Source: Halopelagius inordinatus (GTDB lineage Archaea > Halobacteriota > Halobacteria > Halobacteriales > Haloferacaceae). Taken from it: a stretch of DNA of 64,000 nt. The position numbers and the translations under genes are program-made. The stretch covers positions 1,240,001 to 1,304,000 of the forward strand of contig NZ_FOOQ01000001.1 of assembly GCF_900113245.1 (NCBI RefSeq), given 5' to 3'. This document shows positions 1 to 64,000 of the stretch, in pieces; positions within the stretch are counted from its first letter, which is position 1; the number at the start of each line of letters is the position of its first letter. The notes beneath the pieces are model-generated. The model was not told the origin of the DNA, searched no databases, and worked only from the letters and a program-made list of their open reading frames with translations.

Positions 1-1078
1 CGGGCGCGAAGACGACGCGGTGGGAGTCGCCCTGCGACGTGTACAGGACGTGTTCGAGGTCGCCCTGTTCGGGCTTCGTCGGCATCCCCGTCGAGGGACC
101 GGCCCGCATCGCCTCTACGAGGACGACCGGCGTCTCGGTCATCTCAGCGAGGCCGAGCGGTTCCGACATCAGCGCGAACCCGCCGCCGGACGACCCGGAC
201 ATCGCCTTGACGCCCGCGTGGGACGCGCCGATGGCGAGTGCCGCCGCGGCGATCTCGTCTTCGACCTGTTCGGAGATGCCGCCGACCTCGGGGAGGTTCT
301 GCGACATGATCGTGAACACTTCGGTCCACGGTGTCATCGGGTAGCCCGCGATGAAGCGACACCCTTCGTCGAGTGCGCCGTACGCGATGGCGTCGGAACC
401 CGAAAGCAGGACCTGCTCTTCGTCGTGTTCGCCGTCCGGAACCGAGATGTCCGGCGCGTCGACGTCGTACTCCTCTTGAACGAGTTCGTACGCGTCGTCG
501 AAGACGGTCATGTTCGGTTCGAGAATCTTGTCGGGCATCGCGTCCGCCATCAGGTCCTTGATGACGTGCGGTTCGATGTCCGCGATAGCGCACGTGACCG
601 CGACACCGGCCGTGTTACGCATGACCTCGCGCCCGTGTTCGCGCGCGATGGTCCGCAGGTCGATGTCGTAGACGTGCCAGTCGTTCTCCTCGACTCGTTC
701 GTCGAAGTCCTCTATCTCCGAGGTGTCGAGGAGTCCGGAGTCGTAGATGATGACGCCGCCCTCTCGGAGTTCGTCGAGGTTCTCCGAGAGCGGTTTGACC
801 TCCTCGTTGCCGTAGTAGGCGTTCTCCTGGGGGTTCCGAGCGAACGAGTCGCCCAGAGCGAGGAGGAAGTTGTAGCCGTCGCCGCGCGACCGGACGGGTT
901 CGTCCGATACCCGTACCTCGGTGTACGTGTGGCCACCGCGGATGCGCGACGGGTAGTGGCGGTGCGTGAATACGTGGAGCCCCGACCGCATCAGGGCTTT
1001 CGCGAAGTTCTGGCTGGTCGAGGCGATGCCGTCCCCAGAACCGCCTGCGATGCGCCAGATGAGTTCGTGGTCAGTCAT
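1..1078 (-). CDS. korA: 2-oxoacid:ferredoxin oxidoreductase, fused gamma/alpha subunit (3' part missing)
   Basis: Oxidises a 2-oxoacid (pyruvate or 2-oxoglutarate; the substrate cannot be told here) to an acyl-CoA and passes electrons to ferredoxin, together with a TPP-binding beta subunit. The start is ATG at 1078 (MTDHELIW). The N-terminal gamma-type domain has GGSGDGI at residues 12-18. From about residue 218 an alpha-type domain begins (GSDAIAYGA, GYPMTPWTE). About 359 residues are present and the reading frame leaves the window at base 1; the family usually reaches about 580-630, so the beta subunit should lie just outside. Assignment to the family is firm; the exact substrate is not. 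Confidence 0.9.
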   Translation of the reverse strand, partial: MTDHELIWRIAGGSGDGIASTSQNFAKALMRSGLHVFTHRHYPSRIRGGHTYTEVRVSDEPVRSRGDGYNFLLALGDSFARNPQENAYYGNEEVKPLSENLDELREGGVIIYDSGLLDTSEIEDFDERVEENDWHVYDIDLRTIAREHGREVMRNTAGVAVTCAIADIEPHVIKDLMADAMPDKILEPNMTVFDDAYELVQEEYDVDAPDISVPDGEHDEEQVLLSGSDAIAYGALDEGCRFIAGYPMTPWTEVFTIMSQNLPEVGGISEQVEDEIAAAALAIGASHAGVKAMSGSSGGGFALMSEPLGLAEMTETPVVLVEAMRAGPSTGMPTKPEQGDLEHVLYTSQGDSHRVVFAP

Positions 1079-1297
1079 ATGTTGAGCTCACGGCCCGCGA
1101 GGGCCACTACCGAAAGTTTTCGCTACGAGGCGATTAAAGCCTTTGCTATGGATTGACAAGGAAAGATAATGAAAGACCTAATATGTCTACGTGAGACGCC
1201 CAGTTTGCCTCGAAAAGTAGACGTTCGTCTTCCCTCGTGTTACGAGTCCGAATTCGCTACTCGAAACCGAGTAACTATCTCGTGACGTTCGGGTCCG
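1079..1297 (-). promoter_or_regulatory. Upstream region of korA
   Basis: The 219 bases between aroC and korA, which point the same way, hold no gene I can support. Bases 1130-1185 are clearly AT-richer than the coding DNA around them, including TTTAATC-like and TCATTATC-like elements on the minus strand, so korA probably has its own promoter here rather than reading through from aroC. Confidence 0.4.
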
Positions 1298-2449
1298 TTA
1301 CTCGTCTCGCGGACTACTCGGGTGATAGTCGGTGTCGTATTCGCCGGGTCGGGCGTCCGTCCGGTCGGGGTTGATGCGCCCCGAGAGGAGCATGAAGTCG
1401 ACGATTGTGAGGTTCAGCATCGCCTCTACGACCGGGACGGCCCGCGGCGGCAAGACCGGGTCGTGACGGCCGACGACTTGGATCTCTTTCTCCTCGCCCG
1501 TCTCCCAGTCGACCGTCGTCTGCTCTTTCGGGATGGACGTGGGGGCGTGGAACGACACCTCGCCGTAGACGGGTTGTCCGGTCGTGATTCCGCCCTGGAG
1601 GCCACCGTGTTTGTTGCCGACCGGCGTCGGGTCGCTCTCCTCGTCGAACTCCCAGTCTTCGTTTCTGTCCTTGCCGGTCCACTCGCGGGCCTCGCGGCCG
1701 AGTCCGTACTCGACGCCCGTCGTCGCCGGGACCGCGAACATCGCCTGTCCGAGGCGCGCGGGGAACGAGTCGAACCGCGGCGACCCGAGTCCGCGAGGGA
1801 CGCCTCGGGCCTCGAAGTAGACGGACCCGCCGATGGAGTCGCCCGCCTTCTGGTACTCCTCTATCTTCTCTAACATCCGGTCTGCGGTCTCCGGGTGCGC
1901 GCAGCGAACGTCGTTTTCCTCGGCGTGTTCGAGCATCTCCTCGAACGTGACCGGCGGCGCTTCGATGTCGCCTATCTGGTTGACGTGCGCTTTGACCTCG
2001 ATATCGTGTTCGGCGAGAATCTTCTGCGCTATCGCGCCCGCGGCGACCCAGTTCACCGTCTCGCGGGCGGAGGACCGACCGCCGCCGCCCCAGTTTCGCG
2101 TCCCGAACTTCGCGGAGTAGGTGAAGTCGCCGTGACTCGGGCGCGGCGCGGTGACGTACGGTTCGTACTTGCCGGACCGCGCGTCCTTGTTCTCGATGAC
2201 CATCCCGATTGGCGTCCCCGTCGTGTACCCGTCCTGCGTCCCCGAGTTGATGACGACGGCGTCGGGTTCCCCCCGCGAGGTGGTTATCATCGACTGGCCG
2301 GGTTTGCGCCGGTCCAGTTCCGCCTGTACGTCGTCCTCGTCGAGTTCCAGACCGGCCGGACAGCCCGAGACGGTCACTCCCATGGCGTCGCCGTGACTCT
2401 CGCCGTAGGTGGTGACCTGGAAGAGTCGGCCGAATCGATTGCCGTTCAT
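1298..2449 (-). CDS. aroC: Chorismate synthase
   Basis: Last step of the shikimate pathway: converts EPSP to chorismate using reduced FMN. It has the family motifs YGESHGD near residues 15-21, GRSSARETV in the middle and GNKHGGLQGG towards the C-terminus. At 383 residues it has normal length. I chose ATG at 2449 (MNGNRFGRLF), which fits the family N-terminus, rather than the in-frame codon at 2476. aroA lies 600 bases away on the same strand, separated by an oppositely directed membrane-protein gene, so the two pathway genes are neighbours but not one simple operon. Confidence 0.96.
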   Translation of the reverse strand: MNGNRFGRLFQVTTYGESHGDAMGVTVSGCPAGLELDEDDVQAELDRRKPGQSMITTSRGEPDAVVINSGTQDGYTTGTPIGMVIENKDARSGKYEPYVTAPRPSHGDFTYSAKFGTRNWGGGGRSSARETVNWVAAGAIAQKILAEHDIEVKAHVNQIGDIEAPPVTFEEMLEHAEENDVRCAHPETADRMLEKIEEYQKAGDSIGGSVYFEARGVPRGLGSPRFDSFPARLGQAMFAVPATTGVEYGLGREAREWTGKDRNEDWEFDEESDPTPVGNKHGGLQGGITTGQPVYGEVSFHAPTSIPKEQTTVDWETGEEKEIQVVGRHDPVLPPRAVPVVEAMLNLTIVDFMLLSGRINPDRTDARPGEYDTDYHPSSPRDE

Positions 2450-2552
2450 TACCTCGTCGGTCGGTGACCCGGGCATTTAGGTTTTGCAGAAAGGCGCAAT
2501 CCTGGGGCGACCGGCGGCGGAGTTCTTTGCCCCGGGGAGCGTACCGAGAGGT

Positions 2553-3056
2553 ATGGACGACGAAAACGACGCACAAGGGCTTCGGAGCGGCCTCGAAGAC
2601 GCGTTCTGGGCGCGGCACGCGAACCCGCTGAGTTCCGGTACGCGCATCCTCGCGTTTCCGTTCGCGATGTGGGCGCTCTACCGCCGGGACCGGAGGCTAC
2701 TCGCGGCGGCAGTCGCCTTCATCGCGGTCAACCCGGTGCTGTTTCCGCGTCCCGCGCGGACCGACTCGTACCTGAGTCGCATCGTCCTCGCCGAACGCGA
2801 GTGGATAGCCGAGGGACGCGGGACGATGGGAGTCGACTACCCGAACGTCCTCAACCTCCTCAACGTTCCCGTGACGCTGTACGCCCTCGCCTCGGCGGTC
2901 CGACGCGACCCGGTCGGAACCGCGGTCGGAACGCTCTGCGTGATGGTCCTGAAACTCTGGTGGACCGACGCGATTCTCCGCGAGACGGGCGTCACCGGCG
3001 AGGGACCGGCGGACGGGGCCTCCGACGCCGACGGCGGCGTCTCACTCTCGCCGTAG
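2553..3056 (+). CDS. Small membrane protein, DUF6653-like
   Basis: Unknown function. The 167-residue product starts MDDENDAQG, carries a [14 protein letters not shown]-type motif near residue 22 and then hydrophobic stretches ([33 protein letters not shown]) that suggest an integral membrane protein. The pattern recalls the haloarchaeal family DUF6653 (from memory). It points against both neighbours, aroC and aroA. Its last 15 bases overlap the 3' end of aroA on the other strand, so the two mRNAs are complementary there. An in-frame upstream codon at 2484 exists, but the added residues look non-coding. Confidence 0.75.
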
Positions 3057-4343
3057 TTCGACGCCGAGAGACTCGATCGCGTCGAAAAAGTCCGGAAACG
3101 ACACGTCGACGTGTTCCGCGCCCGCTATCGTCGTCTCGCCGTCGGCGACGAGGCCCGCGACGGCGAGAGACATCACGACGCGGTGGTCGGCCCGGCCGTC
3201 CACGCGCGCGCCGACGAGGTCGGTCTCGTCGCCGTGAATCGTGAGACGGTCCTCTCTTTCGGTCACCGACGCGCCCATCTTCCCGAGTTCCTCGGCCATC
3301 GCGCTGACTCGATCCGTCTCTTTGTATCGGACGTGTTCGCAGTTCTCGATGACGGTGTCGCCCGCGGCGACCGCTCCGAGCGTCGCGATGGTCGGAAGCA
3401 GGTCCGGCGTGTCGCCCACGTCTACGGTCGTCCCGGTCAGGTCGGCCCGCGGAACCGTAATCTCGCCCGCCTCGCGGTCCCACGCCACGTCAGCGCCCAT
3501 CGAGTCGAGAACGTCGAGGATGGCGCTGTCGCCCTGTGCGCTCGGACGCGCGCCTTCGACGACGACGGACGCGCCGTCTTCGGCGGCGACCGCGCCGGCG
3601 GCGAGCAGGTACGACATCGAAGAGAAGTCGCCCGGAACGGCGTACTCGCCGCCCTCGGGGGCGTACGACTGGCCGCCGGAGACGGCGAACCCCTCGTCGG
3701 TTCGCTCGACTTCGACGCCGAAGTCCTCCAGCACCTCGACGGTGATGTCGACGTACGGCGCGGACTTCAGTTCGGTCTCCAGTTCGACTTCGATACCCTC
3801 GTCGGTGACCGCACCGGCCATCAAGAGCGCGGTGATGTACTGCGAGGAGACGTCGCCGGGAATCGAGACGCGTCCGCCCGGCGTCGAACCGCCGACGACG
3901 AGGGGTGCCTGCCCGTTTCCGCGCGTGGACTCGCCCCGTCCGCCGAGTTCCTCGACGGCCGAGAGGAGGGGCCCCTGCGGGCGCGAACGGAGCGAGTCGT
4001 CGCCCGTCAGGACGACCAGTCCGTCCGCGAGTGCGCCGCAGGCGGTGACGAGACGCATCGTCGTCCCCGAGTTCTCGCAGTTCACCACGTCGTCGGGGAC
4101 GCCGGGGCGGCCCCCGAACCCCTCCACGACGAGGCGAGCGTTCCCGTCCTCGGCGCGTTCGACCGACCCGCCGAAGGCGTCCACGGCGCGCATCGTCGCC
4201 TTCGTGTCCGCGCTGACGAGTGGGTCGGTGACGGTGGCTTCGTCTCCGTACCCGGCGGCGAGGATGGCCCGGTGCGTGTAACTCTTCGAGGGCGGCGCTC
4301 GCGTCCGTCCGCGGACCCGAGAGGTCGAGATGGTGACGTCCAT
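3042..4343 (-). CDS. aroA: 3-phosphoshikimate 1-carboxyvinyltransferase (EPSP synthase)
   Basis: Sixth step of the shikimate pathway: joins PEP and shikimate-3-phosphate. The 433-residue protein begins [10 protein letters not shown] with the substrate-binding PSKSYTHR motif at residues 18-25. NSGTTMRL and an SLRSRP-type segment follow, and the C-terminal half has YKETDR and HGDETDL. I chose ATG at 4343 over the in-frame codon at 4421 because the family starts a few residues before PSKS. It works between shikimate kinase (30344-31297) and aroC. Its 3' end overlaps the convergent membrane-protein gene by 15 bases. Confidence 0.96.
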
Positions 4344-4500
4344 GCGCAGGGATGGCGCGGGACGGGGCATGAGGGTACCGAAAGGGGCTACGTTTCGACG
4401 TTTCCGAAGGTTCGGTTTCACTCCGCGACGGGGGACCGAGCGTACGGACTCGGGATATTTGCCGGTCGGCTTCTCCGTCGTTTTACCGTAACGCCACTGC

Positions 4501-4728
4501 TCAACGGAAGCGACGGTACAGCGCCGATGGAACTCCGAGACCGATTTCGGCGAGAACCATCAAACTAATCGTGAGTGTCGTGGCGAGTGCGTAATCCAGC
4601 GGGATTACACCCGACCAGAAGAGACCGAACACTGTCACTAGAACGAGCATAAACCGAAGAATTGTATTTCTTACCGAGCGAATCCTTTGCATTCCATTAC
4701 TATCGTGCTCCGAATCTAATTGATTCAT
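4501..4728 (-). CDS. Small two-helix membrane protein, unknown
   Basis: A 75-residue product not recognised. After a polar N-terminus it has two hydrophobic segments ([18 protein letters not shown] and [19 protein letters not shown]) and ends in a basic SALYRRFR tail, which suggests a small membrane protein with a short hairpin. Codon use is AT-richer than that of neighbouring genes. A strong AT-rich TATA-like stretch lies about 27 bases upstream of the ATG, as for a leaderless transcript, which supports it as a real gene. Confidence 0.65.
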
Positions 4729-4747
4729 CGTATATTGGTGTTGTATT

Positions 4748-4768
4748 TTACATATATAAATATACCGC
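4748..4768 (-). promoter_or_regulatory. TATA-box region for the 75-residue membrane protein
   Basis: On the minus strand an almost pure A/T run (TATATTTATATATG-like) lies about 25-35 bases before the ATG at 4728. This is the spacing expected for leaderless haloarchaeal transcription. It is the most AT-rich stretch in the first 25 kb. Confidence 0.55.
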
Positions 4769-4854
4769 CATTTTGAGATTCTACGACGCCACGATGGTTC
4801 GTCCCGGGTTCCGCGATGCGTGAGGATTTAACGGACGAGAGCCAATCGCGTGCC

Positions 4855-6027
4855 ATGGAACCGGACCTCTCGCTTCTCGACGAGTACCTCGCGGACCACG
4901 GACACGACGGCTACCTCGTCGACGCCGCGAGCACGGATTCGACGCAGCGGTACATCTCGGGGTTCGACGCGCCCGACCCGTTCGTCACGCTCTACACGCC
5001 CGACCGAACCGCCCTCCTCGTCTCCTCGCTCGAGTACGGCCGCGCGAAAACGGAGTCGCGAGCCGAGAGGGTCGTTCGCCTCGCGGACTACGACTACCGC
5101 GAACTCGTGGCCGACCACGGCGCGACGGAGGCTACCGCCCGCGTCGTCGCCGCCTTTCTCGACGACGAGGGCGTCGAATCGGTCGCCGCGCCCGAGCGGT
5201 TTCCGCTCGGTTCGGCGGACACCCTCAGAGAACGGGGCGTGACGGTCGAACCCGAGAGGACGGACGTGGTGACGACGATTCGCGCGACGAAGACCGAGGA
5301 GGAAGTCGCGAACGTTCGCGAGGCACAGGCGGCAAACGAGGAGGCGATGCGCGCGGCGGAGACTCTCCTCGCGGACGCTACCGTGGAGGATGGAACGCTC
5401 GTCTACGAGGGCGAACCGCTCACCGCCGAACGGGTCAAAGAGGAGATAGAGGTGACGCTCCTCAGAAACGGCTGTGCGCTGGACGAGACTATCGTCGCCT
5501 GCGGCGCGGACGCCGCGGACCCGCACAACCGCGGGAGCGGACCCATCCGAGCGAACGAACCCGTCATCGTGGACATCTTCCCGCGGTCGAAGGCGACGAA
5601 GTACCACGCGGACATGACGCGGACGTTCGCGAAGGGCGACGCCTCCGAGACGGTCCGCGAGTGGTTCGAGACGACCGACGAGGCGCGGCGGGCCGCCTTG
5701 GACGCCGTCGAACCCGGCGCGACCGGAGCGGAGGTTCACGCCGCGGTCTGTGACGTGTACGAGGCGGCGGGCCATCCGACGCTTCGGTCGGACCCGACGA
5801 CCGAAACGGGCTTTATCCACTCGACGGGCCACGGCGTCGGACTCGACGTGCACGAACGTCCGCGCGTCTCACTCGACGGCGAGGAACTGGAACCGGGACA
5901 CGTGATAACGATAGAGCCCGGACTGTACGACCCCGACGTCGGCGGCGTCCGCATCGAGGACATCGTCGTCGTCACCGAAGACGGGTACGAGAACCTCACG
6001 TCGTATCCGGTCGAACTCGTCGTCTGA
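4855..6027 (+). CDS. M24-family Xaa-Pro-type metallopeptidase
   Basis: Cytosolic aminopeptidase-P/prolidase-like enzyme that cleaves peptides next to proline with a two-metal centre. The 390-residue product has a creatinase-like N-terminal domain and a pita-bread catalytic domain from about residue 150. Candidate metal ligands and active-site elements are visible: VDIFPRS and YHADMTRTF (about 238-256), STGHGVGLDVHE (about 322-333) and TIEPGLYD (about 351). I used ATG at 4855 (MEPDLSLLDEYL), although an in-frame codon exists at 4816. It stands alone between a divergent small gene and a convergent thioredoxin-fold gene. Confidence 0.9.
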   Translation: MEPDLSLLDEYLADHGHDGYLVDAASTDSTQRYISGFDAPDPFVTLYTPDRTALLVSSLEYGRAKTESRAERVVRLADYDYRELVADHGATEATARVVAAFLDDEGVESVAAPERFPLGSADTLRERGVTVEPERTDVVTTIRATKTEEEVANVREAQAANEEAMRAAETLLADATVEDGTLVYEGEPLTAERVKEEIEVTLLRNGCALDETIVACGADAADPHNRGSGPIRANEPVIVDIFPRSKATKYHADMTRTFAKGDASETVREWFETTDEARRAALDAVEPGATGAEVHAAVCDVYEAAGHPTLRSDPTTETGFIHSTGHGVGLDVHERPRVSLDGEELEPGHVITIEPGLYDPDVGGVRIEDIVVVTEDGYENLTSYPVELVV

Positions 6028-6055
6028 AAACGGGCGCGAGGGGTCGAATTCGCCG

Positions 6056-6562
6056 TCAGTCGTCGGAATCGGCCGTCTCGCCGCCGAGTTCCGACCACCG
6101 CGACTGCGCGTGGGACCACTCCGCGAGGAGTCCTTCGAGCGCTTCTGCTGTCTTCGGCGTCAGGACGCCCGCCGCCTGCCGAACCACCTCGCCGTCCTCG
6201 ACGAGAAAAGCGTAGATGGTCTGTTCGCCGAGGAGGCCGAGACGGCGGCGGAACGCGCCCTTGTCCACGGGGACGAGAACCGTCCGGTCGTGGAGTTTCC
6301 GCCGGGCGTTCGCGGGCGAGAGACCGCCCGTCGCCGTCGGGGGAAGCATTCCGCTTCGGCTACCCGAGACGAACAGTTCGTAGTACGAAAAGTGGTCGTA
6401 CTCGTCCTCTAAGTCGGTGGCGAACCCGCGCCACGAGTCGACGAGACTCTGTTGTCGCGCGTGGAAACTGATGACGACGAGCGTTTGGTCCCCCTCGAAG
6501 TCGGCCGGGAGTTTCACTCGCTGGCCGTCGGTGTCTCGCCCCGGGACCGAAGGGAATCTCAT
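6056..6562 (-). CDS. Thioredoxin-fold protein without catalytic cysteines
   Basis: A 168-residue cytosolic protein. It opens with MRFPSVPGRDTDGQRVKLP, a peroxiredoxin/AhpC-like entry strand, followed by TLVVISFHARQQSLVDSW. No CxxC or peroxidatic cysteine is visible, so a redox role through cysteine is unlikely. The central FRRRLGLLGEQTIYAFLVEDG segment reminds me of ATP10-type proteins (mitochondrial ATPase assembly), but this is only a resemblance. A TATA-like TTTTATAC lies about 27 bases upstream of the ATG. Function unknown. Confidence 0.75.
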   Translation of the reverse strand: MRFPSVPGRDTDGQRVKLPADFEGDQTLVVISFHARQQSLVDSWRGFATDLEDEYDHFSYYELFVSGSRSGMLPPTATGGLSPANARRKLHDRTVLVPVDKGAFRRRLGLLGEQTIYAFLVEDGEVVRQAAGVLTPKTAEALEGLLAEWSHAQSRWSELGGETADSDD

Positions 6563-6842
6563 CGGTTGAGGTGATGTGTCTGCTCCCGTATAAAACTACG
6601 TACCTGTCAGAGCTGGTTTATACGTCTGACGCGCGGATGATGGTTTCGGCGAGCGATATCTGGAGAGGAGAGATAGAATTCGCTGGCTCGCGTTTGTGCC
6701 TGGAATCTGATACATGTCGGTGCATTCCCCCGCAGACGCCCGCATCCGACGCCACGTTCGTACCGACGCCAACTGTTGCGATGGCCGTGTTCCCTTTAAC
6801 GCTATCCGTCCGAATATCTATCGTGATATTTTGAAGAACGGG
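6563..6842. promoter_or_regulatory. Intergenic region with promoter elements and an inverted repeat
   Basis: 280 bases without a convincing gene. A TATA-like TTTTATAC (minus strand, about 6587-6595) serves the thioredoxin-fold gene at 6562. Next to it an inverted repeat, GTCAGA at 6606-6611 and TCTGAC at 6625-6630, brackets a second TATA-like GTTTATA. The 87-codon open frame on the plus strand has low-complexity non-haloarchaeal composition and is not accepted. Confidence 0.4.
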
Positions 6843-7688
6843 TTACGCCGGTCGCTCGAAATCCGGGTCGAACAGGCGGGCGGACATCGGTCCGGGGTCG
6901 GCGTCCTCGACGACGTTGTACCGTGAGAAATCCTCGACGCCCTCCGCTCTGAGAATCTCTTCGTCGTAGAAGGCGTTGCCCGTGCAGTCCGACGGGTCGC
7001 GGCGCAGAACCGCCTCGACGGCGTCGCAGACGATTTCGGGTCGTCGCCAGTCTTTCTCCGTACCCATACCGAAGTGCCGCGTCGCTTCGCTCTCGACGGC
7101 CGAGACGGGCCACAGGGCGTTCGCGGCGACGCCGTCGTCGTCGAGTTCACCCGCCAGAGACTGCATCGTCACGGTCATCCCGTACTTCGAGACGGCGTAG
7201 GCCGCCATCCCCGGACGGCCGGGGTCGGTGACCGGCGGCGAGAACGAGAGGACGTGCGCGTGGTCGCTCTCTTTGAGGTGCGGGAGGGCGGCGTACGTCG
7301 TCGCGTACGCGCCCCGGGCGTTCACGCCGGTGAGAAGGTCGAATCGTTCCGGCGGCGTCTCCTCGAACGGGGCCATGTGAATCGCTCCGGCGTTGTTGAC
7401 GACGAAGTCGATACCGCCGAACTCCTCGACGGTGTCCTCGATGGCGGCCTCGACCGACTCCTCGTCGCGCACGTCGATCTGCCGCCAGATGGAGTCGCCG
7501 CCTCTCTCCCGTATCTCCTCTGTCGTCTCGGCGATGGTCCCCGGCAGGTCGTCTCTCGGTTCGACCGTCTTCCCCGTCGAGACCACTTTGACCCCCGCGT
7601 CGGCGAGGTGGACCGCGAGTGCCCGCCCGATGCCTCGACTGGTCCCGGTGATAAACGCTACACGCCCGTCGAGTTTATTCGATGGCAT
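6843..7688 (-). CDS. Short-chain dehydrogenase/reductase, HSDL2-like
   Basis: NAD(P)-dependent oxidoreductase of the classical SDR fold; substrate unknown. In the 281-residue protein I see the cofactor motif TGTSRGIG (14-21), NNAG (98-101), a Ser near 148-150 and the catalytic pair Y164/K168 in YAVSK. Several stretches follow eukaryotic hydroxysteroid-dehydrogenase-like 2: DVRDEESV, ALPHLK, SFSPP, VNARGAY, ALWPVSAV and a C-terminal TGNAFYDEE with a GVEDFSRY-like end. This suggests a lipid or acyl substrate (inference). Start is ATG at 7688 (MPSNKLDGRV); the longer open frame upstream is non-coding. Confidence 0.88.
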   Translation of the reverse strand: MPSNKLDGRVAFITGTSRGIGRALAVHLADAGVKVVSTGKTVEPRDDLPGTIAETTEEIRERGGDSIWRQIDVRDEESVEAAIEDTVEEFGGIDFVVNNAGAIHMAPFEETPPERFDLLTGVNARGAYATTYAALPHLKESDHAHVLSFSPPVTDPGRPGMAAYAVSKYGMTVTMQSLAGELDDDGVAANALWPVSAVESEATRHFGMGTEKDWRRPEIVCDAVEAVLRRDPSDCTGNAFYDEEILRAEGVEDFSRYNVVEDADPGPMSARLFDPDFERPA

Positions 7689-7806
7689 GACTCCACCTAC
7701 CGGGGCCGGGTACTTCACGTTACCTCGCGTCCGACCGACCGAACCCGCCGCAGGTCGGGCCGCGCACCGAACCCCTTTTGACGCGCCCGGTGCGTAGTCG
7801 GCGGCA

Positions 7807-8574
7807 ATGGAGGTACTCGTCGTCGGCGCGGGGGCGATGGGCCGGTGGGTCGGAGAGACGGTAGCCGCCGCGTTCGACGTGGCGTACGCCGACCGGGACC
7901 CGGAAGCGGCCGAAACCGCGGCCGCCGACTCGGAAGCGCGGGCGGTCGCTCTCGATACCGGAGAGTCGTTCGACGCCGTCTGTCTGGCCGTCCCCATCTC
8001 GGCCGTCGGAGAGGCCGTCGAGACTCACGCGTCGAAAGCCGAACGCGCCGTCGTCGACGTCACCGGCGTGATGGACGGCCCCATCGCGTCGATGCGGGCG
8101 GCGGCGCCCGACCGAGAGCGAGTCAGTCTCCACCCGTTGTTCGCGCCCGAGAACGCCCCGGGAAACGTCGCCGTCGTCGCCGACGCCCCCGGGCCCGTCT
8201 CGGACGCGATTCTCGGCGCGGTGGCCGACGCTGACAATCACGTGTTCGAGACGACCGCCGGAGAACACGACGCGGCCATGGAGACGGTTCAGTCGGGCGC
8301 GCACGCGGCCATCCTCGCGTACGCACTCGCCGCGGAGGACGTGCGCGAGGAGTTCGCCACCCCGATATCCGCCGGACTGGACGAACTCGTCTCGGCGGTG
8401 ACGGCGGGGACACCCCGCGTCTACCGCGAGATTCAGCAGTCGTTCCCCGGCGCGGACCGAGTGGCCGACGCCGCCCGACGAGTCGCGGAGGCCGAAGGCG
8501 AGGCGTTCGACGACCTGTACGAGGAAGCGAAAGCAGGTGACGGCGCGTTCGGGACGGGAAGTGAGAACCGATGA
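7807..8574 (+). CDS. tyrA: Prephenate dehydrogenase-like protein (TyrA type)
   Basis: Probably oxidises prephenate to 4-hydroxyphenylpyruvate with NAD(P) in tyrosine synthesis. The 255-residue product begins with a Rossmann dinucleotide site GAGAMG (residues 7-12). It also has AVPISAVGEAV, a DVTGVMDGP stretch and the SLHPLFAPE segment typical of the family, followed by an all-helical C-terminal domain. It overlaps the next gene by 4 bases (ATGA), so the two are co-translated. Its pathway partners aroC and aroA are within 6 kb. A related imidazoleglycerol- or F420-type reductase is less likely. Confidence 0.85.
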   Translation: MEVLVVGAGAMGRWVGETVAAAFDVAYADRDPEAAETAAADSEARAVALDTGESFDAVCLAVPISAVGEAVETHASKAERAVVDVTGVMDGPIASMRAAAPDRERVSLHPLFAPENAPGNVAVVADAPGPVSDAILGAVADADNHVFETTAGEHDAAMETVQSGAHAAILAYALAAEDVREEFATPISAGLDELVSAVTAGTPRVYREIQQSFPGADRVADAARRVAEAEGEAFDDLYEEAKAGDGAFGTGSENR

Positions 8575-9998
8575 CGGACCGCGAGGCGGTTCGGTCGAAC
8601 GCGAAGTATCTGCGGAACGTCCGACCGATAGACCCCGCAGAGATATGCGAGTACATAGAGGGCACCCCGCACCCGGCGGTGGTCAAACAGATTCTCCGCG
8701 AGGAGGCGTACGACCTCCGGTTGGTCGAACGCGACGACGGAACGTTCGCCCCGGCGGACGACGACCCCGCGCCGCGCGCGTCGTGGACCCCGACTGCGTT
8801 CCCCGACTCGTACGCCTTCGCGTTCGAGGACGTTCTCGTCGAACGCCACGGCGTGAACTGGCACCGCGGCGACTCCGGCGACGCCCTCCGGGAGTCGATA
8901 CGTCGCCTCAAAGAGGACTACTTCCGGCAGAACGCGGTCGAGTACGACGAGACGGCGGCGCTCGGATACGGTCTCTACCACCTCCCGGACTACTACGCCG
9001 CCGTGGGCTACGTCCTCGACGACTTGGCGGAGACGGGACGCCTCCCGCGGGTCTGTCGCGTCCTCGACGTCGGCGCGGGCACCGGCGGCCCCGCGTTGGG
9101 TCTGCACGACTACCTGCCGGACGACGCACTCGTGGACTACCACGCCGTCGAACCGTCGGCGTCCGCCGACGTCCTCGAACGGATGCTCGAAGAGACGGGG
9201 CCGAACTTCCGAACGACCGTCCACCGCGAGACGGCGGAGGCGTTCGACGCCCGCGGCGTGGTCGGCGACGGCGACGACTCCGACCGGTTCGATATCGTCC
9301 TCTTTGCGAACGTCCTGAGCGAACTCGACGACCCCGAATCGGTCGTCCGACGGTACCTCGACGTGGTCGCCGAGGACGGGTCCGTCGTCGCTCTCGCCCC
9401 CGCGGACCTGAACACGAGCGTCGGCCTCCGAGAGGTCGAACGCGCCGTCGCCTCGCCGGAGAGCGAGGTGACAGTCTACTCGCCGACGCTCAGACTCTGG
9501 CCGGGCGCGGCACCGACCGACCGCGGGTGGTCGTTCGACCGGCGCGACGACGTAGACGCGCCGTCGTTCCAGACCCGACTGGACGAGGCGGGGGAAGGCG
9601 ACGGGACGTTCGTCAACGAGACGGTGCAGTTTTCCTACTCGATTCTCCGGACCGACGGCGTCCGCCGTCGCGACGTGACGGCGTCCGCGAACCGGTTCGC
9701 GAAGATGGCCGAGATGGACCGCCACGTCACGGAGCGAATCGACCTGTTGGCGGTGAAACTGAGTCGGAACCTCGCGGACGACGAGAGGGCAAACCCCCTG
9801 TTTAAGGTGAGCGACGGCAGCGAATCCACCGACCACTACGCGGTGTTGACCCACCGCGACGGACTCAACGAGGAACTCGCCCGCGCCGACTACGGCGACG
9901 TGCTCGCCTTCGAGAACGTGCTCTCTCTGTGGAACGACGACGAGGAGGCGTACAACCTCGTCGTCGACGGCGAAGCGGTGGTCGAGAGAGTCGCCTGA
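8571..9998 (+). CDS. Rsm22-like SAM-dependent methyltransferase
   Basis: The 475-residue protein has a SAM-binding motif I VLDVGAGTGGPALG near residues 163-176, preceded by YGLYHLPDYYAAVGYVL. That arrangement is seen in the Rsm22/METTL17 family linked to small-ribosomal-subunit maturation. An N-terminal helical region of about 130 residues and a C-terminal extension of about 200 residues flank the core. FDIVLFANVLSELDD is the usual motif IV region. It is co-translated with the prephenate dehydrogenase gene (4-base overlap). The family call is from memory; the methyltransferase fold is clear. Confidence 0.75.
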   Translation: MTDREAVRSNAKYLRNVRPIDPAEICEYIEGTPHPAVVKQILREEAYDLRLVERDDGTFAPADDDPAPRASWTPTAFPDSYAFAFEDVLVERHGVNWHRGDSGDALRESIRRLKEDYFRQNAVEYDETAALGYGLYHLPDYYAAVGYVLDDLAETGRLPRVCRVLDVGAGTGGPALGLHDYLPDDALVDYHAVEPSASADVLERMLEETGPNFRTTVHRETAEAFDARGVVGDGDDSDRFDIVLFANVLSELDDPESVVRRYLDVVAEDGSVVALAPADLNTSVGLREVERAVASPESEVTVYSPTLRLWPGAAPTDRGWSFDRRDDVDAPSFQTRLDEAGEGDGTFVNETVQFSYSILRTDGVRRRDVTASANRFAKMAEMDRHVTERIDLLAVKLSRNLADDERANPLFKVSDGSESTDHYAVLTHRDGLNEELARADYGDVLAFENVLSLWNDDEEAYNLVVDGEAVVERVA

Positions 9999-10128
9999 GA
10001 GGCGGCCGAGTCGCCGACGGTGCGTTCCGCCGCGGTGTCGGACCGGGCGATGTAGACCGGAGACGCCTCGGCGACCGTCAGCGCTCTCTCGGAGTCGAGT
10101 GCGTCGATAGAATCGGCGCTCGGTACAC

Positions 10129-10305
10129 CTACTCGTCGGTTCTCGATTCGAGCCACGCGGCTTTGCAGTCGTCGTCACAGAACGAGTAAAATAGAGGCCC
10201 CCCGTCCTCGGTTCGCACCGTCACGACGGGGTATCGGACCCCCCTCTCGAACTCGCTTCCGCAGTGCGCACAGACCTCGAAGTTCGTGACTCGGTTAGCG
10301 GCCAT
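10129..10305 (-). CDS. 58-residue zinc-ribbon protein (DUF7576-like)
   Basis: Short protein starting MAANRVTNFEVC. It has two cysteine pairs, CAHC near residue 12 and CDDDC near residue 43, around a small beta-ribbon with FYSFCDD. This pattern suggests one bound zinc. It overlaps the 3' end of the upstream HalOD1 gene by 11 bases, so the two are surely co-transcribed. A second member of the same family sits at 61012-61203. Function unknown; a protein-interaction or nucleic-acid adaptor is plausible. The DUF number is from memory. Confidence 0.8.
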   Translation of the reverse strand: MAANRVTNFEVCAHCGSEFERGVRYPVVTVRTEDGGPLFYSFCDDDCKAAWLESRTDE

Positions 10306-10558
10306 CGAATCCAGTGACCGTGAGGTCGCCCGTACCGACCAACTCGACCTGAACGCCGGCGTACTCGAATTCGAGACGCCACTGGTACTCGGAGTCCGAT
10401 TCGGCGACCGAGTCGAGAACGCCGGTGTCCATCGCGGAGTGCAGGGGTTCGAGTTCGAACGGGTCGGTGTTCGTGGCCTCTGCCACCGCCTTCACGACCG
10501 CGACGGCCACGCCCTCCTCCGTATCCCATCTCGCCCGGTGTTCTTCGATCTGATCCAT
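10295..10558 (-). CDS. HalOD1 output-domain protein
   Basis: The 87-residue protein consists of a single HalOD1-type domain: VAVAVVKAVAEATNTDP, then LEPLHSAMDTGVLDSV, then FEYAGVQVELVGTGDLTV. In haloarchaea this domain is usually the output part of response regulators or stands alone, as here. It lies just downstream of the giant PAS/GAF regulator on the same strand and overlaps the zinc-ribbon gene. A role in the same signalling circuit is an inference from position. Confidence 0.85.
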   Translation of the reverse strand: MDQIEEHRARWDTEEGVAVAVVKAVAEATNTDPFELEPLHSAMDTGVLDSVAESDSEYQWRLEFEYAGVQVELVGTGDLTVTGFDGR

Positions 10559-10576
10559 CGGTATCGATTCCCTAGA

Positions 10577-10618
10577 CGTCTTCGCCCGAGATGCCAGTAT
10601 CCTGTATATGCGAAGACG
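10577..10618. promoter_or_regulatory. Inverted repeat between the PAS/GAF regulator and the HalOD1 gene
   Basis: Perfect 9-base arms CGTCTTCGC (10577-10585) and GCGAAGACG (10610-10618) with a 24-base spacer that contains a TATATAC-like element on the minus strand. It could be an operator around the HalOD1 promoter, or a hairpin at the end of the regulator mRNA whose stop lies 16 bases away. Confidence 0.45.
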
Positions 10619-10633
10619 AACCGAGACCCGTCT

Positions 10634-13600
10634 CTATGTATCTAGATACTTCACGCCGCCGGTCTTACTCAGCGTGAGAGAGAGCAGTCGCTTGAACGCC
10701 CTCCGGAGGTGGTAGTTGAACGTGGGTTGGGTGATTCCGAGCAGTTCGGCTATCTCTTCGCCCGTGTTCGAGCGGGGCGATTCGAAGTACCCGCCGTGGT
10801 ACGCCGCGGTGAGTACCTCGAACTGTCGGTCGGTTAGACACGCCGTCAGCGACCGGTACAGCTCCTCTCGCGTCTGTATCGGTCGGTCCAACTCTCGCCG
10901 CGCGATCAGTTCGACGTCCGGGTAGCGCGCCTGAAGCACCTCGACGAACGTTCGGATGTCGGTCGTCGTCGGAACTTCGACCGTCATCTCCATCGTTTCG
11001 CCGTCGGTCGTAATCCGGCGGGGAACCGCTCCCTGTTCGGCTAACGTCAGCGCGACCGGCGTCTCGAAGACGGTCGCTTGGAACGTGGCCCGTTCGTCGT
11101 CCGCAGAGAGAACGCGAACGTCTTCGACGGACGGAGACGACGCGGCGGCGGTTCTCAGCGCATCCGCGGCGTCGGCCGGCGTCGTAAAGAAGACGCGGTA
11201 CCGGTCGTCGGACTCGGGAAGCACCGTTTCGACCGTGAGCGAACAGTCGGCGTCGCTCGCGAGTCGATGGAGAGCCTCGTTCGTCGCGTACGCTCGGAGT
11301 TCCAGTTCGACGACCTGGTCCGCGACGAGGCCCTGCTTCGTCTCGACGTTGTTGACGGTGTTGGCGATCGCTTCTCCGAGTTCCTCGAAGACCGTTCGCG
11401 CCAACGGGTCGAAGGCGTCCGTCCCGGCGGCGTACACCGTTAGCACGCCGTACGGAATCGCCTCGTGCAGGAGCGGGACGCTGAACACGGACTGGTAGCC
11501 CCTCGAAAGCGCTTCGCGCCGCCACTCCTGTTTTTGCACCCCCTCTGCGACGTTCGAGACGAGCGTGGGTTCGCACGCGCGGGCTGTTCGGTGTGCGGGT
11601 TCGGAAACGGTCGCCTCGTCGGTAGAGAGCGCCCGTATCTCGTCGAGGTACCCCCGGTCGGTCCCGGCCCACGACCGCGGGGCGACCGTCTGCGTTCGCG
11701 TGTCGTACTCGCCGATCCACGCGAACGCGTACCGGTCGCTCGCCACGAGTTTCTCGCAGACCGCCGCTTCGAGGTCGTCGCGGGACTCCGCTTGAACGAG
11801 TCGCCTGTCGATGCCGCGGATGAGTTCGTTGAGCTGATTCAGCCGCTCGAGTTGAGTCGTCTTCTGTTCGAGTTCCCGCTGTCTTTCCTGTAACTCTCGT
11901 TCGCGGGTCAGCCGGTCGAACGCGGCCCGAACTGTCGTTCCGAGAAGCTCCGTCACCGTCCGCGTGTGGGCGTCGAACTCTCCGCAGACGGGGTCGCCGG
12001 CGGCTAAGACGCCGTGTTCTCCGAGCGGAATCACCAGCGCTTTCCGAATCGGCGTCTGCGCATCGTAGAGATACGGCGAGTCGCGGACGTCGTTCAGTTC
12101 GAGCGTCTCGTCTCCGAAGAACGCCCGTCCGACCAGACTTCGGTCGCTCCCGTGAATCACGGGCGGCACCCCGTCGGACGACTCGAAGTCGAGAGAGTGC
12201 GCGAGCGGGACGAACCTGTTCTCGTCGCTGTCGAACCGATAGAGGACTATCTGCGGCAGTTCGAGCAGGTCCACCGCCGCCTCGACTGTGATCTGTGCGA
12301 CGTCCTCGTCGGCCGTGGCGGCCAGTAATCGATGCGCCGCGTCGTAGAGCGACGAAAACGTTCGCTCGGACCGTTTCCGCTCGGTGATGTCCGCCATCGC
12401 GCCGCGATATCTGACTATCGCCCCGTCTTCTACCACCGGGACACCGCGTCCGTGCACCCACCGAACGTCGCCGTCGATGGTCACGATTCGTCGCTCGATG
12501 TCGAACGGTTTTCCGTCCACGAGCAGTCCTTCGACCGCCTCCTCGACTTTCTCGCGGTCGTCGGGGTGGACGAACTCCATCCCTCGCTCTGTGGGGAACT
12601 CCTCGCCCGGCGAGATGCCGTGCAGTCGGTGCAGACCGTCGGTCTGTATCCCGTCGAACGGCGGTCCGCCCTCGGCGTCGAGTTCCCACCCGCCGACGTT
12701 CGCTATCTGCTCTGTGTTGTCCAGCAGGCTCTTTGTCCTCTCCAGTTCCACCTCGCGCTGTTTTCGCTCCGTGATATCCTGAATCGCCCCGCGAACGGCG
12801 ACGACGTCGCCGTCCTCCCGAATCGGCTCGCCGATGGTCCGAACCCACCGCTCGTCGCCGTTGGCGGTGGTGAGTTGCGCCTCGTAGTCGTAGCTCTCTC
12901 CCTCGCGAACGGCGCGGTCGACGCCCGCTCTGACGCGGATTTCGTCCTCCGGGTGGTAGTATCCGAACGCCTGTTGGATGTCGACGTCCGTCTCCGGCGA
13001 GAGCCCGTGGATTCGGTACGCCTCGTCCGTCGCGGTCAGTCCCGTCAGCGCGCCGTCTTCGACTTGGATCTCCCAAGCGCCGACGTTCGCGAGTCGCTGG
13101 GACTGTTCGAGGAGGCGCTGAGTCCGCTCTAACTCTCTCTCGTACTCGACCTGTTCCGTGATGTCGATGACGACGCCTTCGAGGGCCTCGACCGATCCGT
13201 CGGCGGCGAAGACGCCGCGGCCCTGTTCTCGGACCCAGCGTCGGTCCCCCGATTCGGTTTCGAGGGGATAGGTGACGTCGAACGGTTCCTCGGCGTCGAG
13301 GGCCGCCTGCACCTGTCTCCATATCCGATCGTTCCCCTCGAGGACGAGTTCCTCCCCCAACGACACGTCGCCGCGTTCCAGCGTTTCGGGGTCGTACCCG
13401 GTTATCTCTCTCGCGCCGTCGCTGACGAACTCCACCGGCCAGTCGGGAGCGTTCCGAACGCGGTAGACGAACCCCGGAACGTTACTGATCAGCCGCGAGA
13501 GCTGGTGCTCCTTCTCGACGCGTCTGCTGACGTTCCGGCCGATTCCGGCCGCGACGGTGTCGCCCGTCGGCTCTTCGACTTCGGTCGCCACGAACTCGTA

Positions 13601-14686
13601 GGGGATGCGCGCTCCTCGTTCGGTGAGGAGTTCGGACTCGATTTGGGCGCGGCCCGTCTCGAACACCTCCCGCAGAGCCTCGTCGATACGGTCGCTCTCC
13701 CCTTCGTCGAAGAACTCCTGTATCCGCATCTCGGCTATCTCCTCGTCGGTGTAGCCCGTCTCTCTCGGGAGGCTCTCGTTCCACCGCTTGAGGACGCCGT
13801 CGTCGTCCAACACGTAGAACACGTCGTCGAGAGAGTCGAGGACGGTCCCGATGTACTCTCTGTACCCGCGTAGCTCCCGTTCGCGCTCTCTCCGGTCGGT
13901 TATCTCTCGCGTGACGCCGACCAGTTGCGTGACCTCGCCTGCAGAGATGACCGGAGCTAACTCCGTCCGGAACACCCGCGTCTCTCCGGCGAGTCGATAC
14001 GCGTTCTCGCTCGTGGTCGGCGCTCGTCTCTCGAGACAGCGTCGGTACTCCGCGACCGCCTCGTCTGCGACGTCTTCGTCGTACAGGTCGTACAGCGTCT
14101 TCCCTCGGGGGTCCTCCGCGGAGCATCCGAGAAAGCCATCCTCTGCGGCGTTCACCCGCGCGATTCTGAAGGTATCTCCGTCCTCGACGTCGAGGAGGAA
14201 TACCTCGTCTCGGAGGGTCTCGAACACCGTTCGGTACTCGTCGAGACTCCGCCGACTCCGTTCGGCCGCGAGCGAACCATCGACTCCCGACTTCTCGCCG
14301 GTCGCGGTGGCGATTTCGAGTCGTCGCTCCAAGATTCGGTGGTGGGCCGGCGTCGGACCTTTCTCGACGTAGTCCGTCGCACCGGCCCGAAACGCCTCTT
14401 CGACGAGGTCGGACGCCGGATGGGAGGTGTAGAAGACGAACGGGATATTCGGGTCACCGTCTCGGACTACCTCGAGCAAGTCGAGTCCGGTCGCGTCCGG
14501 CAGCGCGTACTCGCTGACGACGCACGCGATATCGCCCCGTTCGAGCCGAGAGCGCGCTTCTTCGAGCGTCGATGCCTCCACTACCGAGAGCCCCGACCGT
14601 CGGCCGGTGAGAGACTCTGCGACCTCCTCGCGGTCGTCCGAGTCGGGGTCGACGTAGAGGACGAGAGAGGAGGACGTCTGCACCAT
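10634..14686 (-). CDS. Giant REC-PAS(5)-GAF(2)-Bat/HTH_10 transcription regulator
   Basis: A 1350-residue soluble sensor-regulator of the bacterio-opsin-activator type. Order: a receiver domain (about 1-125); five PAS domains (about 150-275, 278-395, 400-515, 525-640, 650-770), several ending in the PAC signature DITE; two GAF domains (about 780-930 and 970-1110) joined by a coiled coil; a Bat domain (about 1130-1280); and a C-terminal HTH_10 (LTDRQFEVLTAAYHGGYF, then TFNYHLRRAFKRLL). There is no kinase module, so it likely binds DNA directly under control of ligands, light or redox. The receiver has Glu59 (CVVSEYALP) where Asp is expected. Target genes are unknown; the HalOD1/zinc-ribbon pair follows immediately downstream. 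Confidence 0.93.
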   Translation of the reverse strand: MVQTSSSLVLYVDPDSDDREEVAESLTGRRSGLSVVEASTLEEARSRLERGDIACVVSEYALPDATGLDLLEVVRDGDPNIPFVFYTSHPASDLVEEAFRAGATDYVEKGPTPAHHRILERRLEIATATGEKSGVDGSLAAERSRRSLDEYRTVFETLRDEVFLLDVEDGDTFRIARVNAAEDGFLGCSAEDPRGKTLYDLYDEDVADEAVAEYRRCLERRAPTTSENAYRLAGETRVFRTELAPVISAGEVTQLVGVTREITDRRERERELRGYREYIGTVLDSLDDVFYVLDDDGVLKRWNESLPRETGYTDEEIAEMRIQEFFDEGESDRIDEALREVFETGRAQIESELLTERGARIPYEFVATEVEEPTGDTVAAGIGRNVSRRVEKEHQLSRLISNVPGFVYRVRNAPDWPVEFVSDGAREITGYDPETLERGDVSLGEELVLEGNDRIWRQVQAALDAEEPFDVTYPLETESGDRRWVREQGRGVFAADGSVEALEGVVIDITEQVEYERELERTQRLLEQSQRLANVGAWEIQVEDGALTGLTATDEAYRIHGLSPETDVDIQQAFGYYHPEDEIRVRAGVDRAVREGESYDYEAQLTTANGDERWVRTIGEPIREDGDVVAVRGAIQDITERKQREVELERTKSLLDNTEQIANVGGWELDAEGGPPFDGIQTDGLHRLHGISPGEEFPTERGMEFVHPDDREKVEEAVEGLLVDGKPFDIERRIVTIDGDVRWVHGRGVPVVEDGAIVRYRGAMADITERKRSERTFSSLYDAAHRLLAATADEDVAQITVEAAVDLLELPQIVLYRFDSDENRFVPLAHSLDFESSDGVPPVIHGSDRSLVGRAFFGDETLELNDVRDSPYLYDAQTPIRKALVIPLGEHGVLAAGDPVCGEFDAHTRTVTELLGTTVRAAFDRLTRERELQERQRELEQKTTQLERLNQLNELIRGIDRRLVQAESRDDLEAAVCEKLVASDRYAFAWIGEYDTRTQTVAPRSWAGTDRGYLDEIRALSTDEATVSEPAHRTARACEPTLVSNVAEGVQKQEWRREALSRGYQSVFSVPLLHEAIPYGVLTVYAAGTDAFDPLARTVFEELGEAIANTVNNVETKQGLVADQVVELELRAYATNEALHRLASDADCSLTVETVLPESDDRYRVFFTTPADAADALRTAAASSPSVEDVRVLSADDERATFQATVFETPVALTLAEQGAVPRRITTDGETMEMTVEVPTTTDIRTFVEVLQARYPDVELIARRELDRPIQTREELYRSLTACLTDRQFEVLTAAYHGGYFESPRSNTGEEIAELLGITQPTFNYHLRRAFKRLLSLTLSKTGGVKYLDT

Positions 14687-14875
14687 AGCCCTCCGTAGAG
14701 GGCAGAAGCTGTTAACGATTTCTCAATCTTCGGAGCCCCTATCCGTCTCTTTCGGCCGTCAGTTCTGTCGTCCGCGCCGGTCCCGTCTCGGCGGAGGCGT
14801 TCGAAGACCGAGAGACGCGAGGCCCGAACCCGCGCCAAGCGGTACATCTTTGCACTCGCCCTCGGAGTGTGAACC
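14687..14875. promoter_or_regulatory. Divergent promoter region of the PAS/GAF regulator and surE
   Basis: 189 bases between divergent genes. Near the regulator start the minus strand has an AT-rich GAAATCGTTAACAG segment (about 14710-14725), a plausible TATA region. Before surE the ATG is preceded by a GC-rich leader. No gene was found. Confidence 0.35.
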
Positions 14876-15682
14876 ATGAGCGAGTCGCTCTCTATCCTTC
14901 TCACCAACGACGACGGCATCGACAGCGTGGGCTTTCGCGCACTGTACGACGCCTTCGAGGAGTTCGCGGACGTGACGGCCGTCGCACCCGCAGAAGACCA
15001 AAGCGCCGTGGGTCGAAAGATGTCGCAGGACGTGGACGTGACGAGACACGAACTCGGGTTCGCCATCCACGGCACGCCCGCGGACTGTACGGTCGTCGGG
15101 TTAGAAGCGCTCTGTCCCGACGTGGACCTGGTCGTGGCCGGATGCAACAAGGGGGCGAACCTCGGCGCGTACGTCCTCGGCCGGTCGGGGACGGTAAGCG
15201 CCGCAGTCGAGGCGGCGTTCTTCGACGTTCCGGCCATCGCCGTCTCGTTGTACGTCCCCGGCGGCGACGACGTGCCGTGGGAGGAGAAAGCGACCGACAC
15301 CGAGGACTTCCGGAACGCGACGAACGCGGCGACGTACCTCGCGAAGCACGGACTCGGCGCGGGCGTCTTCGAGCAGGCGGAGTATCTCAACGTCAACGCG
15401 CCGATGCTCGCCGACGACGGGTCTCTCGCGCCCTTGGAGGTGACGACACCCTCGACGCTGTACGACATGACTGCCAGCCGAGACACAGAAAACGGCCGAT
15501 TCACCCTCCACGACGGCGTCTGGGACCGGATGCGTAGCGGCGACCTCCCGGACCCGGAGGGGACGGACCGCCGCGCCGTCGTCGAGGGGCGCGTCTCGGT
15601 GTCGCCGCTGACAGCGCCGCACAGTACGGAACACCACGAATCGCTCGACGCACTCGCACAGACGTACCTCGACTCAGTCTGA
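14876..15682 (+). CDS. surE: 5'/3'-nucleotidase SurE
   Basis: Metal-dependent nucleoside monophosphate phosphatase of the survival protein E family. The 268-residue protein starts with the family metal site LLTNDDGID (residues 8-16) and has VAPAEDQSAVG, GTPADCTVVGL and the VAGCNKGANLG segment, where the family usually has SGxNxGxN. AVSLY follows. Length is normal. It is divergent from the giant regulator and followed in the same frame, after its stop, by remnants of a histidine kinase. Confidence 0.93.
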   Translation: MSESLSILLTNDDGIDSVGFRALYDAFEEFADVTAVAPAEDQSAVGRKMSQDVDVTRHELGFAIHGTPADCTVVGLEALCPDVDLVVAGCNKGANLGAYVLGRSGTVSAAVEAAFFDVPAIAVSLYVPGGDDVPWEEKATDTEDFRNATNAATYLAKHGLGAGVFEQAEYLNVNAPMLADDGSLAPLEVTTPSTLYDMTASRDTENGRFTLHDGVWDRMRSGDLPDPEGTDRRAVVEGRVSVSPLTAPHSTEHHESLDALAQTYLDSV

Positions 15683-15763
15683 GCGGCCGGAGTATCCGGG
15701 CGACGGAACCCCGAAGCGGACGATAGCGGCGGGAACGACGGCGAGAATGACCCACGACGCCAT
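15674..15763 (-). CDS. Possible 29-residue single-helix microprotein
   Basis: An open frame reading MASWVILAVVPAAIVRF and ending GYSGRSD: a typical one-pass membrane helix with a polar tail. Its end overlaps the last 9 bases of surE on the other strand. No TATA-like element is visible upstream and the region is otherwise a decayed kinase, so this may be chance. Confidence 0.2.
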   Translation of the reverse strand: MASWVILAVVPAAIVRFGVPSPGYSGRSD

Positions 15764-15811
15764 CGTCGCCACGTCGATGCCGCCGGACGCGAACGTCGAA
15801 GAGACCCCGGC

Positions 15812-16078
15812 GAGAGAGACGCGGTCGAACGCGGGGAGTCGAACGTCACCGTCCGTATGGGAACGCTCGCAGACGGGTTCTACGTCGAGGACAGCGGTCC
15901 GGGTATCCCACCGGACGAACGCGAACAGGTGTTCGAGTTCGGTTTCTCGCAGTCCGACGACGGGACGGGACATGGGCTGAGCATCGTCGAACAGATTGCG
16001 GAGGCGCACGGGTGGTCGGTGCGCGTCGTCGAGGGGCCCTCCGGCGGCGCGCGCTTCGAGTTCACGGGTATCCGGTGA
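15812..16078 (+). pseudogene. C-terminal remnant of a histidine kinase (HATPase domain)
   Basis: Only the last roughly 88 residues of a haloarchaeal histidine kinase are recognisable: a weak N-box-like DAVERG, then VTVRMGTLADGFYVEDSG, the G1 box DSGPGIP, the G2-type DGTGHGLSIVEQI and the usual end GWSVRVVEGPSGGARFEF. The dimerisation and His-phosphorylation region and all sensor domains are missing. Upstream sequence back to surE reads as random Arg-rich protein. An ATG at 15857 could still give a 73-residue ATP-binding fragment, but it could not act as a kinase. A REC-PAS regulator begins 28 bases later. Confidence 0.7.
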
Positions 16079-16106
16079 CGGCCCCCCCGCGACCGAAAAG
16101 GTAACT

Positions 16107-16913
16107 ATGTGGAACATACAACGTAGGGCGAGTGATGTCGAAATCGGTAGAGAGGCGGGGACACCAGTGAACGGGGCGCTCTCGGTTCTTCACGTGGACG
16201 ACGACGAGGCTCTCGGGGAGATGGTGACGCTGTTCCTCGAACGCGACGATAGCGGACTGGACTGTCGAGTGACCCACGAGGCGTCTCCCGCCGCCGCCCT
16301 CGACCGAATCCGGTCGCCGGAGACAGCGTTCGACTGCGTCGTCAGCGACTACAGCATGCCGGAGATGAACGGCATCGAGTTTCTCGAACGCGTCCGCGAG
16401 ACGCACCCGGAACTTCCGCTCTTGTTGTTCTCCGGCGAGGAGACGACGGACCTGGCGGCGGAGATAATCCGCGCCGGTCTCACCGACTACCTCAAAAAGG
16501 GGTTCGGCACCGGCCAATACACTCTCCTCGTCCGGCGAGTCGAACACGCGGTCGACTCCGACGGCGAGTTCGACTCCGACGTCGAGACGGAACTCGACGG
16601 AGTCGGCGTCGTCGGACGCAACGAACGGTTCGAGAGGGTGGACCCGGCGTACGCCTCGTTCTACGACTACGAACCCGAGGAGATAGAGGGGAAACACTGG
16701 TCGGAACTGCATCCCGACGCGGAGGTAGACCACATCCGAACGCACGTCCTCCCGGTCGTCGAAGAGGGCGGAAAGTGGACCGGCCGGAGCGAGGGCCTCC
16801 GCGCGGACGGGAGTAGATTCACCGAGTCGAAACTCGTGACCTCCCTCGACGATGGCCGCCTCCTCATCGCCGTCTCGGAACTCGACGAGACGCCGCGCGC
16901 GACGGGGGACTGA
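16107..16913 (+). CDS. Response regulator with REC and PAS domains
   Basis: A 268-residue cytosolic signalling protein. The receiver has the acidic cluster DDD at residues 31-33, the phospho-acceptor D81 in CVVSDYSMPEMNG and a conserved Lys in LTDYLKKG. A PAS-like domain follows (about 165-260; VGRNERFERVDPAYASFYDY, ending RLLIAVSELDE). It has no DNA-binding domain, so output must go through a partner. The ATG at 16107 fits; GTG at 16168 is an alternative that would leave only a short lead into the receiver. It sits directly behind the broken kinase, its possible former partner. Confidence 0.85.
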   Translation: MWNIQRRASDVEIGREAGTPVNGALSVLHVDDDEALGEMVTLFLERDDSGLDCRVTHEASPAAALDRIRSPETAFDCVVSDYSMPEMNGIEFLERVRETHPELPLLLFSGEETTDLAAEIIRAGLTDYLKKGFGTGQYTLLVRRVEHAVDSDGEFDSDVETELDGVGVVGRNERFERVDPAYASFYDYEPEEIEGKHWSELHPDAEVDHIRTHVLPVVEEGGKWTGRSEGLRADGSRFTESKLVTSLDDGRLLIAVSELDETPRATGD

Positions 16914-17010
16914 GGCGCGGACGCCGGAACGACTCCGTAAGGTCGCTCTGACGCTCTGCGGGCCACCGGTAGTTTCGTTACGCGCCGCCCACGAGTTGGC
17001 TACCCGAACG

Positions 17011-17976
17011 ATGGTGAGCCTTCCACTACAGGGCGCGATTTTCTTCGGGACGGTGCTCGGTCTCTGGGTCGGTGCGCGGTTACTCGTCGATTCGGCCGTT
17101 CGACTCGCCCGGTCCGTCGGGCTCTCGGAACTCACCATCGGACTGACAATCGTCGCGTTGGGTACGTCCATGCCGGAACTGGTCGTGACCACGGACGCGG
17201 CGCTCAACGGCTTGGGCGACATCGCGGTCGGAAACATCGTCGGGTCGAACATCTACAACTTGGCGTTCGTCCTCGGCGTCGTCTCCGCGGTTCGGTTCGT
17301 CCCGGTCGAACGGTCTCTCGTCCGCCGTGACGGCGTCGCCCTCCTCCTCGCGACTCTGCTGGGTGTCGCGACGTTGCTCGACCTGACCGTGACTCGCGTC
17401 GAAGGTGCCGTACTCGTCGGCTCTCTCGTCGTCTACACCGCCGTCCTGTTTCGCACGAGCGAGGACGCGGCGTCCGAACCGTCCGAAGAACGGGCGACGG
17501 CGGACGCGAGCGACGCGCCCGCGTTCCGAAAGCAGGACGGAGCGATGCTCGCGGCCGGTCTGGCCGTCGTGCTCGTGAGCGGGCATTTCTTGGTCGAGTC
17601 GGCGTCGGCGATAGCGCGAGTCGTTGGACTCTCCGAGTGGGTCATCGGCGAGACGATAGTCGCGGCGGGCACCTCGACGCCGGAGTTCGCCGTCTCCATC
17701 GTCGCGATACGGCGCGGAAGCGTCGGCGTCTCCGTCGGCAACGTCGTCGGGAGCGACATCTTCAACCTGCTCGGCGCGATGGGGCTCGGCGCGTTGATTC
17801 GCCCGTTGACCGTCTCCGCCACCGCAGTAGAGAGCACGGCGTGGTTGGTCGCCGTCGTCGTCGTCGTCGTCGCCGCGATGTGGTCCGGACGGAAGGTATC
17901 GCGACTCGAAGGCGTCCTCCTCGCCGTTTCGGAAGTCGTCAGGTGGGGGCTGAGCCTCTTCGACGTGTTCGGGTGA
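17011..17976 (+). CDS. CaCA-family sodium/calcium exchanger (copy 1)
   Basis: Integral membrane cation antiporter of 321 residues with two inverted halves. Each half carries an alpha repeat: ALGTSMPELVV with GNIVGSNIYNL in the first, AAGTSTPEFAVS with GNVVGSDIFNL in the second. The acidic residues in these repeats are the expected cation ligands. A polar cytosolic loop of about 40 residues separates the halves. The start is ATG at 17011 (MVSLPLQGAIF); the in-frame upstream extension reads non-coding. A second, diverged exchanger lies at 20342-21346. The transported ion (Ca2+, or Na+/K+ exchange) cannot be fixed. Confidence 0.92.
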   Translation: MVSLPLQGAIFFGTVLGLWVGARLLVDSAVRLARSVGLSELTIGLTIVALGTSMPELVVTTDAALNGLGDIAVGNIVGSNIYNLAFVLGVVSAVRFVPVERSLVRRDGVALLLATLLGVATLLDLTVTRVEGAVLVGSLVVYTAVLFRTSEDAASEPSEERATADASDAPAFRKQDGAMLAAGLAVVLVSGHFLVESASAIARVVGLSEWVIGETIVAAGTSTPEFAVSIVAIRRGSVGVSVGNVVGSDIFNLLGAMGLGALIRPLTVSATAVESTAWLVAVVVVVVAAMWSGRKVSRLEGVLLAVSEVVRWGLSLFDVFG

Positions 17977-18026
17977 CGGCCGACTCCACCGACACTATAC
18001 GTCGTCGCGAAGATGGCTCGCCCGCC

Positions 18027-18575
18027 ATGGTCGTGATTACGCTCGGGCAACGGTTGGTCGGCGAGACGGCGCATCCGCACCTCCGGCGGCGCGTGGACCT
18101 CGGAATCGAACTGTTCCGAGCGGAGGACGCACCCTATCTCGTCTTCACCGGCGGGGCGACGAATCCGGCGGTTCCGAACGCGGAGTGCGAAGCGATGCGC
18201 GACTACGCGGTGTCGCGCGGCGTCCCCCGAGAGAAGATACTGTTAGAGTCGAACGCCCGCGACACGAGGGAGAACGGCTTTTTCACCCGCCTCCTCGTCG
18301 AGGAACTCGACTGGGATGGAGACGCCGTCCGCGTCGTCAGTTCCTGTCTGCACCTGCAACGGGCGAGATACATCTTCGAGCAGTGTTTCGGCGACGGGTA
18401 CGAGATACGGACGGACCGGTGCGTCGAACCCAGAGAGTCGATAGACCCCGAGATGCGGTTCACCGAGGCGGAGATTCGACGGCACCGACGACGTGACGGG
18501 GAGTTCTTCGAGGGGACGACCGCCGGAGACGTGGCGGAACTGCGGGCCCTGTTCGACCGGTCGGACGCCGAGTAG
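18027..18575 (+). CDS. YdcF/DUF218-like protein
   Basis: A 182-residue soluble protein with the DUF218 pattern: an N-terminal VVITLGQRL strand, HLRRRVDLGIELF, then YLVFTGGAT, a PREKILLESNARDTREN segment and VVSSCLHLQRARYIF. Members of this family bind nucleotides or act in envelope or vitamin metabolism; the exact role here is unknown. It starts at ATG 18027 and lies about 50 bases after the exchanger and 49 before the next membrane protein, all on the same strand, so these may form one transcript. Confidence 0.8.
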   Translation: MVVITLGQRLVGETAHPHLRRRVDLGIELFRAEDAPYLVFTGGATNPAVPNAECEAMRDYAVSRGVPREKILLESNARDTRENGFFTRLLVEELDWDGDAVRVVSSCLHLQRARYIFEQCFGDGYEIRTDRCVEPRESIDPEMRFTEAEIRRHRRRDGEFFEGTTAGDVAELRALFDRSDAE

Positions 18576-18624
18576 CCCGCGGCGGCCGAGATATCTTTTC
18601 GCCTCGACGCCGTACGCGCACGCG

Positions 18625-19599
18625 ATGGCTGCGGAATCGAAATCCGAACGGCCGAGAGAGAAGTGGAGAGAGTGGCTTCTGCTCGACGCCGACAGGACAC
18701 TCGTCGCGGGAGTGACCGCGTTCGCCCTCTTTGCGTTCGTCGCGTCCGTCAGTCTCTCCGGACTCGCCCCCTTCGTCGAGCGGCAGCCGGTCTTCTACGT
18801 CTACGGCGGGCTTTTGAGCGGGAACCTCACGGTCATCACCGTCGTCGTCTCCATCAGCCAACTCCTGCTCTCCCGGCAGTTGAACACGCCCTCCGAACTC
18901 CGATCGCAGATGGAGGGAGTCATCGACTACCGGAAGGACGTCGAGGACGCCGCCGGGCGGGTCGCCCCCGTAGAGCCGTTGGGTTTTCTCCGCCTCCTCG
19001 TCGAGAACACGCGAAAGAGGTCGCAAGAACTCGGCGGACTCACCATCGCGGAGACGAACGACGAGGTGTACGCGGAGGTAGACGCCGCCGTCTCCAGAGT
19101 CACCCGGCAGGTCGATACGGTGGACGGTCTCCTGCAGGAGTCGGACGCCTCGACGTTCCACGTGCTCTCTGCGACGCTCACGACGAACTACGCGAGAGAC
19201 ATCAACCACCTCCGGCGAATCAAATCCGAGTACGAGGAGAGCGTCCCGGCGCACGTCGAGGAGTCGATAGACCTCCTCATCGACCGCCTCCAGCAGATAG
19301 ACGTCGCCAGACAGTACTTCAAATCGGTCTACCTCGAACAGCAACTCGCGGAACTGTCGAGGATGCTGTTCTACGCCGGTCTCCCGTCGGTCGCAGTCGT
19401 CGCGGTCAGCCTGCTTCTCTTCACCGCGGCGGGCGGCACGTCCGTCTCGCCTCCGTACGAACGCCTCCTGATACCGGCGACGGTCACGGTCGGTCTCGTC
19501 CCCCTCTCAGTTCTCTTCGCGTACATCCTCCGCATCGCGACGGTCACGCAACGGACGGCGGCGACGGTGCCGTTCACGACGCCCGAACAGGAGCGGTAG
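18625..19599 (+). CDS. Haloarchaeal four-helix membrane protein with coiled coil, unknown
   Basis: The 324-residue product starts MAAESKSERPREKW. It has two N-terminal membrane segments (VAGVTAFALFAFVASVSL; VYGGLLSGNLTVITVVVSI), a long polar helical stretch of about 170 residues (about 75-240; many Glu, Arg and Asn), and two C-terminal membrane segments (AGLPSVAVVAVSLLLF; LIPATVTVGLVPLSVLF). This looks like a membrane-anchored coiled-coil protein. I recognise no catalytic motif. It is codirectional with the DUF218 gene and convergent with the HPP gene. Confidence 0.8.
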   Translation: MAAESKSERPREKWREWLLLDADRTLVAGVTAFALFAFVASVSLSGLAPFVERQPVFYVYGGLLSGNLTVITVVVSISQLLLSRQLNTPSELRSQMEGVIDYRKDVEDAAGRVAPVEPLGFLRLLVENTRKRSQELGGLTIAETNDEVYAEVDAAVSRVTRQVDTVDGLLQESDASTFHVLSATLTTNYARDINHLRRIKSEYEESVPAHVEESIDLLIDRLQQIDVARQYFKSVYLEQQLAELSRMLFYAGLPSVAVVAVSLLLFTAAGGTSVSPPYERLLIPATVTVGLVPLSVLFAYILRIATVTQRTAATVPFTTPEQER

Positions 19600-19659
19600 T
19601 TTCGGAGTCGCCCGCGGGCCGTCTCCGGACCGGACGCGGAGGGACGGTCCCGAGACGGC

Positions 19660-20199
19660 TCACTCGGTCGATTCGGCCTCTTCACCCGCCGTCGTCGGTC
19701 GGGAGAGACCGCCGACCACCCTCTCGAACAGGCGCAGCACGTTCGTGTGCGTCTCGACGAGGATAGCCGTGCTCGCGACGATTATCGCGACTTCGACGGG
19801 TTCCGAGAGCAGTCCGAGCGAGACGATGAGCGTCGTCGCGCAGGCCGGCGGATGCTTCATGTCGGTCGCTATCATTCCCCAACTCGTGAGGACGAGAGAG
19901 AGAACCCCGCTGGCGGCGAGTCGGAGACCCTCCGCGGAGAGGTCCGGCGAGGCGGCGGCGAACGCGACGCCCGGGGCGAGCAGTTCGTGCGCGAGTAGCC
20001 CGGCGACTCCGCCGACGAGGTGCGCTCCGACCATCCGATAGGTCCGGTTCCGGCCGCCGTGACGTTCGAAGGCGAGGACGAACGCCGAGGGTCCGAGACT
20101 GGGGAAGATGAAGGGTTGGCCGCTTATCCACGCGACGAAGCCGAGGACGCCGAACAGAAAACCCGCGTACAGGCTCGTCCCCACCCGTCGTCTGTCCAT
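19660..20199 (-). CDS. HPP-family integral membrane protein
   Basis: A 179-residue protein with four to five hydrophobic helices. It carries the signature region FPSLGPSAFVLAF (about 33-45) and the family-naming HPPACAT motif near residue 132. HPP proteins have been linked to nitrite or other anion transport in some organisms, which is only suggestive here. I used ATG at 20199 (MDRRRVGTSLYAG); the in-frame codon at 20319 adds a polar, non-family N-terminus that overlaps the promoter region of the divergent exchanger. Confidence 0.87.
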   Translation of the reverse strand: MDRRRVGTSLYAGFLFGVLGFVAWISGQPFIFPSLGPSAFVLAFERHGGRNRTYRMVGAHLVGGVAGLLAHELLAPGVAFAAASPDLSAEGLRLAASGVLSLVLTSWGMIATDMKHPPACATTLIVSLGLLSEPVEVAIIVASTAILVETHTNVLRLFERVVGGLSRPTTAGEEAESTE

Positions 20200-20341
20200 G
20201 GGCTTGGTCTTCTCTCGGCGGTTGAAAACCCTGCTGACCGACTTCGGCGCGTTCGCCGACGCGGCTACGGGGCGGCCCTCGGGCGTCTCCGCGACACCGG
20301 AACGGGGAACGTATTTCACTCCGTGCGAACACTACTCGCTC

Positions 20342-21346
20342 GTGAACGCTCTCTTGGGCTATCTCCTGCTGGCCGTCGCGTCGACCGGAGTCATCTGGAA
20401 GGGGAGCGAACTCCTCGAACGCGCCGCGGAACGCCTCAGCAAACACTACGGCCTCCCGGTGGCCGTCCACGGCGCAGTCGTCGTCGCCATCGGATCGAGT
20501 TTCCCCGAACTCAGTTCGGTCGTCCTCAGCACCCTGATCCACGGGGAGTTCTCCCTCGGCGTCGGAGCCATCGTCGGCAGCGCCATCTTCAACCTCCTCG
20601 TCATCCCGGCCGCCGCCGCACTCGCGAGCGAGCAGTTGGAGACGACGCGCGACATCGTCCACAAGGACGCGCAGTTCTACATCATAAGCGTCCTCGTCCT
20701 GTTCATCACGTTCGCTCTCGGCGCGACGTACGTCCCCGGCGGGACGAACGCGGAGGCCATCCTCACCCCGACGCTCGTGTTGATGCCTCTGGCCACCTAC
20801 GCCATCTACGTCTTCCTCCAGTATCAGGACACCCGCGACCACGCGGCGAAACCCATCGAGGTGAACGTCCCCCGCGAACTGGGGACGCTCGCCGTCTCGC
20901 TTCTTCTCATCACCATCGGCGTCGAGGGAATCGTCCGCGCCGCCCTCGGCTTCGGCGAGATATTCGGCACGCCCAGTTTCCTGTGGGGGTTGACCGTCAT
21001 CGCCGCCGCGACGAGTCTCCCCGACGCGTTCGTCAGCGTGCGCGCGGCGCGAGTCGACGACAGCGTCACCAGCCTCACGAACGTTCTCGGGAGCAACACG
21101 TTCAACCTCCTCGTGGCCATCCCCGTCGGCGTCCTCATCTCGGGGCCGACGACGGTCAGTTTCCTCGCCGCCGTCCCGATGATGGGCTTTCTCGCGTTCG
21201 CGACGCTCGTGTTCGTCATCGTCACCCGCACGCATCTCGAACTCACGGACCCCGAAGCCTACGGCCTGCTCGCCCTGTATCTGCTGTTTCTCGCGTGGAT
21301 GACGCTCGAAACGTTCGGCGTCGTCGAGACGGTGCGAGGGATTTGA
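20342..21346 (+). CDS. CaCA-family sodium/calcium exchanger (copy 2)
   Basis: A 334-residue membrane antiporter with the two alpha repeats AIGSSFPELSS/GAIVGSAIFNLLV and AATSLPDAFVS/NVLGSNTFNLLV. It differs from copy 1 at the first repeat (S-F-P-E, with A-I in place of N-I), so ion preference may differ. I chose GTG at 20342, which places the first helix right at the N-terminus; the longer frame from 20108 runs antisense through the HPP gene and has no membrane-like sequence. It is divergent from HPP and followed about 130 bases later by the DJ-1 gene. Confidence 0.88.
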   Translation: MNALLGYLLLAVASTGVIWKGSELLERAAERLSKHYGLPVAVHGAVVVAIGSSFPELSSVVLSTLIHGEFSLGVGAIVGSAIFNLLVIPAAAALASEQLETTRDIVHKDAQFYIISVLVLFITFALGATYVPGGTNAEAILTPTLVLMPLATYAIYVFLQYQDTRDHAAKPIEVNVPRELGTLAVSLLLITIGVEGIVRAALGFGEIFGTPSFLWGLTVIAAATSLPDAFVSVRAARVDDSVTSLTNVLGSNTFNLLVAIPVGVLISGPTTVSFLAAVPMMGFLAFATLVFVIVTRTHLELTDPEAYGLLALYLLFLAWMTLETFGVVETVRGI

Positions 21347-21478
21347 CGGGCGACACTCCCGTCTTTCGGCCCGGTGAGAACGGACGCGACGTTCGGACTC
21401 GAACGCCCCGGCCCCCGACCGAAAAAACGGCTCGCCACACGACTTAGGGACGTCGCGCCGCAACTTCGACCCGAGACA

Positions 21479-22060
21479 ATGTCCGAAGCACTCGACGACA
21501 CGAACGTGGCGATACTTCTCGCGCCGGAAGGGACAGAAGAGGTCGAGTTCACCCGGCCGCGACAGGCAGTCGAGGACGCCGGAGCGAACGTGGACGCGGT
21601 CGGTCCGGAGACGGGCGAGGTCCAGACCGTCGAGAGCGACCTCAACGAGGCTGGGACGTACGAGGTAGAGAAGGCCGTCTCGGAGGTGTCGGCCGACGAC
21701 TACGACGCCGTTCTCGTCCCGGGCGGGACCGTCGGAGCGGACACACTCCGCGGCGACGAGGAGACGGTATCGTTCGTCCGCGAGTTCTTCGACGCGGAGA
21801 AACCCGTCGGTGCCATCTGTCACGGCCCGTGGGTACTCGTCGAAGCGGACGCCGACGACCGGACCGGTTCCGGTGACGCCGTAGAGGGCCGAACCCTGAC
21901 CTCCTACCCGACTCTCCGGACCGACATCCGCAACGCGGGCGGCGAGTGGGTGGACGAGGAAGTCGTCACCGACGACGGGGTGGTGACGAGTCGAAACCCC
22001 GACGACCTCGACGCGTACTGCGAACGGGTCGTCGAGGTGTTCGGCGGCGACGCGGAGTAG
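21479..22060 (+). CDS. DJ-1/PfpI-family protein
   Basis: A 193-residue cytosolic protein. It has the nucleophile-elbow cysteine in AICHGPW (about residue 118), the acidic partner Glu near the N-terminus (APEGTEEVEF) and the LVPGGTVGADTL loop. Known relatives act as proteases, glyoxalases/deglycases or stress chaperones; which one applies is open. The start is ATG at 21479 (MSEALDDTNVA). It is convergent with the haloacid dehalogenase gene, with only 3 bases between the two stops. Confidence 0.9.
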   Translation: MSEALDDTNVAILLAPEGTEEVEFTRPRQAVEDAGANVDAVGPETGEVQTVESDLNEAGTYEVEKAVSEVSADDYDAVLVPGGTVGADTLRGDEETVSFVREFFDAEKPVGAICHGPWVLVEADADDRTGSGDAVEGRTLTSYPTLRTDIRNAGGEWVDEEVVTDDGVVTSRNPDDLDAYCERVVEVFGGDAE

Positions 22061-22063
22061 ACC

Positions 22064-22747
22064 TCAGACCCCGAGTTCGTCGGCGAACTCGACGAACGAC
22101 TCGACGGTGAGGTGAGGGTCGGTCTCGTACGGCCCCCAGAGTGCGTCCTGACGGTTCACCCAGACGCCCTGCATCCCGGCGTGAATCGCACCCGGAACGT
22201 CCCACCACCCCGCGGCGACGAAACAGATCTCTTCTATCGGCGTTCCGACTCTGTCGGCGGCGTGTTCGTACAGTCCCGCGTCAGGTTTGAACTGCTCAAT
22301 CTCGTCTGCGCTGACCGTCGCTTCGATGACGTCGCCGAGGTCGGCGTGTTCGACCATCGAGTCGAGCATCTCCTCGCTGCCGTTCGAGACCACGTAGAGG
22401 TCGTACCCCGCCTCCCGCAACCGTTCCATCCCCTCGTGGACGTCGTCGAACACCGGCAGGTCCTGATACGTCGAGAGGATCTCTTCGCGTTCGTCCTCCG
22501 AGAGGTCGATGCCCTGCGTCCGGAGGGCGTACCGTAGCGCGTGCCGGTTCATCTCGTAGAACGAGTCGTACTCCTCGATTGCGTTGCCGACCATCGCGTA
22601 CAGAAGCGACCGATTCCGCCAGAGTTTCGAGACCGCTTCGGGCGAGTCGACGTACTCCGAGAGCGGTTCCTCTACGGCCGTCACGTCGACGATGGTGCCG
22701 TACGAATCGAACGCGATAGTCTCGACTGCGTCGGGGTCGAAAGACAT
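22064..22747 (-). CDS. L-2-haloacid dehalogenase-like HAD hydrolase
   Basis: A 227-residue HAD-fold enzyme. The nucleophile is the Asp in FDSYGT (D14), motif II is VVSNGS, the motif III Lys is in QFKPDAGLY, and the last motif is AAGWWDVPGA, a variant of the S-x-x-W-D signature of type II haloacid dehalogenases. It probably hydrolyses a small halo-acid or a related metabolite. It stands between DJ-1 (convergent) and the USP gene (same strand, about 70 bases apart). Confidence 0.88.
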   Translation of the reverse strand: MSFDPDAVETIAFDSYGTIVDVTAVEEPLSEYVDSPEAVSKLWRNRSLLYAMVGNAIEEYDSFYEMNRHALRYALRTQGIDLSEDEREEILSTYQDLPVFDDVHEGMERLREAGYDLYVVSNGSEEMLDSMVEHADLGDVIEATVSADEIEQFKPDAGLYEHAADRVGTPIEEICFVAAGWWDVPGAIHAGMQGVWVNRQDALWGPYETDPHLTVESFVEFADELGV

Positions 22748-22816
22748 CGTGAGGAGTCTCGGCCCAGACGACGAAGTAGCTTGGGACAGTCTGGCACGGC
22801 CGTACCGCCGCCGGAG

Positions 22817-23551
22817 TCACTCCGGCGCGGCCGAGTCCCGCCTGCGTCGGACGACGATGACCGGTCCGAGCGACCGGGCGGCGACTTGGTCGGATATCTC
22901 GCCGAAGAGAAATGACCGCAGAGACGGTTCGCTCTCGCCCATGACGACGACGTCGTGGTCGTCGGCCGCGTCCGCGATGGCTCTGACCGGCGTCTTGGAG
23001 ACGACGACTTCCGTCCGGACTGCGTCGGAGGCGAGTCCGTTCTCGCGCAGTCGCGCCGCCGCGTCCTCGACTATCGACCGACCCGCGGGTTCGGCCTCCT
23101 CGTCGTCGGCGACGTGATAGAGCGTCAGTTCGACGTCGCGGCCGTCGGCCATCGCGGCCACGAACGCCGCGACGCGGGCGACGTTCACGTCGTCTCCGAC
23201 CGGGACGAGCACTCGTTCGACCCGAGTCGTCGGGTTCGGGACGAGAATCGCCGTACACCCCGCCTCGTCGGCCACCCGGTCCAGCGTCTGTTCCTCGTCG
23301 TGCGTGAAGACGAGACGGGTCTCACAGGACCCACCCGTCTCGCGGAACTCGGCGGCCAACTCGTCGAGGAGCGACTGCGCTTTCTCTTCGAACTGTATCC
23401 GCGCTTGTCCCGGCGCGGTCTGTTCTGGGAGAATGTGGTAGCCGAGGAGGACCACGGAGAACGGGGACAGCAACTCGACGACGGTGTCGGGAATCGTCTG
23501 GCCTTCGAGCACTTCCAGCGGCACGAGAACCGTCCAATCGCGTTCGGTCAT
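22817..23551 (-). CDS. Universal stress protein
   Basis: A 244-residue protein starting [18 protein letters not shown]. The C-terminal half is a clear USP domain (ERVLVPVGDDVNVARV, then HDVVVMGESEPSLRSFLFGEISDQVAAR). The N-terminal half resembles a second, degraded USP fold. The ATG shares its first base with the TAA stop of the amino-acid permease, so translation is coupled. USP domains paired with APC transporters are common in haloarchaea and are thought to regulate the transporter (inference). Confidence 0.9.
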   Translation of the reverse strand: MTERDWTVLVPLEVLEGQTIPDTVVELLSPFSVVLLGYHILPEQTAPGQARIQFEEKAQSLLDELAAEFRETGGSCETRLVFTHDEEQTLDRVADEAGCTAILVPNPTTRVERVLVPVGDDVNVARVAAFVAAMADGRDVELTLYHVADDEEAEPAGRSIVEDAAARLRENGLASDAVRTEVVVSKTPVRAIADAADDHDVVVMGESEPSLRSFLFGEISDQVAARSLGPVIVVRRRRDSAAPE

Positions 23552-24996
23552 TAGAGCACCCCTTTGAGTTTCACGTCGCGAGCGTAATAGAGGTACCAGC
23601 CCGCGGAGACGAGCATGATGGCGAGACCGATGAGTTGGGAGGTGCGTTGCATGAATCCGATCAGCGCGAAACTCGCGAGCGCGCCCAACACCGGAACGAC
23701 GGGGTAGCCCGGGACGCGGAAGTCGGGGTCGTACCACTCCGGTTCGTCCCGGCGGAGTGCGATCAGCGCGACGCACATCAGCCCGTACATCACGAGGTGG
23801 AGAAACGAGGCGACTTCCGCGAGCACGTCCACCTCACCCAACAGGACGAGCGCGAGAATCGGACCGCCGGCCATCCCGAGTGCGACGTGCGGGGTGCCGT
23901 ACGTCAGGTTTATTCGACTCGCAGCGCGCGGCAAGAGCGCGTCTTTACTCACCGCGTATATCGCCCGCGAGGTGCTGAGAATCGACGCGTTCGCGCTCGA
24001 CACCGTCGCGAGTAGCCCGCCGATGAGGATGAGAAACGCACCGAGCGGCCCCATGAAGCTCTCAGCGACAGTCACCATCGCCGTCTCACCGAGCGAAGCG
24101 AGTCGCTCGCTGCCGAACGCGCTCGTCGCCACGAAAATCGTCGCCACGTAGAGCACGCCGACGATGAGCACCGACCCGACCATCGCGAGGGGGAGATTCT
24201 TCCCCGGCTGTTTGATTTCGCCGGCGACGGTGGCCACCTGCGCGAAGCCCAGATACGACGTGAACACCAACGCGGCGGTGGTCAACACCGAGACGACACC
24301 CTGCGACAGGAACGGTTCGCCGATGGGTTCGGGGTCGCCGACGACTCCGAGCGCAGAGAGACCGCCGAAGGTGAGAAAGCCGACGATGATAGCCAGGAGA
24401 ATCGCGACCACGCCGTTTTGAAGTTTCGCCGCGTTCTCCGTCCCGGTGACGTTCAGCGCTGTCAAGAAGACGCCGAAGAGAAGCGCCAACGGCACGACGA
24501 CGTCGAACCCGCCGAACGAGACGCCCGCCCGCGCCAGGACGGCCTCCGCGTAGAAGCCGAACCCGACGAGGTAGAACGCCGAGGCGAACACCAACCCGAA
24601 CCAAAGCGAGAGGCCGACGATAGCGCCGAAGAGCGACCCTATCCCCCGCGAGATGAAGTAGTATCCGCCGCCGCTTCGGGGCATCGCCGTCGCCAGTTCG
24701 GACGCCGGTAAGGCGACGAGAAGCGCGATGACGGCTCCGATGGCGAACGACCCCGCCGCGGCGGGTCCGGCCTGCCCCGCCGCGATGCCGGGGAACACGA
24801 AGATGCCCGCTCCGACCATCGTCCCGACGCCGATGGCGATGCCGCCGGTCACGCCGATGGTCCGTTCGAGTTCCGTCCCCTCATCGTGGACGGTCGCCTC
24901 GTCGGCCGTCTCCGGTCGCTCTACGACCGGTGTTTCGCCGTCGCGGTTCGCGGTCTGGTCCGAACCGCCGCCCGTCTCGTCGGAGACACCGGCCAT
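23551..24996 (-). CDS. APC-family amino-acid permease
   Basis: A 481-residue inner-membrane transporter. After a 45-residue acidic cytosolic N-terminus come about 12-14 hydrophobic helices. The helix-1 motif [15 protein letters not shown] (about 56-70) is characteristic of amino acid/cation symporters, and [14 protein letters not shown]-like sequence follows helix 2. It forms an overlapping pair with the USP gene downstream. The substrate cannot be predicted. Confidence 0.92.
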
Positions 24997-25075
24997 GTGG
25001 GCGATACCGGGCGAAGAGCCATTATACCTGCGGCAGATGGCGTCGAGAGGCGGAGAAACGTCGGCGAAAGCGTCG

Positions 25076-25957
25076 TCACCCGCCGCCGCGGGTCACGTGT
25101 CCGTACTTCAGGATACCGACGAACACGCCGCCGCCGATGGCGTTCCCGAGGGTCGCCAACACGAGGAACTTCGCGTAGTCGAATACCGACACCTCGGGCG
25201 AGAGGAACACCCCGAACAGCACCTCGATGTTGCCCGCGATAGAGTGCGGGAGGTGGAGCAGTCCGATGGAGGCCGTGACGAGCCAGATTATCAGTAATCG
25301 GCTCGTCGTCTCTTGGGCGGCGGCGAGCAACCACGCCAACAGTCCCATGAGCCAGCCCGCGAGGATGCCGGCGACGAACAACCACGTGAGGTCGTGGTCG
25401 ACGAGTTTGTGCGCGATGGTCCCGAACGCTTCCGGGGTGGCGACCCCGAGGTTGGGCATCAAGGTGACGATGAACGCGGTGAACACCGCGCCGCCGACGA
25501 TGTTGCTCGCCCAGACCAACCCCCAGAGACGCATCAGTTTCCGGAACGACGCTCGACCGTCGAGCACCGGCATCACGGCGAGGGCCGTGTGTTCGGTGAA
25601 CAGTTCCGAGCGCGCGATGATGACGAAGATGAATCCGACGGCGTAGGCGCTCGCCAACAGTAGTTCGGTTCCGAGGTCACCGTACCCGCCTTCGGTGAGC
25701 GTGAGTAGAACCGCCATCAACAGCGGACCGAATCCGATGTCGAGACCGGCCGAGAACCCCGACAGCAACAGCCCGGTCCGCTCGCGCTCTATCTCGTGGA
25801 GCCCGGATTCGATGAGCGATTCGAGGATATCCGGGGCGGGAGTCTGCTCTACGGTGGTCGCCGGGTCGGCGTCCCCCACGTCACCCGCCCCCCGTATCGG
25901 CGTCGCTGGGTCCGTGCGCCTCGAATCCCATAACGAAGGCCAGTAGAGAGCGAACAC
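25076..25957 (-). CDS. Formate/nitrite transporter (FNT) family channel
   Basis: A pentameric-channel family member of up to 293 residues with six hydrophobic helices. Visible features are [30 protein letters not shown] (the loop Leu/Phe/Thr region) and [12 protein letters not shown]. The frame opens at GTG 25957; a second GTG at 25879 (VGDADPATT) would remove a proline-rich lead of 26 residues. A TATATC-like element near 25966 fits the shorter form better, so the start is uncertain. Likely substrate is formate, nitrite or another small anion. Confidence 0.88.
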
Positions 25958-26099
25958 GGAAGAAAGATATGGCGGTGCGAACGGCTCTTCGAGCCCTCGC
26001 GTTACGGAGTTTGACGCGCGTCACCTCCCTCGGCGAGAAACGACAACCCGACGGGGGCGCCGTCGTCGCCGCTCTCGGTCGCCGATTCGGACGTGCGCG

Positions 26100-27284
26100 C
26101 TATGCGCCGAGAGGGGATGCAGGGTCAGGCGAACGCGAACGCGCCGACCCCGCAGCGTCGTTCGCCAGCGGAAGTTCGACGGTGAACACGCTCCCGTCGG
26201 GCCCGGTATCCGATAACCGAACTATCCCGTCGTACCGTTCGACCAACGTTCGGACGAGATAGAGGCCGAGTCCGTGGCTTCCGCAACTGCCGTCTGTCCG
26301 TTCGAACAGCGTATCGCGGACGTCGTCCGGAACTCCGGGACCGTTGTCCGCGATGGACACCGTCGCCGTCGTGTCACCCACGTCGACGGTTACGTCCACC
26401 CGAGGCGTCTCGCTTTCGTTGTGCTGAACGGCGTTAGCAAAGAGGTTCACGAACACGCGGGGAAGAAGCTCGCCGGCCATCACGTACACGTCGTCGGGCA
26501 TCGACGCGGTAATCTCGACGTTCTCTCTGTCGCTTCGGGGGTTCTCCAGTACGGTCGTGAGCGTCTCGGTCAGGTTCACCGCTTCCCGGTCGGCGTCTCC
26601 TTGGCTGGCCCGCATCAGCACTTGAATGTCGCGAATGACCTCGGTCATCTCTTGACCCTGTCGGTGGATCCGTTCGAGATTGCGCCGGAGTTCCTCGTCG
26701 ATGTCGTCGTCGTCGAGATGGACGGACGCGTATCCCGTGATGACGTTTGCGGTGTTCAGGACTTCGTGCCGAAGGAGGCTGTTCAGGTAATCGAACCATC
26801 GGCGCTGCGCTTCGGCCTCGTCGGCGCGGATGGCCGCTCGTTCCGCGGTGAGTTCGCGTTGGATGGCGCGCGCCTCGACGATTCCGAAGACGAGACCACC
26901 CACTCCCCCCATCGCGGCCGACGTTCTGGCCCACCCGACGACGCTCTGGAGGGTTCCTGGATACCAGACGACCATCATCGGCGCGTTGACTCCGAGGAAA
27001 ACCGCGATTCCGCCGACGAACCACGTCGCGATGCGCGGGTAACGTTTCGGAGAGAGACCAGTCCTCGCGATGCGGGAGCCACCGTAAACGATGCCGCCCG
27101 AGAAGACGGCGGTCAAGAGGAGATTGAGGAGGAAGTTGCCCGTCAAGAGCGGTTCCACGCGGAGACCGTAGAACACCACCCATTCGACGACGAACGCGGC
27201 AAACAGAAGGATACCGGCTCTCGATATCAACGTCGGTATCTCGTCGGGGGGAAAGACGGACGACAGCCGAGACGCCAGATCCAT
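26100..27284 (-). CDS. Membrane-bound histidine kinase
   Basis: A 394-residue sensor kinase starting MDLASRLSSV. Four hydrophobic segments in the first 140 residues form a membrane sensor domain with almost no external loop. A helical linker leads to the phosphorylation motif LLRHEVLN (H173), then N-box NLFANAVQHN, G1 DNGPGVP and G2 GSHGLGLYL. No adjacent response regulator is present, so it is an orphan kinase here. The ATG at 27332 is in frame but adds 16 AT-rich-encoded residues; I prefer 27284. Confidence 0.9.
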   Translation of the reverse strand: MDLASRLSSVFPPDEIPTLISRAGILLFAAFVVEWVVFYGLRVEPLLTGNFLLNLLLTAVFSGGIVYGGSRIARTGLSPKRYPRIATWFVGGIAVFLGVNAPMMVVWYPGTLQSVVGWARTSAAMGGVGGLVFGIVEARAIQRELTAERAAIRADEAEAQRRWFDYLNSLLRHEVLNTANVITGYASVHLDDDDIDEELRRNLERIHRQGQEMTEVIRDIQVLMRASQGDADREAVNLTETLTTVLENPRSDRENVEITASMPDDVYVMAGELLPRVFVNLFANAVQHNESETPRVDVTVDVGDTTATVSIADNGPGVPDDVRDTLFERTDGSCGSHGLGLYLVRTLVERYDGIVRLSDTGPDGSVFTVELPLANDAAGSARSRSPDPASPLGA

Positions 27285-27588
27285 GATTCGAATATGCCAA
27301 TTGAGAGTAAATAAGTTGGGCAGTATTATCAAATATGATACTAAAACTGAGACGGGAGAGATCCGGATTACAGCGCATCTAGCTGGTACCGTGCCGAAAT
27401 TCGCCTGACAACTCCGAGAAAATATACGTGGTGATAGCGACGGTCCGGTGCTTCGGCGACACCGCGCGTCCCCCCGAGGCGGATTCGCTGCTCAGCTTCG
27501 AGACCGGTGGTCGCCTCGGCGACCGAGGGAAATTTTCGAACCGCCTGCAAACCGGCTCAGACGAAGAAAGGAAAGCAGACGACCGCGA
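27285..27588. other. Intergenic region with kinase promoter and a hairpin
   Basis: About 300 bases between two minus-strand genes. The left part (27290-27345) is AT-rich and holds the likely promoter of the kinase. A perfect palindrome, GGTCGCC TC GGCGACC, lies at 27509-27524. A pyrimidine-rich run just past the stop of the SRPBCC gene (CTTTCCTTTCTTC on the minus strand, about 27562-27575) may end that transcript. The 60-codon frame at 27368-27550 shows no family features and is not accepted. Confidence 0.4.
27509..27524 (-). terminator. Short perfect hairpin downstream of the SRPBCC gene
   Basis: Seven paired bases GGTCGCC/GGCGACC with a 2-base loop, 65-80 bases after the stop of the gene on the minus strand, next to an AAATTTTC stretch. 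Position suggests an mRNA 3' structure, although archaeal terminators rely more on U-tracts than on hairpins. Confidence 0.3.
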
Positions 27589-28050
27589 TTAGGCCGGGCG
27601 CGCCGTCTCAGCGGCTATCTCCGCTTCGATGATGTCCTTGGTGTTCTGGAGGTGGTTCTTGAACTGTCGGTTGTTGTAGCGACTGGCCACAGGTTCGAGC
27701 AGGCGGTCGCGGAGCGAATCCCCGAACTCGTAGTCGGCCTGATGCGTGATCCGGGTCCCGGAGGCGGTCTCCGCGAAGTAGTTGTGTACTTCGCCCTTCA
27801 TGCCGGACCCCTCCATCGCGACCGTCATGTGTTCGTTCGGTTCGACGACGCTCAACGCCAGTTCGACATCTAGCGAGATGCCGAGCAGTTTGTACGTGGC
27901 GCGCATGCGCGCCCCATCGTCGGTCTCTTCGACGATTTCGAGGTCTCGGAGGCTGGCCATCGTTCGGGACCAGTTCTCGGGGTTGGAATCGAACGCGAAG
28001 ACGCGTTCGATGGGCGCTGCGATCTCGACGGTGTGCTCGAAGCTGGGCAT
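27589..28050 (-). CDS. SRPBCC (polyketide cyclase/START-like) protein
   Basis: A 153-residue soluble ligand-binding protein beginning MPSFEHTVEIAAPIERVFAF, the typical first strand and helix of the SRPBCC fold. A central LGISLDVELALSVVEPNEHM, an ITHQADYEF strand and a long C-terminal helix with NHLQNTKDIIEAEI follow. It probably binds a hydrophobic small molecule in the fold cavity; no catalytic residue is evident. Start is the ATG at 28050. It stands alone. Confidence 0.85.
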   Translation of the reverse strand: MPSFEHTVEIAAPIERVFAFDSNPENWSRTMASLRDLEIVEETDDGARMRATYKLLGISLDVELALSVVEPNEHMTVAMEGSGMKGEVHNYFAETASGTRITHQADYEFGDSLRDRLLEPVASRYNNRQFKNHLQNTKDIIEAEIAAETARPA

Positions 28051-28298
28051 TAGTTTCAACTCTCTCGTCAAACCCCTCACGCGCTCCCCTCCGCCACAGA
28101 AACTCGGGCAGCTACGACGGCTGACTACACGAAGTAGGGTCCCTGAGGCAATAAGGAGACCGTACGCCGTACTGACACGTCCGGTGGGTCCAGAGAACCG
28201 AGATGCGATCAGGACCGGTTCAGGACAGCGCGAAGGGCAAGCTTGCGGAGAGTGAAACGTACAGCAGGAAGCGTCAGGTCGGATGGATGTTTGTCGGT

Positions 28299-28565
28299 CT
28301 ATGTTCGCTCGCGGGCCTCGTCGGCGCTCGTGGTGCGCCCCTCGCGGATGCCTTCTTCCGCTTGGAGGAGTGCCACGAGTTCGTCGCGGTCGAACACCGA
28401 GAACTCGGTCGCGTCCCGAAGCGTGTACCGAATGAACTCGCTCCGGCTGTTGAAGCCGCGTCCCTGCCACGTGTCGTCTATCTCGTCGAGGAACGACTGC
28501 GTGACTTTGAAGTTCACCGTGACGATTTCGTCGTCGCCGTCGTTTCCCGTGGCCGCTTCGGACAT
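28299..28565 (-). CDS. Ribbon-helix-helix DNA-binding protein
   Basis: An 88-residue CopG/RHH-type protein: beta strand EIVTVNFKVTQSFLDEIDD, then a helix-turn-helix region GFNSRSEFIRYTLRDA, and an acidic C-terminal tail. It probably binds DNA as a dimer. I used ATG at 28565 (MSEAATGND), two codons inside an in-frame GTG. A membrane protein gene ends 16 bases upstream on the same strand. It could be a stand-alone regulator or an antitoxin; no obvious toxin is adjacent. Confidence 0.85.
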   Translation of the reverse strand: MSEAATGNDGDDEIVTVNFKVTQSFLDEIDDTWQGRGFNSRSEFIRYTLRDATEFSVFDRDELVALLQAEEGIREGRTTSADEARERT

Positions 28566-28581
28566 ACGCACGTGTTACTAT

Positions 28582-28911
28582 CTACCAAGTCTGTTTCGCC
28601 GGGCGGGACAGACCTTTCGTGAGCGTTACGAACAGTAGAACGACGCTGAGCCCCTCTGCCGCGATTGCGGGAAGGACGCGCCAGAACGGTCCGTAATTGA
28701 GGCCCGACGAAGGAGACAGTACCGCGTCTACGTAGCCAAACCGAAGGAGTGTGAACAAGAGGAGTGCGACTACTCCGAGCAACGCGACGAGAGTACCGAG
28801 CGTGGATATTCCTCTCAGAGGGCTACCCCGCCTTCGGAGAAACCACAGCGTCGCCGCGGCGAGAGCAGTTCCCGAGAGAGCAAAGTCGGGTAGCGTGGAG
28901 GGCGGGAGCAT
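28582..28911 (-). CDS. Small membrane protein, unknown
   Basis: A 109-residue protein with three hydrophobic segments (ALSGTALAAATLWFLRR; ISTLGTLVALLGVVALLLFTLL; VLPAIAAEGLSVVLLFVTL) and a short tail. No family recognised. It precedes the RHH gene on the same strand with a 16-base gap, so the two are probably co-transcribed. The coding sequence is slightly AT-richer than the regional average. An AT-rich segment before it (28912-28935) may be the promoter. Confidence 0.7.
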   Translation of the reverse strand: MLPPSTLPDFALSGTALAAATLWFLRRRGSPLRGISTLGTLVALLGVVALLLFTLLRFGYVDAVLSPSSGLNYGPFWRVLPAIAAEGLSVVLLFVTLTKGLSRPAKQTW

Positions 28912-29057
28912 ATATCGACCGAATACGGGCGTCGTTGTCTACTTTCTGGAGTACAGAGATAGATGAAGGAATCGCCCACCGATGGACTAACTGAACAACA
29001 GCCGGAAGTTCTCGATCCGTAAACGCCCGAATCAGGGCTCGAAACGTCCGTTTTCGA

Positions 29058-29093
29058 CTACCGCTTGCTCCGTTGCTCCACCTTGTTCAGGTG
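29058..29093 (-). pseudogene. Displaced 3' end of a chorismate mutase gene
   Basis: Read on the minus strand these bases give HLNKVEQRSKR followed by a stop. The intact chorismate mutase at 30036-30347 ends ELNKVEQRESR and a stop. Eighteen bases coding LNKVEQ are identical in both. Such a second gene end is what integration of an element into the end of a gene leaves behind. Confidence 0.55.
29073..29090. repeat. 18-bp direct repeat, left copy (att-like)
   Basis: TTGCTCCACCTTGTTCAG, identical to 30051-30068 in the same orientation. The flanking bases differ on both sides, so the match is exactly 18 bases. Confidence 0.75.
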
Positions 29094-29227
29094 GCTGAAA
29101 TCCATGATGGATTCTCGTGAAAATAGTGTCTAAGCACGCGCCCAACACCACAGAAATCGGAATATAGAGGACGTGAGTTGGTGTCCTATGTAAATGGATC
29201 TCCGCTGCTTTAGGCCGTTCCAATCGG

Positions 29228-29644
29228 CTAACGTGTGTCGAACGAGTCGATCACGTCGCTCGTCGAATACGTCTCGACGAGAGGCTGTTCGTCGAAATCA
29301 GTAACGTCGCTCCAGACTGCCGCGTCCTCTGCCAGGGCGCACGCGACATAGAGCACGTCGCCGGGGTCTGTGTCACCGATCGCTGCTTCGGCCTCTTCGA
29401 TGTGCGGATAGAACTCCTGGACGGGAACGACCTCGATGTACTGAAACAGGAGGTCGATAAACTGGGCGACTCGCTCCGGACTCATGCCGGACTTCTCGAC
29501 GATCAACTCTGTGTAGTTCCCAATCTCGTCGTAGACGAATTCGGGTGTCAGGAGGTCGGGTTCAAGTGTGACGATGAGTTCACGGGTTTTCGAGTCAGCG
29601 ATGAGTGCGGAGATGACGACGTTGGCATCGACGACCAACTTCAT
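29228..29644 (-). CDS. PIN-domain ribonuclease (VapC-like toxin)
   Basis: A 138-residue PIN-fold protein. The acidic active-site residues are in the expected places: D6 in VVDANVVISAL, E40-type acid in YDEIGNY, and the C-terminal DTDPGDVLYVACALAEDA with a further Asp in VTDFDE. Such toxins cut RNA, usually tRNA or rRNA, when their antitoxin is degraded. It lies 9 bases behind a small RHH/VapB-like gene. It is inside the direct-repeat-bounded patch with lower GC, which suggests recent acquisition. Confidence 0.88.
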   Translation of the reverse strand: MKLVVDANVVISALIADSKTRELIVTLEPDLLTPEFVYDEIGNYTELIVEKSGMSPERVAQFIDLLFQYIEVVPVQEFYPHIEEAEAAIGDTDPGDVLYVACALAEDAAVWSDVTDFDEQPLVETYSTSDVIDSFDTR

Positions 29645-29653
29645 TCGTCGAGG

Positions 29654-29884
29654 CTACTCCGACTCCTCTTCGACGCGTTCGCGTGCGCTCCCGTTGATTT
29701 TATCGGCGATCTCCGCGACATCGCTCTCGGTGAGTTCGCTTCCGGACGTGAGTTCGTCCATCACGTCGAGCGTCTCGATTTTCTCCTGAATAGCCTGTCG
29801 GGTGACCTCGCTCCAGTTGATCTCTGGATGTTGCTCCATTCGGTCTTTGAGATCGTCATCAACGTTGACGGTGATACTGGGCAT
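29654..29884 (-). CDS. VapB-like antitoxin
   Basis: A 76-residue protein starting MPSITVNVDDDLKDRM, a ribbon strand and helix, followed by INWSEVTRQAIQEKIE, a helix-turn-helix-like segment, and an acidic C-terminal part that would wrap the toxin. It lies immediately upstream of the PIN gene and on the same strand, the usual antitoxin-first order. An in-frame start 16 codons upstream adds a non-family N-terminus. An AT-rich element upstream (about 29890-29930) is the likely autoregulated promoter. Confidence 0.85.
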   Translation of the reverse strand: MPSITVNVDDDLKDRMEQHPEINWSEVTRQAIQEKIETLDVMDELTSGSELTESDVAEIADKINGSARERVEEESE

Positions 29885-30035
29885 ACAGGAAACTATGCGT
29901 ACACAGGATGTTGTGTCTTTGGGTTGGGACACAGTAAGAACTGACCGCTAGATTCGCGGTGTTCCTCTTATCCGGACTGAGCGGGGCGTTATTGGAACGT
30001 ATTCGATACGGGTGAGTATCCGGTCTTCCGGCTGC

Positions 30036-30347
30036 TCACCGACTCTCTCTTTGCTCCACCTTGTTCAGCTCGATGAGCAGCCGGAAGACGGCTTTCACCA
30101 GGTTCGAGTCCACGTCGAACCGTTCGGCGTTCTGACCGGCGCGTCGCATCACCTGTTCTTCCTGCCCCTCGTCGGTCGTCGGCAGGTCCCGTTCGTCTTT
30201 CACCTGTGCGACGGTCTCTGCGACGTAGGTCCGTCGGGCGATGAGTTCGACGATTTCGCGGTCGATATCCTCTATCTCCGCTCGCAGTTCGTCGAGCGTC
30301 ATCTCGTCGGGTCGCCGTTCGTCGGTGTCTGGAGTGTCTCGTGTCAT
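30036..30347 (-). CDS. aroQ: Chorismate mutase (AroQ type)
   Basis: Rearranges chorismate to prephenate, feeding the prephenate-dehydrogenase-like enzyme at 7807-8574. The 103-residue all-helical protein has an acidic 25-residue lead, then DELRAEIEDIDREIVELIARRTYVAETVAQVKDE-type helices (active-site Arg and Lys candidates) and ends ELNKVEQRESR. Its ATG overlaps the stop of the shikimate kinase gene by 4 bases. Its last codons carry the 18-bp sequence repeated at 29073-29090, so the current gene end may have been exchanged by an integrated element. Confidence 0.93.
   Translation of the reverse strand: MTRDTPDTDERRPDEMTLDELRAEIEDIDREIVELIARRTYVAETVAQVKDERDLPTTDEGQEEQVMRRAGQNAERFDVDSNLVKAVFRLLIELNKVEQRESR
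30051..30068. repeat. 18-bp direct repeat, right copy (att-like, inside aroQ)
   Basis: TTGCTCCACCTTGTTCAG inside the 3' end of chorismate mutase, coding LNKVEQ on the minus strand. Together with 29073-29090 it bounds about 978 bases that contain only the antitoxin/PIN pair. Confidence 0.75.
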
Positions 30348-31297
30348 AGTGTGTGTGCTCCGTCGGTCCGCGTCGTCGTCAGTCGCGTCCGGCCGTCGCG
30401 TCGGTCCCACAGGTCCCGCACCCGTTCGAGGTCGGTCCGGTCGCCCACGTCGCCAGAACGCTCCGCGTTCTGGCTGGCGGACGAGACGCAACGCGTCTCG
30501 TCAACGTCGCCAGACTGCCTCTGGCGGGCCGCAGAGCTCTGCTCTGCGACGGCGACGACGCTCGGTCCGGTCCCGGACAGAGAGACGCCGGTGGCGTGCG
30601 GCATCGCCTCGACTGCGGGGTCCGCGGGGAATCCGAGGGCGGCGGAGAACGCCAGCCCGTTCACCGTCATCGCCTCGGCGTACCGGCCGTCGAGTGCGAG
30701 GTCGGCCACCAACTCCGCCATCGGCGCGACGTTCGCACAGCGTTCGACGTCGGCGTCGGCGCTGTAGGCGCGTTCTTCGGGCGTCCAGACGAGAACGTCC
30801 CACTCCACCTCGTCGCGGGCGAGGAGTTCGTCGTCTCCGTTGTCGGTCACGGTGACGCCGCCGAGCATCGACGCGGAGGCGTCGTCGAACGCTCCGGTGA
30901 CGGCGACGCCGGTTTCGCGGGCGGCGCGCACGCCGAGTCGGCAGGCCTCCTCTCTGTCGGGGTCGACGCCGAGGGCGGCGGCGGTTGCTAACACCGACGC
31001 GTTCGCGGCGGCGCTGGAACTCTTCAACCCCGCGGCCATCGGTACGTCGCTCTCCGTGCGGACGAATCCGCCGTAGTCCTCGCCGTCGCCGTAGCGTTCG
31101 ACGGCGAGTTCGACGCATCGCTCTATCAGGCGCGTGTCCGCGGCGGCGTCTTCGGCCACCTCGCCGGTGACGGCGTTGGAGTCGTCGAGTTCCACCGTCG
31201 CCGTCGTCTCGGCGTCGATGGCGAAGGCGGACCCGACGCCCGTCGCGAGGGCGTTCAGCACCGTCCCGGCACCGAGGGCTACTGCGCGGCCGTGCAT
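30344..31297 (-). CDS. aroK: Archaeal shikimate kinase (GHMP family) with an in-frame insert
   Basis: Phosphorylates shikimate with ATP; archaea use this GHMP-fold enzyme instead of the bacterial P-loop kinase. The 317-residue protein starts MHGRAVALGAGTVLNA, has the ATP-binding PMAAGLKSSSAAANA (86-100) and the third GHMP motif SGTGPS (241-246). Residues 251-284, between VVAV and GDRTDLERV, are a low-complexity insert rich in Ser, Gln, Arg and Asp that interrupts a sequence otherwise reading through smoothly. The insert DNA is a chain of hairpins (see the repeat entry). Typical length is about 285, which the protein would have without it. It is co-translated with chorismate mutase. Confidence 0.93.
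   Translation of the reverse strand: MHGRAVALGAGTVLNALATGVGSAFAIDAETTATVELDDSNAVTGEVAEDAAADTRLIERCVELAVERYGDGEDYGGFVRTESDVPMAAGLKSSSAAANASVLATAAALGVDPDREEACRLGVRAARETGVAVTGAFDDASASMLGGVTVTDNGDDELLARDEVEWDVLVWTPEERAYSADADVERCANVAPMAELVADLALDGRYAEAMTVNGLAFSAALGFPADPAVEAMPHATGVSLSGTGPSVVAVAEQSSAARQRQSGDVDETRCVSSASQNAERSGDVGDRTDLERVRDLWDRRDGRTRLTTTRTDGAHTL
30446..30547. repeat. In-frame cluster of four perfect hairpins inside shikimate kinase
   Basis: 102 bases (34 codons) containing, in a row: CCAGAACGC/GCGTTCTGG (30453-30473, loop 3), GACGAGACGC/GCGTCTCGTC (30480-30502, loop 3), CGCCAGA/TCTGGCG (30508-30526, loop 5) and CGCAGAG/CTCTGCG (30530-30548, loop 5). All arms pair perfectly. The block keeps the reading frame. 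It resembles a palindromic repeat element inserted into a gene, and no ordinary coding constraint explains it. Confidence 0.85.
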
Positions 31298-31436
31298 ACC
31301 AGTAGGGGCGCGAGCGAACGGAAAGGTGTAGCGGTGGGCGCGGATTTGGCCGTCTCCGCGGGAGCGACTCCGCCGTCCGACCGACCGGACGCGTGCCATC
31401 GCGCACCTTTTCACCGGCCCGCGCCAACGCGGGAGT

Positions 31437-31868
31437 ATGAGCGCGCGCAACGACGTTGCACCGAGTACGCTCGGCGTCGAACTCCTCGAACACGGGGTGC
31501 AGGTCGAGTACACGGACGGCCGGACGACGCTCTACCGAGGCGTCCCCGAGAAAGTCGAGGGGACCCTCACGACGGGGCCCGGAAAACAGACGCACATTCT
31601 CGTCACCGACCCGACGGAGACGGAGGGCGTGATGGTGTACGTGAACGACCTCAAGACGCACGACGACATCCTCGAATCGACGGGCGTCGGGCGCGTCATC
31701 TTAGAGCAAGGCGACGAAGAGGAGATATTCCCCGGCGTCACGGCCCGCCGCGTCGGCGGGATGCGGACCGAGGTGGAGGCCGACCCCGAGGAGGCGCGCG
31801 GGCGCGTCTTCGCGTTCGCCGAAGACGACTGGGGCGAAGAGTCCTACGAGTTCGTCACGGAGGAGTGA
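31437..31868 (+). CDS. Conserved haloarchaeal protein, DUF5796-like
   Basis: A 143-residue acidic soluble protein: MSARNDVAPSTLGVELLEHGVQVEYTD, then LYRGVPEKVEG, THILVTDPTETEGVMVYVNDLKTHDDILESTGVGR and a C-terminal EDDWGEESYEF. The pattern matches what I recall as DUF5796; function unknown. Its TGA stop shares its last base with the ATG of the next gene, so translation is coupled. It is divergent from the shikimate kinase gene. Confidence 0.82.
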   Translation: MSARNDVAPSTLGVELLEHGVQVEYTDGRTTLYRGVPEKVEGTLTTGPGKQTHILVTDPTETEGVMVYVNDLKTHDDILESTGVGRVILEQGDEEEIFPGVTARRVGGMRTEVEADPEEARGRVFAFAEDDWGEESYEFVTEE

Positions 31869-32098
31869 TGTCGCTCCGAAAGCGCTGGCGACCGCTGACG
31901 CGTTCGACCGTCGGAGAGACGCCGGACGCGTACGGCGTCGTCGAGTTCGGCGACGAAGACGGTGCGGTAATCGAAGCGACTGCGGGACTCCTCCCCGACG
32001 TTCTCAGAGAGGAACTCTCCTACGGCGACGCCGCGAAAGTCCGCTGGAAGCGCGCGCAGTCGAAGTCGCACGCGGACCGTCTGCTCGACGACCTGTAA
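31868..32098 (+). CDS. Small basic protein, DUF7508-like
   Basis: A 76-residue protein (MSLRKRWRPLTRSTVGETP, then AYGVVEFGDEDGAVIEATAGLLPDVLREELSYGD, ending KSHADRLLDDL). It is less acidic than most neighbours. The repeated VVEFGDEDGAVIEAT strand pattern suggests a small beta fold. It is coupled to the preceding gene by a 1-base overlap, so the two likely act together. Function unknown; the DUF name is from memory. Confidence 0.78.
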   Translation: MSLRKRWRPLTRSTVGETPDAYGVVEFGDEDGAVIEATAGLLPDVLREELSYGDAAKVRWKRAQSKSHADRLLDDL

Positions 32099-32153
32099 CG
32101 CTCGCGGCGGGGGTCCGGTCGGCGTTCGGCGCAGTCTCCGCGAGGCGACGGCG

Positions 32154-32288
32154 CTACTGGAGGTACGAGGGACTGTCCGTGTCGCAGTTGCCCTCGTGTT
32201 GCTCTGCTTCCTCCTCTGAGTCGAACAGCAACCCGCAACCCTCACACTGGTACCACGTCATGTTGTCGCGTTCGGTCGTAGATACCAT
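32154..32288 (-). CDS. 44-residue C2H2-like zinc-finger protein (DUF7128-like)
   Basis: A very short gene whose product reads MVSTTERDNMTWYQCEGCGL, then LFDSEEEAEQHEGNC near residues 21-35. C15/C18 with H31 and C35 form a CxxC...HxxxC zinc-finger pattern. Widespread haloarchaeal small proteins share this layout (from memory DUF7128). Function unknown; a nucleic-acid or protein adaptor is plausible. It faces the DUF7508-like gene and is divergent from the CDC48 gene. Confidence 0.8.
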   Translation of the reverse strand: MVSTTERDNMTWYQCEGCGLLFDSEEEAEQHEGNCDTDSPSYLQ

Positions 32289-32416
32289 ACCGACTGTTGG
32301 CTATCACCCCATAAAAATTCGTCCAGAAAGTCGGTCGAGCGGATAGGTTCTGCGAATTTCTCGCCTCGGTCGCTCTCCCGCGGAAGGATAAAGAAAGGCC
32401 CCACCCAAGGGTCGGT

Positions 32417-34582
32417 ATGACCGACGAGGAGGGTCTCACTCTGACCGTCCGCGGCGCGGAGAAACGGGACGCCGGGCGGGGAATCGCTCGGCTTCCGGAA
32501 GCGACGCGGCGGACACTCGGCGTTCTCAGCGGCGACACCGTCGTCGTGGAGGGAACGCGAGAGACGGTGGCGAAGGTGTGGCCCGCGGGGGCCGGTGTCC
32601 CCGAGGGCGTCGTCCTCATCGACGCCGACACGCGCGCGAACGCGGGAGCGAAGATAGACGAGTCCGTTCGCGTCTCGAAGGTGGACGTAGACGACGCTCG
32701 TTCCGTCACGCTGGCGATGCCGGACGGCGTCGCCTTCGAGAACGAAGAGCGGGCGGTGGACCTGATAAAGACCAGCCTGCAGGACCGACCGATACAGGCG
32801 GGCGGACAGATTCACTTCGAACGGCTCAGCGACGACCCGTTCGTCGTCAGCGAGACGAACCCCGACGGGATGGTCCGAATCACCCAGTCCACGAGGCTCG
32901 AACTCGTCAGGCGCGGACGCGTCGAACGCGTCGTCGCCTCCGTCGGCCCCACGGCGGAGCAAGAGGACAACTCGACGGGCGTCACCTACGAGGACATCGG
33001 CGGGTTAGACGAGGAACTCGACTTGGTGCGAGAGATGATAGAACTCCCCCTCTCGGAACCGGAGGTGTTCGCCCACCTCGGCATCGACCCCCCGAAGGGC
33101 GTCCTCCTCCACGGGCCGCCGGGGACGGGCAAGACCCTCATCGCGAAAGCCGTCGCGAACGAGGTGGACGCCACCTTCCTGACCATCTCGGGACCCGAGA
33201 TAATGTCGAAGTACAAAGGCGAGTCCGAGGAGAAACTCCGCGAACGGTTCGAGGAGGCCAGAGAGAACGCCCCGGCCATCGTCTTCTTCGACGAGATAGA
33301 CTCCATCGCGGGGAAACGAGAGGACGGCGGCGACGTCGAGAACCGCATCGTCGGCCAACTGCTCTCTCTGATGGACGGGTTGGACGCCCGCGGCGACGTC
33401 ATAGTCATCGGCGCGACGAACCGCGTCGATACGCTCGACCCGGCCCTCCGCCGCGGGGGACGGTTCGACCGCGAGATAGAGATCGGCGTGCCGAACGAAC
33501 GCGGCCGCCGCGAGATTCTCGACGTCCACACCCGCCGGATGCCCCTCGCGGAGGACGTCGATTTAGAACGCCTCGCCGCGCGGACCCACGGGTTCGTCGG
33601 CGCCGATCTCGAATCGCTCGGGAAGGAGGCGGCGATGACGGCGCTCAGACGCTCTCGGCGCGCGAAGACGGGCGGAGAGAGGAAGTCTCTGACCGAGTTG
33701 CAGGTCACCGCCGCAGACTTCGAGTCGGCGATGGCGGCGGTCGAACCCTCCGCGATGCGGGAGTTCGTCGCCGAGTCGCCGACGACGACGTTCGACGAAG
33801 TCGGCGGCTTAGAGGAGGCGAAGGGAACGCTCGAACGCGCCGTGACGTGGCCGCTGACGTACGCGCCCCTGTTCGAGGCGGCCAACACGGACGCGCCCTC
33901 CGGCGTCTTGCTCCACGGGCCGCCGGGGACGGGCAAGACGCTCTTGGCCCGCGCCATCGCGGGCGAAAGCGGCGTCAACTTCATCCACGTCCGCGGCCCG
34001 GAACTTCTCGACCGCTACGTCGGCGAATCCGAGAAGTCGGTCCGCGAGGTGTTCGAACGGGCGCGACAGGCGGCCCCGGCCATCGTCTTCTTCGACGAGA
34101 TAGACGCCATCGCGACGAACCGCGACTCGATGGGCGGCGACTCCGGCGTCACCGAACGCGTCGTCTCGCAACTCCTGACGGAACTGGACCGACTGGCGGA
34201 CAACCCGAACCTCGTCGTCCTCGCGGCGACGAACCGAAAGGACGCGCTCGACCCTGCGCTCCTCAGACCGGGCCGCCTCGAATCGCACGTCGAAGTTCCC
34301 GCGCCCGACGCGGACGCCCGGCGGGCCATCCTCGACGTCCACGTCCGCGGCAAACCGCTGGCGGACGATATCGACCTCGACGCGTTGGCGTCGCGGATGG
34401 AGGGCTACTCCGGGGCGGACGTGGCCGCGGTCTGTCGCGAGGCGGCGATGCGCGCGATAGAGGAGGTGGCCTCGGCGTACGAGGGCGAGGCGGCGAACGA
34501 CCACGCGGCGGAGATACTGGTTCGACCGGAACATTTCGACGCCGCCCTCGACTCCGTTCTCCCGTCCGGCGCGGACGCGTAG
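32417..34582 (+). CDS. CDC48/VCP-type AAA+ ATPase
   Basis: A 721-residue double-AAA unfoldase. The N-terminal domain (about 1-185; VRGAEKRDAGRGIARLP, GDTVVVEG) is the double-psi barrel adaptor part. D1 has Walker A GPPGTGKT near 233-240 and Walker B FFDEID near 291; D2 has them near 502-509 and 558. Conserved arginine-finger and sensor segments (GATNR, LRRGGRFDREIE; AATNR, LLRPGRLE) are present. It extracts and unfolds proteins, often for the proteasome. In D2 the LESHVEVP stretch departs from the usual FDR pattern. Haloarchaea have several CDC48 paralogues; which one this is cannot be said. Confidence 0.93.
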   Translation: MTDEEGLTLTVRGAEKRDAGRGIARLPEATRRTLGVLSGDTVVVEGTRETVAKVWPAGAGVPEGVVLIDADTRANAGAKIDESVRVSKVDVDDARSVTLAMPDGVAFENEERAVDLIKTSLQDRPIQAGGQIHFERLSDDPFVVSETNPDGMVRITQSTRLELVRRGRVERVVASVGPTAEQEDNSTGVTYEDIGGLDEELDLVREMIELPLSEPEVFAHLGIDPPKGVLLHGPPGTGKTLIAKAVANEVDATFLTISGPEIMSKYKGESEEKLRERFEEARENAPAIVFFDEIDSIAGKREDGGDVENRIVGQLLSLMDGLDARGDVIVIGATNRVDTLDPALRRGGRFDREIEIGVPNERGRREILDVHTRRMPLAEDVDLERLAARTHGFVGADLESLGKEAAMTALRRSRRAKTGGERKSLTELQVTAADFESAMAAVEPSAMREFVAESPTTTFDEVGGLEEAKGTLERAVTWPLTYAPLFEAANTDAPSGVLLHGPPGTGKTLLARAIAGESGVNFIHVRGPELLDRYVGESEKSVREVFERARQAAPAIVFFDEIDAIATNRDSMGGDSGVTERVVSQLLTELDRLADNPNLVVLAATNRKDALDPALLRPGRLESHVEVPAPDADARRAILDVHVRGKPLADDIDLDALASRMEGYSGADVAAVCREAAMRAIEEVASAYEGEAANDHAAEILVRPEHFDAALDSVLPSGADA

Positions 34583-34615
34583 ACGGCGGCGGGCGACGCC
34601 GCTCTCGTTTCGGCG

Positions 34616-35731
34616 TCAGTCGTCGTTCGGCGGCGGGTCCGAGCCGATAGATTCGGCGGCGGTGACGTACGGCGTCACCGGTTGACCGTGGATCAACTCG
34701 CTGAACACCAGCCGAACGACCTGCACCGAGAGAACGACGATGAACGGGCCGAGAAACAGGCCGTACCAGCCGAACAGCATCGGCCCGCCGATGTATCCGA
34801 ACAGGACGAGTCCGGTGTGCGTGCTCCGAGCGGCCAGTTTCGGGAGGACGAACGTGAGGGGAACGAAGTCCAAAAGGAGGAACGCGACGACCAAGAGCGC
34901 GAGCGGATAGACGAGAAGCGACCCGTCCGCCTGGAGGGCCGAAACGGAGAGGTAGCCGACCAACGGCAGGTAGACCACTTTCCCGACGACCAGCGGAATC
35001 AGACTCGCCATCCCCGTCGCGATAGCGACGGCGGTGGGAATCGGCACCGCGACGGCCTGCGGCGCGAGGAAGTTGTAGCCGTGGTAGACGAAGAGAGCGA
35101 CGACGGCGACGACGAACACGAGAAGCGTCGTGCTGAAGTAGACGGTTTCGAGGTCGGTGTCCACGGCCGAGACGTAGGCGTACCCCGCAGAGCCTCTCTC
35201 GGCCACCTCCGAGCGGAACCACCCGGAGATGTCTCGCTCCTCGCGGAGGAGGTAGAAGGCGATGAGAAGCGCAAAGAACGTGTGCATCACCGCCGTCGTC
35301 GCCGCGCCGAGCACCCCGAGAACGGCCGTGGCCGCCGACCCGGCCCGCCCCCCGCCGTCCGAGTCTCGAAACGCCGACCGAACCGTCTCGACCGGACTCG
35401 ACTGCAACGCCTCCACGTTCACGTACGGTTGTAGGATCTGTTGGTACTGCTCTGCGAACGTGCTGAGTTCGCTGAGACCCATCGCGGCGAGGTACGCGAC
35501 GAACGCGAGGACCGGAACCGCGAGGAGAAACACCGTCGCGGAGGCGGCGTGTTCGTCCGACCCGACGTGGGGTCGAACGCGGTGGTACACCGGTCGAGTA
35601 CCGTAGTAAACGAAGATAGCGAGCACCACGGTTCCGACGAACCGGTAGGTGGCGAAGACGAGAAACGAAGCGAGAACGGCGGTCAGTCCCCACCACGCGA
35701 TGCGCGAACGCTCGGACGGTAGACGCGTCAT
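34616..35731 (-). CDS. AI-2E family transporter (PerM/YdiK type)
   Basis: A 371-residue membrane protein with about eight helices and the large central polar domain (about 90-150) seen in this family. Features include VLASFLVFATYRFVGTVVLAIFVYYG, YDISGWF-like region RDISGWFRSEV and the C-terminal PKLAARSTHTGLVLFGYIGGPMLFG-type loop. Members have been described as AI-2 exporters or Na+/H+ antiporters; the substrate here is unknown. It is convergent with CDC48 (33 bases between stops). Confidence 0.9.
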   Translation of the reverse strand: MTRLPSERSRIAWWGLTAVLASFLVFATYRFVGTVVLAIFVYYGTRPVYHRVRPHVGSDEHAASATVFLLAVPVLAFVAYLAAMGLSELSTFAEQYQQILQPYVNVEALQSSPVETVRSAFRDSDGGGRAGSAATAVLGVLGAATTAVMHTFFALLIAFYLLREERDISGWFRSEVAERGSAGYAYVSAVDTDLETVYFSTTLLVFVVAVVALFVYHGYNFLAPQAVAVPIPTAVAIATGMASLIPLVVGKVVYLPLVGYLSVSALQADGSLLVYPLALLVVAFLLLDFVPLTFVLPKLAARSTHTGLVLFGYIGGPMLFGWYGLFLGPFIVVLSVQVVRLVFSELIHGQPVTPYVTAAESIGSDPPPNDD

Positions 35732-35825
35732 GGCGTCCGCTACAGTCGGCGGTGCGAAAAGCGTGGTTGCGTGACGACACGAACCCGCGTCCGTAGTCGG
35801 GCGTCGGCGACAGAACGGTCGCGGG

Positions 35826-38645
35826 TCAGTCCCAGAACGACTGCGTCCGCGCGTACTGTCGCTCCTGTGCGAGGATATCGCGGTAGAAGTCCGCTTCGTC
35901 CTCTCGGAGTTTGGCGATGATTCGCGCGGCGTTCTGCGGGCCGACGCCGCGGGCGGCGAGGGCGATTACGGCCTGCTTGCCGTGACTCTGGACGAGACTC
36001 GCGGACCGGTAGGCGCGTCGCGTCAGTCGCTCCTGTTCGTCGTCTTTCTCCGTCGCGCGAACCGCTTTCACCGTCTCCTCGTCCCACGGGTTGAGACAGG
36101 CGATGCGCGTCGCGCCGCAGTCGGGACACTCCGGTTCGTCGGGGACGCGCCGCACTTTCGTCTTCCGCGTCCACTCCGTGCAGTGGAGACACATCAGGAT
36201 GACCCGGTCGTTTCTGATTCTGTCTCTGATGGCGTCGATGACGCTCGCGTCGGCGTTCTCGGGCACGAGGAAGTCCCGACCGCTCGAACTCCCGGAGACG
36301 CCGATGGGCGTCCGTTCGCGGGCGGTGGTGAGTTCCACGTCTCCCCCGTGTGTTCGGCGGAGGAGGGCCGTCGTCTCGGGGACGGCCAAATCGACGTGGA
36401 ACACCTCCCTGACCGCCTCGTCGTAGACGGGGGTGTCTTCGAGGGCGGCCACGAGTCGGTCCGCACCGAATCGCTTGTTCCCCCGGTAGCGCTTGAGAGC
36501 GCCGAACTTCGCGGCGACCTGTGCGAGGGTGAACTTCAGCGAGTCCGAGTGTTTCAACGCGAGTTCGAGCAGTCCCTCGACGTGGTCGGGGTCCGTCGCC
36601 TCTAGAACCTCGACGAACTCGTGGACCGACACCTTCGGCGGCACCTCGAAGGAGACGCGATAGGGGTCCACTTCGATTCCGACGGAGGACCCGGTTCGCT
36701 GGCCGACGAGGGCCGCGAGCAAGCGTCCGAGCGTCTCGTTGACGCGGTGGCCGTGACAGGAGTTCAGGACGACGCGACGCGCCTGCCCTTCGAGGACGAG
36801 GCGGTCGGCCGTCGGAATCGGGTGACCCGCCTCGACCTGTCGTTCGACCGGCTTCAACGCCTCCGAGACGGTGTGTTCGTCCGTCGGATAGCGGGTCAAC
36901 ACGTCGCGGGCGACGGCAGACCGGTCCGCGCCCGCCTCGAACTGCCGGGCGGCGATCTCGCGAATCTCGCCCACCTCGCCCGCGACGGGTTCGGGGACGG
37001 GAATCTCGGACCCCGTCCACGACGGCACCTCTCCGGTTGGGTCTTCGATGGGCGCGACGTTCACGCGCGCCTCCTCGTCGTCGATGTCGTTTATGCGCCA
37101 CATCTCGCCGCGTTGGACGAACGACGCGCCGGGTTCCGCGAAGTTGACGACGAATCGCTCGTCGAGGGTGCCTATCTGCCGCCGCGAGGACATGTCGTGG
37201 ACGTCGTACGTCTCCTCGTCGGGAATCATCGACAGGTTGGCGTAGAAGTACTGCCACGTCCCGCCGGACTTCTCTAAGAGGTCTTTTTCCTCGTCTAACC
37301 ACAGCAGGCGGTTGCTGTGGAGTTGGCGGACCACCTGGCGGAACTGGGACTCCGAGAGGTCACGGAACGGATAGGCGGCCGTCACGAGTTCGTACGCTTT
37401 CCGCGCCGACGCCTCGCCGGTGTCCATGACGACGCCGACGATCTGGTTCGCGACGGTGTCGAGACTGCCGTGGTGGATGTGGGCGGGTTCGACGTCGCCC
37501 GCCTCGGCGCGCCGGGCGATGGCGAGGGCTTCGAGGGTGTCGTCGGGGTCGGAGGTGACGACGGTGCCGCGAGACGTCTGGTCGCGGCGGTGGCCCGCCC
37601 GCCCGACCCGTTGGAGCAGACGCGACACCTCGCGCGGACTGCCGTACTGGACGACGTGGTCTACCCGCCCCACGTCGATGCCGAGTTCCATAGAGGACGT
37701 ACAGACCAACGCGTCGAGTTCGCCCGCCTTGAACCGGTCTTCCACGTCGATTCGCACGTCCTTCGAGAGCGACCCGTGGTGGACTTCTATCGGCGCGCCG
37801 AGTTTCTTCACCCGCGACCCGAGAGCCTCCGCTGTCTGTCGGGTGTTCACGAACACCAGCGTTGACTCGTGTTCTCTCACCACGTCGCGGACGACGCGGA
37901 CGTGACTGGCTATCTCGGCGTCGGTGGCGAGTTCGCCCGAGAGCGTCTCGTCCTCGGCGGTCACCTCCGGATGGACGACGGTGAAATCCACCTTGCTCGT
38001 GACGTCCACCTCGACTATCTCGAACTCCCTGTCGCCGGTGAGGAACTTCCCCACCTCTTCGGGCGACCCGACGGTGGCCGAGAGGCCGATTCGCTGGAAC
38101 GGTCCGGAGAGTTCGCGCAGGCGTTCGAGTCCGATGGTCAACTGCGCGCCGCGCTTGGCGGAGGCGAGTTCGTGCACCTCGTCGACGACGACGTGTCGAA
38201 CGTCCGAGAGCGCCGTTCGGAGTTTCTTCCCGGTCAGCATCGCCTGTAGCGTCTCGGGCGTCGTCACCAACACGTCCGGGGGGTCGTTGGCCTGCTTCTG
38301 TCTTTGGTACTGCGTGGTGTCGCCGTGGCGGACGTCTATCTCGACGTCTAACTCCTCGCCCCACCAGTCCAGTCGCTCTCGCATGTCGCGGTTCAGGGCT
38401 CGAAGCGGCGTGATGTAGAGCGCCGAGAGGCCCTCTCGGTCCTCGGGCGGCGACTCCACTATCGAGTTCAAGACGGGGAGCATCGCCGTCTCCGTCTTCC
38501 CGGTCCCGGTGGGGGCGATGACGAGGGCGTTTCTCCCCTCGGCGAGGGGCGGAATCGCGCGACGCTGTGGCTCCGTCGGTGTGGTGAACCCCCGCTTCGA
38601 GAGCGCGTCGCGAACGGTTTCGCCCAAGAGCGTGAACGCGTCCAT
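35826..38645 (-). CDS. lhr: Lhr-type superfamily 2 DNA/RNA helicase
   Basis: A 939-residue ATP-dependent helicase. Motif Q-like TEPQRRAIP, Walker A APTGTGKTE (about 44-52), DEVH box in VVVDEVHELAS, ATVGSPEEV (motif III) and QRVGRAGHR (motif VI) form the two RecA domains. A winged-helix and beta-sheet Lhr core follows. The C-terminal region has a cysteine pair set CLHC...CPDC, probably a zinc site, and a helix-hairpin-helix-like GVGPQNAARIIAKL. Archaeal Lhr proteins act in replication-linked repair. The ATG at 38645 matches the family; one at 38672 is in frame. The RPA operon follows within 1 kb on the same strand. Confidence 0.93.
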   Translation of the reverse strand: MDAFTLLGETVRDALSKRGFTTPTEPQRRAIPPLAEGRNALVIAPTGTGKTETAMLPVLNSIVESPPEDREGLSALYITPLRALNRDMRERLDWWGEELDVEIDVRHGDTTQYQRQKQANDPPDVLVTTPETLQAMLTGKKLRTALSDVRHVVVDEVHELASAKRGAQLTIGLERLRELSGPFQRIGLSATVGSPEEVGKFLTGDREFEIVEVDVTSKVDFTVVHPEVTAEDETLSGELATDAEIASHVRVVRDVVREHESTLVFVNTRQTAEALGSRVKKLGAPIEVHHGSLSKDVRIDVEDRFKAGELDALVCTSSMELGIDVGRVDHVVQYGSPREVSRLLQRVGRAGHRRDQTSRGTVVTSDPDDTLEALAIARRAEAGDVEPAHIHHGSLDTVANQIVGVVMDTGEASARKAYELVTAAYPFRDLSESQFRQVVRQLHSNRLLWLDEEKDLLEKSGGTWQYFYANLSMIPDEETYDVHDMSSRRQIGTLDERFVVNFAEPGASFVQRGEMWRINDIDDEEARVNVAPIEDPTGEVPSWTGSEIPVPEPVAGEVGEIREIAARQFEAGADRSAVARDVLTRYPTDEHTVSEALKPVERQVEAGHPIPTADRLVLEGQARRVVLNSCHGHRVNETLGRLLAALVGQRTGSSVGIEVDPYRVSFEVPPKVSVHEFVEVLEATDPDHVEGLLELALKHSDSLKFTLAQVAAKFGALKRYRGNKRFGADRLVAALEDTPVYDEAVREVFHVDLAVPETTALLRRTHGGDVELTTARERTPIGVSGSSSGRDFLVPENADASVIDAIRDRIRNDRVILMCLHCTEWTRKTKVRRVPDEPECPDCGATRIACLNPWDEETVKAVRATEKDDEQERLTRRAYRSASLVQSHGKQAVIALAARGVGPQNAARIIAKLREDEADFYRDILAQERQYARTQSFWD

Positions 38646-38744
38646 ACCCTGCGCGGACGACCCGTTTTGCATCGTCTTCGGTAGTGGTGCGAGCGGATTA
38701 AGCGCACCGCTCTCGGCGTCCGAAACCGGATGGACGTCGAGTGA

Positions 38745-38870
38745 TTACTTCCCCAGCAGTCGCAAGGCGATGCCGCCGAGGAGGACGATACCGCCGCCGA
38801 CGAACGTGCCGGGTACGGGGAGGACGAACAGCGCTACGCCGAGAACCGCGACTATCGTAGAGAGCTTCAT
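38745..38870 (-). CDS. 41-residue hydrophobic microprotein
   Basis: Reads MKLSTIVAVLGVALFVLPVP, then a Gly-rich second hydrophobic stretch (TFVGGGIVLLGGIALRLLG) and a final Lys. The two helices are split by a PVPG turn, like a tiny membrane hairpin. The start has a plain ATG and the frame is closed at both ends by coding genes on the same strand (rpe-like gene upstream, lhr downstream). The amino-acid composition is too ordered to be chance. Function unknown. Confidence 0.65.
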   Translation of the reverse strand: MKLSTIVAVLGVALFVLPVPGTFVGGGIVLLGGIALRLLGK

Positions 38871-38961
38871 ACCGTCTCACACTCCCGGCGGACGGAAATG
38901 TCGTATTGCCGCCGAAACAGAGAGTGTCTCTCGAACTAACGTCGGCGTCGCCCCCGCACCC

Positions 38962-39795
38962 TCACAGGGAGTCGTACGCGCCGAGGCGCGTCCCGTCGAG
39001 GAGATACGCGTCCGCAGAGCGGAGGGCGTCGGGGAGGAACGGCGATAGAAAGCCCTGCCCGTCGACGTTGACCCACGTCCCGCCGGACCGGTCGTTGAAC
39101 GCCGGGAAGACGACGAGTTCGGGCGACTTCCAGTCGAGTTCGGCGGTATCGGCAGGCTTCGCCCGTCGGTCCGACGGACCGCGCCCGCCGACGTCGAGTC
39201 CGAGGTGGTCGGCGAACGGTTCGGGGCGGAGAGGGCCGCGAAGCCACGCCCGTTCTTTGCGTCCGCCGCCGACCGAGTCTTCCAGTCTGACGGCGGGGTG
39301 TTCGTGCGCCGAACAGACGATGTCGGCTTCGAGCACCTCTCGCTTCGGCCACCGGTGTCCGTGGACGAACCCCACGTCGCCGAGACGGACGCCCGCCCCG
39401 TCGGTGACGACGAACCGGTCGCCGAACTCGGGGGCGAGTTGCTCTTCGATGCCGCCGTCGTGGTTGCCGCGGACGAGAGTGACGGGCACCCGGTCGGTGA
39501 CCATCTCCGCGAACGCGGCGAGTTCGCCCTCCTCGTCGCCCTTCGGATTCCCGATTTGGTGACCCAAGTCGCCGAGGACGACCAGTCTGTCCGGGTCCGT
39601 CCGGTCGAGGAGACTCCGAATCCGGGCGCGTCGGACCTCCGCGTGGCTATCGAGTTCGACGCCGCGTTCGTACCGCAGGCCCGCCTCGATTCCGGCGTGG
39701 TAGTCGGCGACGACTAACGCACGCTCTCGGCCGACGTCGGCGACGGCCGCCGGTTCGCCGGAGACGGGTTCGACCAACGGGCGCGAATCTGTCAT
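38962..39795 (-). CDS. rpe: RPA-operon metallophosphoesterase (Rpe-like)
   Basis: A 277-residue calcineurin-like phosphoesterase. The metal ligands are in order: D31/H33 in VADYHAG, D76 and H79 in GDLGH, N111/H112 in GNHDGG and H147 in HGHRWP; a further AHEH provides the last histidine. It is the third gene of an rpa1-rpap1-phosphoesterase operon known from Haloferax volcanii (gene names from memory), with 6 bases between it and rpap1. It probably acts on nucleic-acid ends or nucleotides at ssDNA, but the substrate is not established. Confidence 0.9.
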   Translation of the reverse strand: MTDSRPLVEPVSGEPAAVADVGRERALVVADYHAGIEAGLRYERGVELDSHAEVRRARIRSLLDRTDPDRLVVLGDLGHQIGNPKGDEEGELAAFAEMVTDRVPVTLVRGNHDGGIEEQLAPEFGDRFVVTDGAGVRLGDVGFVHGHRWPKREVLEADIVCSAHEHPAVRLEDSVGGGRKERAWLRGPLRPEPFADHLGLDVGGRGPSDRRAKPADTAELDWKSPELVVFPAFNDRSGGTWVNVDGQGFLSPFLPDALRSADAYLLDGTRLGAYDSL

Positions 39796-39801
39796 CGTCT
39801 C

Positions 39802-41685
39802 TCAGATGGACTTCAGCGTCCCTTCCGCGGGTTCGTAGCATTTCCCGCCCATCAGCGCGTCCTCGATTGCGTCCTCGACGTCGCTTTCGTCCGCGCCGTA
39901 CTGGTCCACGACGGCGGCGACGACCGCCTCTCGGTCCGCACCGTCGCCGTCGTCTAACTCCGACATCACGTCGACCGCGGCGTCTTCGAGGTTCACGTCC
40001 GCCGCGGGTTCGGATTCGTCGGCGTCCGAATCGGCTTCGACCGTCTCCGACTCGTCGGCCGCCGCAGTCTCGACCGATTCGGACTCGGTCGTCGCCGTCT
40101 CGGCGTCCACCCCTCCCGACGCCGGGCCGGACTCCCCGGCTACCTCGTCGGCATCGGCAACGTCGTCAGGCGAGGCCCGATCGCTTGCCGAGGTTCCCTC
40201 GGCAACGTCGATGTCGGCCTCGCCGGGCGCTTCGACCTCAGTACCGGTGGAGAACTCGGTGCCGAACTCCTCTTCGACTTCGCGGCGTTCCTCCTCGTCC
40301 ATCTCGTACATCTCGTCCGTCGAGGGCGCGGCGGCCGCTTCGTCGGTCGAGTCGGAGTCCGCGTCGGCCCCGTTGGCGGTCAGTTCGTCGGACTCGGCGG
40401 TCGGCGACTCGTCGGTCGCGAAGTCGCCGAGTTCGTCCGACGAGGCGGGAGCGTCCTCGTCTGCGGGTTCGTCGCCGCCGAAGTCGCCCAACTCCTCGGT
40501 CGCGTCGGCGTCGTCTCCGGTCGCGTCCGCACCGGCCGACGCTCCCGGTTCGGGGTCGGTCGGCGCGTCGTCGGATTCGACGACCGACGACGCGTCTCCG
40601 GCGGGTTCCGGCGTCTCCTCGACGCCCTCGGCCGCCGTCTCGCCCGCGTCCGGAACCGGTTCCGGCGTCGTCGTCGCGTCCTCGGGGTCGGACGCCGCCG
40701 TCTCCGCCGCGGGGGAGTCGGTCGCCCTCGACTCCGCGCCCGTCTCGTCTGCATCCGTCGTTTCGGCGTCGCCGTCGGCCGTCTGTACGTCGGCCGCCGC
40801 GTCGTCGGCCACCGCGACGTCCGCTTCGGAGACGGCGTCTTCGCCCGCCAGTCCGTCTGCGTCTTCGACGGTGGATTCGACCGTCTCCGCCGCGGTCAGT
40901 TCGTCTTCGAGTGCGTCCTCGTCGGTCGCCTCGGCCGCCGGTTCGACCGGCGAGTAGTCGCCGAGGTCGAGTTCCGGAAGTGACCCCAGCGTGTCCGGCC
41001 CGTCGTCACCGGGCGCGACGTCGAGTGAACTCACGGACTCGCGGTCACCGGAGACGAGGTCCAACGCCTCGACGGCGAGGCGTCGGACCGCTTCGAGGTA
41101 GTGTTCGGTCGTCCCGTAGTGGTCGATGGCCATCGGGATGCCCGTCGCGAGCGACTCGTCCACGCCGCGGGCTTCGAGTGCGCGGCGCAAGTCGTCGCCG
41201 CGTTCGTCCATCTCCAACGCCGCCGCGAACGTCGCCACGCGTTCGAGGGTGGCCTCCGCCGCGGAGACGACCCACCGGTCGCGCGTGTCGGCGTCCACGT
41301 CGTTGATGCTCTCGGGGCGAACCGAGGTGAACACGCGGTCGGAATCCTCGGGTTGGTACGTCCGCGCCTTCCCCGTCAGAGAGACGAACGCGGGCGGCGT
41401 CGCCCGGTCCAAGAACGCCATCGCCTCGGGTTGGTACTGTCCGGCGTAGGTGACGAACGCGCCGGAGGGGTCGACGATGCGGCCCCGGAGCACCTCCTCG
41501 TTTACGTTCTCTATCTCCGTGAGGACGCCGACGGCGAACAGGCGGTTCACCCGCGCGCCGGTGGGCGTCACGACGTAGTTCGGCGCGCGTTCCTCGTCGC
41601 CCTCCGAGTACGAGAGGGAGGCGTCGTCGAACTCGGCGGCGAACATGCGGTAGGCCACCTCGCGGCGGTTCTCGACGACGCTCAT
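39802..41685 (-). CDS. rpap1: RPA-associated protein (Rpap1-like)
   Basis: A 627-residue partner of RPA1 (COG3390 type). The N-terminal part (about 1-190) is a conserved fold with MSVVENRREVAYRMFAAEFD, an OB-like region ending in the motif DPSGAFVTYAGQYQPEA. Residues about 215-560 are an Asp/Glu/Ala/Ser low-complexity linker, probably disordered. The C-terminal 60 residues (DREAVVAAVVDQYGADESDVEDAIEDALMGG) look like a winged helix that ends GKCYEPAEG. ATG overlaps the rpa1 stop by 4 bases, so it is co-translated. Known role: stabilises RPA1 on ssDNA. Confidence 0.92.
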   Translation of the reverse strand: MSVVENRREVAYRMFAAEFDDASLSYSEGDEERAPNYVVTPTGARVNRLFAVGVLTEIENVNEEVLRGRIVDPSGAFVTYAGQYQPEAMAFLDRATPPAFVSLTGKARTYQPEDSDRVFTSVRPESINDVDADTRDRWVVSAAEATLERVATFAAALEMDERGDDLRRALEARGVDESLATGIPMAIDHYGTTEHYLEAVRRLAVEALDLVSGDRESVSSLDVAPGDDGPDTLGSLPELDLGDYSPVEPAAEATDEDALEDELTAAETVESTVEDADGLAGEDAVSEADVAVADDAAADVQTADGDAETTDADETGAESRATDSPAAETAASDPEDATTTPEPVPDAGETAAEGVEETPEPAGDASSVVESDDAPTDPEPGASAGADATGDDADATEELGDFGGDEPADEDAPASSDELGDFATDESPTAESDELTANGADADSDSTDEAAAAPSTDEMYEMDEEERREVEEEFGTEFSTGTEVEAPGEADIDVAEGTSASDRASPDDVADADEVAGESGPASGGVDAETATTESESVETAAADESETVEADSDADESEPAADVNLEDAAVDVMSELDDGDGADREAVVAAVVDQYGADESDVEDAIEDALMGGKCYEPAEGTLKSI

Positions 41686-42956
41686 GCGCCCACCTCCTCG
41701 CGGAGGGCGGCGGCGCGTTCGGCCGGGTCGTCCGCCGTCTCCTCGAACTCGTTGGCTTCGAGGTTCGCGCCGTAGTCGTCCACAGAGAGGTTGCCGCGGA
41801 TGCGGAACTCGCGCCCGACGACGGTGTCTCGGATATCGTCGGCGACGACTTCCTTGTCCATCGCCTCGCGAGCCTGTTCCATCGCCTCGTCCATCGTCCC
41901 GCCGTACAGCGTCTCCGTCAGGTCGCGGTCCAAGACGACGGTGACCGTCCCGGTGCCGTCGTCGAGGATGGCCTTCACGCGCATGTCGTCTTCGCCCGCC
42001 ACGTCGCCGTGGGAGCGACACTGGCCGTTCTGCAGGACGCGCCCGCAGTCGGGGCAGCGTTCGATGAGGCCGGAGCCGTCGCGGACTTCGAGCAGGTTGC
42101 CCGTCACCTCGACGTCGAACATCCCGCCGGAGCCGACCGCTTCGCCGATTCCCATCCGCGGGGCCGATTCGTTGACCGTCACCTCCCGACCCACGGGCGT
42201 GACCGTGGTGAACTCCGAGAGGTTTATCTGAGGGACGCCGCGGAACTCGCGGGCGTACACGTCCTCGAACCGGAGGTCAGCGCTCTCCCGAAGGTCGGAG
42301 CGCGCCCCCCAGTCGGTGAAGGGGAGGCGGCCCGTCTCGTCGGCGACGACGCCCGACCGGATGAGCGTCTCGCCGTTGCGACCGTCTATGGTGCGTTCCT
42401 CGGATTCGAGGACGCGGACTTCGACCGTCCGGCCGCGGTCACCCGCGCGGACGTTCACGAGGTCGGTCTCCCCGCCCACGTCGTACGGCGTCTCGACGGG
42501 CGTCGTCTCGACGGCGACGGTGGAACTGGACCCGAGGTTCAGTTCCGGTTCGCCGTCCCACTCGCGGACGCCCGCGTTGCCGACGGTGACGGAGTCTCCG
42601 GGTTCGAAGCCGAAGTCCTCCCACGCGGTGTAGGATATCTTTCCCGTCTCGTCCGCGAGTTCGCCCTCTCGGATGGTCTGTTCTTCGCCCTGATAGCGAA
42701 TCGAGCGTCGGCCGACGGTCAACACGCGCGCGGTGACGGTGACGTTTCCGTCCTCGGTGGTGATGTCCGCGATATCGCGCGAGGTGGGGGACCCCCCGCT
42801 ACCTCCGGAGTCGCCGCCGTGCTTGCGTCGGATGCTCTGTTTCGCCTCGTCTATCGGGACGCTGTACTCCAAGAGGTTCTGTAGGTCGGATTTGACCTCC
42901 GCTTTGTCTACGCCGAGGGTGGAGGCGAGTTCCTCGGCATGGTCGTCTACGTCCAT
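41682..42956 (-). CDS. rpa1: Replication protein A, large subunit (RPA1)
   Basis: A 424-residue single-stranded-DNA-binding protein with three OB folds (about 60-160, 165-270, 280-400) after a short helical N-terminus. Between the second and third OB folds a zinc finger, CPDC...CRSHG (about residue 305-322), is visible. It protects ssDNA in replication and repair. Operon order rpa1, rpap1, phosphoesterase with overlapping starts and the presence of Lhr downstream make a replication/repair cluster. The alternative, an rpa2 gene, is less likely because rpa2 is usually alone. Confidence 0.93.
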   Translation of the reverse strand: MDVDDHAEELASTLGVDKAEVKSDLQNLLEYSVPIDEAKQSIRRKHGGDSGGSGGSPTSRDIADITTEDGNVTVTARVLTVGRRSIRYQGEEQTIREGELADETGKISYTAWEDFGFEPGDSVTVGNAGVREWDGEPELNLGSSSTVAVETTPVETPYDVGGETDLVNVRAGDRGRTVEVRVLESEERTIDGRNGETLIRSGVVADETGRLPFTDWGARSDLRESADLRFEDVYAREFRGVPQINLSEFTTVTPVGREVTVNESAPRMGIGEAVGSGGMFDVEVTGNLLEVRDGSGLIERCPDCGRVLQNGQCRSHGDVAGEDDMRVKAILDDGTGTVTVVLDRDLTETLYGGTMDEAMEQAREAMDKEVVADDIRDTVVGREFRIRGNLSVDDYGANLEANEFEETADDPAERAAALREEVGA

Positions 42957-43103
42957 CGCCTGAAGATTCGCTCTCGTACCGTAAAAAGGGTTTCCGGCGC
43001 AGGGTCGCGGTCACCGCTCACCCCCTCGCGAACCCGTCGCGAGGTGGGCCACGAGTCGCCGAGAGCACGAACTGCTAAGTGACGGGGCGACGGTTGGCAA
43101 CGT
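42957..43103. promoter_or_regulatory. Divergent promoter region of rpa1 and the repeat-protein gene
   Basis: 147 bases between divergent genes. The rpa1 side has a short CGTAAAAAGGG element on the plus strand (about 42978-42990), which reads CCCTTTTTACG towards rpa1 and lies about 25-30 bases from its ATG. The other side is GC-rich with CTAAGTG near 43075. No gene is present. Confidence 0.45.
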
Positions 43104-43523
43104 ATGGCAGCGTCACCAGACGAAAACGACGAAGAGGAGGACGCGGAGTCCGTCACCTTCAGCTTCGAGGTGAAAGACGGGAAGACGGAACTGACGATGC
43201 GCGGTGACCGAGATACGGCGGTCATCGTCCGGTCCGAGTCCGGGGAGCGAATCTACCTCCCGCCCGAAGATTTCGACCGGGACGCGAAACAGAGAGACGA
43301 CAGCCCCTATCAGTCCCCCAGTTCCGACAGCCCGTACCAGTCTGCGGAGGCCGACAGCCCCTATCAGTCCCCCAGTTCCGACAGTCCCTATCAGTCTGCG
43401 GACACCGACAGCCCGTACCAACCCGCGCGGCAGAGTCTCCCGAAGGAGGGCCTCGTGCCGACGGCGGACGGCTATCGCATCCGCCACCCCGAACCCGTGA
43501 CGGACGTTCGCGTCCTGCGGTGA
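43104..43523 (+). CDS. Repeat-containing acidic protein, unknown
   Basis: A 139-residue soluble protein. The N-terminal 65 residues are an acidic beta-rich domain (SVTFSFEVKDGKTELTMRGD, then AVIVRSESGERIYLPPEDF). Residues 66-110 are five copies of a nine-residue DSPYQSPSS/DSPYQSAEA-type unit, and the last 30 residues return to ordinary sequence (GLVPTADGYRIRHPE). A partner for an unstructured linker is likely. The start is the ATG at 43104 and the repeats are in phase, so the frame is real. Function unknown. Confidence 0.75.
   Translation: MAASPDENDEEEDAESVTFSFEVKDGKTELTMRGDRDTAVIVRSESGERIYLPPEDFDRDAKQRDDSPYQSPSSDSPYQSAEADSPYQSPSSDSPYQSADTDSPYQPARQSLPKEGLVPTADGYRIRHPEPVTDVRVLR
43299..43433. 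repeat. Five tandem 27-bp coding repeats
   Basis: Units at 43299, 43326, 43353, 43380 and 43407, each 27 bases. Units 1 and 3 are identical over all 27 bases; units 2 and 4 differ from each other by a few bases and unit 5 is the most diverged. Alternation of two unit types (SPSS-ending and SAxx-ending) suggests duplication of a 54-base double unit. Confidence 0.85.
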
Positions 43524-43572
43524 GGCGGCGGGGAGACCGGTCGAAGATGCGAGCGTCGCTTTTTCCGTCCGT

Positions 43573-44622
43573 TCAGGCGATTCGGTCGTAGAACTCGAGG
43601 GTCTGGTCGACGACTTCGTCCCACGTCAGCGGTTCGTACTCCGGCGGCCCTTCGAGCGAGAGACCGTACTCGATACCGTCGGCGATGGAGTGCGAATCGG
43701 GTTCGACTTCGATGACGCAGTCTTCGGGTAACACCTCCGCGGCACCGCTTTCGGTGGCGACGACGCGCGTCCCCACAGAGAGCGCTTCGACGATGGTGAT
43801 GCCGAACGGTTCCGACAACGACGGCGAGACGAACAGGTCGGCGGAGGCGTAGTAGTCGCCGAGTTCCTCCTCGGGGACGTATCCGACCCACTCGATTCGG
43901 TCCTCCACGCCGAGCAGTTCCGCGAAGCGCTTCAGTTGGCCCGTCAGGTGGCCGGACCCGCCCATCACCAACGTCACGTCGTCGCGGTCGAGTTTCTCGA
44001 GGGCGTAGACGAGATGCGAGATTCCTTTCTGGTCTGTGTGTCTTCCGACGAAAAAGATCATCTCGCCGTCGATGCCGAGTTCCGCCTTCAGGTCGCGTCC
44101 GGTCGTATCGACGGTGGAAAAGCCGTTGTAGATGACGTCGGGCGTCTTCCCGTACTCGTCGTTGACCTTGTTCGCGAGGAGTTCGCTCACCGCCAGCAGG
44201 TGGTCGCAGCGTTCGACGACGCGGCGTTCCGTCTCTTTCTCCCGTTTGGGTGGGTCGATGTTCCGGTCCGACGACAGCGAGTGGAACGTCGTCACCCACT
44301 CGACGTCGGCGTCGTCGTTCGACTTCGCCCGCGACCCGGGACCGTACCCGAACCAGTCGTGCGTGTGAACGATGTCCGCGTCTTCGGCGCGTTCCGCGAA
44401 GGTCGAACTGAGCCGACCGATACGGGTGATGATGTCGCCGTCGCCGGTGGGGACGCCGATGATATCTTCGCGTCCCTCCGGGGCGTACTCGGCCGGAAGC
44501 ACCAACTCGATGTCGGCTCCCTTCGCTTGCATTCCATCGAACAACTCGCCGACGTGCGTGTCGAGTCCACCGCTCACGTTGGGAGGGAACCCCCAGCCGA
44601 GCATCAGGATCTTTGGCGACAT
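43573..44622 (-). CDS. Glycosyltransferase family 4 protein
   Basis: A 349-residue GT-B-fold enzyme. N-terminal LMLGWGFPPNVSGGLDTHV is the acceptor-side glycine loop; DIVHTHDWFGYG is conserved in this group. The C-terminal domain has FFVGRHTDQKG, VMGGSGHL and the donor-binding SEPFGITIVEAL (E-x7-E type). It would transfer a sugar from a nucleotide-sugar donor to an unknown acceptor, possibly in glycogen-like or surface-glycan synthesis. The ATG is at 44622; the long upstream open frame is antisense to the riboflavin gene. Confidence 0.9.
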   Translation of the reverse strand: MSPKILMLGWGFPPNVSGGLDTHVGELFDGMQAKGADIELVLPAEYAPEGREDIIGVPTGDGDIITRIGRLSSTFAERAEDADIVHTHDWFGYGPGSRAKSNDDADVEWVTTFHSLSSDRNIDPPKREKETERRVVERCDHLLAVSELLANKVNDEYGKTPDVIYNGFSTVDTTGRDLKAELGIDGEMIFFVGRHTDQKGISHLVYALEKLDRDDVTLVMGGSGHLTGQLKRFAELLGVEDRIEWVGYVPEEELGDYYASADLFVSPSLSEPFGITIVEALSVGTRVVATESGAAEVLPEDCVIEVEPDSHSIADGIEYGLSLEGPPEYEPLTWDEVVDQTLEFYDRIA

Positions 44623-44716
44623 ATGTGCGCCACAATACCACGATAGCGTATATAATTGCTGTCCGTCCGGTCGCGGGACCGAAACTCGGATACGCCGATG
44701 CACACCTGATAGAACT

Positions 44717-45385
44717 ATGCACGTCGTCGTCAACGCCGCGACGAGCGTCGACGGGAAACTGTCGAACCGCCGCCGCGAACAGGTCCGAATAAGCGGCGAG
44801 GAGGACTTCGCCAGAGTCCACCGGGTCCGCGCGGCGAACGACGCCGTCCTCGTCGGCGTCGGCACCGTCTTGGCCGACGACCCGCATCTCACGGTAGACG
44901 ACGAGTCGCTTCGAGCGAACAGGCGGGCGGACGGTCGGCCGCCGAACCCGGCCCGCGTCGTCGCGGACTCCCGCGGGCGGACACCGACGGACGCGCGGAT
45001 TCTGGACGACGCGGCGGCGACGTACGTTCTCGTCTCGGACGCCGCGCCCGAACGCAGAATCGACGCGCTCGAATCGGCGGGCGCGACAGTCGTCGTCGCG
45101 GGCGACGAACGCGTCTCCCTTCCCGAAGCGTTCCGGTCGCTCGAATCTCGCGGCGTGGCGTCGGTGATGGTCGAAGGCGGCGGGGAAGTCATCTTCTCGC
45201 TGTTCGAGGCGGGGATGGTGGACGAACTGAGCGTCTACGTCGGATCGCTCGTCCTCGGCGGACGCGACGCGCCGACGTTGGCCGACGGCGAGGGGTTCAC
45301 AGACGACGGTACGGCCCTCTCGCTTCGGGAGGTAGAGCGTCTGGACGACGGCGTCCTTCTATCGTACGACGTAGTGCGAGAGTGA
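44717..45385 (+). CDS. Pyrimidine reductase of riboflavin synthesis (RibD C-terminal type)
   Basis: A 222-residue NADPH-dependent reductase for the 2,5-diamino-6-ribosylamino-pyrimidinone phosphate step of archaeal riboflavin and F420 synthesis. Visible features are the N-terminal NAATSVDGKLSN, a VGVGTVLADDPHLT segment, a MVEGGGEVIFSLF motif near residue 155 and an extended SLVLGGRDAPT. No deaminase domain is fused to it, unlike bacterial RibD. Start ATG at 44717. It is divergent from the glycosyltransferase gene. Confidence 0.9.
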   Translation: MHVVVNAATSVDGKLSNRRREQVRISGEEDFARVHRVRAANDAVLVGVGTVLADDPHLTVDDESLRANRRADGRPPNPARVVADSRGRTPTDARILDDAAATYVLVSDAAPERRIDALESAGATVVVAGDERVSLPEAFRSLESRGVASVMVEGGGEVIFSLFEAGMVDELSVYVGSLVLGGRDAPTLADGEGFTDDGTALSLREVERLDDGVLLSYDVVRE

Positions 45386-45444
45386 CTCGGGGTGACGCGA
45401 GGGCGAGTCTCGGACGGTCGTGCGGAGAGCGGACAGAGACGCTC

Positions 45445-45456
45445 AATAGTTAAGGC
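45445..45456 (+). promoter_or_regulatory. TATA-like element for the thioredoxin gene
   Basis: AATAGTTAAGG lies about 25-30 bases before the ATG at 45479 in a GC-rich setting, as expected for a short-leader or leaderless transcript. Confidence 0.45.
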
Positions 45457-45478
45457 AGTCCCGACTGTACGTCTCTCT

Positions 45479-45817
45479 ATGAGTACACCCGAATCAACCG
45501 GCAGTCCCGTCCACGTCGAGAGCGCAGCACAGTTAGAGGAACTGGTCGCCGAGAACGACGTCGTCCTCGTCGACTACCACGCGGACTGGTGCGGACCGTG
45601 CAAGATGCTCGAACCGACGGTCGAAGAGATAGCCGCGGAGACGGACGCCGTCGTCCTGAAGGTGGACATAGACGAACTGCAGGAACTCGCCCAAGAGCAG
45701 GGAATCCGCTCCGTGCCGACGCTTCAGTTCTACGCCGACGGCGAACAGGCAAAGCAGGTCATCGGCGTGCAGGACAAAGACGACTTAGTCGCGATTATCG
45801 ACCAACTGTCGAACTGA
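45479..45817 (+). CDS. trxA: Thioredoxin
   Basis: A 112-residue thioredoxin. The redox site is WCGPC with C38 and C41, preceded by the classic VLVDYHADW strand; SVPTLQFYADG contains the cis-proline. It reduces protein disulfides in the cytosol. I used ATG at 45479 (MSTPESTGSPV); an upstream in-frame codon would place the TATA-like element inside the gene. It follows the riboflavin reductase on the same strand with its own promoter. Confidence 0.93.
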   Translation: MSTPESTGSPVHVESAAQLEELVAENDVVLVDYHADWCGPCKMLEPTVEEIAAETDAVVLKVDIDELQELAQEQGIRSVPTLQFYADGEQAKQVIGVQDKDDLVAIIDQLSN

Positions 45818-45836
45818 ACGGCTTTTCGAGAGGCCC

Positions 45837-46019
45837 TCAGAGGCGTCCGACGGTCACGTCGTGACCCGTCTTCTCGTCGTGCCGAGTCGCCGCGTCGCGC
45901 GCCTCGTCCGCGTCCGTCTCCAGCGACTCTACCCGACAGTCGTGACAGACGACGTGGTAGTATCCGGGGGCCGCTTCTCCGTTCGACTCGTTCTCCGGTC
46001 TGCGGTGACTCCGTGACAT
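45837..46019 (-). CDS. 60-residue CxxC zinc-binding protein, unknown
   Basis: Reads MSRSHRRPENESNGEAAPGY, then YHVVCHDCRVESLETDADEARDAATRH and DVTVGRL at the end. One CxxC pair (C25/C28) and two histidines (about 46 and 53) could bind zinc, as in small C2H2-like haloarchaeal proteins. It is convergent with thioredoxin and follows nifU on the same strand, but has its own AT-rich promoter with TTATATTCAG about 35-40 bases upstream. No specific role known. Confidence 0.72.
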   Translation of the reverse strand: MSRSHRRPENESNGEAAPGYYHVVCHDCRVESLETDADEARDAATRHDEKTGHDVTVGRL

Positions 46020-46084
46020 TTTGTTCCCGGACGACAAGTCATACTGACTGAATATAAGTAAACGCAGCATATTTCGGGCGTCGC

Positions 46085-46101
46085 CCGACCGCATCGGTCG
46101 G
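46085..46101 (-). terminator. Hairpin downstream of the NifU-like gene
   Basis: CCGACCG/CGGTCGG pair perfectly over 7 bases with loop CAT, 32-48 bases after the NifU stop on the minus strand and just upstream of the next gene's TATA-like element. A GGGCG/CGCCC pair lies beside it. It may separate the two transcripts. Confidence 0.35.
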
Positions 46102-46132
46102 TAGTCACCACCTACGGTGTCGAATGCGGTGC

Positions 46133-46468
46133 CTAGAACGGGGCGTCCGACCGACTCCGCTCGAAGGGGTCGCTCTCCGCGTCCGCCTCGTAGTCGAACG
46201 CCCCGCCGGTCGAAACGTGGACGTCCGACACCGCCTCGAACTCCGCGACCATCCGCGACTTCAGCGCTTGGACGGTCATCGGCGAGATGCCGCACCCCGA
46301 ACACGCGCCGGTGAGCGAAATCCAGACCGTTCCCGTCTCCTCGTCCACGGCGTCGATTCCGGCGGCCCCGCCGTGCATCTGTATCTGCGGGAAGTTCCGC
46401 CGCACGAACAGGTCGATTCGCTCTTCGAGGCTCTCCTCTGCCCCGTCGGGCGTCGATTCGATACTCAT
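46133..46468 (-). CDS. NifU-like Fe-S scaffold (C-terminal domain type)
   Basis: A 111-residue protein with the Fe-S cluster site CSGCG (C56, C59) in [19 protein letters not shown], which is the NifU C-terminal/NfuA domain. The N-terminal part is a helical [21 protein letters not shown]. It probably builds or transfers [4Fe-4S] clusters, for example to clients such as the XPD-like helicase (inference). ATG at 46468. Confidence 0.9.
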
Positions 46469-46603
46469 ACCGACGCGGAGGACGCCGGGCGATATAGCGC
46501 TTCGCACCCCGGTCACGGCGGATTCGACGCGTCGGTAGTCGCCGCCCGAGGGCGCGACGTGTCGGTATCGCGGACGACGCCCCGTCGGTCCAGTCGGGGA
46601 GGG

Positions 46604-46613
46604 CTTTTTAATT
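46604..46613 (+). promoter_or_regulatory. TATA box of the SBDS gene
   Basis: CTTTTTAAT lies about 25 bases before the ATG at 46634, a clear leaderless-type haloarchaeal promoter in otherwise GC-rich DNA. Confidence 0.55.
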
Positions 46614-46633
46614 CGGGACGAGTATCTACCCGT

Positions 46634-47359
46634 ATGATTTCACTCGACGAGGCGGTCACCGCCCGACTCGAATCGCACGGCGAACGGTTCGAGGTTCTCG
46701 TAGACCCCGACGCGGCACTGGATATAAAGCGCGGCGAGTTCGACGGCGAGTTAGAGGACGTCATCGCCGCAGAGGACGTGTTTGAGGACGCCTCTCGGGG
46801 CGACAGACCGGCCGAGACGGACTTAGAGGAGGTGTTCGGAACGACCGACCCGATGGAGATAATCCCCGAGGTGGTCAGACGCGGGGAGATACAGATCACG
46901 GCCGAGCAACGCCGCGAGATGCAAGAACAGAAGCGAAAACAGCTCATAAACCGCATCGCGCGCAACGCGGTCAACCCGCAGATGGACAACGCGCCGCACC
47001 CGCCCGAACGCATCGAACGCGCGTTGGAGGAAGCCGGGTTCAAAGTCGACCCGATGGAGAAGGTCGAATCGCAGGTCGACGACGCTCTCGACGCCCTCAG
47101 ACCGGTCATCCCCATCCGATTCGACGAGGTGACGATAGCCGTCCAGATTCCCGCGCAGTACGCCGGGAAGACGCAGGCGCAGGTCCGCGAGTACGGGAGT
47201 CTCGAACGCGAGGAGTGGCAAAACGACGGGTCGTGGGTCGGCGTCGTCACGTTCCCCGCCGGGATGCAGAACGACTTCTACGACATGATAAACGACATGA
47301 CATCGGGCGAGGCGGAGACGCGAATCGTCAAGGACAAAGACGACCTGAAGACGCGGTGA
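46634..47359 (+). CDS. sbds: Ribosome maturation protein SBDS
   Basis: A 241-residue three-domain protein of the Shwachman-Bodian-Diamond family. Domain I ([25 protein letters not shown]) and the [33 protein letters not shown] segment (domain I/II boundary) are well conserved. [16 protein letters not shown]-type helix and the C-terminal [15 protein letters not shown] beta domain follow. It helps ribosomal large-subunit maturation and release of aIF6 (eukaryotic role, known for the family). Strong TATA box upstream. Confidence 0.95.
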
Positions 47360-47409
47360 CCGTCGGACCGCGGGCGTAATCGCCGTCCGGAGTCGAAGCC
47401 GAACGCGGA

Positions 47410-47742
47410 CTATCCCTTCTTGAAGCCGACGAGGAATCCGCCGGTAAAGCCCGCCGAAACCGAGAGCGTAGAGAGGAAACTGCTCAGCCAATCGGGCGGC
47501 GCGCCCGTCGCGGCGTCCTGCGACTTCGTGACGAGTCCCGCAGAGAGGCGTTCCCAGTCCACGGTGAGGATGCCCCGCGATTCGAGGAACTTGAACACGG
47601 CGAGTTCGACGCCGACGATGACGGCGACGAGTTTCGCGACTTTCTTCGCCGCGAAACCGATGACCCCGCCGATGACGGCACCGCTCCCGAAGTCGATTCC
47701 GAGAGCGGTCGGGTCGAGTGATAGTTGCAACGGGTCGGACAT
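47410..47742 (-). CDS. FUN14-family membrane protein
   Basis: A 110-residue protein with two to three membrane helices: GSGAVIGGVIGFAAKKVAKLVAVIVGVEL (about 19-47) carries the Gly-rich FUN14 pattern with GFAAKKVAK, and the C-terminus ends SAGFTGGFLVGFKKG. In eukaryotes FUNDC1 acts in mitophagy; the archaeal role is unknown. A TATA-like CTTATAC lies about 25 bases upstream, with a palindrome (TGACTGACCAGTCA) directly behind it. Confidence 0.85.
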   Translation of the reverse strand: MSDPLQLSLDPTALGIDFGSGAVIGGVIGFAAKKVAKLVAVIVGVELAVFKFLESRGILTVDWERLSAGLVTKSQDAATGAPPDWLSSFLSTLSVSAGFTGGFLVGFKKG

Positions 47743-48048
47743 ACGACGTTCTCACTCGTCACGGTATAAGATGTTTGTGGTGACTGACCAGTCAGAAGGT
47801 AGATATTTAATCGAGAGCGCGTGGTAGCGGGGAACATACAAGGCGTTCGGCATCCAAACGGGGATATGGTCGTTACCGCACAGAACGCCGCGTCTCGAAC
47901 GGGGGTGCCGAAGTAACATCTCCTCTCTACGTCGGTCCGGCGGCGTCCGAGGAGGGTTCAAGTGCGTCGAACCCTTCAGTTCGAACCGAACCGTGAAGGC
48001 AATATTTGCGACCGCGACCGGTCCGACGCGGACGGGCCGGGTGGTCAG
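47743..48048. other. Divergent regulatory region between FUN14 and hflX
   Basis: About 306 bases without a supported gene. From left: TATA box of FUN14 (47763-47770, minus), a palindrome at 47781-47794, an AGATATTTAAT element on the plus strand (about 47802-47812), then a stretch with a GGGTTC/GAACCC pair (about 47955-47976) and finally a CAATATTTG element about 45 bases before the hflX ATG. The only start codon that gives a short frame (16 codons) is not convincing. Confidence 0.45.
47781..47794. promoter_or_regulatory. Palindrome TGACTGACCAGTCA (operator candidate)
   Basis: Perfect 6-base arms TGACTG/CAGTCA with a 2-base centre, placed directly upstream of the FUN14 TATA box and about 10 bases before an AT-rich element facing hflX. 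Location at a divergent promoter is typical for a dimeric repressor site. Confidence 0.4.
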
Positions 48049-49374
48049 ATGAATCACGGAACGAGAGCGGTCGTCGCAAAGCGAGTCGACGAGGGGACGG
48101 CCGACCTCTCGGAGATAACCGACCTCGCGCGCGCCGCCGGATACGACGTCGTCGGTGAACTCACACAGAGTCGCGACGAGGACGCCGCGTTCCACTTCGG
48201 CGAGGGCAAAGTAGAGGAGTTAGCGACGCTCATGGCCGACGTCGACGCCGCGGCGGTCATCGTCGACAACCGACTCGGCCCCTACCAGACGTTCAACATC
48301 GGGGCGAAACTCCCCGACGGGACGGAGGTGATCGACCGCTTTACGCTCATCTTGGAGATATTCGGCCAGCGAGCGAACACGCGGAAGGCGCAACTGCAGG
48401 TCGAACTCGCGGAACTCCGGTACGAACTGCCGCGCGCGGAGGCGAAGGCGTCTCTCGCGACGCGCGACGAACGGCCGGGGTTCATGGGTCTCGGCGAGTA
48501 CGACCAGTCGCGCGAACAGGACATCAAAGCCCAGATATCCCGCATCAAGCGCGAACTCGACTCCATCGCCGACAAAGAGGAGACGCGCCGAGAGGAACGT
48601 CGCGAGTCGGGGTTCGACCTGGTCGCTCTCGCGGGCTACACGAACGCCGGGAAGTCCACGCTGATGCAACGACTCGCCGAGGACCTCGAAGTCGGGCAGA
48701 ACGAGGACTTGCACCCCGACTTGGAGACGACCGCCGAGTCCGAGGACCGACTGTTCACGACGCTCGGGACGACGACGCGCCGCGCCGACACCGGGACCCG
48801 AAACGTCCTCTTGACCGACACCGTCGGGTTCATCTCGGACCTCCCGCACTGGTTGGTCGAGTCGTTCAAGTCCACGCTCGACTCCGTCTACCGCGCTGAC
48901 CTTGTCCTCCTCGTCGTGGACGCCTCGGAACCCGTCGACGAGATGCGCGAGAAACTCGTCACCTGCCACGACACGCTGTACGAGCGAAACGAAGCGCCCA
49001 TCGTGACGGTGCTGAACAAGTGCGACAAACTCGACGAGGGCGAACTCGAAGAGAAGACGGACGCTCTCAGCGCACTCGCGCCGAACCCGGTGGTCGTCTC
49101 GGGCCTCACCGGCGAGAACGTCGCGGAACTCTGCGACCGAATCGAACACGAACTGCCGCCGTGGGAGAGAGAGCGACTGCTCCTCCCGATGAACGACGAC
49201 GCGATGAGTCTCGTCTCGTGGGTCCACGACCACGGACACGTCGAGAGCGAAGAGTACGAGGGCGACCAGGTGTTCTTGGAGTTCGAGGCCCAACCGGCCA
49301 TCGTGGAGAAAGTCCGCTCGAAGGCGGCGAACCTCCGACAGGCGGAGACCGACGGCGTCGTCGATTCGCCGTAA
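48049..49374 (+). CDS. hflX: GTPase HflX
   Basis: A 441-residue ribosome-associated GTPase. N-terminal nucleotide-binding-like domain (VVGELTQSRDEDAAFHFGEGKVEEL; DNRLGPYQTFNI), a long coiled-coil region (about 95-190; QLQVELAELRYELPRAEAKAS), then the G domain: G1 GYTNAGKST (196-204), G3 DTVGF (about 261), G4 NKCD (about 323). It acts on stalled or hibernating ribosomes in bacteria. The start is ATG at 48049 (MNHGTRAVVA); upstream in-frame start is inside the regulatory region. Confidence 0.93.
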   Translation: MNHGTRAVVAKRVDEGTADLSEITDLARAAGYDVVGELTQSRDEDAAFHFGEGKVEELATLMADVDAAAVIVDNRLGPYQTFNIGAKLPDGTEVIDRFTLILEIFGQRANTRKAQLQVELAELRYELPRAEAKASLATRDERPGFMGLGEYDQSREQDIKAQISRIKRELDSIADKEETRREERRESGFDLVALAGYTNAGKSTLMQRLAEDLEVGQNEDLHPDLETTAESEDRLFTTLGTTTRRADTGTRNVLLTDTVGFISDLPHWLVESFKSTLDSVYRADLVLLVVDASEPVDEMREKLVTCHDTLYERNEAPIVTVLNKCDKLDEGELEEKTDALSALAPNPVVVSGLTGENVAELCDRIEHELPPWERERLLLPMNDDAMSLVSWVHDHGHVESEEYEGDQVFLEFEAQPAIVEKVRSKAANLRQAETDGVVDSP

Positions 49375-49392
49375 TCGCCCGCGACTCGTTTT

Positions 49393-52185
49393 TCAGTTCC
49401 GACGGCGACGGAGCATCGCCGCGACTGGGAGAGCGACCGCCGCGGGTAGCGCGCCGAACCCGGGTGCCTCGCTCTCGGTCGTTCCGTCCGCAGTCGTCGT
49501 CTCCGCCCCGAAGGTCACCGTCTCACCTTCGGACGGTCCGGCGGTCGATGCCGTCGTCGTCTCCGCGGACGCGTCGGTCGCCGACTCGTTCGTTCCGACG
49601 GCGAAGACGGAGAATCCGGGCGTCTCCGCCTCGAATCGGCCGTCGCCGAGGTGCGTCGTGTTCAGTTCGCGCCACGACCCGTCGTGGAAGCGATAGAGGC
49701 GCACGTCCTCGGGCGAGACGTTCCGAGCGGCGAGTTTCGACTCCGACACCTCGAAGCCGACCGTCGCGTTCGCTATCTCCTCGTCGGCGGCGCCGGAGAC
49801 GTCGATGGAGAGATATCCGACCGCTCCGTCGGACGCGCCGTCGTCGCCGCCGGCGTCGAGTTCGGGCGTCCCGTTCGGCACCGTCTCCTGCGGGGCGACG
49901 TCGACGCCCATCGAGTCGGTGTCGTTCGAGAGCGAGATTCCGAGTTCCGTCACGCTGGCGGTGTCGGAGTCGTTCTCCCCGAAGCGGACGCGAACCGTCT
50001 CGTTCGCGGAGGCGTTCTCGACCGTCGCCGACGCCGACCCGTCGGCGTTCGTCGTCGCTTCGACGACGCCGTCGTCCGTCCCGTTCGCGGCCGGCGCGTC
50101 GTCCGCCGACTCGTCTGCGTCGTCGGAACCGTCGTCGGTCGAACCGCTGGACTCCGACGAGGACGACGAGGTGGTGTCGTCCTGCGGACGCAGCGACACC
50201 CGTCCGCTGGAGTAGTGGACGTCCATCGCCACGTCGAGGCTGCCGTCGGGGTTCGTCGTCGTCGAGAGCGTCTTTGACTCCCCTCGGTACGTCCCGGCGA
50301 GTTCGTCCGCGCTCTCGACGCCCCACTGCGAGAGCATCGCCGACGGAATCGTCGCCTGATAACTGCCGTCGTTGGTGTCGCCGTCGACCGTGTAGTGCGG
50401 TGCCGCGAGGTCGATTTCGACCGTGCCCTCTCCGGCGTCGTACCGCGGCGCGCCGAACGTCTGCGCGTCGGTCGCGATGGTCATGTTCGTCATGTTCGCA
50501 TTGTGAAGCGACCGCTCGTCGACGAACGAGATGGAGTACCACAGCAGTTCGTCGGTCGCTCGGTCCTCGGAGTCGTCGAGGGAGTCCCAGTTGTCCAGCG
50601 ACGGCGCGTCGCGCATGAACTGCGATTCGAGCGGTTGGGCCGTGACGGTGACGACGTAGTGCTCGGTCGTGTTCTCGACGGTCCACGAGACGTTCCGGGC
50701 GTTCGCGACGAGGAGTCCGGGGTCGAACGAGTGGTTCACGTGGAGGACCACCTCGAACACCGACGACTCGGTGACGCCCGTCCCCGCGAGGTCCTGTTCC
50801 GTCCCGTTTCGGAGGTCGACGCCGAGCATCCCGCCGGTGGTTATCTCCGAGGAGAGGGCGGTGGCGTTCTCGGGTCCGGAGACGTGGGTGACCGATTCGA
50901 CCGTCGCGGCGGGGGAGACGACCGTCGTCCCGTGACTCTCGTTACCGAGGTAGGTCGTCCGCGTTCCCTCGGCGTACGCCGCGGAGACGTTGTACGTCTC
51001 CTCCGTCCCCGCGGGGACGAAGACCCACTCCGTCCCGACCGAGTACGTGCTCGTCGCGTCGTCGTACACGCGCAGTCGGTACGATTCGTCGACCGGTCCG
51101 GTGTTGTTCAGCGTCACCGTGACGTTCGTCCCCGCCGAGGCGACGGCGGCGTCGGGCACCGTCACGGACTCGACCGAGACGTTCCCCGCGACGGTGACGT
51201 TGGCCGCCGTCTCGGCGAGGAAGGAGTCCGCCGTCGCGTTCCGGACGACGACTTCGAGCCTATTGGCCCCGGCGACCGACCGCGCCGGAACGGTCAGGTT
51301 CACCGTGCCGTTGTCGACGAGAGACGCGTTCGAGTCGAGCGTTGCACTGTGGTTCCGCAGTTTCACCACCGCGTCCGCAGGCGTCACGTCGTCGGCGAGG
51401 TCGTACGAGACGGAGACGTTCCCCGACTCGTTCAGCGGAATCGACGTGTTCGCCGCCGAGACGGACGTGTACGTGACATCGGTAGACCCGCCACCCGACC
51501 CGACGGTCACCTCGGTCGGCGCCTCGTCGTTGACGGTCAGGTTCGCCGTCACCTCTCGGTCGTAGGTCACGTTCAGTTCGACGTGCCGCCGTTCGTCTCC
51601 GGCGAGGGTCACCGTCGCGTTGTCGGCGTCGGAGACAACTCGGTCGGACTTGTAGACGCGGACCGTGAAGTTCTGCTCCGTGCTCGCCGTGTTGTTCAGC
51701 GTGGCGTTCACGGTGACGCTCTCACCGACCGCGGGCGAGGTGTCGGAGACGGTGTACGACTCGATGTCGACCGGCGACGCGGTGGGAACGACGGTCGTCG
51801 CCGACGCGTTCGCGGCGCTCGTAGTGTTGTTGATCACGTACGTCACGACGCGTTCCGCCCCGCCCGAACTGCGCGGACCGAGCGTGAGGTTGAGCGTTCC
51901 GTTGACCGTCCCCGGCGCCGCGGAGGACTGGGTTCCGCTCCCGTTGCTCAGAAGTAGTTCGACGTGGCTCGCGTCCACCTCGTCGGAGACGTTGTATCCG
52001 ACGGAGACGTTCGTACTGTTTCCGACGGACTGCGTCTCCGCGGCGGCGGTCACCGTCGGCGACGTCGACGGTTCGGAGACCGACTCGGTCGCGGTTGCGA
52101 CGCCTATCGCGCCGAGAGACAGTCCCGAGAGGACGACCATCGCGGCGAGAGCGATACCGAGGAGAGATTCATACTTTGAATACAT
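49393..52185 (-). CDS. PGF-CTERM surface glycoprotein with CARDB-like domains
   Basis: A 930-residue secreted, cell-surface protein. It starts MYSKYESLLGIALAAMVVLS, a signal peptide. Residues about 40-480 are a series of beta-sandwich repeats (CARDB-like: VTVNATLNNTASTEQNFTVRVY and similar) with many N-x-S/T sequons. A Ser/Asp-rich linker follows (about 620-680), then a PGF-pre-PGF-type domain (about 740-860; RNVSPEDVRLYRFHDGSW). It ends APGFGALPAAVALPVAAMLRRRR, an archaeosortase A (PGF-CTERM) sorting signal. Probably lipid-anchored in the envelope after processing. ATG 52185 is preferred over 52236 because the signal peptide follows it. Confidence 0.93.
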   Translation of the reverse strand: MYSKYESLLGIALAAMVVLSGLSLGAIGVATATESVSEPSTSPTVTAAAETQSVGNSTNVSVGYNVSDEVDASHVELLLSNGSGTQSSAAPGTVNGTLNLTLGPRSSGGAERVVTYVINNTTSAANASATTVVPTASPVDIESYTVSDTSPAVGESVTVNATLNNTASTEQNFTVRVYKSDRVVSDADNATVTLAGDERRHVELNVTYDREVTANLTVNDEAPTEVTVGSGGGSTDVTYTSVSAANTSIPLNESGNVSVSYDLADDVTPADAVVKLRNHSATLDSNASLVDNGTVNLTVPARSVAGANRLEVVVRNATADSFLAETAANVTVAGNVSVESVTVPDAAVASAGTNVTVTLNNTGPVDESYRLRVYDDATSTYSVGTEWVFVPAGTEETYNVSAAYAEGTRTTYLGNESHGTTVVSPAATVESVTHVSGPENATALSSEITTGGMLGVDLRNGTEQDLAGTGVTESSVFEVVLHVNHSFDPGLLVANARNVSWTVENTTEHYVVTVTAQPLESQFMRDAPSLDNWDSLDDSEDRATDELLWYSISFVDERSLHNANMTNMTIATDAQTFGAPRYDAGEGTVEIDLAAPHYTVDGDTNDGSYQATIPSAMLSQWGVESADELAGTYRGESKTLSTTTNPDGSLDVAMDVHYSSGRVSLRPQDDTTSSSSSESSGSTDDGSDDADESADDAPAANGTDDGVVEATTNADGSASATVENASANETVRVRFGENDSDTASVTELGISLSNDTDSMGVDVAPQETVPNGTPELDAGGDDGASDGAVGYLSIDVSGAADEEIANATVGFEVSESKLAARNVSPEDVRLYRFHDGSWRELNTTHLGDGRFEAETPGFSVFAVGTNESATDASAETTTASTAGPSEGETVTFGAETTTADGTTESEAPGFGALPAAVALPVAAMLRRRRN

Positions 52186-52307
52186 ATAGGAACGTAAACT
52201 AATTCGGGCACATATATATTGGCAATCGAATATCAACTCCGAAAACGCCTGTGGTGGGTTCTACACGGCTCAAAAAGAGATCATACACCGAGAGCTGGAG
52301 CCGGGAG
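52186..52307 (-). promoter_or_regulatory. Promoter region of the PGF-CTERM gene
   Basis: Minus-strand AT-rich elements AATATATATG (about 52210-52222) lie about 27 bases before the ATG, a near-consensus haloarchaeal TATA box. The rest, up to the end of moaC (52308), holds no gene. Confidence 0.5.
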
Positions 52308-52829
52308 CTACATCGTCTCCTTCTCTTTCTTCACGACGCGCACGCCGTCGATTCGGGTGTCCGGATACTGTCCGTCGCCGTCTTTCTCCGCGGCCTTCAC
52401 CATATCCCAGACGACGTTCAGTCCCGTCGTGACGCCCTGAAGCGCCTCCATCTCGCATCCGGTCTTCCCCGTCGTCTCGACGGCGACGGTGAGCGTAATC
52501 TCCGTCGCCGCCGCGTCGAACGTCGTCTCGACGTTCGTGACCGGTATCTGGTGGCACATCGGAATCGTCTCCCACGTGTGTTTCACCGCTTGAATCGCGC
52601 CGATTCGCGCCGTCGCCAGCACGTCGCCCTTCCCGATGTCGTCGTCTCGGACGGCTTCGACGGTAGACTCGGTGAGAGAGAGAGTGCCTTTCGCGACGGC
52701 CCGCCGCCGCGTGTCGGGCTTTGTTCCCACGTCGACCATCTGGGCGTTCCCCTCCTCGTCTACGTGCGTCAGGTCGCCGCTCTCGGCGTCCGGTTCGGGG
52801 GTCGCACCGACTCTCTCGTCGTCGCTCAC
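52308..52829 (-). CDS. moaC: Cyclic pyranopterin monophosphate synthase MoaC
   Basis: Second enzyme of molybdenum cofactor synthesis. The 173-residue protein has THVDEEGNAQMVDVG near residue 21, GAIQAVKHTWETIPMCHQIP with the catalytic-site residues, and the VETTGKTGCEMEALQGV segment; the C-terminal lysine-rich KTVKKEK-type end is as expected. Its ATG overlaps the stop of the NAD(P)HX-repair gene by 4 bases, so the two are co-translated, an arrangement common in haloarchaea. Confidence 0.95.
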   Translation of the reverse strand: MSDDERVGATPEPDAESGDLTHVDEEGNAQMVDVGTKPDTRRRAVAKGTLSLTESTVEAVRDDDIGKGDVLATARIGAIQAVKHTWETIPMCHQIPVTNVETTFDAAATEITLTVAVETTGKTGCEMEALQGVTTGLNVVWDMVKAAEKDGDGQYPDTRIDGVRVVKKEKETM

Positions 52830-54259
52830 GACCGCTCACCCCACAGCGTTCGCGGGATGGCGTCCAACAGATCCGACGCGAGGAGGCCGTCGCCGCGTTC
52901 CGCGTCGAGACGCTCGGCCGCGCGGCCGTTGACGAACGGGGCGGCGCACGCCGCGTCGAAGGCGTCCTGCGTTCCGAAGAGTCCGGCTATCACCCCCGCG
53001 AGAGTGTCGCCGGTGCCGCCGACGGTCATCGCCGGCGTCCCCGCGCGCACGATTCGCGTTCGCTCGCCGTCCGTGACGATATCCTCGGCCGCCTTCGCCA
53101 CCACGACGTGGCCGAGGTCGGCCGCGAACGACTCGATGTCGTCGAGCGCGTCCCGAAGCGGTCCGTCGACGTCGGGACCGCCCATCTTCGCCAGTTCCCT
53201 GCGGTTCGGCGTGCAGACGAGGGTGGCGTCGGTGTCCACCTCCGGCACGGCGGGGAGGGCGTCGGCGTCCACTACCGCGTCGCCCTCGAACGCTTCGAGG
53301 AACCGCCGCGCAGCCGTCAACGTCTCGTCGTCGTCGCCGAGTCCCGGGCCCAAGACCACCACGTCGTCGTAGTCGTGGGCCGTCTGCACGAGGCCGTCCA
53401 CCTGGTCGGGCGTGAGGTGGTCGCCCGGGTAGTCCTGTACGATGAGGTCCTCCGCGTATCCCTGTATCTGCGGGGCGACCGTCTCCGGGGCGGCGACGAA
53501 CGTGAGGTCGGCCCCCGCGCGGAGGGCGGCCTGCCCGGCGAGGGCGGGCGCGCCGGTGTACGGCCCGCCGCCGACGACGAACACGCGCGAGTCGCCGCCG
53601 CGCACGCCTCGACGGACCGAGCGCAGGTCGCCCGGTCCGACGAACAGTTCCGCCGCCGCCGGGATGCCGATGTCCGCGACGGTCACGTCGGCGTCGAGGT
53701 CAGAGAGGCCGGGTTTCCGGTCGTGGAAGGTGACGACGTGGTCCGCGGAGACGGCGGCGTCGGCCGTCTCGCCCGTGTCCGCGTCGAGACCGGACGGAAC
53801 GTCCACGGAGAGCACCGTCGCGTCGAGGGCATCGATGGCGTCCGCGGCGGTCGCTTCGGGTTCGCGGAGTTCGCCCGTGACGCCGGTTCCGAGCATCCCG
53901 TCGACGACGATATCGGGGTCGCCGAGTTCGAGCGACTTCGAGTCGGTTACCGTCCGCGCGTCGTACTCCGCGACGACGAGAGCGTCCCAGTTCTCGCGCG
54001 CGATATCCGTGGAGACGGTCTCCCGGCGGCCGAGGAGGTGGACCGTCGGGTCGTAGTCGTCCAAGAACCGCGCCGCGACGAGGGCGTCGCCGCCGTTGTT
54101 GCCGCGTCCCGCGACGATAGCCACCGCCGACTCGGGCTCTGCGAGGCGGCGAACCGCCCGCGCGACGGCGTTCCCGCTCGACTCCATGAGCTGTTTCCGC
54201 GGGACGCCGAGAGCCTCGGCGTTCTCGTCTACCGCGGCCATCCGCTCGCTCGATATCAT
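52826..54259 (-). CDS. nnrD: Bifunctional NAD(P)HX epimerase/dehydratase (Nnr)
   Basis: Repairs hydrated NADH and NADPH. The 477-residue protein joins an N-terminal epimerase domain (GRGNNGGDALVAARFL, about 51-66; VDVPSGLDADTGE) and a C-terminal ADP-dependent dehydratase domain (VVLGPGLGDDDET near residue 298; GTGDTLAGVIAGLFG near 425). Start MISSERMAAV at 54259. moaC overlaps its 3' end. Reads as an intact, full-length fusion. Confidence 0.94.
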   Translation of the reverse strand: MISSERMAAVDENAEALGVPRKQLMESSGNAVARAVRRLAEPESAVAIVAGRGNNGGDALVAARFLDDYDPTVHLLGRRETVSTDIARENWDALVVAEYDARTVTDSKSLELGDPDIVVDGMLGTGVTGELREPEATAADAIDALDATVLSVDVPSGLDADTGETADAAVSADHVVTFHDRKPGLSDLDADVTVADIGIPAAAELFVGPGDLRSVRRGVRGGDSRVFVVGGGPYTGAPALAGQAALRAGADLTFVAAPETVAPQIQGYAEDLIVQDYPGDHLTPDQVDGLVQTAHDYDDVVVLGPGLGDDDETLTAARRFLEAFEGDAVVDADALPAVPEVDTDATLVCTPNRRELAKMGGPDVDGPLRDALDDIESFAADLGHVVVAKAAEDIVTDGERTRIVRAGTPAMTVGGTGDTLAGVIAGLFGTQDAFDAACAAPFVNGRAAERLDAERGDGLLASDLLDAIPRTLWGERS

Positions 54260-54315
54260 ATCGCGGGGTTCGGTCGGCGGCGTGGTAAAAGGGGGTGGCC
54301 GGGGCTGTCGCGTCG

Positions 54316-54341
54316 CCGTTCGGTCGCCGAAGACCGAACGG
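54316..54341. terminator. Perfect hairpin directly after a stop codon
   Basis: CCGTTCGGTC (54316-54325) and GACCGAACGG (54332-54341) pair perfectly over 10 bases with loop GCCGAA. The stem begins at the base after the stop codon of the minus-strand gene at 54342-54626. It lies between that gene and the nnr gene that follows. It could end or protect the mRNA; it could equally be a mobile palindromic repeat. Confidence 0.45.
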
Positions 54342-54626
54342 TCAGAACGACACCTGCGTCGGTCCGGTCTCGCCGGGCGACGGCGCGTCCCGGTCGCTGT
54401 AGTACCGCCGACCGACGGCCTCGTGGCCGAGTCCGCAAAGCACCGCGTCGTGGACGTCTCGGGGGCCGTCGTACACCTCCGCGCCCATCCGACCGAGAAC
54501 GTCGCCGACCGTCTCCGACCCGTTCGCGAGTTCGATTCGCTCGTCTCCGAACGCGTCGATTATCTCCGCGCTCGTCGCCGGGAACTCGTATCCGCTCACC
54601 GCGTCTTCGATTCTGTTCGTCCTCAT
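54342..54626 (-). CDS. Small protein, DUF5789-like
   Basis: A 94-residue soluble protein: MRTNRIEDAVSGYEFPATSAEIIDAFGDERIELANGSETVGDVLGRMGAE, then DAVLCGLGHEAVGRRYYSDRDAPSPGE. The helix-rich segment with the SGYEFPAT and ELANGSETVGDVL pattern recalls the haloarchaeal family DUF5789 (from memory). Function unknown. I used ATG at 54626; a 22-codon extension upstream is encoded by the AT-rich promoter. The 3' end is followed immediately by a perfect hairpin. Confidence 0.8.
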   Translation of the reverse strand: MRTNRIEDAVSGYEFPATSAEIIDAFGDERIELANGSETVGDVLGRMGAEVYDGPRDVHDAVLCGLGHEAVGRRYYSDRDAPSPGETGPTQVSF

Positions 54627-54785
54627 CACGATAGCTCCGTGGTCGAGATGATACATGAACATTTCCCATAAATATGAATAACAAGTACACACAAACTAGG
54701 TCCATAATATCTCTACTCGGAATAATAGGTCGAGGGGGTGGCGACGGCCGCCACATCTAACGCCGAGTCGCCCCTCTCGACGACC
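54627..54785. promoter_or_regulatory. AT-rich divergent promoter region
   Basis: 159 bases between divergent small genes. About 54660-54740 is strongly AT-rich for this genome, with ATAAATATGAATAACAAG and CCATAATATCTC on the plus strand. It holds TATA elements for the DUF5789-like gene (minus) and possibly for the acidic 80-residue protein (plus). No gene was found. Confidence 0.45.
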
Positions 54786-55028
54786 ATGTCCGACGAAACC
54801 GAGGCGGACGTCACGGACCGCGACCCCGAGATAGAAGACGAGGAGGGACACGGTATCTCGGTCGAAGGCGGCGGCGACGCCGGAGCGTCGTCCCCCGAGG
54901 AGTCAGACGAGGTAGACGCCGACCGAGAGACGGACGACCCGGACGAAGAAGACGAGATGCGCGAGGAAGAGGCCGAAGAACAAGAGAACGTCGACAACCA
55001 CCGCGACGAAGAGCCGTTCCAGTCGTAA
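54786..55028 (+). CDS. Highly acidic 80-residue protein, unknown
   Basis: Reads MSDETEADVTDRDPEIEDEE and stays almost entirely Asp, Glu, Gly and Ser, with a Gly-rich centre and EEEAEEQENVDNHRDEE near the end. No fold is predicted; it would be disordered at low salt. The ATG at 54786 follows a plain leader. Such acidic proteins are common and conserved in haloarchaea, but no function is known. Confidence 0.65.
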   Translation: MSDETEADVTDRDPEIEDEEGHGISVEGGGDAGASSPEESDEVDADRETDDPDEEDEMREEEAEEQENVDNHRDEEPFQS

Positions 55029-55065
55029 ACCGCCCGGAACCCCGTACGGGTCGCCGCCGGGCGCC

Positions 55066-55080
55066 TTTTTATAACGAACT
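55066..55080 (+). promoter_or_regulatory. Promoter and ribosome-binding site of the acetamidase gene
   Basis: CTTTTTATAACG (about 55065-55076) lies about 25-30 bases before the ATG at 55099, followed by a second ACTATAACG. An AGGAG purine motif ends 1 base before the ATG, which is too close for a normal Shine-Dalgarno and may be chance. Confidence 0.45.
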
Positions 55081-55098
55081 ATAACGTACCATCAGGAG

Positions 55099-56403
55099 AT
55101 GGCGCAACAGATACAGCAGGAACTGGAGGTAGACCAGTACACGTTGGGGCTCGTCGGTCCGGACCAAGAGTGGGCCGGAACCGTAGCCGACGGCGGCACC
55201 GTCCGGACGCACACGCCCCCCGCGTGTTGGGGACCGATGATAACCCCCGAGTTCCGCGGGGGCCACGAGGTGACGCGACCGATTCGCGTCGAGAACGCCG
55301 AACCCGGTGACGCGCTCGTCGTCCGAATCAAGGACGTGGAGGTGACGAGCGTCGCCACCAGCACCGGGAGCATGGCCGAACGCGACGGGGCGTTCGGCGA
55401 CGACCCGTTCATCGACCACCGCTGTCCGGAGTGCGGCACCGAGTGGCCGGAGACGGTCGTCGAGGGGACGGGCGAGGACGCCGTTCGCTGTGCGGACTGC
55501 GGGGCGAACGCCTCTTCGTTCGGGTTCGAGTACGGCTACACCGTCGTCTTCGACGACGACCGCTCGGTCGGACTCACCGTCGGACCCGAGGGTGCCGCCG
55601 ACCTCGCGGCGAACGCCGAAGAGAACATGGCGCTGCCGGAGAACTCGCGACAACACCCAATTCTCCTGTACGAACCCGACGAGATTCCGGGGACGCTCGG
55701 CCACCTCCGACCGTTCGTCGGCAACATCGGGACGACTCCGACGGTCGAACTCCCCGACTCGCACAACGCCGGCGACTTCGGACAGTTCCTCATCGGCGCC
55801 GGTCACGACTGGGGCATCGAAGACGAGAGCGAACTCGAAGCGAGAACCGACGGCCACCTCGACTCGAACGACGTCCGTCCGGGCGCGACGCTCGTCTGTC
55901 CGGTCGAGATAGACGGCGCGGGACTCTACGTCGGCGACCTGCACGCCAATCAGGGCGACGGCGAACTCTCGCTTCACACGACGGACGTCAGCGGGACGAC
56001 GGAACTCGAAGTCGAAGTGGTCAAAGACGTCAACCTCGACGGACCGCTCCTCCTGCCGAACGAATCCGACCTCCCCGACATCGCGAGACCCTACACCGAC
56101 GCGGAACGAGAGACCGGCGAGAAACTCGCGGCGGAGTACGGCGTAGACGAGGTGCGCGACGCGCTGCCGGTCCAGTTCATCGGTTCGGGGGCCACCATCA
56201 ACGACGCAACCGAGAACGCGTTCGACCGCGCATCGTCGCTCTTCGACGTCTCGGAGGGCGAAGTCCGGGCGCGGTGTACCTTCACCGGCGGCGTCGAAAT
56301 CGCCCGACTGCCGGGCGTCGTCCAACTGTCGATGCTGGCACCCGTCGAACTGCTCGAAGACGCCGGCCTCGCGGACGCGGTTCGCGCCCACTACGAGGTC
56401 TGA
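55099..56403 (+). CDS. Acetamidase/formamidase family amidase with inserted zinc ribbon
   Basis: A 434-residue cytosolic enzyme likely to release ammonia from short amides. Family features: TPPACWGPMITPEFRGGHEV (about 39-58), RPFVGNIGTTPT, GPRQHPI-like region near 180-200, VDGAGLYVGDLHANQGDGEL and a C-terminal GVVQLSMLAPVEL. Between the first strands is an insert with four cysteines, C109/C112 and C131/C134 (CPEC...CADC), a zinc ribbon. From memory, most family members lack this. ATG at 55099 with a strong TATA box. Confidence 0.87.
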   Translation: MAQQIQQELEVDQYTLGLVGPDQEWAGTVADGGTVRTHTPPACWGPMITPEFRGGHEVTRPIRVENAEPGDALVVRIKDVEVTSVATSTGSMAERDGAFGDDPFIDHRCPECGTEWPETVVEGTGEDAVRCADCGANASSFGFEYGYTVVFDDDRSVGLTVGPEGAADLAANAEENMALPENSRQHPILLYEPDEIPGTLGHLRPFVGNIGTTPTVELPDSHNAGDFGQFLIGAGHDWGIEDESELEARTDGHLDSNDVRPGATLVCPVEIDGAGLYVGDLHANQGDGELSLHTTDVSGTTELEVEVVKDVNLDGPLLLPNESDLPDIARPYTDAERETGEKLAAEYGVDEVRDALPVQFIGSGATINDATENAFDRASSLFDVSEGEVRARCTFTGGVEIARLPGVVQLSMLAPVELLEDAGLADAVRAHYEV

Positions 56404-56419
56404 ACCCCCGCGTCGCGCT

Positions 56420-56701
56420 CTACCCCTCCGGCCGACGGCCGCCGCGCACCGCCGGAACGATTCCGACGTCTGCGGTCGCCGGACAGGTCGCGTCCAGTTC
56501 CGCCGTCTCGCCGTCGAGCAACACGCGAACGCTCCCTCGAACCGTCCCGTCGTCTGCGAACAGGTGCGGTTCGGTCCGGGGATGAGCGTCGGCGAGGCAG
56601 TCGAGCACCTCCCGAACCGTCGGGTCGCCGTCGAACCCCGAGATAGAGAGCGTCTTCGACCCCGTCACACCGCGGAGAGGGCCGTGTACGGTCACGTCCA
56701 T
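56420..56701 (-). CDS. Ubiquitin-like small modifier/MoaD-like protein with a tail after Gly-Gly
   Basis: A 93-residue beta-grasp protein: MDVTVHGPLRGVTGSKTLSI, then VREVLDCLADAHP, SVRVLLDGETAEL and VGIVPAVRGGRRPEG. The VPAVRGG segment matches where SAMP or MoaD proteins have their C-terminal di-glycine, but here five residues (RRPEG) follow. The fold suits a sulfur carrier or protein modifier. Start ATG at 56701. It is convergent with the acetamidase gene and divergent from the MFS gene. Confidence 0.8.
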   Translation of the reverse strand: MDVTVHGPLRGVTGSKTLSISGFDGDPTVREVLDCLADAHPRTEPHLFADDGTVRGSVRVLLDGETAELDATCPATADVGIVPAVRGGRRPEG

Positions 56702-56804
56702 ACTCCGGACCGTGTGACCGCGCGACCAAGGCTGTTGCGTCCGTCGGCGCGTCGGCGCTACCGCTTCCGCAACTTTACTCACGGCGTTGGACGAACCGCG
56801 AGTC

Positions 56805-57992
56805 GTGACGCGACCACTGTTCGGGACGCTCTGCGGGTTGGTCTTTCTCGTGAACCTCGGTCGGACGGCCTTCGCGCCGTTGGTCGAGACGTTCCAAGCG
56901 CAGTTCGGCGTCGGTCCCGCGGCCGTCGGGATAGTGACGACGCTCGTCTGGACGGGGACGGCGTTGCCGCGCATCCCCGTCGGATATCTCCTGACGCGCG
57001 TGTCGCGGCACCGCATCGTCCTCGCCACCGGGGTGCTTTTGGCCGCCGCCGCGGCGTTCACCGCCTCCGCGACGTCGATTCTGATGCTCCAAATCGGGGC
57101 GTTCGCCATCGGCGTCGCCTCCGGCGCGTACTTCGTCGCCGCCGTCCCCCTCGTCGGCGAACTCTACCCCGACGCCGTCGGACGGAGCATCGGCATCCAC
57201 GGCACCGCCTCCCAACTGGCCGCCGTCGCCGCCGCGCCGATGGCCGTCTACTTTCTCGCGACGGCGTCGTGGCGGGGGACGTTCTGGGTGCTCGCCGTCG
57301 CCGCCGTCGTCTCGACGGGCCTCTTCTACGCGATAGTCCGCCGGATGGACGGCACACCCGGAACCGGCGCGGACCGCGATTTCGCGGGAGCGCTCCGACA
57401 CTGGCGACTCATCCTCACCGGGATGTTCGTCATCGCAACCGCCGGGTTCGTCTGGCAGGGGCTTTTCAACTTCTACGTCTCCTATCTCGTCACCGCGAAG
57501 GCGTTCTCGCAAAACGCCGCGAGCACGATGCTCACCGTCGTCTTCGCCGCGGGCGTCCCCGCCTTTTGGCTCTCGGGAACGCTCGCCGACCGACTCCCCC
57601 GGATTCCGTATCTCATCTGCGTTCTCGCCGCCTACGTCGCGTCGCTTTTCGCTTTGACCGCGGTTCAGGGGTTCGTCCCGGTGCTCGTCGTCACCGCCGT
57701 CGTCGGCTACACCGTCCACAGCCTCTTTCCGGCGCTCGACGCGTGGCTTCTCGGCACGCTCCCCGAGGACGTTCGCGGGAGCGCCTACGCCGTCTTCAGC
57801 GGCGCGTCGCTTCTCCTCGAAGCCAACGGGAGCGGTGCCGTCGGCTTTCTCACCGAGGCGGGCTACGGGTTCGACACCGTGTTTCGGACGTTCGCGGGAT
57901 GTCTCGTCGTCGTCGTCGTCTCGCTGACGGTGCTGTATCTCACCGGGCGGCTTCCGGGTACCGGCGACTCGCCGCGCGCGAACGGTACGTGA
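56805..57992 (+). CDS. Major facilitator superfamily transporter
   Basis: A 395-residue membrane transporter with 12 hydrophobic helices in two halves. The loop motif GYLLTRVSRHRIV (about 68-80) after helix 2 is the classic MFS motif A region, and a matching GTLADRLPRIPYL is in the second half. The frame opens with TTG at 56787 (MDEPRV...), but GTG at 56805 (MTRPLFGTL) sits 27 bases after CTTTACT, a likely TATA-type element, so I prefer it. Substrate unknown. Confidence 0.88.
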   Translation: MTRPLFGTLCGLVFLVNLGRTAFAPLVETFQAQFGVGPAAVGIVTTLVWTGTALPRIPVGYLLTRVSRHRIVLATGVLLAAAAAFTASATSILMLQIGAFAIGVASGAYFVAAVPLVGELYPDAVGRSIGIHGTASQLAAVAAAPMAVYFLATASWRGTFWVLAVAAVVSTGLFYAIVRRMDGTPGTGADRDFAGALRHWRLILTGMFVIATAGFVWQGLFNFYVSYLVTAKAFSQNAASTMLTVVFAAGVPAFWLSGTLADRLPRIPYLICVLAAYVASLFALTAVQGFVPVLVVTAVVGYTVHSLFPALDAWLLGTLPEDVRGSAYAVFSGASLLLEANGSGAVGFLTEAGYGFDTVFRTFAGCLVVVVVSLTVLYLTGRLPGTGDSPRANGT

Positions 57993-58106
57993 CCGGGTAT
58001 CTCACGCGAAACTGAACCCGAGGCGAGCGAGAATCGGCAGACGCGGCCGTTTCGGCGACCGATTCGCTCCGAAATGTTTACGGTACGGAGATGTGAACTG
58101 GCCGAT

Positions 58107-58541
58107 ATGTCGACCCTCCTCCCGTCGGACGCCGACGTCTCGAGCGCCGAGGGTGACCTCCGCGTCCTCTGGCTCGACGACGACGAGGCAGACCGACTCA
58201 TCGGCTGTCTCTCCTCGGAGACGGCTCGTTCGACGCTCGCCGCCCTCCAACGGACCCCCGCGACGGCGTCCGAACTCGCCGACGCGGTGGACACCTCCCT
58301 CCAGAACGTCCGCCACCACCTCGAAAACCTCCGGGACGCGAATCTCGTCCGCGTCGCGGACACCTGCTACTCGGTGAAAGGCCGCGAGATGAAGGTGTAC
58401 GCGCCGACCGACGGCGCGTTCGTCGTCTGCGTCGGCGGAACCGACGACAGGTCGGCGGTTCTCGACGAACTCGACCGGTTCGCCGACTCTCTCGGCTACC
58501 CCGCCGACGCAGACGACGCGGAATCCCGACCCGAGGAGTAA
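58107..58541 (+). CDS. Winged-helix transcription regulator (ArsR-like)
   Basis: A 144-residue DNA-binding protein. Residues about 28-95 form a winged helix-turn-helix: LIGCLSSETARSTLAALQRTPATASELADAVDTSLQNVRHHLENLRDANLVRV, followed by a wing with CYSVKGREMKVYAPT. The second half is a short ligand-like domain (FVVCVGGTDDRSAVLDELDRFADSLGY). The start is ATG at 58107. It lies upstream of the XPD-like helicase gene and could regulate nearby genes; no direct evidence. Confidence 0.85.
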   Translation: MSTLLPSDADVSSAEGDLRVLWLDDDEADRLIGCLSSETARSTLAALQRTPATASELADAVDTSLQNVRHHLENLRDANLVRVADTCYSVKGREMKVYAPTDGAFVVCVGGTDDRSAVLDELDRFADSLGYPADADDAESRPEE

Positions 58542-58601
58542 CCCGCGCCCCTCCGCGCCGAACGTTGAAGTGCGGAGACGGGACCAGTCACCGACACCGA
58601 T

Positions 58602-61004
58602 ATGAATACGGGGGCGCGAGGGGCGAACGTGAGTTGGCAGGCGGTCTTCGGCCATCGGGAAGCGTACGAAGAGCAAGCCGACGGTATCGAGGCCGCCGCC
58701 GAGGCGGCAGACGACGACGGATTTCTCGTGGTCGAGGGCGCCTGCGGAACCGGAAAGACGATGCTCGCTTTGACCGCGGGCATCGACAGGGTTCGCGACC
58801 CGGAGTCGAAGTACGAACGCGTCGTCGTCCTGACGAGCGTCAAACAGCAACTGCGCCAGTTCGAGGCCGACCTGCGGACGATAAACGAGAATCTACCCGA
58901 CGACTGGCGGCCCGTCTCGGGTCTGACGATGGTCGGGAAGGCGGACGTCTGTCCGTACAGCAGAGAGACCGTCGCCGGAATCGACGACGAGACGGTGTAC
59001 GACCGGTGCGAGGGCCTCCGCGAGCGAACGCGAAACCTCGTCGGCGACGGAGGCGTCACCTCCACGTCGTCGCTCGTTCGCGAGGCGCAGGCGGCCCAGA
59101 CGGGGTTGCTGGACTCGGGGAGCGAAGGGGGACCGACCTATCTGGAGACGGCGGGCGAACCGACGCCGTATCTCCCCGAGACGGGCGAGTACGAGGACAC
59201 GGAGTTCTGCCCGTTCTACGCGACGTTCCTCGACGATCTGCCGGAGGACGGCGACCCGATAGAGGCGGTGCCGTTCGACGTGACCGAACTCGGATTGGTC
59301 GACACGGAGGAACTCGTCCGCCTCTCGGCGGGATACGGTACGTGCCCCCATTCTGTGATGGGTGCGGTCCTCCCGCACGTCGAAGTCGTCGTCGGCAACT
59401 ACTACCACGCGTTCGACGCCACCACCGTCGGGTCGTTCACGGGCGCGTTGGTGGACGATTCGACGTTCGTCGTCTGCGACGAGGCGCACATGCTCGAACC
59501 GCGAGTTCGCGAACTCGTCAGCGACGGAGTGGGCGACGCGACACTCCGCGACGCAGAGAGCGAACTGACGCGCGTGATTCAGCCGCTGACGTTCGACGAC
59601 GACGGCAAGGGCGTCGAGGACGCCGAACTCGTCCGCGGCGAACTCGAAGACGCCGACGTGACGCTTCGGGAACTGGAGGAGGTGCGCGACTTCATCCGCG
59701 AGTTGCGCGAGGAGATAGACCGTCGGGTGACGGCCCACCTCGACCGGACGACGCCGGACTGGCGCGCGGACCTCACTCGACTCGACGACGACGAGATTCC
59801 GCTCAGAGACCCCGAGACCCCCGAGGTAGACGAGATAACCGAGTGGGCGGAGGAGGCGGGCTACGACGAGGGGACGTGGCTTCGCGCGGAGGCCGTCGGG
59901 GCGGTGGTGGCCCGAGTCCTGAACGAAGTCGAAGCGGAAGATAGGCGGCGGGCGTCGCTCCCCGCGGGCCGGACGCTCGCAAACTGGGCGCGGGAGGACC
60001 ACGAGACGTTCTTCCGGGAGATAACTCTCGACCGGACGTGGGACGAGACGGAGCGACCCCAGTCGTGGCGGCGGGCGTACAACGCCCACTTGGCGCTTCA
60101 CAACTGCGTCCCCGGCGACGCCATCGCCGAGAGACTCGACGAGTTCGGCGGCGGCGTGTTGATGTCGGCGACGCTGGCTCCCTTGGACGTGTTCAGGGAG
60201 GTGACGGGGCTGAACGCCCTCGAAGCGTCGGACCGACCGGTCGTCGAACGGACGTACGGGCTCTCGTTTCCCGAGGAGAACCGCGCGTCGTTCGCCGTCG
60301 ACGCGCCGAAGTTCACCTACGAGAACCGCGGCCCGCCCGGCGAGGACAACGAGACGCGGCGGGCGTACGTCGACGCCGTCGAGGATATCGCGCTCTCGCC
60401 CGGAAACGTCCTCGTCGGGATGCCGAGTTACGCGGAGGCCGAGTGGATGGCCGGCGCGTTGGAGTCGCGTCTGCAAAAGCCCGTCCTCGTGGACGAAGCC
60501 AGCGACGACGGCGCGACGGAGGCGCTGAAGGCCGACTTCTTCGGCGGCGACGAGAAGGTGCTCGTGACGAGTCTCCGCGGGACGCTCACCGAGGGCGTCG
60601 ACTACCGCGGTGACCGCCTCGCGGCGGCCGTCGTCTGCGGCGTTCCCATCATCAACACGTCGAGTCCGCGGACGCGAGCGGTGAAGACGGCCTACGACAG
60701 GACGTTCGGTGACGGTCACGCGAGCGACGCGAGCGGGGGCCCGAAGGGCGCGTCAGCGTCCTTCGATGGGTTCGAAGCCGCGCTGACCGTCCCGGCGGTC
60801 AGGAAGGCGCGGCAGGCCATCGGACGCGTCATCCGCGGCCCCGAGGAGACGGGCATCCGCGCGTTCGTGGACGCGCGCTACGCCCGGGAGTCGTGGAACG
60901 GCGTCCGCGACTACTTCCCGCCGGGCGAACGAGAGGAGTTCCGGCCGGTGAGTCCCGACATGCTCCGCTTCGGCGTCGAGCGGTTCTGGTCCGAAGCGGA
61001 GTGA
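58602..61004 (+). CDS. XPD/Rad3-like Fe-S DNA helicase with in-frame insert
   Basis: An 800-residue superfamily 2 5'-3' helicase. Walker A EGACGTGKT (45-53), four cluster cysteines C117 (VCPYS), C136 (RCEGL), C203 (FCPFY) and C248 (GTCPHS), DEAH box at 293-296 (VCDEAHML), and late motifs LTSLRGTLTEGVDYRG and AIGRVIRGPEETG. The [4Fe-4S] cluster domain and arch region are typical. Nucleotide-excision-repair or replication role (family knowledge). An insert of about 16 residues sits in YDRTFGDG...FEAALTV, at a loop near the C-terminal helicase domain. ATG at 58602; the winged-helix regulator is upstream. Confidence 0.93.
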   Translation: MNTGARGANVSWQAVFGHREAYEEQADGIEAAAEAADDDGFLVVEGACGTGKTMLALTAGIDRVRDPESKYERVVVLTSVKQQLRQFEADLRTINENLPDDWRPVSGLTMVGKADVCPYSRETVAGIDDETVYDRCEGLRERTRNLVGDGGVTSTSSLVREAQAAQTGLLDSGSEGGPTYLETAGEPTPYLPETGEYEDTEFCPFYATFLDDLPEDGDPIEAVPFDVTELGLVDTEELVRLSAGYGTCPHSVMGAVLPHVEVVVGNYYHAFDATTVGSFTGALVDDSTFVVCDEAHMLEPRVRELVSDGVGDATLRDAESELTRVIQPLTFDDDGKGVEDAELVRGELEDADVTLRELEEVRDFIRELREEIDRRVTAHLDRTTPDWRADLTRLDDDEIPLRDPETPEVDEITEWAEEAGYDEGTWLRAEAVGAVVARVLNEVEAEDRRRASLPAGRTLANWAREDHETFFREITLDRTWDETERPQSWRRAYNAHLALHNCVPGDAIAERLDEFGGGVLMSATLAPLDVFREVTGLNALEASDRPVVERTYGLSFPEENRASFAVDAPKFTYENRGPPGEDNETRRAYVDAVEDIALSPGNVLVGMPSYAEAEWMAGALESRLQKPVLVDEASDDGATEALKADFFGGDEKVLVTSLRGTLTEGVDYRGDRLAAAVVCGVPIINTSSPRTRAVKTAYDRTFGDGHASDASGGPKGASASFDGFEAALTVPAVRKARQAIGRVIRGPEETGIRAFVDARYARESWNGVRDYFPPGEREEFRPVSPDMLRFGVERFWSEAE
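60720..60768. repeat. Short insert with imperfect hairpin in the XPD-like gene
   Basis: About 48 bases coding ASDASGGPKGASASFD between the family-conserved GDGH and GFEAALTVPAV. It contains a repeated CGCGAGCG and an 8-of-9 hairpin CGAAGGGCG (60742-60750)/CGTCCTTCG (60757-60765), which is clean in RNA if G-U pairing is allowed. Same style as the shikimate kinase insert, but smaller. Confidence 0.4.
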
Positions 61005-61011
61005 GCCGCGG

Positions 61012-61203
61012 TTACGCGGACTGCTCGTCGTAGGCCGCCCGGCAGTCGTCCGAGCAGAAATGTCGGTGTCGCGCCGCTCCGTCTTCGACCCACGTGACGA
61101 CTCGGTGCGTCGGCGACCGAACTATCATCTCTCCGCAGTGTTCGCACTCGGGCGCGTTGCTCTCGTCTACGTCCTCGCCGAGGTCTGATGTGGGGTCCAC
61201 CAT
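61012..61203 (-). CDS. 63-residue zinc-ribbon protein (DUF7576-like), second copy
   Basis: Starts MVDPTSDLGEDVDESNAPEC. Cysteines C20/C23 (CEHC) and C50/C54 (CSDDC) match the layout of the 58-residue paralogue at 10129-10305, which is shorter at the N-terminus; both end in a helix with CRAAYDE/CKAAWLE. An acidic lead of about 18 residues is unique to this copy. ATG at 61203, immediately preceded by a perfect palindrome. It overlaps nothing but faces the helicase gene end (7 bases between stops). Confidence 0.8.
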   Translation of the reverse strand: MVDPTSDLGEDVDESNAPECEHCGEMIVRSPTHRVVTWVEDGAARHRHFCSDDCRAAYDEQSA

Positions 61204-61221
61204 CGCTCTCGGGGGAGAGCG
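61204..61221. promoter_or_regulatory. Perfect hairpin touching the start codon of the second DUF7576 gene
   Basis: CGCTCTC (61204-61210)/GAGAGCG (61215-61221) with a 4-base loop. In the mRNA the stem ends directly at the A of ATG, so it could block ribosome access or serve as a repressor-protein site. Confidence 0.45.
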
Positions 61222-61451
61222 TTCGCGAGCACTTGACTCCGTCTCAGGCGGCGGTACTTGCCCCTCGTTCGTCCTTCGCGGTTCGTCGTCCGCCGTTCGC
61301 CGTTCGTCGCCCGGACGCGGACGAACCGCTCGGTGCCCCCGGTTGTCGTCGGGAGGCTCCGGGCGTCTCAATATCCGTGGTAGTGTCTATAGAGTTGACT
61401 TAGCAGAGGTTATGTACTCTCGGAGGTGGTGGTTCGAACGAGGACCCCGTG
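61222..61451. other. Divergent intergenic region
   Basis: About 230 bases between the zinc-ribbon gene and the DUF7511-like gene. The left half holds a stretch of repeated GTTCGTCGTCC/GTTCGCCGTTCG motifs (61262-61315) of unknown meaning. The right half is AT-richer with GAGTTGACTTAGCAG (about 61390-61405), a possible promoter for the plus-strand gene. No gene found. Confidence 0.4.
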
Positions 61452-61688
61452 ATGTCCGATTCACCCGCACACCCCACGTGGACGCCCGAACCGCGGTCGT
61501 CCGGCGACGCCGTCGGCGACCGAGCGATCGACGGGCGCGAGTACGCCCTACATAGCGTCGTCGTCGAGTACGACGGCCGGCCCGACCGCTGTACGATCTA
61601 CCCGCGCCGAGAGAGCTGTCGAGACCGGATGTCGTCGTGGCTGAGCGCGGACCAAAGCGCGTTCGTCGGCCTCGAAGAGTACCGCTGA
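61452..61688 (+). CDS. Small protein, DUF7511-like
   Basis: A 78-residue protein: an acidic lead, then EYALHSVVVEYDGRPDRCTIYPRRESCRDRMSSWLSADQSAFVGLEEYR. The central VVVEYDGRPDRCTIYP strand pair and the WLSADQSAFVGLE helix recall the haloarchaeal family DUF7511 (from memory). The only Cys positions do not form a zinc site. ATG at 61452 follows a GTG by one codon. Convergent with the MutS2-like gene. Confidence 0.75.
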   Translation: MSDSPAHPTWTPEPRSSGDAVGDRAIDGREYALHSVVVEYDGRPDRCTIYPRRESCRDRMSSWLSADQSAFVGLEEYR

Positions 61689-61701
61689 CGCCGCCCTCCG
61701 G

Positions 61702-63462
61702 TCACGATTCGGTCCACTCCACGTCCGAGAGCGTCTGTTGGACGGCCTCCTCGCCGACGGCGGCCGCCAGCGCCTCGAACCCCATCCGCTCGGACTGATC
61801 GCGCGCGTTGGCGACGAGACGAGAGACGATGAACTCCGGCGTCGATTTGCCGACGGTGCCGAACCGCGGTTGGTAATCGACGCGAAGCGCCAACTCCTCC
61901 GTTAGCCCCTCGGCGAAGATGCCGTCGATGCGCGCCTCCGGCGGAAGCGGGTCTAAGTCGTCCGCGAGGTGGGTGACGTAGACGCCGAGTGCGTCCTGCC
62001 GGACGGTGAGGTCCACCAACCCGTTGAGCAGGTCCGCGGCCCGTCCCGGTTCCGTGATGGCCTCGAACTCGTCGACGAGCATGAGCGTCTTGTCCCCGGA
62101 CGAGAGGGGCGGGACGATGGATTTCAGCGTCGATTCGAGGACGCCCGCGTTGAAACTGGCGTGGCGGCGGTGAAAGACGACGCTGTCGAAGGAGCCGACC
62201 TCGGCGCGTTCGGCGGGGACGGGCATCCCCATCATCGCCAACAGCGCCACCTGACACAGCGTTTCGAGGAGCGTCGTCTTCCCACCGCTGTTGGCCCCGG
62301 TGAGGACGGCCACCCGGTCGCCCGACGGCGGACGCGGGCCGTCGTCGGTCTCTCCGTCCCCGCCGAGACTGTGCGTCCCGACGCCGTAGGTGACCGACTG
62401 CACGTCGCCGGAGAGAGCGAGGTTGCGCGCGCCGGAGACGGCGAGTCCGTCTTCGACGAGCGTCGGGCGGTGCAGGTCGTGTTCGGCGGCGAACCGGCCC
62501 AAAGAGAGCTCGAACGCGATGTCCGAGACGGCTTCGACGGCCGCGTCCACGTCCTCGCGTGCGGTTTCGACGTCCTCGCGGAGGTCGGCGGCGACTTCGG
62601 CCTCTCGTTTTTCGACCTCGGATTCGAGTTCCTCGACGAGCGTTCGGAGCGACGTGCTCGCGAAGTCCGCCTCGTCGTAGGCGTCCTCGGCGGCGGCAGA
62701 CTGGATTCGCCCGCGCCGGAGGTCGGTCTCTCGGGCGACGTACTCGACGAACGCGGAGCGGAACTCGTCTAAGCTCTGGACGCCGCGCGACCGGACGGAT
62801 TCGAGCACGTCCAACGCACCGCTCTCCAGCGACCGGACGGATTCGAGCGTCTCGCGGAGTGCGTCGAGTTCGTCGTCCGCGCCCGCCGCGACGGTGCCGT
62901 CCGCGTTCACGTAACCGAGCGCGCCCGACGCGTCGCGGAGTGCCTCGTCGTCGACGCCGTCGAGGGTGGCGAACGTCTGCCCGCGGAGGCCCGCCGCTCT
63001 GAGCGTGAGCGCCGTCTCGACCGCCGCGCGGTCGGTTCCGCCCGCCTCGTCGTACTCGGCGAAGGCGTCGAGCACCGACGCGCGAGCGTCGTCGTCGAGC
63101 GACGCCCACGCGTCCCGGGCCGCGAGGATTCCGTCGAGTCGGTCCTCGCGCGCCGCGGGGTCTTCGAGCGGTGTCGTGACGCGGATGCGGTCGGCCGCGT
63201 GTTCGGTGACCGCGTACTGACTCGCGAGCGTCAACAGTTCGTCGTACACGTCGCGGGCGTCGCGCGTCCCGAGAGCGTCCATCCCCGCCGCCCCGTTGGC
63301 GCGCCGGAGGATGCGAACCGCCCGCCCGCGCGGGACGCCCGCCTCCGAGAGAGCGCGGATATCGGCCCCTTCGATGGCTTCGACGGCGCGTTCGACGCCG
63401 AGTGTCTCCGTGAGATGTTCGCTCGTCTTCGGACCGACCCCCCAGTAGTCCTCAAGTCGCAT
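61702..63462 (-). CDS. MutS2/MutS5-like DNA-binding ATPase
   Basis: A 586-residue protein. The first roughly 60 residues (GVGPKTSEHLTETLGVERAVEAIEGADIRALSEAGVPRGRAVRILR) form tandem helix-hairpin-helix DNA-binding motifs. A long helical core follows (about 100-345). The C-terminal MutS-type ATPase has Walker A GANSGGKTTLLE (about 390-401), Walker B LMLVDEFEAI and a VTHLADDL switch. It lacks the Smr nuclease of bacterial MutS2 and the mismatch-recognition domain of MutS1. Role in repair or recombination at branched DNA is inferred. ATG at 63462. Confidence 0.9.
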   Translation of the reverse strand: MRLEDYWGVGPKTSEHLTETLGVERAVEAIEGADIRALSEAGVPRGRAVRILRRANGAAGMDALGTRDARDVYDELLTLASQYAVTEHAADRIRVTTPLEDPAAREDRLDGILAARDAWASLDDDARASVLDAFAEYDEAGGTDRAAVETALTLRAAGLRGQTFATLDGVDDEALRDASGALGYVNADGTVAAGADDELDALRETLESVRSLESGALDVLESVRSRGVQSLDEFRSAFVEYVARETDLRRGRIQSAAAEDAYDEADFASTSLRTLVEELESEVEKREAEVAADLREDVETAREDVDAAVEAVSDIAFELSLGRFAAEHDLHRPTLVEDGLAVSGARNLALSGDVQSVTYGVGTHSLGGDGETDDGPRPPSGDRVAVLTGANSGGKTTLLETLCQVALLAMMGMPVPAERAEVGSFDSVVFHRRHASFNAGVLESTLKSIVPPLSSGDKTLMLVDEFEAITEPGRAADLLNGLVDLTVRQDALGVYVTHLADDLDPLPPEARIDGIFAEGLTEELALRVDYQPRFGTVGKSTPEFIVSRLVANARDQSERMGFEALAAAVGEEAVQQTLSDVEWTES

Positions 63463-63570
63463 ACCGAGAACTACTCCGGGTGGCTCTTGTAGGTTGCCCG
63501 TCCGCGGCGAAACTGGTCGCGGCGGGCGGCGTCACCACTCCGAGGGGAATCGGCGAGAGAGAGAAGAGGG

Positions 63571-63855
63571 TTACCAAGTGGTGAGAGCGTGCTCGTCGGT
63601 AGACGGCGATTCGCCCGCGGTGGGTTCCTCAGAGGCGCGTTCTTCGGCTTCGCGTCCGGCGGCGACGGAGAGAATCTCCGACAGAAGCAGGACGGCCTCT
63701 TCGTGTTGGTCGCGCGACGCTCGGAGTGCCACGGGTGAAATGCCGAGTTCCTCGTACTCTGCGAACTCCTCTCGGGTCACGATACCTCGCTCGACGAAGT
63801 CCGTCGAGACCTGCTTGAGCAGGGCGTGATAATGTACCAGTTCGTTCTTCTTCAT
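63571..63855 (-). CDS. UPF0058-family protein
   Basis: A 94-residue helical protein: MKKNELVHYHALLKQVSTDFVERG, IVTREEFAEYEELGISPVALRASRDQHEEAVLLL, with an acidic, disordered tail. The YHALLKQV and LGISPVALR segments are family signatures. Function unknown, although its wide conservation in haloarchaea suggests a regulatory or structural role. An AT-rich CTTTTTATTCC element on the minus strand (about 63900-63910) lies about 50 bases upstream of the ATG. Confidence 0.88.
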   Translation of the reverse strand: MKKNELVHYHALLKQVSTDFVERGIVTREEFAEYEELGISPVALRASRDQHEEAVLLLSEILSVAAGREAEERASEEPTAGESPSTDEHALTTW

Positions 63856-64000
63856 CGAACCGTACCTACGTTCTCAACGCACCTAAGAGACCCGCTTCGT
63901 GGAATAAAAAGCGAAATTAGAGACTATGGACGGGTTACTGTACGGCTCGCGACGCGTGGAAGGAAGGGGAACCGAAAGACGGGCGAATCTCCGAACCGCC
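63856..64000. promoter_or_regulatory. Promoter region of the UPF0058 gene; window edge
   Basis: The UPF0058 gene reads leftwards from here. Its TATA-like element is about 63900-63912. On the plus strand an ATG at 63926 opens a frame to the window edge, but it is Arg-rich and has no recognisable domain, so no gene is called. Confidence 0.4.

Follow-up and report, generated by a model that had tools for sequence, protein, structure and literature searches.

Integrases are known to regenerate the ends of the genes into which they insert; in archaea most of the genes targeted encode tRNAs and some encode proteins (PMC8371274). Tyrosine-integrase islands at gene 3′-ends (tRNA, dusA, trmE and guaA type) supply a replacement end, leave the displaced fragment as a mark of their far end, are bounded by direct repeats and can accrete in tandem. 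CIME and hitcher elements, which are mobilised in trans, keep att-like ends but have no integrase of their own, the enzyme being encoded by same-site relatives. Integrons and CALINs line up small, often toxin-antitoxin (TA)-bearing cassettes in tandem, with a shared site and one fixed anchor, and the order and host of the cassettes change. Archaeal integrons with IntI and attC have been described in metagenome-assembled genomes of nine phyla, and haloarchaea are not mentioned among their hosts (PMC9668308). Finally, SNJ2-type integrases of haloarchaea are accompanied by helper genes, and SNJ2 itself sits at a tRNA end (PMC8371274).

The 3′-end of aroQ, the chorismate mutase gene of Halobacteria, shares traits with each of these systems and differs from each in some respect. 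Compared with the gene-end islands, the unit of Halopelagius inordinatus is only 1 kb long and carries no integrase, whereas the larger elements inserted there have one; the aroQ site bears long same-strand arrays, and a chorismate-mutase target was not found in the review of archaeal integrases (PMC8371274). Compared with CIME and hitcher elements, the cargo is one TA operon, the units are stacked several deep and occur class-wide at one locus, and mobilisation in trans is here inferred. The recombinase associated with the aroQ site belongs to the phage-integrase family and has a partner gene, unlike that of integrons. As in SNJ2-type systems, this integrase gene (INT) is followed in Halobacteria by helper-like genes, for a 174-aa partner protein (ACC) and a 141-aa ribbon-helix-helix (RHH)-like protein, a likeness in gene content. 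No description of aroQ-targeted elements or of such cassette arrays was found in the open PMC literature, which excludes most subscription journals.

The aroQ cassette of Halopelagius inordinatus

The window is the whole stretch of 64 kb analysed here. A first-pass annotation, made from the sequence alone, had proposed that a TA cassette is integrated into the end of aroQ between two copies of an 18-mer in the same orientation. Exact copies of this 18-mer, TTGCTCCACCTTGTTCAG, do lie at 29073-29090 and 30051-30068, both on the plus strand; no further match with up to three mismatches occurs in the 64 kb, where 0.01 matches are expected by chance. The features of the locus are:

25013-30052, no strand: lineage-specific segment following aroQ (from a blastn comparison with 15 kb of the sister species G001)
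28305-28951, minus: second, truncated cassette, with a membrane protein gene (28582-28911) and an RHH protein gene (28299-28571), but lacking the toxin gene and the far core
29058-29090, minus: distal core, a displaced aroQ 3′-end reading LNKVEQRSKR-stop (PSSM score 35.7)
29091-29115, minus: cassette-end arm AGAATCCATCATGGATTTCAGCCAC, directly adjoining the displaced core and fitting the consensus of 100 displaced cores
29228-29644, minus: PIN-domain toxin gene, VapC-like (PF10130 PIN_2, E 2e-32)
29654-29884, minus: VapB-like antitoxin gene, an ORF that is longer with a GTG start (to 29932); weak NF050799 VapB match
30036-30068, minus: aroQ-proximal core site, the last 10 codons and stop, CTGAACAAGGTGGAGCAAAGAGAGAGTCGGTGA (18-mer match; aroQ-end PSSM 48.3)
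30036-30347, minus: aroQ, chorismate mutase, the intact target gene (CM_2 PF01817, E 1e-18; 91% protein identity in G001)

Read on the minus strand, the right 18-mer copy encodes LNKVEQ in ...LNKVEQRESR, the C-terminal end of the intact chorismate mutase, and the left copy belongs to a second, displaced gene end, both as annotated. The comparisons thus place a copy of the aroQ end on either side of the cassette, one reading as a working replacement supplied with the cassette and the other as the old end, pushed away to mark the far boundary, which agrees with the attL/attR-like geometry proposed for an element at the 3′-end of a protein gene. The 978-bp repeat unit was also rightly described as holding nothing except the VapB-like and PIN genes, as encoding no integrase and as lying in lower-GC DNA (54.5%, against a median of 68% over the 0.9 kb that precede the core in array-bearing loci). 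Its two genes have the layout of type II VapBC systems, the small antitoxin gene preceding the PIN gene, with the antitoxin match below threshold (33.5 bits against an NF050799 cut-off of 60), and they are paired without exception in relatives. The unit is among the smallest of its element family. No tRNA gene was found within the 64-kb window. A 20-nt inverted repeat (95%; 30023-30042 and 30070-30089) relates internal VFRLL codons of aroQ to sequence just past the stop codon and could form a hairpin at the aroQ end.

Three features had been overlooked in the annotation, namely the conserved far-end arm, the second, truncated cassette and a break in synteny with the sister species. The truncated cassette shares 74% identity with one found at aroQ in another genus (L162), which runs on into a RelE/ParE-like gene, and its RHH gene is 89% identical to that of L148. 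Nucleotide synteny with G001, the only other species of the genus compared, stops at 30052, within the aroQ-proximal core, and resumes at 25013; the segment in between, of which the truncated cassette is a part, has no nucleotide similarity by blastn to the corresponding 7.1 kb of G001. In that species a single core at aroQ is followed by DNA unlike that of the window. These 7.1 kb of different DNA from aroQ to the resumed synteny (L310; G001:C2:418041-425182) contain no recognisable displaced cores.

Displaced aroQ ends across Halobacteria

Several further genomes of the family also have the PIN gene immediately downstream of aroQ. For a wider survey, 100 aroQ loci were fetched and scanned with a matrix built from the final 33 nt of the gene; 80 loci (L091-L170) were taken in E-value order, regardless of arrays, and 21 were chosen because they held the PIN gene or the 18-mer, were near relatives, or were the window itself. 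At least one displaced aroQ end lies downstream in 31 of the 80 family loci, one extra weak match (score 9.2) being excluded from this count, and most of the 21 chosen loci likewise have displaced ends. Every displaced end is on the aroQ strand. In controls, a single position out of 809,198 exceeded the lowest PSSM threshold (8), and downstream copies at 25/33 identity or better accompany 23 of 100 aroQ ends but none of the 579 other ORF ends. Of 391 Halobacteria genomes, 46 contain the arm-core junction; they represent 7 families and 23 of the 86 genera, and reversed patterns used as controls gave no hits. In Natrialbaceae and Halobacterium sp. DL1 the junction also accompanies aroQ copies carried on plasmids. 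On these large plasmids (L204-L208), aroQ is accompanied by shikimate kinase, PIN/AbrB cassettes follow in most, and two genera share an identical AbrB protein (WP_049889560.1). Conservation of the core sequence is partly due to coding constraint.

Uninterrupted sites can be compared with interrupted ones. In G118, G150, G111 and G123, aroQ is directly followed by a common native flank. In G151, G113 and G042, this flank is separated from aroQ by an insert of 1234, 713 and 821 bp, respectively, made up of a cassette with a displaced end, and the three cassettes are different. Further empty and filled pairs are G146 with G128 and G005 with G006. The single-core empty sites called for in the annotation thus exist in related genomes, and only the exact one for the window's own flank was not found among the relatives examined. 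Where the core is doubled without the TA pair, the displaced ends bound other cassettes; they do not lie in unrelated genes.

Cassettes and their exchange between hosts

In 119 loci, 99 core-to-core cassettes were read, with a median length of 1.09 kb, up to six cores per locus and a GC content of 56% as opposed to 68% upstream. Relatives of TA toxins (four PIN types, MazF and RelE/ParE-like proteins) are present in 60 of the 99, and other cargo includes an alpha/beta hydrolase, CNNM/CBS proteins, methyltransferases and a transporter-like protein. Certain lengths recur, 713 bp in six loci and 1232-1237 bp in eight, and the VapB-PIN unit of about 1-1.25 kb is found at aroQ in several families.

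Homologous cassettes extend exactly from core to core across genera or families, and most of the 26 core-to-core homologies join different array positions. In most cross-genus pairs the cassettes are more alike than the aroQ genes of their hosts (93.5 vs 82.2%, 92.6 vs 79.5%, 92.4 vs 81.8% and 88.3 vs 80.8%), with one exception (80.6 vs 82.0%), whereas within Halorubrum the two identities are about equal. The PIN proteins located at aroQ cluster together whatever the host family (2 label changes, compared with 10.5 in shuffles).

PIN homologues away from aroQ have no aroQ core beside them, save for one weak site in L057, so that the presence of the TA pair is not enough to predict the site. 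In most VapBC copies away from aroQ (L033, L035, L036, L039, L041, L042, L044-L046, L049, L051, L054 and L058), ATGGGCGCTGCAGG occurs, exactly or with one or two mismatches, about 124 bp before VapB. This sister VapBC lineage appears to use a tRNA-Arg end, since ATGGGCGCTGCAGG forms the terminal nucleotides of the adjoining tRNA-Arg(TCG) gene in L035, L036, L054 and L058. In L074 (G063:C48), a VapBC cassette and an amidohydrolase-like region lie between two complete aroQ copies.

Structure of the cassette junctions

Cassette far ends have in common the arm TATnATGGATTTCAGCTAC, located before CTGAAC, and the consensus over 100 junctions is TaT.ATGGATTTCAGCTAC immediately ahead of this motif. 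A weaker second motif, with GTTTCAGGGC, forms a right arm after the stop codon. This motif is limited to sites with a cassette behind them and is not apparent in the window. C occupies position 1 of the core in 48 of the 65 displaced ends, compared with 34 of 99 intact ones (p 1e-6), which indicates that this position travels with the element and that the exchange takes place to its right. The elements carry their own aroQ tails, some quite different in sequence, and hence the exchange should also lie to the left of the variable tail. The crossover is therefore likely to fall within TGAACAARG.

INT-ACC elements at the same site

The annotation had proposed a search for the core beside integrases or other cargo, and such loci were found at aroQ elsewhere. 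INT, a tyrosine recombinase, and ACC, a partner protein of about 170 aa, are encoded directly beside aroQ in five genomes (G109, G053, G383, G412 and G281). In Halorubrum californiense DSM 19288 (G109) and Halolamina pelagica CDK2 (G053), aroQ is followed by INT (379-400 aa) and then ACC (174-177 aa); INT of the former matches PF00589 (E 2e-9), and the protein of 141 aa encoded after its ACC looks ribbon-helix-helix-like by eye. In G412 and G281, INT ends 110 bp and 170 bp from aroQ, respectively. The same arm and core close the elements at 38.0 kb in G109, 37.6 kb in G053 and 32.5 kb in G383, the last of another family, and only an INT remnant is left in an aroQ cassette of G023. The 38-kb element of Halorubrum californiense (L255-L256, G109:C25:122800-162500) is rich in defence-type genes, with relatives of Hma, helicases, among them a PLD-helicase/DrmD-like one, and relatives of Orf5/HEC-06.

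The closest ACC copies, those of the five genomes, are all beside aroQ, G342 being set aside with its aroQ outside the 18 kb read; within 1.5 kb of the next ACC copies (36% identical or less) there is no aroQ core. INT has no match in IMG/VR and the phage collection and matches plasmids at 24-33% identity only. ACC was not found in phages, the core and arm plus core have no matches as exact patterns in IMG/VR, and phage records gave no convincing att match. In G083 (L065/L273, G083:C1:2230000-2249900), a lone arm plus core lies about 320 bp past a different XerC-like integrase, far from aroQ and near a gene like that for the replication factor C large subunit. It is possibly the attP of another element; as a unique locus whose integrase lacks close relatives in the family, it is not relied on here.

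Proposed mechanism and alternative explanations

The explanation that we prefer, at a probability of roughly 70% for the whole including a recombinase in trans, is that a whole family of site-specific elements in Halobacteria uses the aroQ 3′-end for attachment. Genome comparison shows the geometry, the shared ends, the arrays, the empty sites and the exchange between hosts: the far-end arm is common to the other aroQ cassettes and the integrase-bearing elements, and cassettes stack into same-strand arrays. A tyrosine recombinase would join a circular cassette, with an arm-core-arm site, to the aroQ core by exchange inside the stretch given above, so that the newest cassette would be next to aroQ and older ones further out. 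The enzyme would be supplied in trans by an autonomous element of the INT-ACC type, since neither the cassette nor its genome has the INT-ACC pair: in the genome of the window ACC has no match, and the closest INT-like protein is 29% identical and encoded elsewhere. Mobilisation by a same-site relative is consistent with the shared arm and core. INT may well act on the small cassettes, perhaps at present, although its rarity beside aroQ in comparison with the common cassettes means that another enzyme could move the small ones. TA cargo would be favoured because a TA pair penalises loss of the unit. A bolder form of this explanation, which we regard as tentative and somewhat short of even odds, is that Halobacteria have an active gene-capture platform, analogous and unrelated to integrons, in which INT-ACC shuffles arm-core cassettes, mostly of TA type, in trans through the aroQ 3′-entry, with autonomous islands of 32-38 kb at the same site.

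The main rival concerns the shuffling. Cassettes might be rearranged only by homologous recombination between aroQ ends or arms in polyploid haloarchaea, an integrase having acted once or rarely and the small units not being current substrates. Arm-plus-core repeats of about 60 bp would suffice for this, INT is rare beside aroQ, and many arrays are decaying, as with the truncated PIN genes in G066, G094 and G009; homologous recombination between repeated cores could indeed explain part of the shuffling. As the only process it is unlikely, given units of constant 713, 733 and 1234 bp in several species with their boundaries at the core, uniformly oriented cores, arms common to integrase-bearing elements and a right-arm motif confined to junctions with a following cassette.

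Whether the window unit is a remnant or a minimal cassette moved in trans had been left undecided in the annotation. Deletion that leaves the ends in place is common in genomic islands, and the large elements at the same site as well as the INT remnant in G023 would fit an aroQ island internally deleted down to its TA pair and ends. This origin is improbable, because several families have the same VapB-PIN unit at aroQ, and deletions that happened independently would not end at identical points; moreover, the aroQ-located PIN proteins cluster by location and are not scattered among the other copies. Since core-to-core units of near-constant length recur in other genera and array positions, the window unit is most likely a minimal cassette, and its movement would have been in trans.

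That the displaced ends are leftovers of aroQ duplication with no link to mobile DNA could be suggested by the second whole aroQ 4.3 kb downstream in G063, and is very improbable in view of the shared arm, which is not aroQ sequence, to the left of displaced cores, the absence of such behaviour at all 579 other gene ends and the core-to-core matches between cassettes of different species. A bona fide integron with IntI, attI and attC cassettes, as the tandem, TA-rich single-operon cassettes with a repeated site might recall in the manner of CALINs (PMC7923331), is rejected, because IntI (TIGR02249) is above cut-off in 0 of 25 array genomes, the arm-core-arm sites fold no better than shuffles (36 junctions, mean z -0.53 for the top and -0.48 for the bottom strand) and what is repeated is the 3′-terminal part of aroQ, a gene of the host, not attC.

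Significance for Halobacteria

If aroQ is the attachment site of such an element family, this would explain the spread of TA systems in haloarchaea as bare one-operon units, and also why the end and the flank of aroQ are hypervariable. Mobilisation in trans of cassettes without an integrase is usually only inferred, and a named recombinase pair with defined sites would make it directly testable, with Halorubrum californiense and Haloferax volcanii as culturable hosts. The same pair and sites would offer a natural integration tool for haloarchaea.
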